Assembly (NCBI GenBank): GCA_963931925.1
Contig: OZ007567.1
Location: 78,790,686-78,854,685, forward strand
DNA: 64,000 nt
Source: Onchidella celtica
Lineage: Eukaryota; Mollusca; Gastropoda; Systellommatophora; Onchidiidae
Direction of reading: 5' to 3'
Shown here in pieces: positions 1 to 64,000 of this stretch. Position numbers and translations under genes: made by a program. The notes beneath the pieces were generated by a model. It was not told the origin of the DNA. It did not search any database and saw only the letters and a list, made by a program, of their open reading frames with translations. The first letter of the stretch is position 1. Every line of letters starts with the position of its first letter.

Positions 1-919
1 TCTTCAATCACAACTGTGATAAAATAAACTTTCTCTGAATAGAATAAAATAAAGTGCAGTGAAAAAGAAATATTTTATTATTATTATTATTATTTTCTGA
101 GACCAGAAGTTGATGGATTTTCAGAAACGGGCCTTTAGTTTTTCTTTTTACGTGTTTATTACAAAACTATCAGTTTTATTGTCTTTCATCATGCACAGCC
201 CTATGATTGACTTCTGTGAACATTTTACAGTAATTCTCACACCCAGACGTGTAGCACATAGTAGCGATCGTTAATTGTACTGTGTATCAATTGTATTTAT
301 GAAAGTATGAAAGTAAATTACAATTATCTTTGAAACAACATAGAATAAACTAAACTCACCAGACAACTGTAGATTCAGACTAGAAATGTAAGGCAAATTT
401 GATCACGACTATATGTTGTTGCTTTTTTTAAGCAAGGATTTACATAACTTTTCCACAAGTCAAGTTCCAGGAATGCTCAGTAAAATCTGCTTTGGCTCTG
501 TCTATAGGTACACAAACTGATTGTTGTGACGTACATTACGTTAGTTGCACGTTACGCAACCAATCGGTGAGTTCTAGCTGATTATATTGCCGTTGAGAAC
601 AAGGGTACTTGTCCGATTAGGGCTAATTGTCTTTACGACAGGCCGCACTTCTGTCTCGCCTCAAGATTGGACGCGACAGGCTCCAGCCGGCCCGTAATGC
701 CAAAACTTGCACTGTTCCGACTTTCAGAATTGTCGGTTTATAGTGGGTTCTCCCTGAATCAATAGGCATGCAAATTTACGACCCCCTTAACCCACCAACT
801 ACATGTCGCCTCGGATGTCAGCAGTTTTTTTTTTTTTTTTTGTATGAGGGATAATTCAGCCTTGCATAGGCTAAAGACTGAAAAGAGAAGAGAAATCAAT
901 GGCTGTTCGACCTTCAGTC

Positions 920-972
920 CAGAGAGAGAGAGAAAGAGGTAGAGAGAGAGGAGAGAGAGAGAGAGAGAGAGG
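920..972. repeat. GA microsatellite
   Basis: Interrupted (AG)n tract. Long arginine/glutamate-rich open frames across it are a by-product of the repeat. Confidence 0.9.
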
Positions 973-2072
973 TAAGATGTTTTATTTCGGGTTGTTTTTT
1001 GTTTTTTTGCCTGAACCATTTTCTTATCATCTGGTTCCATATCCCAATTCTGGGACAGACTCGGCCTCGATAGTATTTCATTTTCTCTATCAGCGCTCAC
1101 CCGTATTAATATGTCATGGCACCCTGATAACCGTCAGTGCCATTATACAAGAGGGCGATGCAAATCATTGGTTGATTGTTTTGTATTTATATCATCTGAT
1201 GGCAGTGCCATTGCCTACTACTGAAGTCTGATCTTCAAGACTTAGTTAAGAAGACCAGAATAATACTTATAATGCACTTCAATAATGACACGAATCCATT
1301 AGTCAGTGTCAACGCAAGCGGTTTGGAATGCGTATTTTGTCGTCTATAGTAGTATTGCAAACTGGTATTTAATTATCTCTTGGCATGATGTACCCCAGTC
1401 AACGAACATGATTTATATTTTATTATTATTTTTATTGTTTTTGGTTGTTGCTGTTGTTGTTTTTTGCGACCAGTTTTCTAAAATTTGTCTTAACGGTTGT
1501 TATGATCATTTTGACGTCAAATGCGTACATTATCATTTTTTTTCAAATTTATATTTCGGCAGCCGAAAATAGAACTCATAAATTATGATTTTTATGAATG
1601 TCTTTATAAGCCGCTCAAGGTACGGAAACAATACATGTAAAACAACAGGAAGGAATATAATAATGCGGTTTTAATCCAAGTTCCCGATCTCAAAAACCAT
1701 TAGTCATAATTATCATCAGCAGCACTTGACACTTCTTTGACCCCGTAGCGCTCGCAGTTTCAAGCACGTTCAGGGGGAGAAAAAGCCAGCGTTTTGGATT
1801 ACTCGATGAGCACGCTGATTATGTGACTGGAGCTCCAGCAAACCCAGGCCACCCATGAAAACATCATCTGAACCTCGCAAAGTATCCGCCCTGTTCACAG
1901 CACTCGTTGTCCTCAGCATTCTTTTCATTTGGACGAGTGGTTGGTGGGCGCTTGTGGTAGAGTCTCCTTCTGTCCTGTCCTTCTGTTGTATTCTGCCTAT
2001 CGTCTCTTGCTTCTCCCTAGCATAGTGTGACCCAAGACCCACTATACCCACTTGTCATATGGGCACAGTAGA

Positions 2073-2312
2073 TGTCAGTAGATCCGGTGAAATCGGGCTA
2101 AGGGTGAAAAGACCTAATTCCTGAGAAATCGCCTCCGTCGAGGGAAACATTTTCTGTGGCAACTGAGGTTTGCTTATGAAATGAACATTTAGCCATTTTT
2201 CTGCATTCAATTAAAATATTTTGCTTGAAATCGCCTTTAAAATATTTTACTTTGATTTTTAAAGAGGCATACAAACTTCACCTTAAGCTCGAGTTCGCCA
2301 GATCCACTCACA
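2073..2312. mobile_element. Palindromic MITE, copy 1
   Basis: The 240-bp element has imperfect terminal inverted repeats: TGTCAGTAGATCCGGTGAAA at the left, and TGTGAGTGGATCTGGCGAAC when the right end is read on the minus strand. There is no coding capacity. A related copy in inverted orientation is at 4578-4813. Superfamily not determined. Confidence 0.6.
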
Positions 2313-4577
2313 TATTATTATTGTGGTCTTTGGGTTCATATTCGGACCCGAGGTTTCAATTCATTCTGTACAAGAAGTGTTTTTGAACCTGAAGTTGTGG
2401 TATCTGCCTGTATTATTTCTTCAAAAGTGTCGGAGCCTTTCTGTGGACCTCTTTACTCTGAGATATTGACTAGTTTGCAAAGCAGTTGAGTGCACCATTA
2501 AAATGACTCATTCACATTCGTTCTCCCCATGTGTGCTCTTTCTTTCCCCTTCACCTGTCTGGGTTTTCTGCAGTGCATATTTCTAATTTTATTTTCCTTC
2601 GGGTTGTGGTGTCTTTAGTTCAGGTGCACCGATTGTTGTTTTCCAAAAACAATCTTAGCTTGATCTGGAGATTAAGGCAGTGTCATTTGGGGCCAGTGGG
2701 CGGTGGTGTTGGGGGCGGGAAAATAAAAGACAAAACGTTTATCACTAACGGCATCACAAGTTCAGATGTTTGGACCAGTAAATACCAATGGATTTTGCAG
2801 GAAAATTGTTCGTCCAAGCCACTTGATTATATCAAGGAATTTCATTTGCAAGTCTATGATTTAAAATGTATATATTTGTGTTTGTGTACATGTGATTTGA
2901 CGGGTAGGAAAAAAGAGATCACAGATTGGAAACTGAAGCAAAAGACCTTCGGTGCTGGGAGGATCATCAGTGTTCAGGTCAGATAAGACTTCTCTAAACC
3001 AACTGCATGATGTAGTGTATATGCAAAGACCCACCTGTGCTTTGAATACTACCGGTACACTGCAGTTTGACATGCTGCCCACTGATGATTTTTTGATCTA
3101 CTTGGTCTATATATTTTGTAAGAGGAACATCAGAAGCTGAATACTGTGCAGGTTTCCCATTTTTTCTCACAGCTTCCATTAAAAGAAAACTAGTAGTTCT
3201 GATAATTATTATAAGGGTATTAAGAGAAATTCTAAAGTTATACGTTCTAAGTACAGTTTTTATTACGGAAAGACCTTGGCTTTTTTTTTTATTCGGTTGC
3301 GTTTTTGCATTTTAATCAGGTCAGTGCAGATCGGGCACATGGTAACGTGCTGATTTTTTATTTTTTTTTGGTATTATCTCCACTTTCACTGATCTCAGCC
3401 ACACTTGTGTCCGCATCCACTCACCAAATATGGCATCTTTATGGCACATTAGCCTTGAGTCCAAACCATTTGTTGCATATTATAGCCGGTTAACTAGGGC
3501 TTATCTTTATGGCTCATACTCATGGGATGTCATAGACCAAGTCAGATGTATAGGAAGAGAAGAACAAGTTTTTCCCTCGGGTTTCACATATGGAAACATA
3601 ATGTATTTGTTTTATGACCAGTTCTCATCTTATCGTAACAAAAACTGTATGGCTATTTTAGCACCCCCCCCTTCATTCAGCTATCAGTTAACCACGATCA
3701 ACTCATTGTGACGTTCTCCAAACATGAGTGCATTAGGCGCTTGTTGACACAGTGTTTCTGGGCAGGATGCACTTGTATTTTAACATAACAGAACAAGTTA
3801 TAAACTACTTCTAATTCTGAATATCTTAGTATTGTGACATAGATATAGCATATCCGCTTTCCAGTACATGTGTATTTAGGACAGCAGAATCAGAATTTCA
3901 ATTGCGATGAAGAATAATTCTCCAACATAACATGAATGTCGTAAAAAAAAAATAATTATAATTCATGGTAAGTTTACGTTTTTGTTTATGTAGATTGTTT
4001 GCCATCTTACCAGTGCCCTTGTATGAAGGGACAAATTCATCATCTCTCCATTTTTGTCAGGAAAAAAAGAGACTTGAAATTGTATATGTACACAGTGATC
4101 AGACTTTATTTGTTTTCCCCAGTCCAAGAATGATAATTGAGGCAAAAAATCTTTCTTGTTAATTCTTACATTACAGGAAATGACCCCTATCAATGTGTTT
4201 TGCTAACCAGTTGTTAAAACAGTGCTTTGGTGTTTTTGACACTTTGTCTTTTTTTTTTTTTCTTCTTCTTTTGGCAGCAATAAATTTTAAATGACAAAAA
4301 ATTCATATTTTTCTGCATTTAATATTGGTGCATCTTTACATTCAGTCACCCCATTCTTAATAATTTTTTTTTTTTTGAACTTTTGACCTATGCTTGTAGT
4401 GGAGAGAAGAACAGAGGAATCTAACAAAAAATGGTATCTGTTAAAGTCACATCATGGGTCCAAAAAAATTGTGTTGAAAAAAAACAAAAAAACAAATGGC
4501 AAAAATGTTTTTGTTACCTATTTTTTGCCTGTTTAGGTTGTCTCTGTGCTTTGTAACAAATTTTCTATACATAAATG

Positions 4578-4813
4578 TGGGGGTGGATCTGACAGTGCCG
4601 GGCTAAAGTTGAAATTTTTATACCTCTTTAAAATGAAACTAAATATTTCTAAGACTATTTCAAGCAAAATATTTTAACCGCATTCAGAAAAGTGTCTAAT
4701 CTTAAATATCATAGGCAAATTTCAAATTCCTTAGAAAAATGTTCCCCTGTGGAGGGGTTTTCTTGGGAATTTAGTGTTTCACCTTAAGCCTTATTTCATC
4801 AGATCCACTCACA
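4578..4813. mobile_element. Palindromic MITE, copy 2 (inverted relative to copy 1)
   Basis: The right end read on the minus strand gives TGTGAGTGGATCTGATGAAA, and the left end gives TGGGGGTGGATCTGACAG. The internal sequence (AAAATATTTTGCTTGAAAT on the minus strand) matches copy 1 read on the plus strand. Copy 2 ends about 150 bp before GON4L exon a. Confidence 0.6.
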
Positions 4814-4964
4814 GGTAGTGTACAAACAGTTAAAACTCCTTCAGATACTTCATGACTATACATATGATGCAGCTGGTGTACCATCATCCTTACAAAATAC
4901 CTTCACCATTGTATACTCAGGTGATTGCATGATTTTATGTGATTATTTGTTTGTTCCTTCCTAG

Positions 4965-5117
4965 CTGTACACAGATATGGCCACCCTCCTGTCTGACCAT
5001 CAGGACCTTGTGGATGACTTTGCTGGCTTCCTGCTGGCATTTCAAGCTGTTGAGTGCGAGTGCTTTGTGTCTCATCTGGAGTACCAACAGATTCGCAACT
5101 TTCTGAGGCAGCTGGAG
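4965..5117 (+). CDS. GON4L: GON4L exon a (PAH-like segment)
   Basis: 51 codons, phase 0 at both ends. The acceptor is TTCCTTCCTAG and the donor is GTAAAT after CTGGAG. It encodes LYTDMATLLSDHQDLVDDF through FLRQLE, which resembles the human GON4L block ending KFLRQLE. Confidence 0.85.
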
Positions 5118-8100
5118 GTAAATCAAAGTGCATTAACAATCACAAGTCAAAATATGGCAAAAAGAAAAGGTTGTAAGTAACAAAGATTTGGACTTGCTTC
5201 AAACCTTGTTACGACCCTACTTTTTTTTTTTAATGGTTTTTATAATATTTCGTCAAATAACAATTACTAATGTGTTCTCCAATATTACCATCTGTAATCA
5301 TTCTAAACGGGGAGTTATTTAAGCAACATATTTGAATGTGGAGATCTTTTCTTTCTTTTGTTATATTTATTTAAGAGAATGTTACATCCCCAAGAGCTCT
5401 GGGACCACCCACAGATGCAAACCATTGTAGTGAAGATGGACACTCTAGGATTACCCTGTTTGGCCACAAGCAACACTGCTCCAAACAGTGCAGACTAGCA
5501 AGAATGATGGAGGCCCTATTGTCTGGTTTTATGGAGTTAACAGTAGAAGAATAGAAACATTTCATTTACACTCTACAAGTTTTTTCTTTGAAATGTATAT
5601 TCTGCTTTGTTTCAGATTTATTGCGACACATCGACTCTGACCTTTCAACGAACACTGAAAATGATGTCCAAGTGGTTGAGTTTGAACCAGGAAGCCCAGA
5701 CAGACACAACTCCTTTCAAAGAAAGAATTGGAGCAGTCTTACGCCATGTACCAGATCTGATGGATGACCTCCTGTCTTATTTCTTTGATGGTCCAGTGCC
5801 TGACAGGTGAGGTTTTTTCCTTTAGTGATTATAGTTCTTACTGCATTCTCCTGTTTTTTTTTTTTTTTTAATCTTCTCTTTTTATTCTTTGCATTTCAGC
5901 ATTTCAGTCATCAGGTGGAAATCATTAATTATATCAGTGGTCTTGGACTCAAACTGTAATTTTGAAATTTTGCAGTTTTTGGTTCTATAGAGGGAACAGA
6001 AGAGAATCTCATTCTGCATGAGAAAAACATACCTTACTTTAAAAAGGCAACCGAAAAATACATTGTGATCAAACTGTCTTTCTCCTCAGTTTGCTCTCCT
6101 CATGTTTAACAGTCTAGGTCCCAGGAGTGGACCAAAGACAGATTTTGTGAACTGTCTGAAGCAACCTGTCTCAGTTCCATTATATTCATTTATATTACAA
6201 TCATGTAGAAAATTACTTCGAAGGTGATAAGTACAAGGAAAAAAGGATCAGTTAGAATAGTGAGGAGTGAACAGTGTGGAAAGCAAGACGTATTTCTGTC
6301 CCCGAAAATTATTACATCATGTCACTGCTCCACACTTATGGCATGTCATTTTTGAAACTTTCAAAAGCTGTTGTTTTTTTCCTGTCATTTGGTGTCTCAT
6401 GTCATTATGATTCTATCGCATCTTTACATATTCATTGGTGTATTTCTTTTTCTGTAATGTCTGATAGCCTTCATGCTCGGGAATGCAGTGAATTGTCAGT
6501 TGCCTTTTGGCATAAGTCTGACATATAATGCCATTATCACAGACCATTGAGGCTATGTGACACTTTGGGTTCTACTTCTGGAGGGTGAATCAGGAAAGTT
6601 GGATCTTTCTAGACCTGGACTGTGCATACCTGAGATCACTAATAATAATAATTAATCAAAATGTAGTGTTTCGTGGACAAGGAAATATTATATTTTATTA
6701 TAGTAAAACTCAGTATAGAAATTTTTTGATTGGAAAATTCATGCACAAGCAGTTTCTTGACAAAGATAATAATTATTAACATCATTGCAGATTTTCTCCA
6801 TTTTTCCACCCATCCAGTAGTACAAAAATTTTTCATGGGAAGATGCATGAACTGGCAACTTTTTGACAAAGATAACGATTAACATCATTGATTTTCCTGA
6901 TTTTTCCAGCCACCCAAAAGATTTTGAGGATGTGGATTTGGAGGAACAAGACATGCATTATGTGGATGAATTTGAAGAGTTGACTTTACCTGAAGGTCAT
7001 GAAGATTACAATACCAAATCTTGCAGTTGTCAGTGTCATGAGGATCCGCAAGATGAGAAGCTGCGGCGGAGAATCAAACATTGCTTTTCCTGTGGTCTCA
7101 GAGTAAGTACAGTGCACTCTCCCGATTACGACATCTCCGAATAACGACATTCTCCCGATAACGACATTGACCCACGGTCCCGATTTTTTTACTATATGTT
7201 ATTAGTAATAAAACTCTCTAAATAGCGACATACTTTTTAGACCACTCTCCGGATAACGACATTGAGTTAGCAATAATCGGCTGTGACTTTGCTAGATACA
7301 AAAATAAAAATAGCTAAAATATTGTTTCCGGTCAGTTTCATTTCATTCTCTGAGCCAATAAAAACACTTCTTTTCCGACCAATGAAATGTCCTACCAGAG
7401 GCACCTCATAGCCAATGAGATCGCTTTGTTATCGGCCAATGAGATCGCTTTGTTATCGGCCAATGAAAACACACCTGTGTCTATTGTCGTCGGAACAAAA
7501 AGGGTGACGTGCATTAAATGAGTCAGTCATCACATCGCTGACCGCTGAATCGATTGTATTCACCCGAGAACAATAACGCACCCCAAGATGTCGACAGAGG
7601 GAAAATGACACACAAAAAACAACAACAACAAAAAAACCAAACAAAAAAAACAAAACAACACACACAACACACACACACACTTCGTGTATTTTACATGTTT
7701 GGAAAGTCCGATCACTGATCACCCACTATGGTTGGTATGTTACATTCTAAGGGTCTAACCACACCCCTTTTTCCGCCATCTTGAAAATCTCCGAATAACG
7801 ACATGTTCCCGATAACGACATGCACCTCTGGTCCCGAGCCATGTCGTTATCGGGAGAGTGCACTGTATGTGTAAATAATTATCATTCATTGTGATGGTGT
7901 GAGGCATGGTAAATTCACCAAAACAAAAGGTGAAATATTTATCTGCCCTCAGGAATACATCAGATTTTTCAATTGAGCATCGCTGCTGTCCTGTGATTCA
8001 ATTTGCAAAATTCTCATGACATGCTTTTTGCAAAAGACAAAACTGAATGGCATTTTCTTACATTCATAAGCAAGTAAACTAAAGCTTTCTTTTCCAAAAG

Positions 8101-11100
8101 CAAAGATGGGGGGGAAATATAAAGGGATTACTCCAAGGCTGAAGTGAAGTAAATTTCAGTACTTTTCAAACTCCATGCAAATTTTCAGTCTTTCGCTTTT
8201 GTCAGTCTCACTCTCTCTTTCTTCATCTGACACTGGTGACTAGACTGTTCCTTTCTAGACTTCTGGGTGCCAGTCTTAACTCATTCACATGGCTGGTCCG
8301 TGCGCCGTGTTTCGCGGCTCGACTAATACACATCCAAATCCAGACCGGTTTTTCAAAGTTAAAAAACATAAATCCAATCCAACATTCTGGAATGGTTTAT
8401 GAACTTCCTGTTGCTAAATTCAACCGGGAAAATACATAGTAGAGCTACTTTGAAGAGAGATTATCGACCAAGTTTTGGATTTGTTTTCATTTTTTGTGTG
8501 TGATGGTGGTGTCGGTTTTTTTGCTGTAACTTTTTTATTTCTCTAACAATGTTTGTGAAATTCATTTGAATTATCTATGAATGGATTATGAATAATATTC
8601 TGGAGTTTGAAGCCCATTGGAGTTTTTTTTCTAGATCTACGAACCGTAAGTTGAAATTGTGTTGGTCATAATCATAATTTTTTTTCTTACAATGATTTTT
8701 TCTCTCAAAATAAATTTTGATCTGCATATTTATAAAGTTCAGCATTTTACCTTTCTTTTGACATATAACATGTGTTGATTGGTTAATATAAATGTAGCCA
8801 AAAAATTAGGATTTTATAGAGAGGTCTAGTACCAAAAAGTAGGTCCAAAATCAGGCCCGGTCCAGAGATGGGGCCCTGGTAGTGAATGAGTTAAAGTGCA
8901 ATAAAAATGAGCAATGTTGATGTTGAAATTGTTTGTTGTTTGTACATAAGTGTATTTATGTACAGAAAATGCGCCTGTATTTATTATTGTTAGTGATTTG
9001 CACATGATGAGAAATAAACAGTTTTTTTCTTTTATCTCTCCACAGATGCTGGATGGCACACCTGTCCTAAAGCTGACACGCAATGAATACCGACCTGTCA
9101 CTTTAGTCTATCCCCTGGAGGAGAAGGAGAAAATGATGAGAGCTAAGAAGGAAGCAGCTCAGTTGGCTCTGGCTAAAGCTAGGGCTCAACGACAGCAGAA
9201 TAAGAAAAAGAACAAAAATAAAAGAGACAGGGGAAAATTGAAATCCAAAGGATCCAAGAAATTACCACTGAAAAAGAAACTGAAACAGAGAAAGAAAGAT
9301 GCTCCTCAGAATGAAAACTGTACTAACACTAACAGGCCTTCAGAACGGGGAGGGGTTAAAGGAACACATAATCCAGAATCTGTGAATGATCTCACATCTG
9401 ATGATCACATAAAGGTATCAAAACCTGTTATAGTAGAACAGGCAGATGAACAGATGCCAAACAAAGCAAACCATGTCTCTGTCTCAGAGATTTGGGAGGA
9501 TGGTGAATTTGTGCAGGCCAGCGCAGAGCGTGCTTGGTCAGGTGATCAGAGTGAATTTGATGTGATGCCTGCACATATTGATAAGCAGATTGCCAAAGAT
9601 GTACCAGCAATAGATATCCAAGTTTCCCTGCAGGGTGAGACTGTGTGCCTGTCTCCAACTGAAGCACCAGGCTCCCATCAACCTGAGACAGAGACAGCTA
9701 TCACTTCAGTGCAGCAGAGTCCCACATCTGCCCCAACACTAACAAGCTCACCTATGAAAGAGCCGTCATGTCACCTGCATACATCCTCTTCTAAAGGTGT
9801 CGCACAGTGTATGACAATAACACCTGTTACACAGCCAATAATCACTATGTCAGCATCCAGTCTCTGCAGTACAGTAGTCACATCATCACTTCCCTCACGA
9901 CCTTATGTAGCACCGCCACCAGATATATGTCCCTCTTCAGCAGCTGGTTCTTCAGTCCACGGTAACCAACCCATACCTGCACACTCAGAGAATGCAAAAA
10001 CTGAACAATTAACCAAAAAGTCTCTTCCAACACCTGTTTCTCACCCTATGACTTCTTTGACTCAGCTTCTGTCAGGCCCAATCCAGCCCCTATCAGCATC
10101 TACTTCGTTGGTTGGATTACCTTCGCAAGTGAATAAAGTATCAGTCTCAACATCACAAGCATACTCTTCTTCTCCAGCTGTGGCTAGTATTAATGCTGTT
10201 ACCAAATCAAACATTCTTAGCTCAGGAACAACCAGTATTCATGATACAGGGAAATCCATCATAAGTACAACCAAATCATCACAAAAGCCAGGACATGTAA
10301 ATGGTGGCATCGCACACAGATTTGCATCACCACTTCAGGGTGTCGCTGCTAGAATTCCTGTCATTGTAAATCTCACGCCACAACAGTTTCTTCCAACTTT
10401 TACATCAGCAATAAAGGAACAAAGTCAGAACTCAAATTCAGAGCCCACATCAATGTCCAAATCAGGGTCAAAGCAACCACCAAGAAGTCATGTACATGCC
10501 AGCCAGGGGAAATATAACACACATGTCATCTCTGAGGCAAAGGAAAGTAATGAAAACAGTGATCAAACTGAAAAAGCAAACAGTACAATTGAATGTGATA
10601 CACCAGAAATCTTGTCATCAAATCCAAGTCTAGATGGCACCTTACATAAAGAGTCCACATCCCCAGGTTTGTTGTCTACAGACATTAGAAATGATGACAC
10701 AGTTTCAAATGTGAAGACCTTTAGTTTTGATCCAGAGGGTGGCATTTCACCTGCACAAATAGCTACAAGTAACGTCAGTGTCATCCCAACCTCATCAAGT
10801 TCTTCTGCACAGCATGGTCCTTCTGTTTCACATGACGTCATATTGCAGGCATCTGGTACTAAAGTGACCAAGGGATCAACTGATCCATCATTCATTTCTC
10901 CATTAAAGGTGGCACCCACATCCCAGCCATTCTTTTCTCCAGGGAAATCTTTGAAGGAAAGATTACCTGAACTATTACGTACTCATTTGGAAAACTTTTC
11001 ATTATCTGGCTTTGATGACTCTATGGGGATCCACAACATTCAGCAGTTGGCTCAGTCCATATCTCCCAGTAAATTGCCTGGAGATTCTATGTCCAAATTT

Positions 11101-12739
11101 GACTTACTGGCATACATTGAATCATCTAATTTGACATGCAAGGACTCTGGATTCCAAGCCAAGACAAGCATCCCTCCACCTAAAACTACCCCTGGGTCTC
11201 TGCTATCATTTTCTGGTGCCATCCCAAAATCGACTTCTTCAATGTCAGATCAGGGTGCTTTAGAAGCTTCTTCAGAAGCTCCAAATCAAGCTCATGATGT
11301 GACACCTGAAGCTCGTTCAACTGTAGTTCAGGTTCCTTTGGCTTCAACCAGCATTCCTGTTAGTGAGACCACTGCCATCTCAGTGGATACTTGGACAGAG
11401 TAAGTCCCATTTCATTTGAATCTCAGAATATTATAATTATATTCATTGACAGATTCTACTAAACATAAAAGTAAAAATGAGTCTCGTGATCCCAGTGGGA
11501 TAATGAATCGCATAAACGAAACACATTTTTTATTTTTATCGACAATGGGTATACACACACAGATGAATTTTTCATAATTCATGGCAGCATGGGCAACCTG
11601 AGTTTTTATTACTGTGATAATTTGCTGTAATATATAAAGACAAAATATTAATATTAATGATGATATATAATGCTTGAGCTTATTTCCATGTGGCCCCTGC
11701 TTTTTTTCAAACTTTTAGAGGTCACTTTTTGGATGTAGCAAGAAATGTAGTTGTATTTGTATTTTATGGAGAGACAGACATGAGTTTAGATAAATTTAGA
11801 TGTTTGTTGAATGTTATTCATTTTAGACTAAATATTTTCTTGTATTCCCCACAGAGAGATGGACAGGTGTATCTTGAATGTTGTAACAGATGAGGGTGTC
11901 ACAAACAGTACATTGAAAAAACTGCAGTTATGTCTCCCCAATAAGTCCATTGAGGAAGTGAGTATCTGTAACTAAGTGCTGTCAAAAAGCAAGTATCAGA
12001 AATCAAAAAAATATTTGGTAAGATAGTATCATTAGTGTTGTTGTTCATCAGTCGGACTCGACTAAGACCAGCCACACATCAGGGGGGCGGGGGTGGTGGT
12101 TGACTGTGAGTGTGCAGGTGGCTGATGAGTCTGATGTGCGAATGGAAAGACCTCTGAGAGTGAGGGCAGGGAATGGTGGCTGCTGGATGAGAGTCATCGA
12201 CCCTGGATTTCCTAGCCTGCCATTGCTATTCCTGAGCAGCAGTCCTATTGGCCTAGCATAGCACAGCGCCTTTGCGGATGGAGGAGTGCCAGTTGGCTCT
12301 GTCTTGCAAAGTTGTTAGCAGCTGAGATACTGAATAGAAAATACTTTGTCTCTCTGTAAGGCTTAGCCAGTGTCTTGTGGTGCTATAGTACTTTGAATAG
12401 GAAACTAGAAGAATAGGCAGATTCAATGGAAACTTTGCAATCGAAGTCACTTCTTCGTAGGAGCATCAGATATCTCACAGTATAACTGCAGCAAACAGTT
12501 GTTACAAAATAAGCACTGTCGGGAATGCATTCGGTGTCACCACTTTTTTCATTCCAAACATTATTCAGAGGTATCATAAAAATCATTTCTTATCTACCAA
12601 AATGTATTACCTGGCATTGTCAATTTCATTTTCCTTTCAGCTGAGCTCGAGAGCAGTACAGCTACTTGATATGCTACAAGACATTGGAGATACTACAGAG
12701 AGTGACACAGGAACTGATACATCTCTGGATGGTTTTTAG
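4965..12739 (+). CDS. GON4L: GON4L homologue (3' six exons, partial gene)
   Basis: Exons 4965-5117, 5616-5806, 6910-7102, 9046-11399, 11855-11957 and 12641-12739 join in one frame (1030 codons plus stop). All have AG acceptors and GT donors. In order, the protein shows a PAH-like segment (LYTDMATLLSDHQDLVDDF, then FLRQLE), a second segment ending PDLMDDLLSYFFDG, an acidic stretch with DFEDVDLEEQ and the cysteine motif CSCQCH, a very long Ser/Thr/Pro-rich low-complexity exon with a Lys-rich nuclear-localisation-like block, and a Myb/SANT-like C-terminus starting WTEEMDRCILNVV. This order and these motifs match vertebrate GON4L (PAH repeats, then acidic/CxCxCH, then Myb), a nuclear corepressor-associated regulator. 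The N-terminal part must lie left of position 1, since 1-4964 shows no convincing exon. Identification is by remembered family motifs; no alignment was run. The gene converges on the ABCB gene ending at 17067. Confidence 0.87.
5616..5806 (+). CDS. GON4L: GON4L exon b (second PAH-like segment)
   Basis: The acceptor is TTTGTTTCAG and the donor is GTGAGG. The exon leaves two bases (AG) to be completed by the next exon. It encodes FQRTLKMMSKWLSL through PDLMDDLLSYFFDGPVPD, equivalent to the GON4L segment ending FFDHLRP. Confidence 0.85.
6910..7102 (+). CDS. GON4L: GON4L exon c (acidic + CxCxCH)
   Basis: The acceptor is CCTGATTTTTCCAG; the first C completes a Ser codon. It encodes HPKDFEDVDLEEQDMHYVDE, then CSCQCH and CFSCGLR, a cysteine arrangement also seen in GON4L (CACSCHEG). 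The donor GTAAGT occupies 7103-7108. Its last T is one base of the TA target duplication of a pogo-type element that starts at 7110. Confidence 0.88.
7110..7865. mobile_element. Pogo/Tigger-type MITE in GON4L intron
   Basis: The 756-bp element is flanked by TA at 7108-7109 and 7866-7867. The terminal inverted repeats start CAGTGCACTCTCCCGAT and match at 24 of 25 bases. Motifs of the type CGATAACGACAT recur several times near both ends. No transposase frame is present, so the copy is non-autonomous. The CAGT terminus and TA target are typical of pogo/Tigger elements; the assignment is by that resemblance. The interior has an AC/AAC-rich tract at about 7618-7680 and a repeated CCAATGA motif. 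Confidence 0.8.
8280..8890. mobile_element. TTAA-flanked piggyBac-like MITE
   Basis: TTAA at 8276-8279 and 8891-8894 flanks a 611-bp insert whose ends are inverted (CTCATTCAC and GTGAATGAG). There is no transposase frame. TTAA duplication is the hallmark of piggyBac-type transposition; a similar element lies at 18374-18949. It sits about 150 bp before GON4L exon d. Confidence 0.6.
9046..11399 (+). CDS. GON4L: GON4L exon d (784-codon low-complexity exon)
   Basis: The acceptor is TTATCTCTCCACAG and the donor is GTAAGT at 11400. The open frame extends upstream to 8950 but the acceptor sets the start. It opens with MLDGTPVLKLTRNEYRPVTL and continues into a Lys/Arg/Gln-rich coiled or nuclear-localisation-like block (about the first 90 codons). 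The rest is Ser, Thr and Pro rich with no recognisable fold, typical of disordered transcription-regulator regions. It ends DTWTE, the tryptophan that begins the Myb-like domain. Confidence 0.88.
11855..11957 (+). CDS. GON4L: GON4L exon e (Myb/SANT-like)
   Basis: The acceptor is TTGTATTCCCCACAG and the donor is GTGAGT. Joined to the previous exon it reads WTEEMDRCILNVVTDEG, then LCLPNKSIEE. This parallels the human GON4L Myb-like start WTREADRVILTMCQEQG and the following KTPAEV. Confidence 0.86.
11958..12640. other. Last GON4L intron with unclassified repeat
   Basis: Positions about 12040-12330 are GC-richer than the surroundings. They contain CATCAGTCGGACTCGACTAA and a GGGGGGCGGGGG tract, and look like an old dispersed repeat rather than an exon. 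The frames are broken and no family is recognised. Confidence 0.4.
12641..12739 (+). CDS. GON4L: GON4L terminal exon
   Basis: The acceptor is TTTTCCTTTCAG. It encodes LSSRAVQLLDMLQDIGD, an acidic Ser/Thr tail (TTESDTGTDTSLDGF) and a TAG stop at 12737-12739. The position corresponds to the last helix of the Myb-like domain plus a short acidic C-terminus. Confidence 0.83.
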   Translation: MSSRAVQLLDMLQDIGDTTESDTGTDTSLDGF

Positions 12740-14432
12740 TGACACTGACAGACCAATAATTTGACTCATATAGTGGAACAATTATAACCTGAGTCAGTAC
12801 TCCTTGTTTCTGGAAAACCAAGGGGTATTTGCCATTTTGTTGCACATGACATTTTGCTGATTTTGGGGTTTTTGTCATGAAACTGGTTTTCTCACTTCTA
12901 ATTTCATTGTGTTTAAGTGTCATTCCAATTGGTTAAAAACTTTTCATGATGTGGGTCTGTGACATGATGTTTCATGCGTCTTAGCCCTTTTGCTGACCAA
13001 ACTTCAATCCTGATTTTCTTGAAAAGGCAAAACTGCAACATACAACAATATGGCACAAACCCAACGAAACTTTGAGTTACACCATGCCATATGTATACAT
13101 GTAGATCTCATGAGCAAATTATTGATATTATGTGACAGGCACTGAGTCAGTGTGTCCTGCAGGCTTGAAGCAAAATATGCCAGACAGCTGTAAATTTGTC
13201 ACTGGAAAACTTTCAGTAATGTCATGCCATATGTGTATAGATCTCATGATCAAGTTAATGATATTCTGTGACAGACACTCTGAATCTTTGAAGTAGACTG
13301 ATCAAACTATGCAAAACGCACATCGTTTTTGGACTGTATTTTATTCAAAACTGCAGTGGAGTGAAAAGGAAACATTTGAGTATTTAAATCGTCAGTTTCA
13401 TGACGAAGGGGCGAATAGATAACAACAGCTGTGCTGTGAAAAGGTGAACACTTAACTTCTCGGTATGATGAAGGGGCAAACTGCCAAAAATCATCGTTGC
13501 TAGAAATTCAGTTTTGAACATTTTGTGCTACTGTCATCATCAAGTTCTCGCTTTTTCATCGTACTACATAACATTAAAACAAAAACTAAATGAAATTTAA
13601 CAAAATCATTTGTGTTGGGTAAAGCTCCCCGCAGCATACTTTTGATAACCACAAAAGAGTAAATATCTCAAATTTTACTCATTCACCCCTTTGTCATACA
13701 GATAAATTAAGCATTCATGTTTTCATTATATAGCTGTTATTGTCTATTATATTCGCTCCTTTGTCATGAAACCAATGAAGTTTTATCTGTATTGTTATGC
13801 TGATGAAGGAAATCAAATTTGAGAATAATGCAAGAAGCATAACAAAGATTTTGTCACCAAATTATGCACCGGGTATTTAATAGGACCAATTGATTGTCAG
13901 AAGAGGAAAATAATTTGTGTCATATATATAATTTATCTTTGTTTGTCTTTTCAGCGTATGTATTGCCTAATGCATTTGAAAAAGATTGTACAGTAACAGA
14001 CTCTGGTGTAAAATGTTTTATCCTGCAGGATAGAATCACCTTGAGTAGGCCTATTTGAATTCCGTTATTTTTTTTCTGTTGTTCTGTAATTATCAGGATT
14101 GAATTGAGAATATGTACCCAGGGCTGGAAATTACATGAGGTAATGGCAACATTATTGGAAATTTATACTCATACGTTCAAGAGATTTTCATCACAAAAAG
14201 GAGCCATTTCTTTACAATATGCAATCAAAGTGGGTGATAGTGGGTCATACAGTTTTAGTGTTTCCTCTTTTGATGTTACCTCTGTGGGGAGGGGGGAGAG
14301 AGCACTGGCTCCTTATACTATAGCATTAAATTATGCATTAAACCATAATAAGAGGATGTATTACTGTTTAAGAAGCAAACTGCAGGAAACCCAGTTTTGA
14401 CCATGCAATAGGCTTTCATTTACAGACTAGTA

Positions 14433-14923
14433 ATAATAATAATAGTTCGTCCATCAGGTATGATGATGACCTTAACAACACCAGAGGAATAAAGAACAGA
14501 AATTGTTGAGAATTTCAACACATGGACAATAAAGAGAACTAAAGGACACAGAGGACAGAATGGAAAGACTGTTCTTTCATGACTTATGGCTTCTCATGTG
14601 ACTGATAAGTCCTATTTTGGCCCTGCAGACCCTTCCGCATAAATGACAAGAGTGCTCCGTCGGTTCAGTACCACTGGGCCTTTTCTTGCGCCGTTCTCTT
14701 TTTTTGATAGCCTGCTGGACTCTGTCAGCTTCCCATGCTTTGCTGCCTCTGGTAAGGGCCGCCCTCCAATTTGCACGATCAAGCGAGAGCTTTTCCCACT
14801 CACTCACATCAATGGCAAAGGCCTTCAGTGATTGCTTGAGAGTGTCTTTGTAACGTCTCTTTGGGGCCCCAACATTCCTCGTTCCATTGGAGAGCTCAGA
14901 GAAGAAGATTTGCTTAGGGATAG
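14433..14923 (-). mobile_element. 5'-truncated non-LTR retrotransposon remnant
   Basis: On the minus strand the frame from about 14921 to 14577 reads SIPKQIFFSEL, GAPKRRYKDTLK, WEKLSLDRANWRAAL and CHLCGRVCRAKIGLISH before the stop. This parallels, in order, the C-terminus of the element at 60066-62768 (RIPRQILYGEL, RPHLRFKDTCK, WENLANDRSRWRQKL, CNHCHRTLGSNIGRISH). The 3' end carries an (ATT)n tail at 14433-14443. The 11-bp direct repeat ACAGACTAGTA at 14422-14432 and 14924-14934 is a good target-site duplication. Confidence 0.8.
14577..14921 (-). pseudogene. Reverse transcriptase ORF C-terminal fragment with zinc finger
   Basis: About 115 codons of a non-LTR retrotransposon polyprotein remain: the region after the RT domain, ending in a CxxC...HxxxH zinc-finger-like motif (CHLCGRV...ISHMRSH). 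The endonuclease and RT are absent because of 5' truncation. The open frame upstream of 14921 belongs to flanking sequence. Confidence 0.75.
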
Positions 14924-14942
14924 ACAGACTAGTATACAGATA

Positions 14943-15060
14943 CAGACTAGTATCTTGGTAATAATAATACATAGCATTTATATAGATAACAGTGTTCCAT
15001 CCCATGCTTATATAGGCTCTAAGCGCAAAATTAAATAAAAATTCATCCCTACCACCCACT
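14943..15060. repeat. SINE-like fragment
   Basis: The sequence AATACATAGCATTTATATAG followed by GGCTCTAAGCGC resembles the conserved tail of widespread metazoan SINEs. A second, weaker match is near 55030-55090 (ATCTATATAGCACC, then AATGCTTCACAATG). No pol III boxes were identified. Confidence 0.35.
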
Positions 15061-16655
15061 CCCCCTCATCCCCCCACCACCAAAAAAAAAAAAAAACAAC
15101 GCCGACCGGCGCTGCACTGTGGCGACGACGTGCCTGCTCCAGTTGTAACTGGGGTGCAATGGCACAAAGGCAAAATTTCCCAAATGGGATTAAAGAGTTA
15201 TACAAATACAAATACAAATTTATATCATATCTATACCAACTCACATGCACACTCAGGAAAAAAAACTTGGTGAACATTCAGAGCATAATTTAGATAACTA
15301 TTCAGCTGTTGTTTAAAATTCATAAAATGTTCAATCTCTCTCAAAGACAGAGGCAGACAGATACATCAATTTGTGTCTTGTGACATGGTTCAAATAACAA
15401 GGACACAGTTCGATTAGATATAGATTATTTAATATGCCCGCATTAAAATTAACACAGAGAACACCAAATAATTCTAAAAATTGGACAATAACATAAAGAA
15501 AATTAAAACTTCCTTGGAACAAACAACAGGGTAAAAATATTCACTATTTGTGGGTCATCCAAGTCAGATATCATTGTGCAATACATTCATTAAAAAGTAA
15601 ATAAATATGACTAAACCTGCAGCATGTAAAGATTTCCTCTTGGTGAGGTATTAAAATTATTAATGTCGCTGAAAGTTAGACTACATGGAGACAAAATATT
15701 TTATGATTTCCTGCAACACATATCTTCAAAGTAAATTATTTAAAGGTAACCACTGAATTGTACCTGTAATGATATTTGGAACTTATGTGAATAAATTATT
15801 TCATTTTCAAATGGAGCTGGTATTAGTAAAAAAAATGACCTTAAGTTTACTTTGAACAATGTTTGAAATAAAAAAGCCCTATTTGTTTACCATTTTTTAA
15901 TGGATACTTCCATTCACGTTTTCATTGTGAATACCAAACAGGCGAGTCTATCTACGGTGGCTTTTGCCATAAGATCAAAGATCATGGTGTTTTCAGATCA
16001 TCGAATAAGTCTTTTAAGTAAGTTCAACATATCCTAGGCTTAAGTTAAATTCTCCTTTGATGACTGATGTTAGTTCACAAAAAATAGCCTGAACCCATAC
16101 ATATAACCTGATGGTTTTTCATTTACCTCCTTTTAGTTTGGGGAATTTCATTTTTAAGGTTCATGGAAAATAGTATGTACATGTACTTATTGTTTTTATT
16201 TGATGTGTATATATTGTCTTTTGCTTTTGCTGTTCAGTATTTATTGATAATTGTTTCTTATGTGGTTTCTTGGTGTTTTTAGGCAATACCATGATATTCA
16301 GTTCAACTTTCTGAAGTATTTGTGAGAGGATAAAAGTGGTACCACTTTCAAAATCAGTGTTGATGCATTATCCAGTTAAATATGGCAGAGTCTTAGTTTC
16401 ATAATGAGCAGCTGGGAACTGCTGACCAAGTGGCATTTGAAACTTACTCTCAGACAATAATATTACAGACATGTTGTAGACAAATGGAAAGCAAACTCGC
16501 TTTTGTAAATTTTATTTCTGTTACTATTTTTTTTTGTACATTGAAAAATAAACAATCATGCTTTGAGATTAAAAAATTATTTCATTCAAATATTTCAATT
16601 GTAATGTCCCCCCTTCATTTTGTCAGTTGTATAACATTTTACAACTTTACATAAA

Positions 16656-16661
16656 TTTATT
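16656..16661 (-). promoter_or_regulatory. Candidate poly(A) signal of the ABCB1-like gene
   Basis: AATAAA on the minus strand about 400 bp after the stop codon. It is one of several AT-rich candidates. Confidence 0.3.
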
Positions 16662-17066
16662 GTATTCTACGTGGTTTACTCTGATAGCTAAACAGTTTCT
16701 ATGGCAGGGTTCATTTCTTTTCTTCATACCCAAACAAATAGGATGTTCACCAGGAAATTGCATGTGAAACTCAAATTACAACTGCCGAAATGTTTAATTA
16801 CTTTAACTTTTACATGCACATAACTTTACAGCACTTTTACAGTAGGTAGTGTAAAACCAATTGAAATATGTTAAAAACTTTGTAATTCCTTATGGCATAT
16901 TAAAATCTGGACAACAACATGAAAGTAAATGTGAAAAGTTTGCAAACGAGTATTGAAAATGTTATTGGATTTTGAGATACCGACAGCACAACTTGAGTAT
17001 TGTAATAAATTTTTCACATAACGAAGTGAAAACGCACTGATCTTCTTTCCAGGCAACCAAACCCTT

Positions 17067-17258
17067 CTATTTGTTTCTCTGTAACAAACCATAGTAAAGT
17101 CCTTTCAGTGACACCAACTGTACATGAGTGCCACTCTCTTGCACTACACCAGTTTGGAAGACAGCAATTTTATCAGCATCCCGGATAGTGCTGAGTCTGT
17201 GTGCTATGGTAATGCATGTGCGGCCTTGACGAGCTTTGTCGAGAGCTTCTTGTACTAC
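17067..17258 (-). CDS. ABCB1: ABCB1-like exon 27 (NBD2 H-loop and C-terminus)
   Basis: 64 codons including the TAG stop: [20 protein letters not shown], then [20 protein letters not shown], ending YYGLLQRNK. The acceptor is TCCCACAG. Confidence 0.95.
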
Positions 17259-20200
17259 CTGTGGGACATATTTACATGATTTCAAAACTTAAAAACTAAA
17301 CATAAGCATATGAATACTTTGGTGATAAAACTTTATAATCAATTAAGATTTAAAAAAAAAAAGAATTTACCTTTGTGATGTGATGCAGTTTGCAGAGATG
17401 AATCATTTATATATCTGAAAGAAATCTGAACCATCCAACGCCATTAAAAAAAAACAACTGAAATATATTAGTGTTGCATCTCAAAATATGAAGTTTTATG
17501 CCAATTTGACATCAGGATGAATTATTAATTCTTACAGAAGCCAACAGTGAATGTTCAGCAGCAAACAAAAATTATTTTTGTTTGACAATACTGACTTTAC
17601 ATGAGATAAACAGTATGCTGACAAATTTTACAATCTATTTTTTTTTTGTATCTACTGTCCCTTTAGTTTTATCCTCTAGATATAGGCCTACTAGTTGGCT
17701 CACTGACTTGGGTAATTCACAGATGTGATTTTTAAAGTTGAGTTTCGATCAGCAATGTATAAACTGAGGTGCAGAATGAAATTTCCTGTCATACCTACTC
17801 CAAGGACATGCCTGTCTTTTTTTTCCGGCTCAAAATGTTGGAACACTTCCTCCTGTTCAACTCAGTTGTGGTTTGAAATCAACGAAAGTACCAAAAATAG
17901 AGCGAACTTCAAGATGTTTTAAATATATGCCCTTTATGTCCTTAAATGCATAATATAGTACTTTGTAGAATTTAAGACTTAACAGTTAAAAAGCCTTTCA
18001 TTATTATGTTCATTGGAGGCCTTACTTCCTTTATAATATGATGCTCTTTGCCATCATCAAACAAATATACCACCTAGGAAAAAACAAAGTTCTTAATTTC
18101 CAGATTACAGTTCATCCTAATTCTTACAGCTTCACTCTCAGTGTCCAGTGCTGATGTTGCCTCATCTAGGAGTAATATTTTAGGATTCCTGACCAGTGCA
18201 CGAGCAATAGCAATCCTCTGCTTCTGACCACCACTCAGTTGTGTCCCTTTGCTGCCCACATTGGTGTCATAACTCTGGTTAGACAGTACATGTAATTACA
18301 AGATGAAACAAGTAATAGGCAGACTTTTTTTTTACTGTTTGAGCTTGTTCAGTCCTGTGATCAGTGTCTTTAACTCATTGTCTACCTAGCCTTTAGGCCC
18401 AGCCAGATTTACATTTGGCTAACATGTTTTATACCAATGAAAGGTAATCCTTCTATCTTTTCATTGATATAGAACTCAAACTCATTGATTGAAGGGAGTT
18501 TCCATAATATATGTCAAAGTTACCCTCCCTCTCCACCAAAACTAAAAATCCTTACCTCAATCACTTTCAGTTTCATCTGTGTCAACTAAAACTTCAATTT
18601 CTTCATCTGAACCTTCACACAAAACCATTTCTGACACCTCAATAAACCTAAAGTTGTAAATGTTCAAGATTCGTCTCTCCACCATTTTGACAGCATTCTT
18701 CACTCAAAACATTATGTGAGAATCACATGAAAAATAAAGCTTTGCATTCATCTAAATTTTCTCTTGTGTGGTCAAAGATAAGTAACAATAGAAAAATGGT
18801 TCTGGAGTATGCTGATTCCAAGTTCGTTCCCTTTTTGAGCTGTTTAAGGGCATATAAAATTGGAAAACCCTGTCGCCATCATGATGGCTGCCCAGAGGCT
18901 CCACTAACCCTGTCTGTTGCCATCATAATGGGGATGAGCAGGCAATGAGTTAACCATAATCTATTTTTTTTACAGCTCTGAAAAAAAGTAATACCTGACT
19001 TAACATTTGTCACATACATACACATATACCATTTCCTGTACACATCAAAGATACAGGTGGTATGTTCCAACGTGTTAACATTTCTATAACAGTTTGGTCA
19101 CCTCAGCCCCAATAAGTATGATTGCTCACAGTGGTGGAGCAGCAATAAGGTTGATAATCACAATAGAAAGACAGCATGATTAAAATAGCCTTTCATCAAT
19201 TCAATATAATCAACACCTGGTCATCTTTTTCTAAATGTGCAATTTGTACCATTTGACATAAGGTCTTCGCTTTACAAGATTTTTTTGTTTAGATGTCAAC
19301 ATGCTGCCATATTATGTAAGAGGAGAATATGCATCACGTTTTATTTTTGGTTCGATCTCCATTTTGTGATGACCAAATGAAACAATTTCAGTTGTACAAA
19401 ATTGTCATCCAGATAGAAAGGTAGAGCATATTATTTTATAGAAATGGTGTTAAAACTGAATTGGACACAGAGATCTTTCCATACCATGGCAGAACACCTG
19501 GAGGGAAAATATTACTCTGCTCACTGACAAAAAGTCTGCCACATTTCCTGATGATATTGCACGTTCATATAATTAAGAGTGTTTACAGAAAATTACCAAG
19601 GGCAGAGACTGGATAAAGTTGTGGACGTTGGCAGATTTTGCTGCCTTGATGATCTCATCCATGCTGACTTCTCTGGAGTTGTCCCCATATGCAATGTTCT
19701 GGCCCACAGACCTGCAAAAATGCAGAGTACCAATAAACAGTTCTGCTTTGGATTTTGGTTATTGTACAATAGTAATAAAGTGTAAAAGTAAGTGTCTTAA
19801 TGGATACATTCCGTGCCTCCTCGAGTTTCATTTGAAAGAAGACATTGTTCAATATAAAGACATTGATCTCTTTTGTAACTCCTTGATGTTTGCCACTGTC
19901 CTTATATAACACTCATTAGACAAATTTCCAGAGACATGCTTGCTGGTTTAATTAGTTTTTATTACAACTGTATCACTGTTCAGAAGTTCACAAATTTGTG
20001 TGAAAACTACATTTAACACAAGTTCTCGCTAACACAGAACCAAAATTACATATAGATGTTCATGATCGCACTTCCACAGATCATTTCAAGACGGTGGCCC
20101 AGCATTCAGAAAAAAAAAAAAATACATGAGTTGTTTGTGTGGCCTGAATATTTATGTACTGAATGCACCTAAAGGTCACTAACCTATCAAACAGCATTGG

Positions 20201-23200
20201 TTCCTGTGAGACAAGCCCAATTTGTGAGCGCAACCACTTTACATTCAGCTCTTTGATGTTGTATGTGTCCAGATACTATAGAAGGTACAAAGAAAATATA
20301 TGCTCTGGTGAAATCATTCCCTGCCTATCCCCCCCCCCCCTCCACACACACACATACACGCACATACATCCCACCCTCTTCCAAACTGATCCAATCAATC
20401 ATATAATGTAAATACGTAGTACAATAAGTACATATAGTACATACAATAAGTACACATTTCTATCCTTAATTTCTAAGCATCTGGGAAGAGTCATTGTCAC
20501 ATACCATATGGCATGTATGAGTCTATTCAGGAATACTAATGACATTGGGGAGAAGCATTGATAAATACTCTGACAAATATAAACTTTATTTTGTACAAGT
20601 TTAGTGGTATAAAGAAGATTTTCCTTCATATTTAGCTTTCAGAACATTTGACCAAAATGATTCTGATGTTATTTGTACTTTTGTTCAGTCTCCCAACTCA
20701 GTACTACTGGGTTAGAATTTTTTACATTCATTGAGTTACCTCCAGATTTTTAAGACAGACAAATGGCAGCACAGTTACACAGACTTCAGACTTTTTAACC
20801 AGAGGGATCTCGGGATGCATGTACACAGGGCTGTGTACTCATCCCCTTGTTAAATGAAAAGCTAAGGACAAAATGTTTCTGCGTTATCAAAAGAATCAAT
20901 CAAACACCCAATAACTTTCACTCACTGCAAAATAAAGGCTTAACTCTTACAACTGCAGGCCATGCTTATGTTTCTTGTTTCTGTATTTACCAAACCAAAA
21001 AGGTGAAGCAATAGGAATTTTTTAAGAAACTAACTTAGAATTCATATATAATGTGCCTTCACCCCATCCTCAACAAGTTCCTCTCTAACACCTTCCATCA
21101 GTTTTCCCACCACATTAAGTTGTAATTTCATACCATGCCTCCTTCATTAGGATCATAGAATCTCTCCACAAGCTGAACTGTGGTGCTCTTTCCACAACCA
21201 CTCTCTCCAGTCAAGGCTAGGGTTTGGCCTTGCTCCACACCCAGTTCAAGGCCATTCAGCACAGCTACATCTTGGCGATTGGGATACCGGAACTTTATGT
21301 TGGAGAACCTCAGCGTACTTTTGAATGTCCCCTGATCAAATCATCAAATAGATCTTTGTGATTAAATGGAATTCACAGTATGATGATAGTATGAATGTGA
21401 TTGATGAGATAACGGAGGGGAAACTCACGTTATGAAAATGTTATAAAATTTCAAAACCATCACATTCAGTAGAAATATTGATGTGAAGAGTTAAAAAACT
21501 GAACAAAATTTGCCATGGCATACAAATGAGCCTCTCTGTGTTATCACAGGTTTACATACCAAAACTTTATATTAAACGTAGTCAGTAGTAAGTATCACAA
21601 TGGAGACATGCAAATAATTGATTTTTAACCAGGTATATTTTCTCACAGAAAAACAAGGGCAAAATACTGCATAGTTTTAAGGCTTGTAATATGATATACT
21701 CTTAAAACAAACCAAATACGACATGGTTTTGTACCTCGATGGACATAAATTTTTGTGCTATATATTAGGTTTTATTGTACAATTCAGAGCAGAATCTTAA
21801 AGACCATAACACTTTATGCTAAAACTTCCTGACCTCTGCTGGCTTTAGCCCAGCATCAGACTGTGCATCAATAGAGGGCACTTTGTCATGCAAGCTCAAA
21901 ATGATCTCAGCTGCTTGTTTAGTCTGTCCAAAGTCAGTTGCAAATGTAACTGCTCTTCCTAGTTGTGCCCCACTGATGATCAAGCATCCCAGTACCCTTG
22001 AGAAAAAGATGAAAAGATTCAGATGATTTAATCAAATATCCCCACATTCCTGTGGATCCAAGATACAGTAAAATGACATCTACGGTAAACTTGCATTTTC
22101 GAGCCAGGCAAATGGAAGTTTCATTAAAATTTAATAATTATTCATGTTTAACAATTTTTCAGATGACATGCTACCAATCACTTTAGACACTACGGTTCAG
22201 GTAACTCTCTGTGCAGAAAAAGGACAATTAATTACATTTAGTTTTCTGTCATGGAACTATCTGCACTTCTCATAAATTCAGCAGCGAAGTTTATTGGACC
22301 AAAAGCACCTATCATTGTCTGGTTTTGTTACGAAGACAATTTCAGTTCAAAGCTCTTCAGAATGTTCAAGTATACAGTGATCTTTGATATGAGACCTATT
22401 AAGGAAACGGGATCACTTGGTTAAAATTCTGGCTTTTGAAAATTATGAGTGATCATAGATCTATCAGCTGTACACATACCCATTTTGCCCACCTTTTTCT
22501 TTGTTAGTCTTCTTGCATTATATCCTTGATTCCTCATTTCATTGTCCATCTCACGTTCTGATATCTCAACAATTTTCCTTATTTATACAGAAGAGTTTTT
22601 ACTCTTTTTTTCTTTGATGAGAATGAGATTTCTTATACACAAATGCATGGCAAAAACATCTCTGCTTACAATTTTAAAAGTATTGAAAATACTGACACGA
22701 CACTTGATGTGTGACAATATGGATCTCACCACAAACAATGATGAGGTAGTCATAATTAAAAACCACCAAAATCATACATGTGCAAATTGCTTGAGATGGA
22801 CGACAATTTATTCTCTTACTGAACTGTCCTGTCAGGATCATGCCTCACTTCTTCCCTCTATTCTTCTCTTTCTTCTGTTCATTTAACCTATTGATCTAGT
22901 CTTTACTTTCAACAACATTCATAATTGCATTTGTTCAAGTAGTATTCTTGTGCCCTCACTTGAAAATGTCATCAAAGGTCAGTTTGTCATCTTTGAGTAG
23001 GTCTGCTCCATAATAGAAGCAAACCGCAAAAGCAATGTAGTTCAGACACTGACTAAAGCCTAGAGCAAAACAGGCAAAGAAGACTGTTTTCCAAGTCGTC
23101 CAGAATGGTAGCCACAGCATCTCCTTGAATTTATTGTTGAACATCTCTTCTTTGGTCAGAGCTGCCACTGTTCGTACATTGTCTATGCTGACCATGGAAT

Positions 23201-26200
23201 CCTAGATGTAGTTGAAAAGTTGGTAAAGATAAGATTTGGCAAATTTTGTACAACAGCTGTTTGGGCGATCAGAAGTGGAACAATGAATATGAATTCTGAG
23301 AGAGCATGCTGAGGTATTTCCACACAACAGATATTTTTATCAACACAAATATTTTTTAATCTTTGATATACAGCCAGTTTCTGATGAAATATGAGTTGAA
23401 ACATGCAAGCAGATACTCTCTAATACTGTCTAACACATACATAAGCATGCATGCACCAGCATTTCTTATTACACACTACTCCACCCATATTATGAGCCAT
23501 GCACAGAAGTTATAACCCAGAAAATGATAGGCAGTTCAAAAGAGACAAAACTTTTTTCTATGCTCTTCTTTAAAATAGATATGTAAAAAGCTAAGGGAAT
23601 ACAATTTAGCTTTGCCTGTTCTTTCCGTTCTTCAATTCTTTAACAGGTTCACTGAGGTCTTCACGAGACATTGAAATTTTTTGTATTCATCAACTCCCAT
23701 GGAGCTCCACAAAAGCAACCCCCCCCACCCCCACACACACACAAACACACTTCTTTTTAAAAAAATTTGTATGTATTGCCATTTGAATAAATTTTCCCTG
23801 AAAATTGTAATTTTTTACAATGATAATCAGGATAGTAATATATATACCACTTTTTTTTTCACTGGAAAAATTAAGGATTGCAATCACCTATACCATTGTC
23901 TATCATTGTGTATGTACAAATCCAGTGTCAGTCCACCTGACATGCTCTATTAGAATGACAAATTTCCTAATATTAAGTGACAAACATCCTTCAAATAAAT
24001 TAATAAGACCCAAACTCCTCTTGCATCCATTTTATTCCATACAGATCCACTTTTTCCCAGGTATGACACTTGCCTTGCACATTTCCTCCATGGCAGCTTT
24101 TGCTACACTAGAGGTGCCACCCAGTGACTTCATCACAAGAGCACCTCTGAAAGTTGAGAAATATATTTGATATCTTCAATCCATTTCCTCTGGTTCTGTT
24201 TGACAGTAATACATAGCAATGGAACTCTCCGCTCTTTTGCCCTCTCCGCATTTTTTCCCCCATTTATTTTGCAATCTTTTGTGATTCATATAAGCATTCC
24301 TTCATTGTCCTGTTTCTAACTCAGAGCTTTGCAACGTACAATATCTCTTTCTTTTTTTTGTTTTCTACATTTTAACCCTCTTTGCTATTGATCTACTGGC
24401 TGACTCACTACATGTAATTCACAAACCCAAACACTTATTCACACAAGCATTCACGCCCTCACTCACTCCTAACAAGTTTTTGACCATGATGTAGTTAACA
24501 TGTTTATAACAGTCTGGCACATTATCATTATCACCAAAAACTACTTAATCCCAATGTTACAGGTACTGTACATACGCTAGAATGACGAAGGGCACAAAAA
24601 GAGTTAGACTCAGTGCTAGCTGCCAACTACAGACATAGGAGATGATGAAAGCTGTGGCCAGGTCACCAATGATCAACATAAAATTACTAGCAGCTGTCTT
24701 CATCCACTGTAGATCAACACACAAAATCAAGATTTCTTCCTATTTGGTTACAGATTGTCCAGTTTTATCTTGGTAATAGCATGGGAAGAAAAATCTTAAA
24801 TGATTTTACATTAAGAGAAAAAGCATGTTAGCCCCAGTTGGAATCTGAAACTCTTTTCATACCCCAAGACTTACAAAACAGATGATTTCACAAACTGGAC
24901 TTAAAACTTCTGACCATGAAAGTGAAAGCCTATGAATCCCTTTGATTTATTCTCATGGAATGCAGATTTGTTGGACATATATATATATATATATATACAT
25001 GTATATTCTAAAGGAAAATTAAAATGCCCAGCAACAGTCAGAGGCATAGCAGCAGCAAATCTTCACATGAAGTAAATATTCTTTCAGAGAATGTTCATAT
25101 GCAGTGGCTAAGGCTGACAGCCTGAAAGATGTTGAAGATGACAAATTGTCCTATTTTAACAAATTTAACAATTTCACCTAAACAAGCCAATTCAGGTCAA
25201 ACACTAAGTCACTTACTACTAACCATAAGTAAATTATAGAAAGACTGGGGGACACAGTTGATATTACAAGTAAGCAACCAGACATGATATATTAGGCTCA
25301 TAGACAACAACACATGATGCAAAGTTACCGATTGCACAGTGGACACATCTGTAGCCAGTCTGGCAGTCAACACTCCTGTTTCATTGTTCTTGTTATCAAA
25401 CCAGCTGATGTCCTGTAATAAAAGAGGGTAGAGAAGGAAAACCAGAAGAAAAAATTAAACAAGAACACTGTAAGATGTGAGATTTTTAACAAAAACTTGG
25501 ATGTGCATCAAATCTTCTGTTTTCATTGATTTCTATGCTGTTTATTCTCTGGAACTTGCACTTTACTGACCTGCGTAAGTAGATAATTGCAATAGCACTA
25601 CTAATGATATACATGCACTTTGAAAGTTTGGTTCACCTTCAATGAAAATATACAAAATATGATGCGATGATGACATAAAACGAATATGAGTGGCAAATAT
25701 GTCTGATGAGCATTTTACCTGTCTAAGCATAGCCCTAAACAACATGTTCCTCAGCCGCACAGAAAGAGCTTCTCCCGCTAAACCAAACATGTACTCCTGA
25801 TAGATAGAAAAGTTAATAGGCTGGTAGGCATACAGGCAGACAGACAGACAGACAGGGTGGATGGATGAATGGATGAAGGGATAGATGATTGGATGGATTA
25901 TTGGATGGATGAATGGATGAATAGATGGATGGATGGATGGATGGATGAAGCAGATTTGTGCGCAGTAGATGGATGAGCAGATAAGAATGGAGTAAGATAT
26001 AGACAGATAGCCATAGAAGCCTTTAAATAGTAAAAAAAAAAAAATTTAAAGTATTTGTAGTGCCTTCTTCTTTGAAGGAGAAGTTTATTCGGATTTAAAT
26101 GCAGACTTTGAAAAATTCTAAGCATGGCTGTTGTGTGGTGTAAATATTCTCTCACAATTGCAATGTTGAAAAAGCAGTTTTGCCTGGGTTAAGCATGCAA

Positions 26201-29200
26201 AAGATAATGGAGAAATATAATAAGGAAAAGTACCAATTCAGATCAAATGTAAAGATCACTGAGTACTGAATCTGAAATGAAAACTTGCCACAAGATGTAG
26301 TCAACGTTCTGAAAGCCAAATATAGAACCACTAAAGAATCAAATACACTCTTCCTGTCATGCGACTAATAAGCTCAGGATTTTTTCTCTCTTATTCTTTT
26401 CACCATTGCATTTGACAACGCACAACCTTAGTTCTTGTTTGTTCTGTCTCCATTTTCTGAAAAACTGGAGATCTTTTACGTAGAAGAAGTGTAACACATG
26501 CAAACTTTGACCCTTAAAATGTGTTGTGGCACTTATCAAGCTGTTTCACAGTTCCGATTTATTCAACTCATCATAATAAAGCCGCAAACATTTAACGTCA
26601 AGTTTCTCAGTTGTGCAATAAGTGGAGTTGGAGCAAACAAGAACTAAGATCACAAACAGTACTTGCATTGCTAAATTGTCACTGAGACACTGGAGAAATC
26701 ATCTATTAGAAGTGGTGATGAAACCTCATTCACTAATTGCTCTCCCATTTGACACACCCATCTTATCGCTCACAAACTTGCTTCAAAGTGCATAAAATAA
26801 ACTTTAACAATTTCCTGACTGAATTTAGCATCTTAGATCATGATTCTCTGCCATTTCAGCTCTCATGATACCTGGTACGAACCTGTAAGAAATAAGTAAC
26901 CAAACTGAGTAGGCCGATCCCAATGGAGTAAAATGCCATTTCTCGCATTGTGTCTTTTTGGTCTGACTCGTCGTCTGTTCCAAAAGCCTAAAAACAAGAT
27001 ATATCTATTAGTATGTACATGATTTTGAGATAAATTTTTTAAAAAAAAGGAATTTGTAATCTTGCACTCTTCAAACCTGTCTAACGAACTGTCACATTTT
27101 TCTAAGACCTTACTTGTGTATGTATTCAGCCATTAGTCTTATTGTTATGCAGCTAGGCCCATAAATGTGTTACCAAAGGGCTCCAAAACTACTCACTGAA
27201 AAAATATGAAAATTGGTAGACAGATATAAATTAGCCTGCCAGGTTACATGCCCATATTTATATGAGGAGACACAGAGCCATTACATTCTGATAATTTCAT
27301 AATTTGTACGTCTGAATAGGGGAAGCACTGTCACCTTGATCTGCCATTTCAATGAAGAATTCAAAGCTACAAAGTGTTCAGAGGTAATGTACTTTAATGG
27401 ATGGGGCATTTTTTGGTTGAATATGTCACTGCTAATTTTCCTGTCCATGCCAGAAAGAGATGGGGTAGGGGGGTGGGGGGGGGGGGTTAGGCATGGCGAA
27501 ATCAAGTTTATGAGAGATGACACCTAGCATCTCTTTTTATTAATATACATTTTTTTCGTCCATTTGCAGGATGGGTATTTTGTGTATCAGTATAATTAGT
27601 AACAGTTACCTACTCATGGAATAACTTCACTTTGTGTATTCTAACCTGTGTTATCATCATCGGTTTTATAACTTATTCTGTTTTTCCACATACTTGTGTA
27701 GTCTCTTTTTCATTATTCTTTTTTTGTATTTATCAGGGCCAGATTTGGAGCTGCAGGGCCCAACAATTATAATTGTTCCTGACCTCTGTGTGGTGTTGGA
27801 TGTATGTTGCAATGTGTCACTGTGTATATTTGACAAGATTAGATTACATTTACATTTTGAAACAAGTACAGATAAAATTAACCCATAATCCTTATGCCAA
27901 ACCCTCCCAGTAGGAACTCTCTCCTCTGTCTCAATCTATTCTTTTAGGTGCTTGACCAAACAGCCCATTTAAGGTCTAGCAAGAAGAAAATGAATAAAAC
28001 AGAGAAAAGGAAGAACTAGTAAAAATACTAAAATGAGAAGCAGGAGACGAAGAAGAAGATGAAGCGGATGTCCTGGGGCAGAAGAAGGGCAAGAAATGAA
28101 TAAAAACAGAACAAACAAAAGAAAAAGAAGCAAGAAAAAGAAAAGCGAAGCGTAAATGCGAAGGGCAGCAAACCTCCTAAAATGAAGACCTAAACATAAG
28201 ATTAGATTATCATATAGCGGGGCATTTAGGCGTGGGACCAAAATGAAGTCATTAAGTCCAATTGGCTTAAAGCCAGTAACTTTTAATTCACAGCACTGTG
28301 GTCTGTGTGTAATTTCAAGCTAAATGAAAGACAATGATCATGACTGATAATGACCTACCTTGAAGACACGAGCTTGGACTACAGACCAGACAGGTTGCAC
28401 TGCACCATTAATTAAGCAAGCAACACATCCAAGGATAAGGAAACGCCATTCTGGGAGGCTCAACTTCAATAATCTCTTTATCACTTCTTTACCCGGCAAT
28501 ATCTCCTGGACCTCATGTAACTTTGTTGTTGTGACCTGGTGATGAAAATATATATATGCACAGACTTTACCACATAAAAAATCTTGTAATCAAAATATAC
28601 ATATAAAGACAAACACTTTACCAGTTGAAAAGTCTTGTAATCAAAACATATCTATGTAGACTAACACTTTACCAATTGAAAAATCTTGTAATCAAAACAC
28701 AGCTGTGTAGACATACACTTTACCAATTAAACAACCTTATAATGAAACTTATCCTTGTAGACATAAACTTGACCAATTAAAAATCTACATTCCATACAAG
28801 AAAGAAATAGTTAATATTTCCTAAGAATATTAAAGACTAGGAATCTAAGTTGTCTCTGTTTTAGTAGTATCTGTGTCTGCTCATTTTCTTCCTTACAGTG
28901 AACCCAAAATGCTGGATGTTAAAAAGCTCTTTTAGCAACCACAGAAAATGTGGACAAGAGGTGAGTTGTATTACGCTTTGATTTCATTAAATTTGCGAAT
29001 GTTAAAATGGGGAAACTTTGCATTGCATAAGGTTTTGATTTCTTGATATTTGCACACTGATAAATTAATGATCATCTTAAATGGAATGAAAGCAAAGAAA
29101 ATTTAATATGCCGTGAATATTATAATTAAGTTAAAAAAAACAACAACAAAAAACAAAGATACCTTACACAGTTGGGGATTACAAATGAAAATTTGATTTT

Positions 29201-32200
29201 TTGTCTATTGCAATAGTGTGCAAAGAAGTGAACTGACCATGAAGATGTATTTCTTGATATCATGCCTTACAAGCTTAACCAACTAAACCATCAGACAGAT
29301 GGCTGAAATTTTGATGATGCAGAGAAAGACCATTTAAGGAAAACATATTTACTCAAGAAGAAGCAATGAAAAATGACATTTCTTCAGATACCCTACCTGT
29401 TTATCAATGCCATCCATTTCAGCATTTCTGATGATGCCAGGCTTATCAGGCATCAAAGTTTCATCTTCACCTTCTTCACGTTGTTGTTTTCCTTTACCTC
29501 AAAAAATATTTTATATTCTGAATTTATCAGTTTCTTCTGTATGGCTGATGGCAAAATATATGAGATGCATTTGGGAAAAAAAAAGGGGGGTGGGGGGGAG
29601 AGAGTAGTGCCAAAAAATTTTAGACGTACTAAATAACTTTTAATAAAGGGCCATAATTGCAACTGCGTCAGGTCCATGAAAAAAGGCAGTCCCCAAAATA
29701 TAATATAAACAGTTTCCCATTAAAAAAATAAAATAAATATCATATAAGCCAAGCAGCCATTGTACACAGACTGAGTTGGATCTAAGATACTGAACTGAAA
29801 TGCTTGTTGAAAACTGTCATCTCGTACAATGAGAAACAAACTGAAAAAAAGAAATCTACATTCCATACAAGAAAGAAATAGTTAATATTTCCTAAGAATA
29901 TTAAAGACTAGGAATCTAAGTTGTCTCTGTTTTAGTAGTATCTGTGTCTGCTCATTTTCTTCCATACTTTATTCTTTATTTTTATTGACCTTTCAAAAAG
30001 CCAGTTTCATTTATGTCATGTTTTCTCTTCATTTAGGTGTTTCTGCATCTCAACATAATGTTTCTTCTCATTTGTTTGTTTGTGTATTCCAGACAGTGTC
30101 AGTGACTAATCAGTAACTAATTAACAAGGACAGTATATCTTTTGCCCATTCTCTGACATTTTCATTGAATACTTACTTTTTTCGAGCTTCAGAAAGCATG
30201 AGGGGAAAAAGATGAAATCAACCGTGATTACTCATTTTATCTAAGTTTTTTTACATACAAAAAGACACGTAAACTTTAGTAAATAGATAACACTTTATCT
30301 GTACTGATGTATCTGACATGTTTTGATCTCTTTTTTTTTTGTGCAGGGGGCTTTCAATACTTCATCCTAGCCATTTGGTACAGTGTACAAGTAGGTGGCT
30401 GCCTAAGTGAAAACTTAAAACTCATGACTGTACTTATCTAAACTACTCAAAAAAAAAAAAAAAAGACACAGAAGGAGGGATAAATGATAACTGAATAAAT
30501 TCTTAACTATATGAATTAGGTCCATACCTGGTTTGACACCATCTGATGATAAAGACCTTTAGCTGCCAGTAATTCACTGTGTGTCCCTTTCTCGGCAATC
30601 TTTCCTTTGTCCACTACAACAATCAAATCAGCGTTCTGAATCGTTGACAATCGGTGAGCAATTATAATGGTAGTCCTGCCTTTGCTGGCCTGAATGATAC
30701 AATGAATACAAAGTGTTCAATTTGACACTTGCATTGAAGGAGTAAATTTATGGTCAAATTTCCTACGAATGACCAGTGTACATACATGCAGTCCAAGTGT
30801 TTGACTTTGGTAGTAAGAACATTCATAAGTAGAATGCAAGATATTGTTTTTGTGTCAGAATAATTAAGAGAAACAACTATGACTAGAATTTCTGTTTTTT
30901 CTTTCACAAACTAACAAAACCAGGCTTCTGATTCTGTTTTTTTGAAAACTCTACAAGTAAGGAGACATGTTATTTCACTGACTCTCTAATAGCTTTAAGT
31001 GGATCACACTAAGCCCGAGAACTAAAAAAAAAAGAAGTATGGAATAACTACAGCTGAAAACCAAATTAAGAATTTCTTATGAGTGTGAGAATTGAATAAT
31101 AATAGTGATTAAAAGTGTAATAATGGATTGAAAAGGATAGTCCAATAATTTGAATACAGAAACTAAATAAACTGTCACCAATAAAAACTAAATATAACTT
31201 ATTACTGTTTCAGGAGCAGATTCTACTTTCTCATCCATTTCTCCTCCCACAAACCTTATCTAGAGCATCTTGTACAATGGCCTCACTCTCAGAGTCCAGT
31301 GCCGATGTGGCTTCATCCAGTAATAGAATTGTGGGATTCTTGACCAATGCCCGTGCTATAGCAATCCTCTGTTTTTGTCCTCCACTTAGCTGGGCACCTC
31401 TCTCACCAACATATGTCTCCAGTTTCTGGAATAAATAGGTTTAATTTTTTGTGAAATTTTGCGAATTCCATCAATTGGTATTTTACAAAAATTGATGAGG
31501 CTTTACAATTTTATGACTTGATATTTTCACTAGTATCTGACTAGTGAATAAGATAAGATAAGATAAGATAAGATAAATTTTATTCGTCCTTGATACTAAT
31601 GACTTTATGGTCTATGCGAGTTTGTTACAGTTCTCTGCCTACTGCAATATGCTATGTCACCATTCATGTTTACAAAATTGATTAAGAAGGTCAAGCAAGA
31701 CAGCTACAAAATGTTTTTCATTTTGTTGTATATCTCCCTGATGCTTCAAGTCAAGTTTTGTACATAAACTTTAAAGGAAATTCAGTCTTAGCCACAAAAA
31801 GTGGCAAATTATTTTCAAGCTTGAGGGTTGAGGGCATAAACTGTATCCCATTGCATGCTTTTTACATTACTATTTGGATTTTTCAGAGCATTCCAAAGTG
31901 TTGCATTTCTAAAAAGGTATTTAATCTGAATTTGTTTGTTTGTTTGTTTCCATCTTACATCTGGCATGTTCATGATAAAGTTGTAAGCATTGGCATCCTT
32001 GCAAGCTTGAATGATCTGCTCATCTGTGGCTCCATCTTGGCCATATCTTATGTTGTCAGCAATGGAGGCTGGGAAAAGTACAGGCTCTTGTCCAACTAGC
32101 CCGATACTCTGCCGCAACCACTTGATATTGACAGCCCGGATATCATTACCATCCAGAAATATCTAATGGGGTAAACAGAAATTTTCTCACTTTATCATAG

Positions 32201-35200
32201 TCCAGTATGAAAGAAGCTTTATCTTTTCAGGTCAACAACTTGAATTATAGCTCTTTACTAGTTTTCCTTTTTTGTTCCCTCTTAAATTAATCAACATCAT
32301 TTATTGAAGTACAAATTACAGTGAAGAGAACCAATCAAAATGCAATGCTGTTAGATCTGGGCTATCTCGGAAATATTATGTTCTAAAGAAATAATCAACA
32401 TCTCAAATGCTGCAGTATCCTTTTATAATTTCTCACAAAGTTTATTCATGCATTGGAAAAATTTCATATCCAAATTTGACAAATACTTACACTCATGGGT
32501 AGTGCAAGTTTTAAACAAAATTAAGGAAAATTTACATTCACTGAATAGGAACTTGACTAATAATCTGTTTTTGTGTCAAAATCATTAAATAATGTTGAAT
32601 TTTCAGTTTACACTTAAGTGCAACAATTATTTTACCTGACCGTCGACAGTATCATAAAATCTCAGCATCAACTGTACAAGTGTAGACTTGCCACAACCAC
32701 TAGCCCCCACCACTGCCACACTCTGACCTGCACTGACATGCAAATCCAAGCCACTCAGAACCTGGTAGGTTAAACAGTGCAACGGGTCAATCTGGCATGT
32801 GATATGAGTTGTGATGGTTCTCCTGATACTTGAGGGTGGCCATAACACAGTGCAACCCCATTAATATAGGACAAACAAATACAGTGATATGCCTGGACCT
32901 TTCATATTGTCTACCATGTAGGGCAAACTTGAGGACTCTATTAACATCATCACTCTTGCTAAGATGGAAAAGGGTCACCCGCACTGCACAGTTCATGAAG
33001 TAACTGTACCATTAAATGCGCTGCATCACCTGTTTTAACATGATTTATTTCATCATAACTGTACAGCTTGCCTAAATTATCTAAACTGTTGTGGTAAAAT
33101 ATGCCATTCCTTACAAAACACGGATACATGACTAAAATAAATAAAATGAAAATGCATGATGGCAAGAACATGACAAAAAATTAATAACGATCATCTTTAC
33201 CTGAACAGACGATCGGGAAGGATAACTGAAGGAAACTGAATTAAAATGGATGTCACCAATGACTCGGGAAGGTTTCAGGCCTTCTGTAGATGCACTGTCT
33301 ATTACAGATGTCTGAAAAGTTACAGAAAAATAGTTTATGAATCTTCTCCATAATGTGAGAGGATGAACGACTTTCTATTTTTAATGTGCTTTCATGGTAA
33401 CTCTGGTGCGTGAGTGAGGGACGGCCACTCATAGTAGTTTATGGACACTTGGCCGAGTACCATTAATTGGATTATTTCCCTTGTAATACTAGCGCGGGAC
33501 CCGTTATTCACATCACGGTGAAAAGCGCGCATTTTGATTGGTCAGTTGGAAATGTTGACCACCGGGCTTCCAACTCTTATATCATGGCTTTAAGTTTCTT
33601 ACAACTCGCTCCTTCGTTGTTATCCACCGACAGAAAGACGGGAACCCGAATTCATTGTTGAGAGTAGGCAATACCCTATCGGTACAAAATAGGTACTCAT
33701 GATAACGTTTGTTATCAATGGAGATACGTCGTATTAATGGACGAAAGTATCCCGCACAAAATTGTCGAATGTTGTTAGTCCTGACACTTTGAAAATTTAT
33801 ATTAAAACTATTACCGGGTTTCTGGTATAAGTAGTCAGTTAGAATTGTAGCAGCAAGTTTCTACTTTATAATGGTACCAATTTCGTTGTGCTTTGATGCA
33901 CAGGTCCTATTGAAATAATTAATAAGAGGATCTCGGATTTAAAGTAAACCACGAGTTAGACGCATGTTATCCCCGATAAATCCAACCTGGGTCAAATTTA
34001 TTCAATTATTGCTGGAGGGGACGTTAGAGTAATTTCTGCAGTTTACTGGGATACCTAATTGACTTTTGTGTGCACCCTTTTAACCGTACCGTAAATTCGA
34101 TTGTGTTAGGACCCTAACCGGTTATGTTGTTCGGCTGGACTCCATGTCCGAGCCTTTCACGTGTCCAAAATTGGACTACGTAATAGCTCTCTCGGACGTC
34201 CGCGCTGGCTAATAAATAAGATGCGAGTTCGAGTGGTCAGCACACTCCATCAAAGACGCAGAGACAAGAGCCGGCAGCACAGTGAACCCAGACCGGCGGC
34301 GGCCTGCCGTGGCGCGCCTCGCCCAAAACATGGCCCAGTCCAGTTGCGCCAGTAGCAGAGAGACTTTGGGTAAGTTGGAGACTATTATATTAGAAGTGAC
34401 TTTAATTTGCGCACCCCCTCCCCCCCCTTTCTTGGATGCCACGTAGAGAATGCTGATCTACAGAGACCATTACGAGTCCGGCTCAACGGTAATTGCCATT
34501 GTCATTAGACGTGTAAGATGCGCGATGCAGCGCAGTGTCTTGATATTGTGACTTTATTGTCAAAGTTAACGTTTGCGGTGCTAGATGATAATGATGGCTC
34601 GCTAACCAAGCTATCACAATTTGCTTGTGTGCATATATATAGTGTGTGTGTAGCATTGCCTTGTTGTGGTAGGCAGTGAGGATTTCCTGACATGTTGATG
34701 TGGATGACTTATGTTATAGCGAGCGGCACTACACACTTGATTGTAGTACGGGTATTTGTGTACCTTGCCAGTACCACTATGCTATAGAGAGCAGTGTGAT
34801 TGTGATTGTGTGTTTAATGTTTAAGATGTGTAATTAATTACATGTAGGCCTATTGGAGATGTATAATATTAGTTGGGCCTCACATGTGTGAGCCCCAGGA
34901 TTGTCCTATGTGCGGCGGTGGATGAACAACGTTTCAGTGAGTCTACACATGTTGCAATGAGTCTCGCCGACATATATATATATATATCATGTGCATGTAT
35001 TATAGTTATCCAGATGTATTATGCTTCTATGAGTTTCGTAAGTGTGTGAAGGACAGTTTCATTTTAAGGAATGTACACATTACTTTATGTATCTAGTGGT
35101 GTGTCATACACATGTTAGCCTGGCGGCATAGCTCCGCGGCTAAGGTCAAAGGGCATGACCCTTCAGTATCGATTGGGAAGGGAAGTAACCAATACAATAG

Positions 35201-38200
35201 CCCTGGGGCGGGTTAGTACTAATAATGGGAGTGGGCCTATGAGGATGGCCTGCATTGGGATGCAGCGTCTGTGTTATGGACGGTCAGTGGGCCATGTTGG
35301 CCACTGCGTTATTATTTTATGGAATGGCCACTCTGGATGTGCTGTACACCGGCTCAGTGGAGCAAAACTATTGTGTTCGTGCCCCTTCATTTGTTATGTC
35401 CTTCATACTTTGATTAGTACATTAATTAGTTTATGTTGCCAGTGTACTAGGAAACTCCTTGTGTATATGATATAGCCACTTGTAGTTGTTATTCATTAAC
35501 TTTAGCGCTATTTTATTCCATGTATACATATCCAGTTGGTTATTGCTTAAATTCTATATTATGTTGTTGTTGTTTGATTTAATACTTAATACTATTAATA
35601 TGTATGTCCACCATTGATTGCCTGATTAATGTTGTCATTATATCCTAATCATATTTTTGTCTTTTTCTCTTGTTCCAGCTTATGGCTGGTTGGGCTTCTT
35701 TTTATGGGCTTCTTCTTTTCTGGGTTTCTTTTCTTTTTTTGGGCTTCTTTTTCTGGGCTTCATTTTCCTTTTTCTTGGTAGGGTTTTTCCTATGCCTTTT
35801 TGGTAGCGATACCTTTGTTAGGCTTTTGAATAAATAAGATTGCCAGCAGAACCCTGTGTTTGTTAATCCTGTGTATCCTTAAGGGAGTTACTATTGAACC
35901 CACGCAGTAACCACATTAGCCACTCGTAGTTCAATCCAACAATAAGACAGTAAATGTTTATTGTAAATGTCTAAACATGTACCAAATACCATCAAATGAC
36001 ATTTCCCACAATTGTGGGTGTAAAACATTTGCAGTAATTAATTCTAGCCACACTGAGGGGTAAAAAGGTAAACTGTCAAAATGTGGCAAAAAGAAAAAGT
36101 TGTATTTAGCAATGCCTCACATAAGAAATAATACAGAAAAAATTCAATAAAACGCAAAAACAAAAACAAAAAAGGAAATACAAATGAAGCTTTTAATACC
36201 TCGCTACATATACAACTTTTTCTTTTTGTCATATTTTGACTCTGCTTCAAACCTTGCTGTGACCCAACAGATTTTCTGTGGGTTTTTTTTTCAACAATTT
36301 TGTCAAAAGGTAAACTGTGCGAAGTTTCTGTTTAAAGAATTCAGTCTGAAAGACAGTGAGTGCATTGTAGAGATTTGTTTCTATGGTTGGACAGAGCAAT
36401 TGTAAACATTTATTGTTAATTACCATGTTTACCAATTCTTTCAGCCATATCCAGGTGAACTGGAATTCTTTCCATAATGTCATGTACCTCTATGGATATA
36501 AACCATTTCATTATTTTACCAAATATATGAAAAGGCACTAACCCTATCGATGATGTAGAATACTTCATGGGCAGCTCCCCTGCCAGTGACGATTGCAACC
36601 ATAGAGGGAACAATAAAGCCAAGAGACATAGCACCAACAAGAGTGTTAAAAAAAACCTGAGGAAAACATGTATAATTTATTATTTGCTTTGGATACAGAT
36701 CCCGGGGGGGGGGGGGGGGGGGGGAAGCAAGCATCAGTGTTTCATTTATTAGACCTATCATGTAAATAGTTCAGCCAAAAGTCACAATCAATGAATATGT
36801 CATAAGAATCAGTGAATAATATGTGACTATTCATCCATTTGTTAATCCATACCTTCATTTCTTCATCATCCGTCCACATAACCAGCTGTCTACCATATCT
36901 ATCAACCAGCCTGTTTACCAGTGTCTGTCTGAATTCATGTCTACATCTGTATTCATTAGTCATTCTGTTTGACAGCCTGTCTACCCATCTTTTAGTCAGG
37001 TTTTTTGTCTGTTCTAAGTTTGTACTGTAATTATACATCTACTTCATGGGCATTACCTAGAAGTGTAAAAAGTTATACTGTTGGAGAGGTTTTTTCAGAT
37101 ACTGACCATAATCATATCTTTGACAGAATAATCACCATGTCTGACCAGCATGCCGCCATACCAGAAGCCCAAACCCCAGTTAGAAAACGTGATTAACCAC
37201 ACAATACCCTGGCCTGCACCTATGACCATGCTCTTCTGGATGCCAAACATAGTGGCATCCCTCAGGCTTTCTATGTACCTGAGGAATGTATGGCAAAAGA
37301 AATATCAATTATAAAACTTTTTTTTTGCTTCAATGCTTTTGAGTTCAAACCAAAATAATAATAGCTTGATCTATTCTGGACGTTAATAATCACAATTAAA
37401 GACACACACTTGTTCAAGTTTACATGCCCACATATTTTCTGAAATGAAAAATTTCTTTTGCAAATAATCTGCAGTTGAGCTCTCTCCTGCCAGACTATCA
37501 TGAAAATGCCATGGTAAAAAAAAAAAAATATCCACCAAATCTACGTTTTGTCTCTTCAATGGTAGAATCCCACCTAGTGAGTCCCAGGATTGATAAATTA
37601 GTAGAAAACAAATGTCAGTGAGAAGGTGAAGGGGATTTCTAGCTGGGATTTCTGATGCTGAAAGTAATGATTATAACACAAAAAATGCTAGTGGGGAAAA
37701 GGTGTCGAGTGTAGAAGTTAATGACACAACCATGAACACCCCGGATAGAATGAAAGACCATTAATTTTGTGTAACTGTCACCTGACTGCTTCTTTCTCCT
37801 CTCCACCGAATGCCTGGACGGTCCTGATTGCAGAAAAAACTTCCTCAGCCACTGCACCAGCCACACCATAGGATACTCTCTCTTTAGACGTCATGGTATA
37901 CAGGAGCTGAAAGACAGATCATAGACAGGGTGATTTGACATGCCAATTTTGAGAGATAGCAGGTAACCCATGCACAAAAACATATTACGGAGACATAGCA
38001 GGTATGGTAGGAAACTATAAATGTGGTAACTTCCTGGCCAACAAATGGGGGGGGGGGGTAGAGGCGAAGATGGTAACTGAAAGGATAATCAATGACTTAA
38101 CTTTCTAAAAAGTAGTCAAAAATGGATTAGTGGTATCAGTTTAGATCTATGGTATAAATCAATGATGAAATTTCTTCTTCTCTCTTTTCTTCTATTATTA

Positions 38201-41200
38201 AGCCAATGATGAAAAGAAAAATCTTAATAATAATTATGAAAGGCAAGTAATAAGTCTGGTAGAAATTATGAAAGGCACAACAGGTCAAACAATAAAGGAT
38301 ATTAACAAAGTAAAACATTTTCTCTTGAAGACTCATATTGCACAGACTGTGTTAGACCTCTGATTTAACCATAACTTTACCTAAAGTTGTTTTGAGCTTC
38401 TTGCTCCAGCTTAGCAAGTTCTTCTAATTAGAACAACTGTGCAACAAAAACATTACAACCACTCACATATCCAATGGCTCCTGTACTGATCATCAGGACA
38501 GGGCTACCTATCTGCATAATGAGCGACAGCTCCCAGCCATAGTAAAAGCATAAACCAAATGCTACAACAAAAGATGTAAGCCACTGGATTGCAGCTCCTC
38601 CTCTTTCTCCAATGGCATCATGAATCTTGGAGATATCACTGATACAAAGAACATATGACATGACATATGGTGATGTTAATTACAACAAACAGATAAGATA
38701 AATGTGAACTAATTAACATTGTTTATTACTGTTACTATCTAACTTTTCTTAACTATGAATGCTGAAAACAAACTTTGCAAGATCACAGGAACTTATCATG
38801 CTTACGTCAGTTATCAAGCATCACTACAATGTGTCCACTTCATAAACATATTGTTTTTAGAATATCAAATTAATTAAGTTTGAGAAATGTCTTGTTCACT
38901 CATTTATTTTTTAAAAATCCATTCCATTGTACGCAAAATATTAATCCACTGTATTTACATTATTTAATAAATATCCGTATTCTTAGATTAAATAAATATC
39001 AGTACTCTTAAACCAAACTGTTAAAGTATAGATTAAAGTTGTTATGCATTTAAATTAGACTTCAAATTATGGATATAGACTAATCACTTTGGCAAAGTTG
39101 AGCGTGTGTTCTTCATTACCGTTTATACAATATATATCTATAGCTATAGTTTATACTAAATTAACAGGCTTTCTGCGGCAAATTCCTTTCAGGTAAGACA
39201 AACAAGTGATACTTGTCCATCTAAATTACACCTAATTTGCGTTATTCTAATCTTGTCAAACAAAAAGCTGTCAAGCGGACATAGCCTAGACTATGAAAAG
39301 TTGAGGCACATGATTGCAATAACTCCGACTTTTGCAATGCACTCATTCGTTACTTTAGGTTGCGTTGAGACATACTCTGAAAGCTTAACTGCAAGTTCCC
39401 CAGCTTTGTTACTATCAAACCAGGCCATCTCTTGTCTCATGACATTCCTGTAGAAAGCAAGACGCATTCTTATGACCTGGCGCTCAGATGACAGGTGAAA
39501 CAGAAAATACTGAAGTGTTGAGCATACCATGACAAAAGATCCACAGTCTGGGGAAGTTGAAAAATATGTGTATACATCGGCAGTGCCACTATTTTAGTGC
39601 AAGACAGGGCTTATGAATAATGCTAAACGCAAAGATTAATATTACTAGGCTGCATAAGTCTTGCAACGAACTTTTAAACGGCTGTAACTTTTGAATCTCT
39701 GGAGATTGTTGAATGAAATAAAAAGCCTTGCCACCTTTAATTCACGTTCTGCTGATTCCATAAATGAACTAGATCTAAATGAGCACCCCAGGCAAGATAG
39801 AAATGGTTAAAACACTACAACTGGCAGGTAAAAACCTCACTTGAATAAAATGCGGTTTTCCTTTTATTCATCCTTAATTTAAGCGGTTAATTCTCTAACC
39901 AAAGTGTTATGCCTTACAAACAAAAGATGACGTCACGAACCCATTTAGTTGCCCTTAGTTCTTCTTATTCTTTTGACGTTGCTTGGAAGCTGCTTTATCA
40001 CCTGGAGATAGAAAACCACCACTTCTTGCCAACATATGATCGTAACAAAGCCATCGGTATGAGAGAGGCAGGTATGACGCTTCGAGACATAAGGGAAAAA
40101 CACTCGTTTTCCGATAGCCGTGTGAGAATCCGGAGAAAAGTCGTAAATCGCTTCAAGGACAACCGTGTCTAACAAGTCGATTGTTTTGGCTCAGGAAGTG
40201 CTATTGTCTGGGCTGGCGTGATGGGGCGTACAAGTACAGAACTGGTTGTCATAAGGGGAAACCTGTCGGGACAGCGTTAGGTGGATGAAATTCTGGCTTT
40301 CCTTTTATAATCAAAATCCAGACATTAAAATCGTTCAGCATGACAATGTTGGCCTTATATTCCGCATATGTGCAAAGATTTTCGTGAAGAACAAGAATCT
40401 GAGGTCCTCCCATGGCCTGCTTTGAACCCAGATCCCAGTCCCATCGAATATGTGTGGGACATTAAGGGAGGTACATCTCCGAACTCAGTATCAATAATGT
40501 TCACGGACTGTCTGCTGCATTGATTTATAGGTGGAATGAGATTCCACAAGAAAAGATAACAAAAATCATCAAGTCCATGAACCGCCGATGTCAAGCTGTA
40601 ACTGATGCTCAAGGATGTCATACACGATACTGAAACATGACCTCTTTGATGTGCTGTTTCAGTGTTTGTCAAGAGACTGATTTTTTTTCATTGTAGGTAC
40701 GGAACATGTCTTTTCAAAAGGCTATGGTTTTTTTATTTGTACAATTGAACTTAATATATTCAGTAAAAAAAAAAAAATTTGTTTATTTTGCAAAATGATC
40801 TGGCAGAGATTTTTCTTCTATTTAAATATTGCGTTTTACTGTATTGAGGTTCAAGTTCTGAACTTTGTTGTATGTTTGTCCAAAACAGGACATAAAGTCA
40901 TTAGAAAAAAAAATTATTTGGCCAGAACAATCTTACTTTATTACATTAAAAAAAAAATTGAATTAAGCATATTCATCCAAAAGTTACAGCCGTTTAAAGT
41001 GTGTTGCAAGACTTATATGTATACGTAAGACGTAGTATAATTAATTTCTTATATTTGCACAGGCTACAGTAAGAGACCAGTAATGCTGAAAGAGCAGACA
41101 TTTGTTGTCAACATTCGTCAATTTCACTTACAAAATTTGGTCATTTAGTTGAAAACAACCAATGTCCAATAAAAACAACATGTACGAAACAACACATTTT

Positions 41201-41314
41201 TATGTTACATTATAGTTTTCATTGTCATGAACTTGCCATCCAGGGCCAACACACTCTTGGGCTAACTTAGAGTCTTATTTTTATTCAGCATGCAAGCTTA
41301 CTGTAAATAAGAGA

Positions 41315-41394
<80 letters not shown>

Positions 41395-42543
41395 AGAGAG
41401 ACAGAGAGACAGACAGACAGAGAGAGAGATTTGAGAAATTCATTGTAATTAAGCTCTTTGAGTCCACTATCTGGAGACATGTGCGATAAAAGTGTAGTTC
41501 GTTATGATTATAAATTTATTTAAATCCCGGCATAACTATTCCAGTTTCAGAAAGAAGGGCCTGCTTATTTATAGGCTACAGTAACTTGTCTGAAAACGAA
41601 AATGGTTTTGCATCACTGCAAATAACATTATTTTAAAAAAAAACAAAAAAATGGAGCCTTACAGACATAAGTCACGGTATCATCCTCCATTTCATCGAAT
41701 ACGCTCTTTCGCATTGGCAGTTCTTCACAAGTTATGGTTCCGTTCGTAAAAGTGTCCAGCATTGGGCAGTGGGGTCTGTGGAATGCATTTTAATCCTTTT
41801 TTTTTTTTTTTAATTTTAGGACATGTCAAAAAAGAAAATGAAAGCATGGATAAACGACATTTCCAATTTAGCATTTTTCCATAATCTAAGCCACGATGCT
41901 GAGAATTTCGTCATCAATATTTATCAGACATAGACGTAAGTATTATCTAAACATGTAATTCTACAGTTAGATGAAATTATTATTTCTGATTCCTCTCGGT
42001 CTCACCACGTTATTACTGAAACTATCCATAATATATGAACATGCCAAACTTTGGCGTCTCTGAAAATACAGAGTCATTGTATAGCTATCTATAGCCTACA
42101 GCATCGCACGGTAAAGTGCAATTAGATCTGACAAATGTACATTTAAAACGACTTCATAGATTATTATTACGCAAACAGAGCGATTTGATCTCTGTTATAT
42201 CCGTTCTGTTAGTTTCCCCTCCTCTACATAGCCATTCTGCACGTGTTGCGCGAACGATTAAATTAAGCCTATATATTTTTCGCTCCTTGTTGTGCAGACT
42301 TACTTTTTTTTTTTTTTTAATTCAATCCCACTGTACTCTCTCCATCTTTTATTGCATAATCCTTTGAACACAACTTGTATTCTTTAATACTACACAAATT
42401 GTTCTCTGTTTCTGTGTTTTTCTAGGATTGCACCTTAAGTACATTTAAATTTAACCACCGAACTGCATTATTACCATTAATATCTCTCTTGTCTCCCTGA
42501 ATCCCACTTCTACCTCATTATTCTCTCTCTGCCTCCCTCTCTC

Positions 42544-42608
<65 letters not shown>

Positions 42609-45600
42609 CTCTATCTCTCAGCCTCACCCCCTTCTCTCTCTGCCCTTCTGTGTTTGTCTGTGCATACCTATTTTATAAGTAGCCTGTGAGTCCTAATTAT
42701 TTCAGTGATTGATTATGTCATTTGAATTATTATCATCTGAAATTCAGACTCCCATATACAAAAAAAATTGTGATGCACCGATGCAGACTGATACATACAT
42801 GAAATCTTTCACGTCCTTCCTGAGTTCGCTTCTACTCATGTTGGAGTAATCGATGAAATCTTGGATCCTTTCTAAAAAATGCTCATACTTGCTATGGTTC
42901 ACGAATTTCTGCAAACACCTCGCAAACAGAAACATCATCATCGGCCAAGTGAGCCCACTACCCGCAGCAGCCACGGACGCCACAAAGATCATAGCCATGT
43001 CCCACTTGTCTGAGTATCTGAACTGAGCAAATACGGGATAATAAAGATCATATGTTTGTTTGGGGCTGGAAATGCCAAGCAGGCCTACAGTTAGCCTACA
43101 CTAACACTGTCGCCATAATTATACTCAAAATAGCTTCTTCATCTATTAGTATTACTAGGAGAAATTTAGAGAACTGTTAAATAAATACGGAAGCCAATGA
43201 TTCTGCCAATAAACCCTCCGGCGAAATTACCTAATAAAAAACCAAGTCCATAGAAAATTAATGTCCAAGTACCGTACATGAACTGACGAAAACAGGGGCA
43301 TGCGGTACATTAAACTTATACGCCATTACATATTTTTAAAAAAAGAATGAAAAAAAACCTGCATAGATTTAATGCATTTTGCGTCCAAAGTAATCTGGTC
43401 CCATTGCAATAGGATGAGATGGGCTTTCTTAAATGACCCGAGGAACCGTGTCCGTTTATGTCACACGCTGAGATAAACCAGAGAGTTTGTATGTAGGCCT
43501 ATAAATTATACATACTCTCTGGATCAACTAGATACAAATCATCTTTCCTTCGGCATACGTATTTTTGAGTGGTTATTTCTTCCAAGAGGCCGAGTTGGGT
43601 TTTCTTTGTACAGTGAATTTTCCGGGGGAGGGGGGGGGGTGGGGGTGTTGGGGTTAGGATTAGATTTAGTAAGCTGACTGCAGGAATCTATTCTATGGGA
43701 CATTGAACAATAGTATTTTTTGGAAAATAGTGGCAAAACATTTGTTGCTACACATTTCAGCTGCACAACAGCTATTGTCAAACTGTTTAATTCTGCTTAT
43801 GGAGAGTGTGATTTACAGAGCGTTTTCATTTGAAATCGGCAATTCAAAAAATTAGGCTAAATATCATTATCAGTCCAGCGTTAGCTGGATAAATAGCAGC
43901 TGACACAGTGATGGCATCAGTTTTAGTAGTTATTGATTAATAGGAAGAAGATATGATATTATGTAATGCGAGATATTATGTGGTCAGATATCGTGTGCCA
44001 GAACACGTGAGGGTATGGTGGAAAATTCTACAATATAGTGATACTGATAGGACTTCGGGTGATTCAGCGTATACCTATTATCCTTATTTCAAGGGACAAC
44101 CTGATGATTAAACTGTTTGCAGCCAATTCCATTTCCATTTGCCGAGAGAAATTTTAAAATTGATTTCTTAGTTAAGTTTATGCCTGGTCTTTGTTGTCAC
44201 AGGTACCGTGCTGCGCTGTTTGTAAAAATAAAAAAATCCAGTAACACAACAGTTACAAACTGTTCAACAGACTACACGACACACGACACGTGATGTAATA
44301 AACTAAGATGTGGGCGCCAATTAGGGTGTGTGTAGTTGCCTCTGGAGTCCACATTAAAATTACCGAGAAAAATACATTTCCTAAAATTGAGTCACACTAT
44401 GCAGCCTGAGAAAATCAGTGCAAACTGATTGAAATAATTGATGTTTTGCCAAAAGTAGGGAACTTTCAGTTTATGCGATGCCTATAGTGTTGCTACCCTC
44501 CTCCTTGAACAGAGATGAATAAGAAATGAGGTTCGGGTGTGACAGGGTTTCAGAATAAACTCCTCGTTCGTGGATATAAGACACACCTTACTTACAAGTT
44601 TGTCATGTTGGACGCAGCATGCAAAACGGGTTAGACATATCTACATCTCTAGAAATCAGACAGCAGATTTCATTTTTCGTCAACCCAACTAATACTGAAT
44701 CTTTGGCCATACCAACTGCAGAAGTCCCACTCGTGGCTTCTTTTCCTCTTTCTTGTCCGATTCGTCCTCAGGATTTGTTCCATCAGGTTCTGTCTGTCCG
44801 TTACCCACTACCTCGGGGATAAGTGTTAACCGATCTCCGGGCTTGTTCTTATTGAAGAGATGAGAGTCTGGAACAAATGGATAAACGTGGATAACTATGT
44901 AATAGTGTCAATGAAAGTCTTCAGGTAAATGATTACCAAAGTATACTTATAGGAGAAATGCACTAATTTTAACCTAGTATATTAGGTAAACGAAAACAAC
45001 AACAACAAACAAAACCTTTAGCAATATTTATGACCATGAAAACGATACTCTTCGCGGAGGACACAAAGTGTAAGAAGAAAGACCAGTGCATCTTGTGTTT
45101 CTGAACATCTGGTGCGGCGTTTGACTGTTGGCTATTTTCCTGCAGAAAATTACATGGTTTTATTTGTTAATTTTATTCAGCTGAAGATACATTATGTTTC
45201 ATAAGCACTGAAAAAAAAAACAACGACAACGTCCTTCTACTTTCTTACGGACTTGATGAGCTTTCCTTCTAGAAATGTGCAAAGTTCAAATTGTACCATA
45301 GAATTTTTACAGTTATCGTACAGTTTTCTTGCTGTTTGATGCTAACACTGAGCTTTGTAAAATGCCGCCTATATTTTTCTCATCCTAGTGTGCACAACTG
45401 ACAAACACATCCTTTTTTTTTTTTTAATTATTGTTTCTTTCTGAGCTGACGTACTGTCCACTGACATGACAATTAAAGGCAAAACTACTGATTTTGGTAG
45501 AAATCCATACTACGCAACTTTTCACTTGGCAACAAATCATTTCCTGCAGTCATGCAAAATGTATAAGCAACATTACATCTTCTTTCATAACATAACACCC

Positions 45601-46371
45601 GAATGATCGCTCTTTGATCAAAACAAATTAATTCCTAAGGAAGAAAAAAATGTATAATTTACTAATCGTAGATGTCATAATGATCTACTTTGAATTAGAA
45701 ACCATTGGTTAAGGCTTCTGGATTATCTAAAACTGTGTAATGTACAGAAAGCAAGCTTGGCAACTATTAACTTATTCATTAGTTTTCTTCTAAATGGGTG
45801 GCAACTAATAGTCGTGGTCATTGACTTTTGGTCACCCTCCACAATCACCCCACCTTCCCACTGCAGAAATGTAGGAGGATATCACAAGCGCAGAGGGCAA
45901 CATGCACATTTACAAGGCAATCCACAGCTGCGTCTTGTCTGGTTTGTTTAATTATTTCCACTGCAACAACAGAAAAAAACTTTTAAAAAAAAGTATTATG
46001 TTTATCATCTGGGGCTTCCATGTTCAGAAAAAGCTCTTATTGAGAAACAATTTACAGTATCGCAGTGGGTGAGTCAGTTCTGCAAGGCTTTTGTCGTTTA
46101 TTTGAACTCATTTCCATGGTAACAAAAGAAAAACAACTTATTAAATTTTTGTTTTATTTTGTTTCTTTGCACCCAGGGCCGTCTTAACATCATTATGGGT
46201 CCCTAGGAAAGGCAATGGTAATTTTCTTCCCTATTCCAATAACCAATGTGTATTGCATGCAATGGGGCCCCTTAAACCGTTCGAGCCACTGGGCAACTGT
46301 CCAGTGGGCCCACGCGTTAAAATGGCTTTGTTTCTACCTTCAGTGTTGTGATCACCACCAGAGGCTTCCAT
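17067..46371 (-). CDS. ABCB1: ABCB1-type multidrug transporter (P-glycoprotein-like), about 27 exons
   Basis: A full ABC exporter in the plasma-membrane P-glycoprotein family, with layout TMD1-NBD1-linker-TMD2-NBD2. Minus-strand exons, 5' to 3': 46338-46371 (ATG), 44713-44867, 42779-43022, 39376-39547, 38467-38638, 37782-37906, 37107-37278, 36543-36656, 33201-33311, 32636-32761, 31959-32162, 31255-31425, 30528-30689, 29397-about 29490, 28359-28535, 26883-26987, 25719-25796, 25329-25412, 24576-24706, 24074-24146, 22960-23201, 21834-21996, 21134-21331, 20184-20275, 19597-19711, 18128-18274, 17067-17258. Phases join without a stop except at the linker, where a short exon is probably missing. The total is about 1280 residues, the length of human ABCB1. 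NBD1 has [26 protein letters not shown] and [12 protein letters not shown]2 has [27 protein letters not shown] and ITIAHRLST. All catalytic residues are present, so both ATP sites look functional. One intron uses a GC donor. One-to-one orthology with vertebrate ABCB1 versus ABCB4/5/11 is not implied. Confidence 0.92.
18128..18274 (-). CDS. ABCB1: ABCB1-like exon 26 (NBD2 signature, Walker B)
   Basis: 49 codons: [20 protein letters not shown], then [20 protein letters not shown] and SALDTESEA. The paralogous exon is 57622-57768. Confidence 0.96.
18374..18949. mobile_element. TTAA-flanked piggyBac-like MITE
   Basis: TTAA at 18370-18373 and 18950-18953 flanks a 576-bp insert with inverted ends CTCATTGTCT and AGGCAATGAG. 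There is no transposase. It lies in the ABCB1-like intron between exons 26 and 25. Its termini resemble those of the 8280-8890 element. Confidence 0.65.
19597..19711 (-). CDS. ABCB1: ABCB1-like exon 25
   Basis: Encodes [20 protein letters not shown], then [18 protein letters not shown]. Nearly the same exon occurs in the second gene at 58238-58352. Confidence 0.95.
20184..20275 (-). CDS. ABCB1: ABCB1-like exon 24 (NBD2 Q-loop)
   Basis: Encodes [20 protein letters not shown] then [10 protein letters not shown] plus two bases. The acceptor CCTTCTATAG has a short pyrimidine tract. Confidence 0.93.
21134..21331 (-). CDS. ABCB1: ABCB1-like exon 23 (NBD2 Walker A)
   Basis: 66 codons: [20 protein letters not shown], then [20 protein letters not shown] and [13 protein letters not shown]-loop Tyr is in FRYPNR; Walker A is GESGCGKST. 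Confidence 0.95.
21834..21996 (-). CDS. ABCB1: ABCB1-like exon 22 (TM12)
   Basis: Encodes [20 protein letters not shown], then [20 protein letters not shown], equivalent to the TM12 exit and pre-NBD2 segment (SAAHIIMIIEKTP in human). Confidence 0.9.
22960..23201 (-). CDS. ABCB1: ABCB1-like exon 21 (ICL4, TM11)
   Basis: Encodes [20 protein letters not shown], then [20 protein letters not shown] and [20 protein letters not shown]. It ends with AA of a Lys codon. Confidence 0.92.
24074..24146 (-). CDS. ABCB1: ABCB1-like exon 20 (ICL4), GC donor
   Basis: Encodes [20 protein letters not shown] then EMCK. The exon ends TGCAAG and the following intron begins GCAAGT. A GT two codons later would shift the frame, and the GC junction restores the conserved spacing (K before the eight residues that precede xRTV). 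This is a GC-AG intron. Confidence 0.85.
24576..24706 (-). CDS. ABCB1: ABCB1-like exon 19 (TM9-TM10)
   Basis: Encodes [20 protein letters not shown], then [20 protein letters not shown] and VIL plus two bases of Ala. The acceptor is TGATCTACAG and the donor GTATGT. Confidence 0.9.
25329..25412 (-). CDS. ABCB1: ABCB1-like exon 18 (ICL3)
   Basis: 28 codons: [20 protein letters not shown] then TDVSTVQS, the conserved DVSWFDxxxNTTGxLTxRLA block. Confidence 0.95.
25719..25796 (-). CDS. ABCB1: ABCB1-like exon 17 (ICL3)
   Basis: 26 codons: [20 protein letters not shown] then RAMLRQ, matching FTFGKAGEILTKRLRYMVFR of human ABCB1. Both ends are phase 0. Confidence 0.92.
25836..25955. repeat. GACA and GGAT microsatellites
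   Basis: (GACA)n is followed by interrupted (GGAT)n, beginning about 40 bp upstream of the exon 17 acceptor. Confidence 0.85.
26427..26647. mobile_element. Palindromic MITE (CTTAGTTCTTG family), copy 1
   Basis: 221 bp with inverted ends CTTAGTTCTTGTTTGTTC and GAGCAAACAAGAACTAAG. A homologous copy is at 48579-48784. The shared core includes AAAAACTGGAGATCTTTTA and TATCAAGCTGTTTCACAG. No coding capacity; superfamily unknown. Confidence 0.65.
26883..26987 (-). CDS. ABCB1: ABCB1-like exon 16 (TM8)
   Basis: 35 codons, [20 protein letters not shown], then [15 protein letters not shown]. The position equals the extracellular loop after TM7 and TM8. Confidence 0.9.
28359..28535 (-). CDS. ABCB1: ABCB1-like exon 15 (linker end, TM7)
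   Basis: Encodes [20 protein letters not shown], then [20 protein letters not shown] and [18 protein letters not shown]. It matches MKLNLTEWPYFVVGVFCAII and NGGLQPAF of human ABCB1. The donor is GTAGGT. Confidence 0.92.
28561..28786. repeat. 51-bp minisatellite, about four units
   Basis: Units begin with variants of CTTGTAATCAAAAC and end with ACTTTACCAATTGAAAA. They diverge progressively toward the right. The array is in the ABCB1-like intron just upstream of exon 15. Confidence 0.8.
28781..28892. repeat. Exact 112-bp direct repeat, copy A
   Basis: Identical to 29852-29963 by base-by-base reading; begins AAATCTACATTCCATACAAG. The two copies lie on either side of linker exon 14. Confidence 0.9.
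29397..29490 (-). CDS. ABCB1: ABCB1-like exon 14 (inter-domain linker), 5' edge uncertain
   Basis: An acidic linker [20 protein letters not shown], then EMDGIDKQ, leads in frame into exon 15 through donor GTAGGG. A stop just upstream limits the exon. Every available AG acceptor leaves it needing one extra base, whereas exon 13 ends in phase 0. An intermediate linker exon ending in phase 1 is therefore probably present between 29500 and 30520, but I could not locate it. Phosphorylation-site-rich linkers are poorly conserved in this family. Confidence 0.65.
29852..29963. repeat. Exact 112-bp direct repeat, copy B
   Basis: Identical to 28781-28892, 1071 bp apart, same orientation. No splice-compatible exon was found in it. 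Confidence 0.9.
30528..30689 (-). CDS. ABCB1: ABCB1-like exon 13 (NBD1 H-loop)
   Basis: Encodes [20 protein letters not shown], then [20 protein letters not shown] and YHQMVSNQ. The switch histidine is in IIIAHRLST. The donor is GTATGG, phase 0. Confidence 0.95.
31255..31425 (-). CDS. ABCB1: ABCB1-like exon 12 (NBD1 signature and Walker B)
   Basis: Encodes [20 protein letters not shown], then [20 protein letters not shown] and [17 protein letters not shown]. It contains the LSGGQ signature, Walker B with catalytic Glu, and the D-loop SALD. Confidence 0.96.
31552..31577. repeat. AGATA microsatellite, possible non-LTR tail
   Basis: (AGATA)n followed by AATTTTATTCGTCC resembles 3' tails of non-LTR elements. 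No upstream element body was recognised. Confidence 0.5.
31959..32162 (-). CDS. ABCB1: ABCB1-like exon 11 (NBD1 Q-loop)
   Basis: Encodes [20 protein letters not shown], then [20 protein letters not shown] and [16 protein letters not shown]. The Q-loop glutamine is in GQEPVLF, where most relatives have SQEPVLF. Confidence 0.95.
32636..32761 (-). CDS. ABCB1: ABCB1-like exon 10 (NBD1 Walker A)
   Basis: 42 codons, [20 protein letters not shown], continuing [17 protein letters not shown]. Walker A is GASGCGKST at roughly residues 452-460. Confidence 0.95.
33201..33311 (-). CDS. ABCB1: ABCB1-like exon 9 (start of NBD1, A-loop)
   Basis: Encodes [20 protein letters not shown], then [17 protein letters not shown]. 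The tyrosine in FSYPSR is the A-loop residue that stacks on adenine. A solo LTR starts only 42 bp upstream of its acceptor in the previous intron. Confidence 0.92.
33354..35941 (+). mobile_element. Solo LTR containing an intron-like segment
   Basis: A 2588-bp copy of the LTR found at 50951-52218 and 53326-54593, in the opposite orientation. It starts TGTGAGAGGATGAACGA, ends TTCAATCCAACA, and is flanked by ATAA at 33350-33353 and 35942-35945. Positions 33354-34369 and 35679-35941 align with the young LTR; 34370-35678 is extra. Only one LTR and no internal region is present. It is antisense to the ABCB1-like gene, inside the intron between exons 8 and 9. Confidence 0.85.
34370..35678 (+). other. 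Intron-like segment inside the LTR (GTAAGT...TTCCAG)
   Basis: 1309 bp beginning GTAAGTTGG and ending TTTTTCTCTTGTTCCAG. The flanks ACTTTGG and CTTATGG join exactly as ACTTTGGCTTATGG in both LTRs of the young element. A homologous segment is present in the old copy at 59644-63538. It has all sequence features of a spliceosomal intron; splicing itself is inferred. Confidence 0.75.
36077..36262. repeat. Hairpin-type repeat shared with the GON4L intron
   Basis: Arms at 36077-36104 and 36208-36237 are inverted (GGCAAAAAGAAAAAGTTGTA and TACAACTTTTTCTTTTTGTC). A fragment with the same arm and the following GCTTCAAACCTTG motif is at about 5143-5212, just after GON4L exon a. Confidence 0.5.
36543..36656 (-). 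CDS. ABCB1: ABCB1-like exon 8 (TM6)
   Basis: Encodes [20 protein letters not shown], then [14 protein letters not shown], matching VFFSVLIGAFSVG and ARGAAYEIFKIID. The donor is GTTAGT. A run of 21 G lies 48 bp upstream of the acceptor. Confidence 0.92.
36704..36724. repeat. 21-base G run
   Basis: An uninterrupted G tract in the ABCB1-like intron, 48 bp upstream of the exon 8 acceptor (a C run in the transcript sense). Confidence 0.9.
37107..37278 (-). CDS. ABCB1: ABCB1-like exon 7 (TM5)
   Basis: Encodes [20 protein letters not shown], then [20 protein letters not shown] and SVKDMIM. The LxFWYGxxLV motif is diagnostic of ABCB TM5/TM6. The donor GTCAGT keeps phase with exon 8. Confidence 0.88.
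37782..37906 (-). CDS. ABCB1: ABCB1-like exon 6 (ICL2)
   Basis: Encodes [20 protein letters not shown], then [20 protein letters not shown]. The [20 protein letters not shown] motif is the coupling-helix region of ICL2. The donor is GTGACA. Confidence 0.92.
38467..38638 (-). CDS. ABCB1: ABCB1-like exon 5 (TM3-TM4)
   Basis: Encodes [20 protein letters not shown] through [20 protein letters not shown] and GAIGY. The DxSKIxxxIG block is the conserved ICL1/TM3 signature of ABCB1. The donor is GTGAGT. Confidence 0.9.
39376..39547 (-). CDS. ABCB1: ABCB1-like exon 4 (TM2, ICL1)
   Basis: The acceptor is CAACTTCCCCAG and the donor is GTATGT. It encodes [20 protein letters not shown], then RQVIRMR and [20 protein letters not shown], matching RQIHKIRKQFFHAIMRQEIG of human ABCB1. 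A decayed Tc1 element ends its sequence 110 bp upstream of the acceptor. Confidence 0.9.
39657..41013 (+). mobile_element. Decayed Tc1/mariner element
   Basis: About 1.36 kb bounded by TA at 39655-39656 and 41014-41015. Terminal inverted repeats of about 40 bp start AGTCTTGCAAC and contain AAACGGCTGTAACTTTTG. A damaged transposase lies inside. It is inserted in the ABCB1-like intron before exon 4. Confidence 0.88.
39909..40640 (+). pseudogene. Tc1-type transposase remnant
   Basis: The first frame has a helix-turn-helix-like block ([17 protein letters not shown]). Later pieces in other frames read [12 protein letters not shown] and [14 protein letters not shown], the latter being the third-acidic-residue motif of DDE transposases (compare PIEHVWD in Tc1). 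Stops and frameshifts interrupt it, so it cannot make a full protein. Confidence 0.82.
41310..41430. repeat. GA/GACA microsatellite
   Basis: Long (GA)n with a G run and short GACA interruptions. Confidence 0.9.
42538..42619. repeat. CTGT/CT microsatellite
   Basis: (CTGT)n followed by (CT)n, about 160 bp from the exon 3 donor. Confidence 0.9.
42779..43022 (-). CDS. ABCB1: ABCB1-like exon 3 (TM1 and extracellular loop)
   Basis: The acceptor is GTATTTGCTCAG and the donor is GTGCAT. It starts [19 protein letters not shown] (human FRYSNWLDKLYM), then [14 protein letters not shown], then a polar extracellular loop with NMS at a possible N-glycosylation site, ending DFMYVSVCI. The donor is the only one that keeps phase with exon 4. 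Confidence 0.85.
44713..44867 (-). CDS. ABCB1: ABCB1-like exon 2 (cytosolic N-terminus)
   Basis: The acceptor is CCATTTGTTCCAG and the donor is GTATGG. It encodes a polar segment, [20 protein letters not shown], through [11 protein letters not shown]. The EKKP block matches the lysine-rich N-terminus of P-glycoproteins just before TM1. Confidence 0.85.
46338..46371 (-). CDS. ABCB1: ABCB1-like exon 1 (start codon)
   Basis: Encodes [11 protein letters not shown] plus one base (G). That base joins the next exon's AC to give Asp and then SHLFNKNK. The ATG lies at 46371-46369 and the donor is GTAGAA. The non-coding part of the exon probably extends to 46403, where the acceptor CTCCTACTAAGACAG is found. 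The start was chosen because the leftover phase fits exactly; no other upstream ATG was found that does. Confidence 0.7.
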
Positions 46372-47426
46372 CTTCTCATCAGACTCTTGAGAAATGATCT
46401 ATACTGTCTTAGTAGGAGAGACAGGTTAGTGCTGACTTGTTTAAATTCCAGCAGTGAAATTCTGAAGATAAAGATGTATACCTATGGTTATGCACATTGA
46501 CGGCGATTCACACTCAGGATCAATCATATTCATATTCACCGATTTACTAGCCGGAGATACTGACATTCATTGTCGTTATAATATTTTATATTATGTTTAT
46601 ATAATCATGAACAGCCTAGAAATGTTTTTTAAAAAAGCATAAAAGTTAACATTAAAATAACCGACAATTTATGTGAGAGTTGGGTCACTGATCTTAATTA
46701 AGAAAAGATAATTACCATAATTAAAACTATATTGATATATCCTTAAGTTATAAGCGTGCGTGGTTATTTGAGAATTTTTCCATCTCATCACTATTGACAG
46801 AAAATGGAAAATCTATTTCATAATGAATTATTTAGGGTGTGAAATTCTTCATTTCTTCTTTAGTATTGTTTTTTCTTTATATATTAATATCATTACGACT
46901 ACTATTATTATTATCATTATATCATCTATTAATGGTAAGATCTAAATAATATCTCATAAAAGACATAAATACTATGTCTATGCAGGCTGAATGTCTAAAG
47001 ATTTATTTTCTTGTTTTTTGGTCATCTGCACAGATTCACACTTGTGTAAGCACGACTATTCGCAGAAGCTGTGGGTTTACCCAGCGTTTGTTTCCTTTAC
47101 TTTGCATTAAATATCTTTTGCAGAATGATGTAATTTCAAAGTTAAGGAATGAACTCATAAACTGTTTTCCAAAGCTTCGCTGTAGTATTTCCGTAGACAA
47201 GTTATTGTTAGAACATTTCTGCTTAAATTTGAGAGGATTATACTCATGTCATTAGGTGAACTGCTGTTAATGTGTTTTAAAAGAAGTGAATGCAGAAAAG
47301 AAAAAAACAACACATTAATGGATAATATTATGATATGCATTATTTACATATATGGACATAAGCTTATACGTTAACAGTGAAGAGGCAGTTTTCAAACTTC
47401 ACAAAATCAAATGAAGGAATGCTTAC

Positions 47427-47497
47427 TTGTGTCGAACCAGCTGCCAGCTCACGGTTGTTCCACGCTGTCTGGTCGCATAGTCAATGCTAGTGATCAA
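47427..47497 (-). other. ABCB1: Probable 5' UTR exon of the ABCB1-like gene
   Basis: On the minus strand a donor GTAAGC follows CGACACAA at 47427. With the acceptor at 46403 it would create a spliced leader exon upstream of the ATG. The left edge is set by the donor; the right edge is only a guess from the TATA-like motif. No transcript evidence is available. Confidence 0.4.
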
Positions 47498-47520
47498 CAT
47501 GAGTTACCAACCAACTAGTC

Positions 47521-47530
47521 CTTTTAAATA
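47521..47530 (-). promoter_or_regulatory. TATA-like box upstream of the ABCB1-like gene
   Basis: The minus strand reads TATTTAAAAG here, about 30 bp before the inferred first exon. Spacing is compatible with a TATA promoter; this is inference from position. Confidence 0.35.
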
Positions 47531-50500
47531 TGATACCGCACCCTCGGGTCCAGGGTGAAATTGGAATAGGAATGAAACAGAAATACAACCGGGAACCGGC
47601 AGAAGTGAGGATAGAAGAGTTGGCTCAAATATAGCCGAAGAAAGAAATGGGAATAATAGCTGTATAATTCTTAAGTGATTTTAAACTTTATAATTATAGT
47701 GCTCGACATATTCCAGGCTCTCTCTTACCCCCCCCCCCCCCGCCCGTTTTTGTTTGTTGTTGTTTTGTTTTTGCTCGTCGCTCTATAAATCACATTTTTT
47801 TTTGTAGCAGCGCACGTCTTTCGATAAATAGTGATGTAGTAGCTAGCCTATTTGACAGAATATTCTCACCCCCCCCCCCCATAACTGTTCTCCTTTTAAT
47901 GGGTTTTCATGTGTGCAGAAATACGGTAATGCCATAAACCCTTCAAGCAGTGAAACAGAATGATTTCATGTTCACCGAAATGCAATTTCCGTACACATGG
48001 GAACACTCTTTTTTTTCCAACTACTTGATGGCTTTTTGCCCGTATCCGTCTCCGTACACATGAAAACACAGCTTTATCATGTCTTATGTTGTTTGGATTG
48101 TCATTTTAGGATTCTTCAGCACAAATAATTGCCATTTTAAGTTACGGTTTGTTACCTGTCCTTGTTAAGATCACCTGAGTAGGCCTAAACACTGAGTATG
48201 TTCGTACAGCACAATAGCAACTACCGACCCAGCCACTATCCCTATGTCAATCCGATGTAGATTTCTACAGGATTTCTGCAAAGTTGGTGGAGTTAATAAA
48301 GGGGTTGGGGGGGGGGGGGAGGTCTTACATTAGACGGGCGGCGGTATGGTGTCATAACCAGCAGACCTACCTCGGACCGATGTCATTCTTATGAGCAAAC
48401 CTGAGGTCAATCGTACGTAATCGACTGAAGTAATTGAGGCTGCTGGCTGGAAAGTGTATTGTTTTGCCGCATACTCCTGAAGATATTCATTGGTATATCG
48501 TTGTTGTAAGGCTTTATGAACACATAATGTAAAGAGGCCGGTCACAGGCTATTGCAATCACATAGGCCTATTGCGACCCTAGTTCTTGTTTGTTCAATCT
48601 CTATTTTCTGAAAAACTGGAGATCTTTTAGTATGTAGAAGAGGTATAACAACTGCACACTTTGACACTTATTTAAAATGCGTTGTGACTCTTATCAAGCT
48701 GTTTCACAGCTCCGATTCCCACTCCTTACCATAGGTGAAATTTCTGTTGTGCAAAGCGTGAATTTGGAATGATCAAGAACTAAGATGGCGATCCAATGTG
48801 TATACATTTTTTATTCGGACACTGACCCGTCCTCAGTCTTGTCCAAAACTCTGCTTGCCCCAAAACTACTGCAATTGCTGCAGTCGCATTCCCTCGTCTA
48901 CGTATCATACGATGCGCTCCTGACATTCAAGAGTCTCTTGTTTCTCACTGAAAGAGAATCACCTCAATAATCTTTCATTAATTTTAAAACAAGAAAGCAC
49001 GAACTGCTGTTGTTGAGATCCATTCATGATCTGTATAGAAACAGACTTTATCTCGTAGGCAATGTAACCGGAAAAATGATAGGAACCATCGCAAGTGTCA
49101 ACCTTGTGAAGAGCACCCACAGAGTAAAAAAAAAAAAAAAATGAAAAGTGTTAGAGTGTTGTCATCAATTTTCATAACTCACCAAATCAATAAAACCTCG
49201 TATGATTCTTTGAAGACAGTTTAAATCGATAGATATGTATAATTACCTATTTACTTTCAACAATTTATGATGATTGATTTTAATCAATGACATTGTGATT
49301 TCCACAATTTGAATAAAATTAGCATATTTCATACATCCCAAGATTGTACAGGATATCGGGCAGAGGATTCGCAAAGGTATGATTAGCAACTGCTTACGAA
49401 AGGATCTGTACAAAGAATGTGGCAAAAAAAATGCTGGTAATTGAAAACAATTAAATTTATTTAACCAGTCGGTTCAAACATATATTTAAAGGCCTTTATC
49501 ACAAAACTGAGGGAAAGTATATATCCAACATTAAAAACTCCACCTTTCCTACATAAGAAAACTAGGATCAATTATATCTACAAATATAAAACCTAAAGTA
49601 TGATTTATTATAGTATTACACTGAGAAAAATTGGGAAATGTACAAGTTATTAATATTTTGTTTTCGTTTCACAAGCTCCCAAGTGTGAAACTAATGGCAA
49701 CAGCCAAATCTCTGTGAGTTGTTGATAACACGTGACCAGAATTTATTTGAAACTAGACAAATATCACTACATTTGTTATTTCTGTTGTTTCGTTTGCATA
49801 GAGTAGGCTTCTCAATACTTATAATTGGTGACAATTAATTCTCAGCCAAATGAGCTGACACGATAATACGAACTTACTAAAAGCAGTTGACCCACAAAGA
49901 AAACAGCGATGATGAAACCAAAATGACAGATACCAAAAAGTATAACAATTGTTGATTACGTAATTACTATCGAGTACAGTGTATATCACACTGCAATTCT
50001 CATTATGCCACACATATTGGACGAGTAGATTTCAAGATCATATCTCAGCCAACAGGCCTTGCGGTAGCCAACAACGACTTTTTGGTCGGCTCAGGTTTCC
50101 CAGGGACCTTTCTATTTTCAGTCATGCAGAGTACTTTGATATGGTTGATTTGTAAATCTAGTTTGTTGCTTTCAATCCGGAAAGAGGTGCTGCCACAGCA
50201 CTGGTACTGTATCCGTGGGAAGATAATAACCTAGCCTAACAACCACAGAATGATGGCGCTCTTCAAGGTACACAATTATATTACAGTCCAGTAACGAAAA
50301 TGGATTCTTTCACAAATAATTTGCCATTACTAAGAACAGCTGCAAGAGCGTCACATCCCACACCAACTAAGTGTACATTTTATTTATTTTCCCATTAATC
50401 AAATATGTCTTATCCTTTAGTTTTCCTTTAACTCGAACTTTTTCTCTAGTTTTCTTTAACTGAAACTTCCCCCTTAGACTACCTTCATCTGTAACTTAAA

Positions 50501-50946
50501 TAGTCCTCTGCAATTTTCTTAATTGTTGAGGGGGAAGGAGTGGGGGGGGGGGCACCCACACTGTCACTTAATAAAGGACATTAAATATAATACCAATCTC
50601 TTGAAGAACCACGTACCTGACCATGTTCCATTTTTTCACAGCTATAGCTTGCAACGGCAACAAGCAGCACATATCGGAATACAAGAATATATAGAGCTTT
50701 AAAGGATTAAATCTTAGACATACGTTCTGTCTTGCTGAAGACCTTTGAAACAGTTGCAACGAATAGTTGTAGGCCTACATGTACATCAGTCTTGGTATCC
50801 ATTTTTTGCGTGCAAGGGGTGGTCTTTACCTTATGTGAAGCCTGTTCTTTAAGTCTATTAAAGTCTATGTCTAGCTTGCCTAGTTGTAGAAGTAATTTTA
50901 CACTGTGATTGTGCCTCACTACATCGTTATTAGTTTTGAGCCTAAC
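47531..50946. other. Intergenic sequence upstream of the ABCB1-like gene
   Basis: No supportable gene. It contains poly-C/G runs (about 47729-47741, 47869-47880, 48308-48319), a MITE at 48579-48784 and otherwise AT-rich unique sequence. Confidence 0.55.
48579..48784. mobile_element. Palindromic MITE (CTTAGTTCTTG family), copy 2
   Basis: About 206 bp with ends CTAGTTCTTGTTTGTTC and TGATCAAGAACTAAG. It aligns along its length with 26427-26647. It lies about 1.1 kb upstream of the ABCB1-like promoter region. Confidence 0.62.
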
Positions 50947-50950
50947 TTAG

Positions 50951-52218
50951 TGTTGGATGAACTACGAGTGGGTAATGTGGTTACTGCGTGGGTTCAATAG
51001 TAACTCCCTTAAGGATACACAGGATTAACAAACACAGGGTTCTGCTGGCAATCTTATTTATTCAAAAGCCTAACAAAGGTATCGCTATCAAAAGGCATAG
51101 GGAAAACCCTATCAAGAAAAGGAAAATGAAGCCCAGAAAAAGAAGAAGCCCAAAAAAAAAAGCCCAACCAGCCATAAGCCAAAGTTTCTCCGGGTCCTGT
51201 GCTACCGCTACATGCCTTATGGGGCGGGGTGGCGATGGCAAGCGTCGGCAAGCCTCTGAGCTGCTACGGGCCCGGGTTGCTGGGCTGGGTTCACTGTGCT
51301 GTCGGCTCTTGTCTCCTGCGTCTATGATGGAGTGTGTTGACCACTCGAACCGCATCTTATTTATGAGCCCGCGCGGACGTCCGAGAGAGCTATTACGTAG
51401 CCCGTGTTGCACAAGTGAAAGGCTCGGACATGGAGTCCAGCCCGACAACATAACCGGTTAGGGTCCTAACACAATCGAATTTACAGTACGGTTAAAAGGG
51501 TGCACACAAAAGTCAATTAGGTATCCCAGTAAACTGCAGAAATTACTCTAACGACCCCTCCAGCAATAATTGAATAAATTTGACCCAGGTTGGATTTATC
51601 GGGGATAACATGCGTCTAACTCGTGGTTTACTTTAAATCCGAGATCCTCTTATTAATTATTTCAATAGGATATGCGCATCAAAGTACAACAAAATTGGTA
51701 CCATTATAAAGTAGAAACTTGCTGCTAAAATTCTAACTGACTACTTATACCAGAAACCCGGTAATAGTTTTAATATAAATTTTCAAAGTGTCAGGACTAA
51801 CAACATTCGACAATTTTGTGCGGGATACTTTCGTCCATTAATACGACGTATCTCCATTGATAACAAACGTTATCATGAGTACCTATTTTGTACCGATAGG
51901 GTATTGTCTACTCTCAAAAATGAATTCGGGTTCCCGTCTTTCTGTCGGTGGATAACAACGAGTGAGCGAGTTGTAAGAAACTCAAAGCCATGATATAAGA
52001 GTTGGAAGCCCGGTACATTTCCAACTGACCAATCAAAATGCGCGCTTTTCACCGTGATGTGAATAACGGGTCCCGCGCTAGTATTACAAGGGAAATAATC
52101 CAATTAATGGTACTCGGCCAAGTGTCCATAAACTACTATGAGTGGCCGTCCCTCACTCACGCACTAGAGTTACCATGAAAGCACATATTAAAAATAGAAA
52201 ATCGTTCATCCTCTCACA
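50951..52218 (-). repeat. 3' LTR of the young element
   Basis: Ends TG/CA. It lacks the 1.3-kb segment present in the solo copy; the join is between 51178 and 51179. An AATAAA (GAATAAATAAG on the minus strand) lies downstream of the join and could serve polyadenylation. Confidence 0.92.
51062..51451 (-). CDS. LTR ORF crossing the intron-loss join
   Basis: 129 codons in the element's sense orientation, present also at 53437-53826 in the other LTR. Residues 1-91 are basic/polar ([12 protein letters not shown] motif); residues 92-129, encoded after the join, are strongly hydrophobic ([20 protein letters not shown]). The former intron sits exactly between two codons. Whether it is translated is unknown; no homologue is recognised. 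Confidence 0.3.
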   Translation of the reverse strand: MLSGWTPCPSLSLVQHGLRNSSLGRPRGLINKMRFEWSTHSIIDAGDKSRQHSEPSPATRARSSSEACRRLPSPPRPIRHVAVAQDPEKLWLMAGWAFFFGLLLFLGFIFLFLIGFSLCLLIAIPLLGF

Positions 52219-52816
52219 TTCTCCCCTGCTAAGTCACGTAGTCCCTTACGTGACACATACATCAATTCAAAGGTTTACAAAAGACCACTGAAGGTATAAT
52301 CAAACTCTAAGGGGCTATGATACCATCACTTAGGGTAGAACAATTGCAAAATACACACAGTGAACCGAAGTACAACAATGGTCCATCCTCTTTATAACTA
52401 CTAACAGGTGGCGTGAACCGGCTAAGCTACTACTGGCATCCTGAAGATGTACACAACAGTCTCAGCTCTGGCTGTAGTAAGTTACATCATATGGACAAAA
52501 CAACAGGTCCCAGACCTGCAACGGTGGTCCCAGACCACTATCAGGGTTAACGTAGGATCGAACAGTACAAAAAAGACAATATGCTATAAGGGCACTAGTG
52601 CAATGAAAAAGGTAAGGTCGACATAGGCATAAAAGTAATTGTAATTAAGCTGTGGAGAAAGCCAACATGGGCATACTCTCTAACTTAAAATCTTGAGGCG
52701 GAGCTCCCTTGGATTCGGTGGTCTATCATCTGGCCTGATGGAAACTGGGGGGGGGGGGGGGGGTCTTGATGGGTGCGCTCCCCTGCTCTTTCTGCACTCA
52801 CAGTCAATGTCTAATG

Positions 52817-53260
52817 TTAATCACTAATAAGAGTCAGAGGTCCAATCTCTGGGGTTGTCTGTGTGGGCGGCTGGACCGTCGCACAGGAGGTAGGCGCTGG
52901 GAAGTTGTCATCCCAGGTTGAGGGTCCGGTCGGGCTGCAGGTGGCTGGCAAGGGTGGTGAGCCGGGAAGTACCAGACATCGGTCGACGCAGGCAGTGGAG
53001 GCGGGTGCTGTGGATGTGTGTTGACCACTGGGGGGTGAAATAACCGCAAGAGGTCTCCGTTGACCGCAGTGGGATGGGTGGTGTACACAGGACTGGGATA
53101 CAGGTCCTGAATCTTGAGTTGATGTTGGAGGGCGTTGGTCTTCGTGGCCCCCTGGTTCCTGTGGGGTGGGGCAGGGGTTGGCTGGCTGGCTGGGCTTCAA
53201 ACTAAACATTTCCACGGCTGGGCTCTCTACACTACAAACTAACCCTTCTGTGTATCCCAC
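52817..53260 (-). CDS. Proline-rich ORF in the internal region
   Basis: 147 codons, rich in Pro, Ser and Thr, in the element's sense strand about 65 bp after the primer-binding site. It occupies the place where a gag start is expected but shows no capsid or CCHC motif. It may be a degenerate leader or gag remnant. Function unknown. Confidence 0.3.
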   Translation of the reverse strand: MGYTEGLVCSVESPAVEMFSLKPSQPANPCPTPQEPGGHEDQRPPTSTQDSGPVSQSCVHHPSHCGQRRPLAVISPPSGQHTSTAPASTACVDRCLVLPGSPPLPATCSPTGPSTWDDNFPAPTSCATVQPPTQTTPEIGPLTLISD

Positions 53261-53325
53261 TTCTTGACACCAGAAAATGTTGGATGACTAATGGACCGAA
53301 GTATCCCACTTCTGACACCAGAAAA

Positions 53326-54593
53326 TGTTGGATGAACTACGAGTGGGTAATGTGGTTACTGCGTGGGTTCAATAGTAACTCCCTTAAGGATACACAGGAT
53401 TAACAAACACAGGGTTCTGCTGGCAATCTTATTTATTCAAAAGCCTAACAAAGGTATCGCTATCAAAAGGCATAGGGAAAACCCTATCAAGAAAAGGAAA
53501 ATGAAGCCCAGAAAAAGAAGAAGCCCAAAAAAAAAAGCCCAACCAGCCATAAGCCAAAGTTTCTCCGGGTCCTGTGCTACCGCTACATGCCTTATGGGGC
53601 GGGGTGGCGATGGCAAGCGTCGGCAAGCCTCTGAGCTGCTACGGGCCCGGGTTGCTGGGCTGGGTTCACTGTGCTGTCGGCTCTTGTCTCCTGCGTCTAT
53701 GATGGAGTGTGTTGACCACTCGAACCGCATCTTATTTATGAGCCCGCGCGGACGTCCGAGAGAGCTATTACGTAGCCCGTGTTGCACAAGTGAAAGGCTC
53801 GGACATGGAGTCCAGCCCGACAACATAACCGGTTAGGGTCCTAACACAATCGAATTTACAGTACGGTTAAAAGGGTGCACACAAAAGTCAATTAGGTATC
53901 CCAGTAAACTGCAGAAATTACTCTAACGACCCCTCCAGCAATAATTGAACAAATTTGACCCAGGTTGGATTTATCGGGGATAACATGCGTCTAACTCGTG
54001 GTTTACTTTAAATCCGAGATCCTCTTATTAATTATTTCAATAGGATATGCGCATCAAAGTACAACAAAATTGGTACCATTATAAAGTAGAAACTTGCTGC
54101 TAAAATTCTAACTGACTACTTATACCAGAAACCCGGTAATAGTTTTAATATAAATTTTCAAAGTGTCAGGACTAACAACATTCGACAATTTTGTGCGGGA
54201 TACTTTCGTCCATTAAGACGACGTATCTCCATTGATAACAAACGTTATCATGAGTACCTATTTTGTACCGATAGGGTATTGTCTACTCTCAAAAATGAAT
54301 TCGGGTTCCCGTCTTTCTGTCGGTGGATAACAACGAGTGAGCGAGTTGTAAGAAACTCAAAGCCATGATATAAGAGTTGGAAGCCCGGTACATTTCCAAC
54401 TGACCAATCAAAATGCGCGCTTTTCACCGTGATGTGAATAATGGGTCCCGCGCTAGTATTACAAGGGAAATAATCCAATTAATGGTACTCGGCCAAGTGT
54501 CCATAAACTACTATGAGTGGCCGTCCCTCACTCACGCACTAGAGTTACCATGAAAGCACATATTAAAAATAGAAAATCGTTCATCCTCTCACA
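53326..54593 (-). repeat. 5' LTR of the young element
   Basis: Same length as the other LTR. Differences seen by eye: 51567/53942 region T/C, 51842/54217 region T/G, and one C/T in the TGAATAACGGG/TGAATAATGGG motif. The intron-position join is between 53553 and 53554. Confidence 0.92.
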
Positions 54594-54597
54594 TTAG

Positions 54598-56436
54598 ATT
54601 CGTCCGTCGTCTGTACAGTTCTGGTAGGGTAGTTGCCACATACCTTACCCTAACGTGAGCATTTCGGCCGCATATTGTATTCAGCCATTAACATCACATA
54701 TTACGCAACAACTCTCAATGTGCAATGCACCTCAAAACTCAGTCTGCAATTCACATATATACGTCTAGTAGCATGAAAAGCACACGTTCGTACTCACATA
54801 TTTCTCTCTGTTATTTCGACAGGCAGACAAAGAAGCACACAAACATGCAGATAAACGAACATATGAAGACGAGACAGGATCTTCTGAAACTTTATCTCAG
54901 CCTGGTGCAAATAGGTTTATTCTCTGTCATTACCGGTTCAGTAAATAATAATCTGTTTACCTTTAAATGGAACTTTTTTGGACTTAGACTCCATGATACA
55001 CCATCATCATGACGTAATGGATAATGATAACTAGATTACATCTATATAGCACCTGACTCCACAAGTGGGTCCAAAATGCTTCACAATGAAATAGTAACAT
55101 ATTAACAACTCTCTCTGCCTCTCTTTCTTTCACTGTTCATGTATGGATCCATAACATTTGTTTCCTTAATGAGTTTAGTGTCATTAAATGTTTCAGTTAA
55201 AACAGTGTCTATCAAGAAAGATGTTCCTATTCAGCTACTATACTTAGGTTTTGAACATCCCACCTCGTCCCAGCTCCAGGTTTGGGAATTTGAGTCGAGA
55301 ATGGACATTATCTCACTGACAAAGGAACACAGCAATATGGTATATAGCTTATTAATCATTGTTTATGTCCTTTCATACTTGTTTATCAGTACTGAATTTA
55401 ATACTTACGCTGAACAGTTTGGGAGGGGGGAAGTCATAACCTCCCAATGAATGGGTTACAGTAGCTAGGATTCCATTTTAAGAAAATTTATTTTGTTAGA
55501 TACGTATTAGCCCATGCTGGTCCATGTTGCCTTCAGTTACGAGGTAAAGAAAGCTTGATCATACGTTAAACTATACATTTGTCTTGGCTTGAGTACGAGA
55601 GGAGATGAAAATGATATAACTGACACTGGTCTCAAAGCGAGACTATTTGTTTTCTCTGCCACTGAATCTAATCTTTTTTAAAAATACGGCACATACAGCG
55701 ACAAGACAAATTAACATGCTCTCTATTGCTCTGTCTTTATCAGTTATTGTTAAACAATAAACCATAAGTTCAGACCACCTTAATTAGCCTGGTGACATAG
55801 CAATGAGTCAGAAGCATATTGAAATGTATGATACTTGGTTAAAAGCTCAAGGAAATAGCATTTGAAACAGCCAGTAATAAATATTCAACTTCATCAACAA
55901 AAGAAATGTACACAAATCAAATTATATCAGATCATGAAAAAGTTATAGGTGTTAGACTCAAAAGACTTACTTTGATAAAAATTAGGACTGCGTGATATTT
56001 ATTTTTCATCTCATGACAAAATTTACTACAGGTATGAAATGAAGTCTCTAGAAGACCCACCCAATGAGGGAAAAATAGACATCACTAGGACCTCTGTGAA
56101 TATTCTAACACTAAATGTTTTGCATCAAGGGAGAAACAAGAATTACACTGAAAACTAATAATATCTTGAAAAATATCAAAAAGTACAGTCAGCTGTTGAT
56201 TCATGAAGGCAGATAGGAAGGTGGTGTTCTTTTTTTAACATTTTATAAAATTGGACATATGGCTGAGTCAGATAATAGCTTTCTTAGACTTGCAGCAGAA
56301 CCAACTTATCAATGTATGGAGAACATGTATGTTGGGAGAATTAAAGTATGATTTGAATTTTTAAAAGTCTTTAAAAAAAAATTACAAAATGCAGTGACAT
56401 TTTCATCTAATGTGCAAAAATAACAGTGAAAACCTT
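54598..56436. other. Intergenic sequence 3' of the second ABCB gene
   Basis: AT-rich; a weak SINE-like motif at about 55030-55090. Short frames such as 55139-55450 show no family resemblance. A candidate AATAAA on the minus strand (55998-56003) could end the second ABCB transcript. Confidence 0.5.
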
Positions 56437-56628
56437 TCACTTGTTCTTATTTAGTAAACCATGGTAAAGTCCATTTAAGGCCACCAACTGTTCATGAGTG
56501 CCACTCTCTTTAACCATCCCTGCATGAAAGACAGCAATTTTATCAGCATCCCGAATAGTGCTCAGCCTGTGAGCTATGGTGATGCAGCTACGACCTTGGC
56601 AAGCTCGGTCAAGAGCTTCTTGTACTAT
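56437..56628 (-). CDS. Second ABCB gene, terminal exon
   Basis: 64 codons including the stop. Relative to the first gene it has several replacements (DRACQGRS for [17 protein letters not shown] for FQTGVVQES), more divergence than in the previous exon. Confidence 0.93.
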
Positions 56629-58352
56629 CTGTGGATTAGATTTAATATAGACCTGTTATGACTGGTAGGTTTTAAGAATTCCGTTCTAGGAAAGAAATTT
56701 AATGGAAGGCTTGTTACACAGTTCCTAACTCAGAATGAAATCTGACCTTCTCCTTTTTCCTTTCCCATTTCCCCCTGAAAAACTGAAGGAGAGCCATTCC
56801 TATTTTCATTCTGATTTCGAAAAGGTTATATGTCACATGGACACCTTCTCAATGTAAATTGGCACTCAGTTAAACTATCGAGGAAACTTTCACAAAACAT
56901 GTCTGAGATGAGTGTCTATGACATACAAGATCATCCACATATCATCACAAGCGAGAACCAAAGCCTTGAAATATCATATATAGGTATCATATTCACACCT
57001 TGAAAAACTAAACTGAACAACACCTTTGTTCTACTAGGGAGTGGCCATCTCAGTCACTGGACCAAAGCAAATAAATGTGCATCTCTCCTTGTGAAAACTG
57101 GCCAGTGCAAACAAAGAGTGTTTTCGAAGGGGAAATCGGAAAGGAAAATTCAGAAAGCCAGAAAAGTTCTTCCCCTACATCCCATTCTTTTTTTTACCGT
57201 TAACAAAGCATACCAGTGTAAACAGGCCTTATTACACAAAGATATTACACATTTGTCATAGCTGAATGGATGCCCTTGAGACAAAAATGTAAAGTCTGCA
57301 CAGGAAATTGAAAAGCAGGATGATTTATGAATTTTGTTTCAAGATCTCAAGAATATCTTTCAGATTTCACAAAAGTAGCTGTGATGAATGGATCTGCTAG
57401 CTTTAAAAAAATTCTGAACTTTCTAAAACCATGCAAGGGACTTCAGAATTATGTGTGTGATTGGTCTTAAAATTTGAAATGTATGTATCTCTGAAAATCA
57501 TTCATAAACAATGTCAGTAAATGTTCAAGAATAAATAAAAATCAGTACTCTTTAGTGACAAGTGTCTCTTAGCAGAGTTATGGGCTTTCATTTCCAGATT
57601 ATAGTTCATTCCAATTCTTACAGCTTCACTCTCTGTGTCCAGTGCTGATGTTGCCTCGTCCAAGAGTAATATTTTAGGATTCCTGACCAGTGCACGGGCA
57701 ATTGCAATCCTTTGCTTCTGTCCGCCACTCAGTTGTGTCCCTTTGCTGCCCACATTTGTCTCATAGCCCTTGCCGATCACAAAAAAAAATAAATGATGAT
57801 TGTTGTTTTTCAGTCTGTTGAATATTGTATACTGTCACATAATTTACCACTTGCAACTAATTCATAACACTGCATATTCCACAGTTGGCCATCTTAGATC
57901 GAATGAATATACTGAATCACTTATTTAGTGTCACAGTAGCATAAGTACAAGAACAGGAAGTATACAGATCCCAGTTGAATAGATTAATTCAACTAAAATA
58001 ATCAATATTTGCACACATTTTCTAACCAAATAAGTTTTGTGTGTTACTACTCAACAAAAGAGAATGAGATGACATTATGTATTATGAGCACAGGCTTTTC
58101 TTTTAAAACGTCAAAATGGCTGATGAATAAGTATCATAGTCAGTGAAGAAAAACTGCCAACTTCGAAAAAGACATGACCATATTATTTGCTTTGAGGACA
58201 ATGAATCAACAGATTAATGGATCAAGCAGAAAATCACCCTGGGCAGAGACTGGATAAAGTTGTGGATGTTGGCAGATTTTGCTGCCTTGATGATCTCATC
58301 CATGCTGACTTCTCTGGAGTTGTCCCCATATGCAATGTTCTGGCCCACAGAC
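56437..58352 (-). CDS. Second ABCB1-type transporter gene, last three coding exons (partial)
   Basis: Exons 58238-58352, 57622-57768 and 56437-56628 (stop TGA at 56437-56439) have exactly the same lengths (115, 147 and 192) and phases as the last three exons of the first gene. They encode [11 protein letters not shown]..., [37 protein letters not shown] and [20 protein letters not shown], ending LLNKNK. Signature, Walker B, D-loop and switch histidine are all present. The Q-loop/Walker A exons and everything upstream lie beyond 64000; the first visible intron contains a large nested retroelement. Orientation and spacing indicate a head-to-tail tandem duplication. The reading frame is intact, so this looks like an active gene rather than a pseudogene, but only about 150 codons are visible. 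Confidence 0.88.
57622..57768 (-). CDS. Second ABCB gene, exon n-1 (signature, Walker B)
   Basis: 49 codons, [20 protein letters not shown] through SALDTESEA. The acceptor is GATCGGCAAG and the donor GTAAGA. It differs from its paralogue mainly at synonymous sites and in the first residues. Confidence 0.93.
58238..58352 (-). CDS. Second ABCB gene, exon n-2
   Basis: Acceptor TGCAG, donor GTGATT. It ends SLPR where the first gene has SLPL, and is otherwise nearly identical at the protein level to 19597-19711. Confidence 0.9.
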
Positions 58353-60065
58353 CTGCAAAAGGAATATTGATTTTGAACTTTCACACACTGCAGTTTTTAA
58401 AGTTATAAATGAGGTTACAACTAACAGTATCTTCATATGTTGAAAGAAATCACTAGTGTGAAAATAATGACATCTTTCTCTAACACACAGTATGATGCCA
58501 CCAAATGTTGTTGGGTAATATCAGTGTAGCTTTCAAAAGTAAGGAAGTCTAGTACTCTTCTGGTCGCACTGGCTACTATTAATTCTTATTTTATATTCAC
58601 AAACTTTAAAGTAAAGAATAATACATCACTGTGTTTGAGATATGAAAAAAATGAACGATATTTTTATATAATGTACTTTCATTGTAATGCTAGTTTGTGA
58701 CTAAGGCACGGCTGCTCATACTAGAGGTTTATAGGCACTTGTCTGGTCGCCATTACTTGAATTACTTCCTTTGTGTACAGTAGCGTGGGGCCCATTATTA
58801 ACATTGCTGTGAGGAAGTGCTTTTTGACTGGTCAATTGGGAATTGAGACCAGCGGGTATCCAGCTCCTGAATCATGTCTAAAATTTATGTTTTCTTTCTC
58901 ATCAACCGTAGGAAAGACAGAACCTTGGGTTCATTTTCAAGAGTATGCAATATCCTTCCCATATAATATAGGTGCTCAAGATAACTTTTGTTACTAACGG
59001 AGATCTGATGTGTTGATGGACCAAAATATCCCGTGCGAATCGATCAATTTTATAAATCCCATCACCTTTGAAAAATTATTCTAAAACTACTACAGAGTTT
59101 CAGGATAAAGTAGCTGGTTAGAATTTTAGTAGGAAGTTTTTACTCTGTATTGATAATTTTATTATACTTTGATGCACTTATCCTGATGAGATCGTCAATA
59201 ATAGAGTCTCGGATTTTAAATAAATGATGAGCTAGACACGTTTTATCACTGATAAATCCAACCTGGGTCAAACTTATTAAATTGTAGCTCAATAGAACGA
59301 TAAAGTATCTTCTGCAGTTTTCTGGGATATCCGTTTGATTTCTGTGCGTTCAGTATTACCTGTGTTATGAATTTTTTCTGTCGGTACACTGACCAATTTT
59401 TCAAGTTTAGGCCCTATGCCACAGCATTCAAACTGCTGACCACTGGACCTGCTTTCTCGCATGTCTGCACGGCCAATATAAATACAATGCCATATCAGGT
59501 TTGAGATGCACTCTCATCAGATGCTGCAAAGACTACTGACCAGTGCCAGTGTACCACCCCAGACTGTTTTTGAAGCTTGCCGCCACCCCGCCCCTGATCG
59601 CAAAGCATGATGCAGTAGTCCAGGACCATGGGAGAAACTTTCGGGGAGTGAGAGACTACTAGAATAACTTTAATTTTAATTTGCTTAATTGATTCCGGTT
59701 AAGTGTGCTGATGCTGCTGATTTGCTCCCCGATGATGCCGCATAGAAATTTATAGAGGCTAGTGTGACCCTGGCTCAATGGTAATTATCAATTGCCATTC
59801 GAAGTAAACTGCCCTGTTACTAGCGTTAGTTGCTAATGTCCGCTACCCTAAGACACTATATGAGTAAAGATGCTTGCTACAGTGTATTACGATTAATGCA
59901 TTGTATTATGTTAGCATTCGGACAATGTTTTATTGTTTAAGTTCGCTAATGCGCAACGGTCTGCAGATGCCCTGTTGTTGTGCTAGATGTTAACGATGGC
60001 TCCCTAGCCTCAAGACATTTATGATTTGCTTGTGTGTGTGTGTGTAACACTGCCTTGTTGTAGTA

Positions 60066-62768
60066 TATATATGGCCTTTGGCGTCTTTACAGACGGTCTT
60101 AGCAGCTAGAATATTCACTTTCACTTTGACTGACAGCTTCTCTCGTGGCTTATTCTACCAATGTTTGACCCGAGAGTGCGATGGCAGTGATTGCAGGTCA
60201 GTCTTTTGGGTTCACTTTGGCGAGTGTTTTCATTCCGCCTCTGTCGTTTTGTCAGGTATGTTTCTTTTGCCTTGAAGTCTATTGCGAGCGTGCCACTGCG
60301 CAATTTTTGTCTCCATCTGCTTCGATCATTTGCAAGGTTCTCCCATTCATTGGGGTCGATGTTGAATGCTTTCATCGTGACCTTGCAAGTGTCTTTGAAT
60401 CGCAGATGTGGCCTACCTCTGGGTCGGTTGCCAGTAGCAAGTTCCCCGTAGAGAATTTGTCTGGGGATGCGATCATTTTCCATACGGTGGAGATGTCCAA
60501 GCCACCGCAGTCTTTTTTTGCCTAGGAGAGCCTGAGTTGATGGAATGTTGGCTCGGCTCAGAACTTCGATATTTGAGATCCTGTCTTGCCACTTGATCTT
60601 GAGAATTTTGCGTAGGCAGCGCAGGTGGAAGGAGTTGAGGGATCTTTCATGTTTGGAGTAGGTGGTCCATGTCTCTGAGCCATACAGCAGGGTGCTTAGG
60701 ACGCAAGTTTGGTACACGAGTACCTTTGTTTTGATGGTCAGCTTGCTATTGTTCCACACCCTTTTTGAGAGTTTGCCAAAAGCTGTGGCCGCCTTTCCTA
60801 TTCTGGCATTTATTTCAGTTGTTATGTCTGTGCTACGACTGATGGTTGAGCCTAGGTAGCAGAATTTTCCCACTTGCTCCAGAGGAGAGCCATTCAGCAT
60901 GATTGGGTTGGGGTTTCTCAAGCCTTGTGTCAAAACTACAGTTTTTGAGACACTGATCTTTAGCATGAATTTGTCACAGGCTTTGGCAAGGCTATTGATG
61001 AGAGCCTGGAGCGTGGTTTCATCGTGGGCCACGATTGCAGCATCATCTGCGAAGAGGAGCTCTTGTAACATAATATGCTCTGTACGAGATTTTGCTTTTA
61101 GTCTGGCAACATTAAAAATGGAGCCGTCCACTCTGGTGTTAATAAGTACTCCACCTGAACATTGACCAAAGGCATTCTTGAGTAGGGCTGCAAAATATAT
61201 ACCAAATAAGGTAGGAGCAAGAACACATCCCTGCTTCACACCGCTGTTTACAGCAAATGAATTGGATGTGCAGCCCTCAAAGTTGACACATGCCCTCATG
61301 TCAGTGTGGAAGGATGCAATAAGTTTTAGCAATGTTGGTGGACAGCCTATGGATTTAAGGACTGCATACAGCCCAGATCGGCTTACGGTGTCGAAAGCCT
61401 TTGTTAGGTCCACAAAGCATGTTATAAGCGGCCTGTTTTGTTCTTTACATTTTTCTTGGATTTGCCGAAGTGCAAATATCATGTCAATAGTTGATCGTTT
61501 GCTTCGAAAGCCACATTGTGTTTCTGGTAAGACTTTTTCCGCCAGTTGTTGAAGGCGGCAGTGGATGACGCGAGCAAAAGCCTTTCCAGTAATGCTGAGG
61601 AGGGATATGCCTCGATAGTTGTTGCAGTCGCCTTTGTCTCCTTTGTTCTTGTAAAGTGTGACAATTTTGGCGTCTCTCATATCATGTGGTATCACGCCTT
61701 CTTTCCAACACTGCAGTAACAGATTATACAGGTGTGGTAATAGTGGGCCTTTTAGGTCTTTTAATACCTCTGCAGGAATGTTGTCACTTCCTGTGGCTTT
61801 TCCAGCAGACAGGTGGTCGATTGCATTGGAAAGCTCGACTAAGGAAGGTTCAGCGTCAAGTTCGGCCATTATTGGCAGTTTTTGGAGGTGTTCCTCAAAA
61901 TCTGGTGGAATATTTTTCTCAGTTGAATACAACAGAGAGTAATGCTCTACCCACCTATTCAGTTGTTCATTTTTATCTGTGATGGGTTCACCATTTACAG
62001 ATTTAAGTGGGGCGCTTTTTGTGATGATTGGCCCAAGAGCTACTTTCATCTGACTAAAGGCGGTTTTCATATCTCCCTTTTCATTTGCCTCTTGTATGCT
62101 GTTACACAAGTCTGTCCAGTATTTGTTGGCGCAACGTCTTACCTCCAGCTGAAGTTTAGCTTTTGCATTTTTCAAACAAGTTTTTGTACTCTGATTGCAA
62201 TTTTTGTTATACTCATTGAAAGCAGATTTCTTTTGCTCAATGAGAGGTAGGAGAATTTCGCTGTTCTGGGCTACCCAGTCGTTGTTTGAAACTTTATGCT
62301 GTCCAAAAGACTTGATGGCACAGTCATGAATTTTTGAACTGAGAGTGTTCCATGTTTCATCTACCGAGTCACATTGGCTGACATTATCCATGCTTTCAGC
62401 AAATAACTTTTCAAATGACTTTCTATTTGATTCATCTCTGATTGCTGTTACATTGATCTTAGGGATTGAAGGGGCTTTTGATCTGTATATTTTCTTGGCC
62501 GAAATTTTGATTTTGCTGACTACCAGTGCATGGTCGGTGTCACAGTCAGCACTGTGGAGGGAACGGGTTATTTTTATACAGCCCAAACTCTTCCTCCTTG
62601 AGAGAATAAGATCTAATTGATGCCAATGGCCAGACCTGGGATGGCGCCATGATGTTCTTTGGCATCTCTTAAGGTCAAAGTACGTGTTTGTAACACATAA
62701 TGAGTTTACGGAGCATAGCTCCAGAAGGCGCTGCCCGTTTTCGTTGATGTTGCCAATGCCGAAGTGCA
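60066..62768 (-). mobile_element. Non-LTR retrotransposon, 5'-truncated, nested in the LTR
   Basis: 2.7 kb flanked by the 11-bp direct repeat TTGTTGTAGTA at 60055-60065 and 62769-62779. The empty site is visible in the other LTR copy (CTTGTTGTGGTAGGC near 34659). The element has a 55-bp 3' UTR and a short (TA)n tail instead of poly(A), like RTE-type and related clades. The 5' end is cut inside the endonuclease domain. Confidence 0.92.
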
Positions 62769-62838
62769 TTGTTGTAGTAGGCCGTGATAATTTCTTGACA
62801 TGTATATATTGTAGGTGATTCATCACAGTGAGCGACAC
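60121..62838 (-). CDS. Endonuclease (C-terminal part) - reverse transcriptase - zinc finger polyprotein
   Basis: A 905-codon open frame with no internal stop. Residues 1-23 come from the flanking LTR and target repeat; element sequence begins about Met24. Next come the end of an APE-type endonuclease (HWHQLDLILSRR, DCDTDHALVV at about 80-110) and RT motifs (GSDNIPAEVL; NYRGISLLS near 410; FVDLTKAFDTVSR; GVKQGCVLAPTLF; LLFADDAAIVAHD near 595; FCYLGSTIS). The C-terminus ends in a CNHCHRT...ISHERSC zinc-finger-like motif. RT catalytic aspartates are present. It reads as a recent insertion, but without the full endonuclease it should not transpose on its own. The clade is not assigned. Confidence 0.9.
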   Translation of the reverse strand: MSLTVMNHLQYIHVKKLSRPTTTMHFGIGNINENGQRLLELCSVNSLCVTNTYFDLKRCQRTSWRHPRSGHWHQLDLILSRRKSLGCIKITRSLHSADCDTDHALVVSKIKISAKKIYRSKAPSIPKINVTAIRDESNRKSFEKLFAESMDNVSQCDSVDETWNTLSSKIHDCAIKSFGQHKVSNNDWVAQNSEILLPLIEQKKSAFNEYNKNCNQSTKTCLKNAKAKLQLEVRRCANKYWTDLCNSIQEANEKGDMKTAFSQMKVALGPIITKSAPLKSVNGEPITDKNEQLNRWVEHYSLLYSTEKNIPPDFEEHLQKLPIMAELDAEPSLVELSNAIDHLSAGKATGSDNIPAEVLKDLKGPLLPHLYNLLLQCWKEGVIPHDMRDAKIVTLYKNKGDKGDCNNYRGISLLSITGKAFARVIHCRLQQLAEKVLPETQCGFRSKRSTIDMIFALRQIQEKCKEQNRPLITCFVDLTKAFDTVSRSGLYAVLKSIGCPPTLLKLIASFHTDMRACVNFEGCTSNSFAVNSGVKQGCVLAPTLFGIYFAALLKNAFGQCSGGVLINTRVDGSIFNVARLKAKSRTEHIMLQELLFADDAAIVAHDETTLQALINSLAKACDKFMLKISVSKTVVLTQGLRNPNPIMLNGSPLEQVGKFCYLGSTISRSTDITTEINARIGKAATAFGKLSKRVWNNSKLTIKTKVLVYQTCVLSTLLYGSETWTTYSKHERSLNSFHLRCLRKILKIKWQDRISNIEVLSRANIPSTQALLGKKRLRWLGHLHRMENDRIPRQILYGELATGNRPRGRPHLRFKDTCKVTMKAFNIDPNEWENLANDRSRWRQKLRSGTLAIDFKAKETYLTKRQRRNENTRQSEPKRLTCNHCHRTLGSNIGRISHERSCQSK

Positions 62839-63734
62839 TATGCCCCTTGATTATATTTTACTGGTACTTGTGTCAGGCCGCTATACCACTATGCTACAGA
62901 GAGCAGTGTAATTATATTTACATGCTTAGTGCTTGAGGTGTGTTAGTTAGTACAGTTTTACACAGGTGAGCCGCAGAATTGTTATTTTTGTCCAATTATT
63001 TTGCCGGTAACACGCCCCAATAAGTCCTATAATTATGTGACGATGAATTAACATGTTTCAATGAGTTCCACACATTACAATGAGTCCCATATGTGTATAT
63101 ATTTATATGCTTGCGTTAGCATCAACCTGCGGGGCACAAAAAATCTAAAGATGCCATTTTAAAGCAGTAATCAACAGTGGCCAGCTGACTGTGGATAATA
63201 TGCATCCCAGTCCAGGTTATCCTGTTCAAATTATCACTGACAAACTCAGTGTCTATTGTAGGGTTGCTCCCCTTTCCATCTAATACTGGTTGTAATCCTG
63301 CTCCTTGATTATGTCCATTCACAACAGTACATTACATCCTTTTACTGGAGACTCCTTGTATTTTAATTCTTACTTGTACTTCATTATCCTTAGCATTTGT
63401 ACCCTCCATATAATTACATGCATCATGTTGATATTTTGAAAATTACTTGATTTCTATGTATGCTCACCATTGATTAGGCTTACTTGATTGCATGTTGTAA
63501 TTATTCTAATCATATTTTGTCTTTCCTCTTTGTTCCAGCTCATGCGTGGTTGGGTTTTCTTTGGTTCCCTTTTTTTGTGTCGTTCCTAGTTTTTTTTTTT
63601 ATACACGTAAATAGATAGCAGCATCAATTAAGAACACGTGTCTTTTAATTGTGTCTCCTAAAGAAATAGGGGCCTACTTAGAACCCACTACACATATGCC
63701 CACAAGCCCACATTAACCGCTCTTTCATCCTACA

Positions 63735-64000
63735 GTGAGACAGTGAATAAATTACAGGTCCTCATAAATACACATCAAATTCTGCATACAGTTTTTAGGT
63801 CTGCTTGCACTGATAATTACACTCTAGTATTCTTCTTCTTTCGTTCGCCAAATCTAAATCTGCAGATTTGTTCTTTTAAGAAAATCTAGTTTTCTGCAGT
63901 TCTAGCAGAGCACCATAGAGTTTGACATTCAGGTCGGTGGGTTTGGGCCAATATACACTCTGGTGTAAAATAAACGCACCATATTTCCTACCTTCAACCA
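63735..64000. other. Right edge, intron of the second ABCB gene
   Basis: No exon was found. The expected next exon (Q-loop) of the second ABCB gene must lie beyond 64000. Confidence 0.5.

Follow-up and report, generated by a model that had tools for sequence, protein, structure and literature searches.

Results

Three copies of an LTR family in the window

The 64,000-nt stretch of Onchidella celtica DNA analysed here (the window) contains three copies of one LTR family. The first is a solo LTR on the forward strand at 33354–35941, 2588 bp long, which has TG...CA ends and is flanked by the 4-bp target-site duplication (TSD) ATAA at 33350–33353 and 35942–35945 (flanks CCATAA and ATAAGA). Its probable U3 (33354–34237), delimited by a TATA-like AATAAATAAG at 34211–34220 with a putative promoter function, is conserved in the other two copies. 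It is followed by a probable exon 1, which would form the start of R (34238–34369), a 1309-bp segment that starts GTAAGT and ends CAG (34370–35678), and exon 2, comprising the probable end of R, together with U5 (35679–35941, with an AATAAA at 35829). The segment includes a TA run, and exon 2 contains a T-rich tandem array (35696–35773) that is longer in the solo LTR than in the young LTR described below. The RNA structure predicted around exon 1 of the solo LTR (34239–34380) was no more stable than those of shuffled sequences (z 0.16).

The second copy, the young element, lies on the reverse strand at 50951–54593 and has two 1268-bp LTRs that lack the segment (5' LTR, 53326–54593; 3' LTR, 50951–52218) and CTAA on both outer flanks as its TSD. 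The LTRs are direct repeats with the ends TGTGAG...CCAACA and differ at 3 of 1268 positions. Five bases past the 5' LTR stands a primer-binding-site-like TGGTGTCAGAAGTGGGATA (53302–53320), which we take to resemble the 3' end of tRNA-Leu, and the 3' LTR is preceded by the polypurine-rich AGCAGGGGAGAA (52219–52230). As judged from its TSDs, TG...CA ends, primer-site-like and polypurine-rich sequences, the young element integrated by the usual LTR route. The two ORFs that were scanned, an internal one and one in the 5' LTR, are without a Pfam match, and therefore the element looks non-autonomous; the gag-pol coding of an autonomous LTR retrotransposon was not found in these ORFs, and the internal region is only 1107 bp long. 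A second, slightly different CATCCAACATTTTCTGGTGTCAAGAAGTGGGATACA is located within the internal region, and a stretch composed of the LTR end and the primer site is duplicated (53326–53251, minus strand). No reverse transcriptase of this LTR family was found in the 64,000-nt window.

The third copy, at 58632–63734 on the forward strand, is a diverged solo LTR (71% identity in U3 by blastn) that harbors a homologous segment and a LINE insertion; inspection by eye gave no clear TSD. The nested LINE, a later insertion within the segment, contributes a reverse transcriptase ORF on the reverse strand (60121–62850) that is free of stops and matches Pfam RVT_1 with an E value of 1.5e-33. Its relatives number 1813 among 7984 scored candidates, the two closest among the matches listed being 71–72% identical, and those named among 120 matches listed come from Batillaria, Patiria and Branchiostoma.

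Four pieces of the family, used as nhmmer queries, detected no additional copy in the window at E≤0.01, and pattern scans of viral_contigs and genome_contigs (viruses and prokaryotes) revealed no relatives of the family. Elsewhere in the window, an 817-aa open stretch at 8950–11403, possibly a large host-gene exon, showed no Pfam match, and none of 7985 scored candidates was homologous to it at E≤0.001.

The segment has the boundaries of a spliceosomal intron

With 34370–35678 left out, 1179 of 1230 aligned positions are identical between the solo LTR and the young 5' LTR, a similarity of 96%. The alignment has 87 gap columns; a single gap of 32 columns falls within the T-rich array of exon 2, and others lie in a stretch of exon 1 that aligns poorly. 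Both young LTRs carry the join ACTTTGG/CTTATGG, and none of the three positions at which they differ lies at this junction. When the breakpoint was moved from −3 to +3 (seven shifts), only 0 and −1 yielded the young sequence, and shift 0 corresponds to GT...AG, reading TTTGG/GTAAGT...TTGTTCCAG/CTTATGG. The collinearity of the two LTRs outside the segment, its GTAAGT start, its end in a pyrimidine tract plus CAG and the join common to both young LTRs had all been predicted originally, and each was reproduced, the exact boundary with an ambiguity of one base.

Of the 15 bases that precede the terminal NCAG of the solo acceptor, 14 are pyrimidines, and a branch-point-like CTAAT starts 34 nt before the acceptor end in the solo LTR and 33 nt before it in the old copy. 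Scored with a weight table, the donor is equalled or exceeded by 27 of the 7254 GT sites on both strands of the window. Over the same two strands (128,000 positions), GTAAGT occurs 25 times and a 12-of-15 pyrimidine tract followed by NCAG occurs 80 times. The segment thus combines the features of a spliceosomal intron, namely GT...AG ends, an extended donor, a branch-point motif and a pyrimidine tract, and its precise absence from a reverse-transcribed copy was seen at one locus, in the two LTRs of the young element. The segment is very probably a spliceosomal intron, and its loss very probably went through an RNA from which it had been spliced.

We considered and rejected a coding role for the spliced LTR, as no frame conserved between the solo and young LTRs was seen and there was no Pfam hit in the two ORFs scanned and no homologue; the ORF that spans the junction matched 0 of 69 candidates at E≤1. 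Several frames of the T-rich exon 2 would encode hydrophobic runs.

The intron most likely lies within R

All three copies have a TATA-like box upstream of the donor position, namely AATAAATAAG in the solo LTR, where it lies ~160 bases from the donor, CATAAATAAG in the young LTRs and AATATAAATA at 59475 in the old copy. By analogy with LTR promoters, it would place the start of transcription near 34239–34250, within the probable exon 1. The AATAAA of exon 2 lies 150 bases downstream of the acceptor and is present in the solo and young LTRs, while the old copy reads AATAGA at this position. The two signals bracket the intron, which places it most likely within R. The R placement, made conditionally in the original prediction, is therefore supported by both signals in the solo and young LTRs and by the TATA-like box, but not the poly(A) signal, in the old copy, and it stands as a probable assignment.

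Two other placements were weighed. The solo motif at 34211 also holds an AATAAA, and reading this as the poly(A) signal would put the intron in U5; the TATAAATA of the old copy favours the promoter reading. Alternatively, transcription might start downstream of an intron situated in U3, which would then be removed by splicing at the 3' end of that RNA. Because this end is the template for U3 in both new LTRs, both would lose such an intron, and the two intron-less LTRs would be explained equally by this arrangement. It would, however, leave aside the TATA-like box that the three copies share upstream of the donor, and the 150 bp between the acceptor and AATAAA, inspected by eye, are T-rich and contain no TATA. 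We consider a U3 intron unlikely.

The intron is most simply ancestral

The original prediction placed a homologous segment at the corresponding site of the old copy and took it as ancestral. We judged homology within the intron by local alignment scores and left out segment identities from global alignments, which are inflated by gaps. The homology between the solo LTR and the old copy spans the donor (score 49, against a maximum of 26 in 300 shuffles) and includes the final 80 nt before the intron ends (74 against 42, 300 shuffles), and a blastn match crosses the acceptor (solo 35599–35701 to old 63455–63562, E 2.8e-13). The presence of the segment at the same place was thereby borne out; it occupies two loci, neither of them that of the young element, with a conserved acceptor region. 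Between these ends, solo 34370–34520 (50 against 34) and 34655–34960 (152 against 46) score above the shuffle maximum, 35400–35600 barely does so (58 against 52), and 35000–35400 falls below it on the same strand (25 against 38). In the last of these regions, a block of ~200 bp (solo 35146–35351, old 63130–63308) matches in the opposite orientation only, with an nhmmer E value of 4.5e-7, a local score of 83 inverted versus 25 on the same strand (maximum of 300 shuffles, 32) and 49/71 in blastn. Either this block was inverted between the two copies or one repeat was inserted in opposite directions; the interior of the intron appears to have been rearranged while the acceptor was kept. Exon 2 aligns poorly with the old copy (score 26 against a shuffle maximum of 29; no nhmmer hit at E≤0.01). 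The acceptor of the old copy ends at 63538 and its donor has decayed to GGGAGT near 59650, and this copy is therefore evidence for homology and for the acceptor, but not for a functional donor in its own lineage.

In U3, 246 sites set the old copy apart, 11 are solo-only and 7 young-only, which makes the solo and young LTRs sisters. As the segment is present in the solo LTR and the old copy, the simplest history is that the common ancestor had the intron and the young line lost it, and the predicted derived state of the young element is well supported by this comparison. Exon 1 beside the intron behaves differently, having 23 solo-only versus 6 young-only differences in a poorly alignable tract. 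Such an excess makes recombination between sublineages likely, and the order of events need not have been simple; possible sources of the divergence of the solo exon 1 are sublineage recombination, template switching in R or fast local change. Its 3' part in the solo LTR (34290–34360) is unlike the young and old sequences, which are closer to each other.

These observations also bear on the opposite polarity, in which the segment would be a mobile insertion or an introner-like intron gain in the solo and old lineages and the young element would never have had it. Recombination of the kind suggested by exon 1 could have passed an intron to the solo lineage, and the inverted block reveals a labile interior. 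However, given the sister relationship of the solo and young LTRs, a gain needs recombination or two separate events, and the ends of the segment are exact splice sites. The flanking duplication that would indicate a later insertion was looked for and found to consist of one repeated G, and insertion with a target-site duplication was rejected on this basis; gain in general we hold to be quite improbable. An ordinary deletion, although frequent in LTRs, is rejected as having next to no probability, since both of its ends would have to fall on exact splice sites by coincidence (~2.4e-7 for a random segment, a crude figure that treats the ends as independent) and since the change is common to both young LTRs, which most simply places it before integration.

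Discussion

Origin of the intron-less LTRs

We consider it highly likely that the young element originated from an RNA spliced in its 5' R, with R as the most likely site of the intron. In the mechanism that we propose, the spliceosomal intron of the family would sit between the LTR promoter and the LTR poly(A) signal and would be passed on whenever the genomic RNA enters reverse transcription with an unspliced 5' end. The RNA that gave rise to the young element would have been spliced in its 5' R. Minus-strand strong-stop cDNA made on this RNA would copy U5 and the spliced R and would transfer to the 3' R, pairing via exon 1, and an intron-less R-U5 would thereby be written into both LTRs whether the 3' R was spliced or not. 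An intron in U5 would lead to the same outcome; for one in U3, splicing of the 3' end would decide. Because canonical reverse transcription takes the R-U5 sequence of both new LTRs from the 5' end of the RNA, splicing at that end is sufficient. The original prediction suggested that the intron could be removed from both ends of the genomic RNA; this may have occurred but is not required, since canonical strand transfer needs only the 5' end.

More speculatively, the R intron could be maintained as part of the life cycle, such that splicing of the 5' R would label an RNA as messenger and retention would label it as genome. Intron-bearing LTRs would thereby persist, spliced lineages would be escapees, and the 5' end of a single RNA would always decide the state of both LTRs. 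We regard this extension as doubtful.

A removable intron at a place where the LTRs are rebuilt in each cycle would serve as a heritable mark of the reverse transcription template, recording whether its 5' end was spliced or unspliced. Comparing the numbers of copies with and without the intron across the host genome would give a measure of how often an RNA with a spliced leader serves as genome, and a copy whose two LTRs are unlike would expose a departure from full-length strong-stop transfer. The counts would also test whether introns of this kind, known in SIV/HIV-2, help to separate messenger from genome in other LTR elements.

Comparison with known systems

Retroviruses of the HTLV-1 type have their 5' splice donor in R, shortly downstream of the cap. 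The family described here resembles them in having a donor probably in R and differs in that the acceptor is in the same LTR. Penelope-like elements reportedly (Arkhipova et al. 2003) keep spliceosomal introns, located in the terminal-repeat/5' UTR part, and would thus be similar as retroelements with a spliceosomal intron in a terminal repeat. They are characterised by pseudo-LTRs and a GIY-YIG endonuclease (PMC12910113). In contrast to these elements, the present family has TG...CA LTRs, 4-bp TSDs and primer-site-like and polypurine-rich sequences, and neither of the two ORFs scanned in the young element has a Pfam domain.

TRIM elements have very short LTRs of a few hundred bp, compared to the 1268 bp of the young LTRs. 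For ta-TRIM of Echinococcus, the available part of the report describes transcribed solo LTRs, some giving short transcripts, and alternative cis-splicing of some full-length elements (PMC4558846). The young element is short, as ta-TRIM is there; unlike the present case, no intron wholly within the LTR and no intron-less LTR copy is described in that part (PMC4558846). A literature search by title, mainly of open-access work, retrieved no LTR retrotransposon whose LTR encloses a complete intron; we do not claim that none is in print.

The closest parallel is provided by SIV and HIV-2, for which one report describes a functional intron in R-U5 and suggests that it adds a level of regulation to genomic RNA packaging (PMC1766366). 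An intron inside an LTR, originally predicted to be an uncommon design, may well be uncommon, but on this account it is not unprecedented. SIVmac and HIV-2 are LTR elements with an intron within the R-U5 portion of their 5' leader, as is most likely the case for the present family. Unlike these lentiviruses, the family has no recognised coding domains, its 1.3-kb intron apparently lies wholly in R, and a genomic copy exactly without the intron is present. The present case is set apart by the combination of a donor and an acceptor inside one conventional LTR, an intron of 1.3 kb between them, and a young copy from which precisely that intron is missing.
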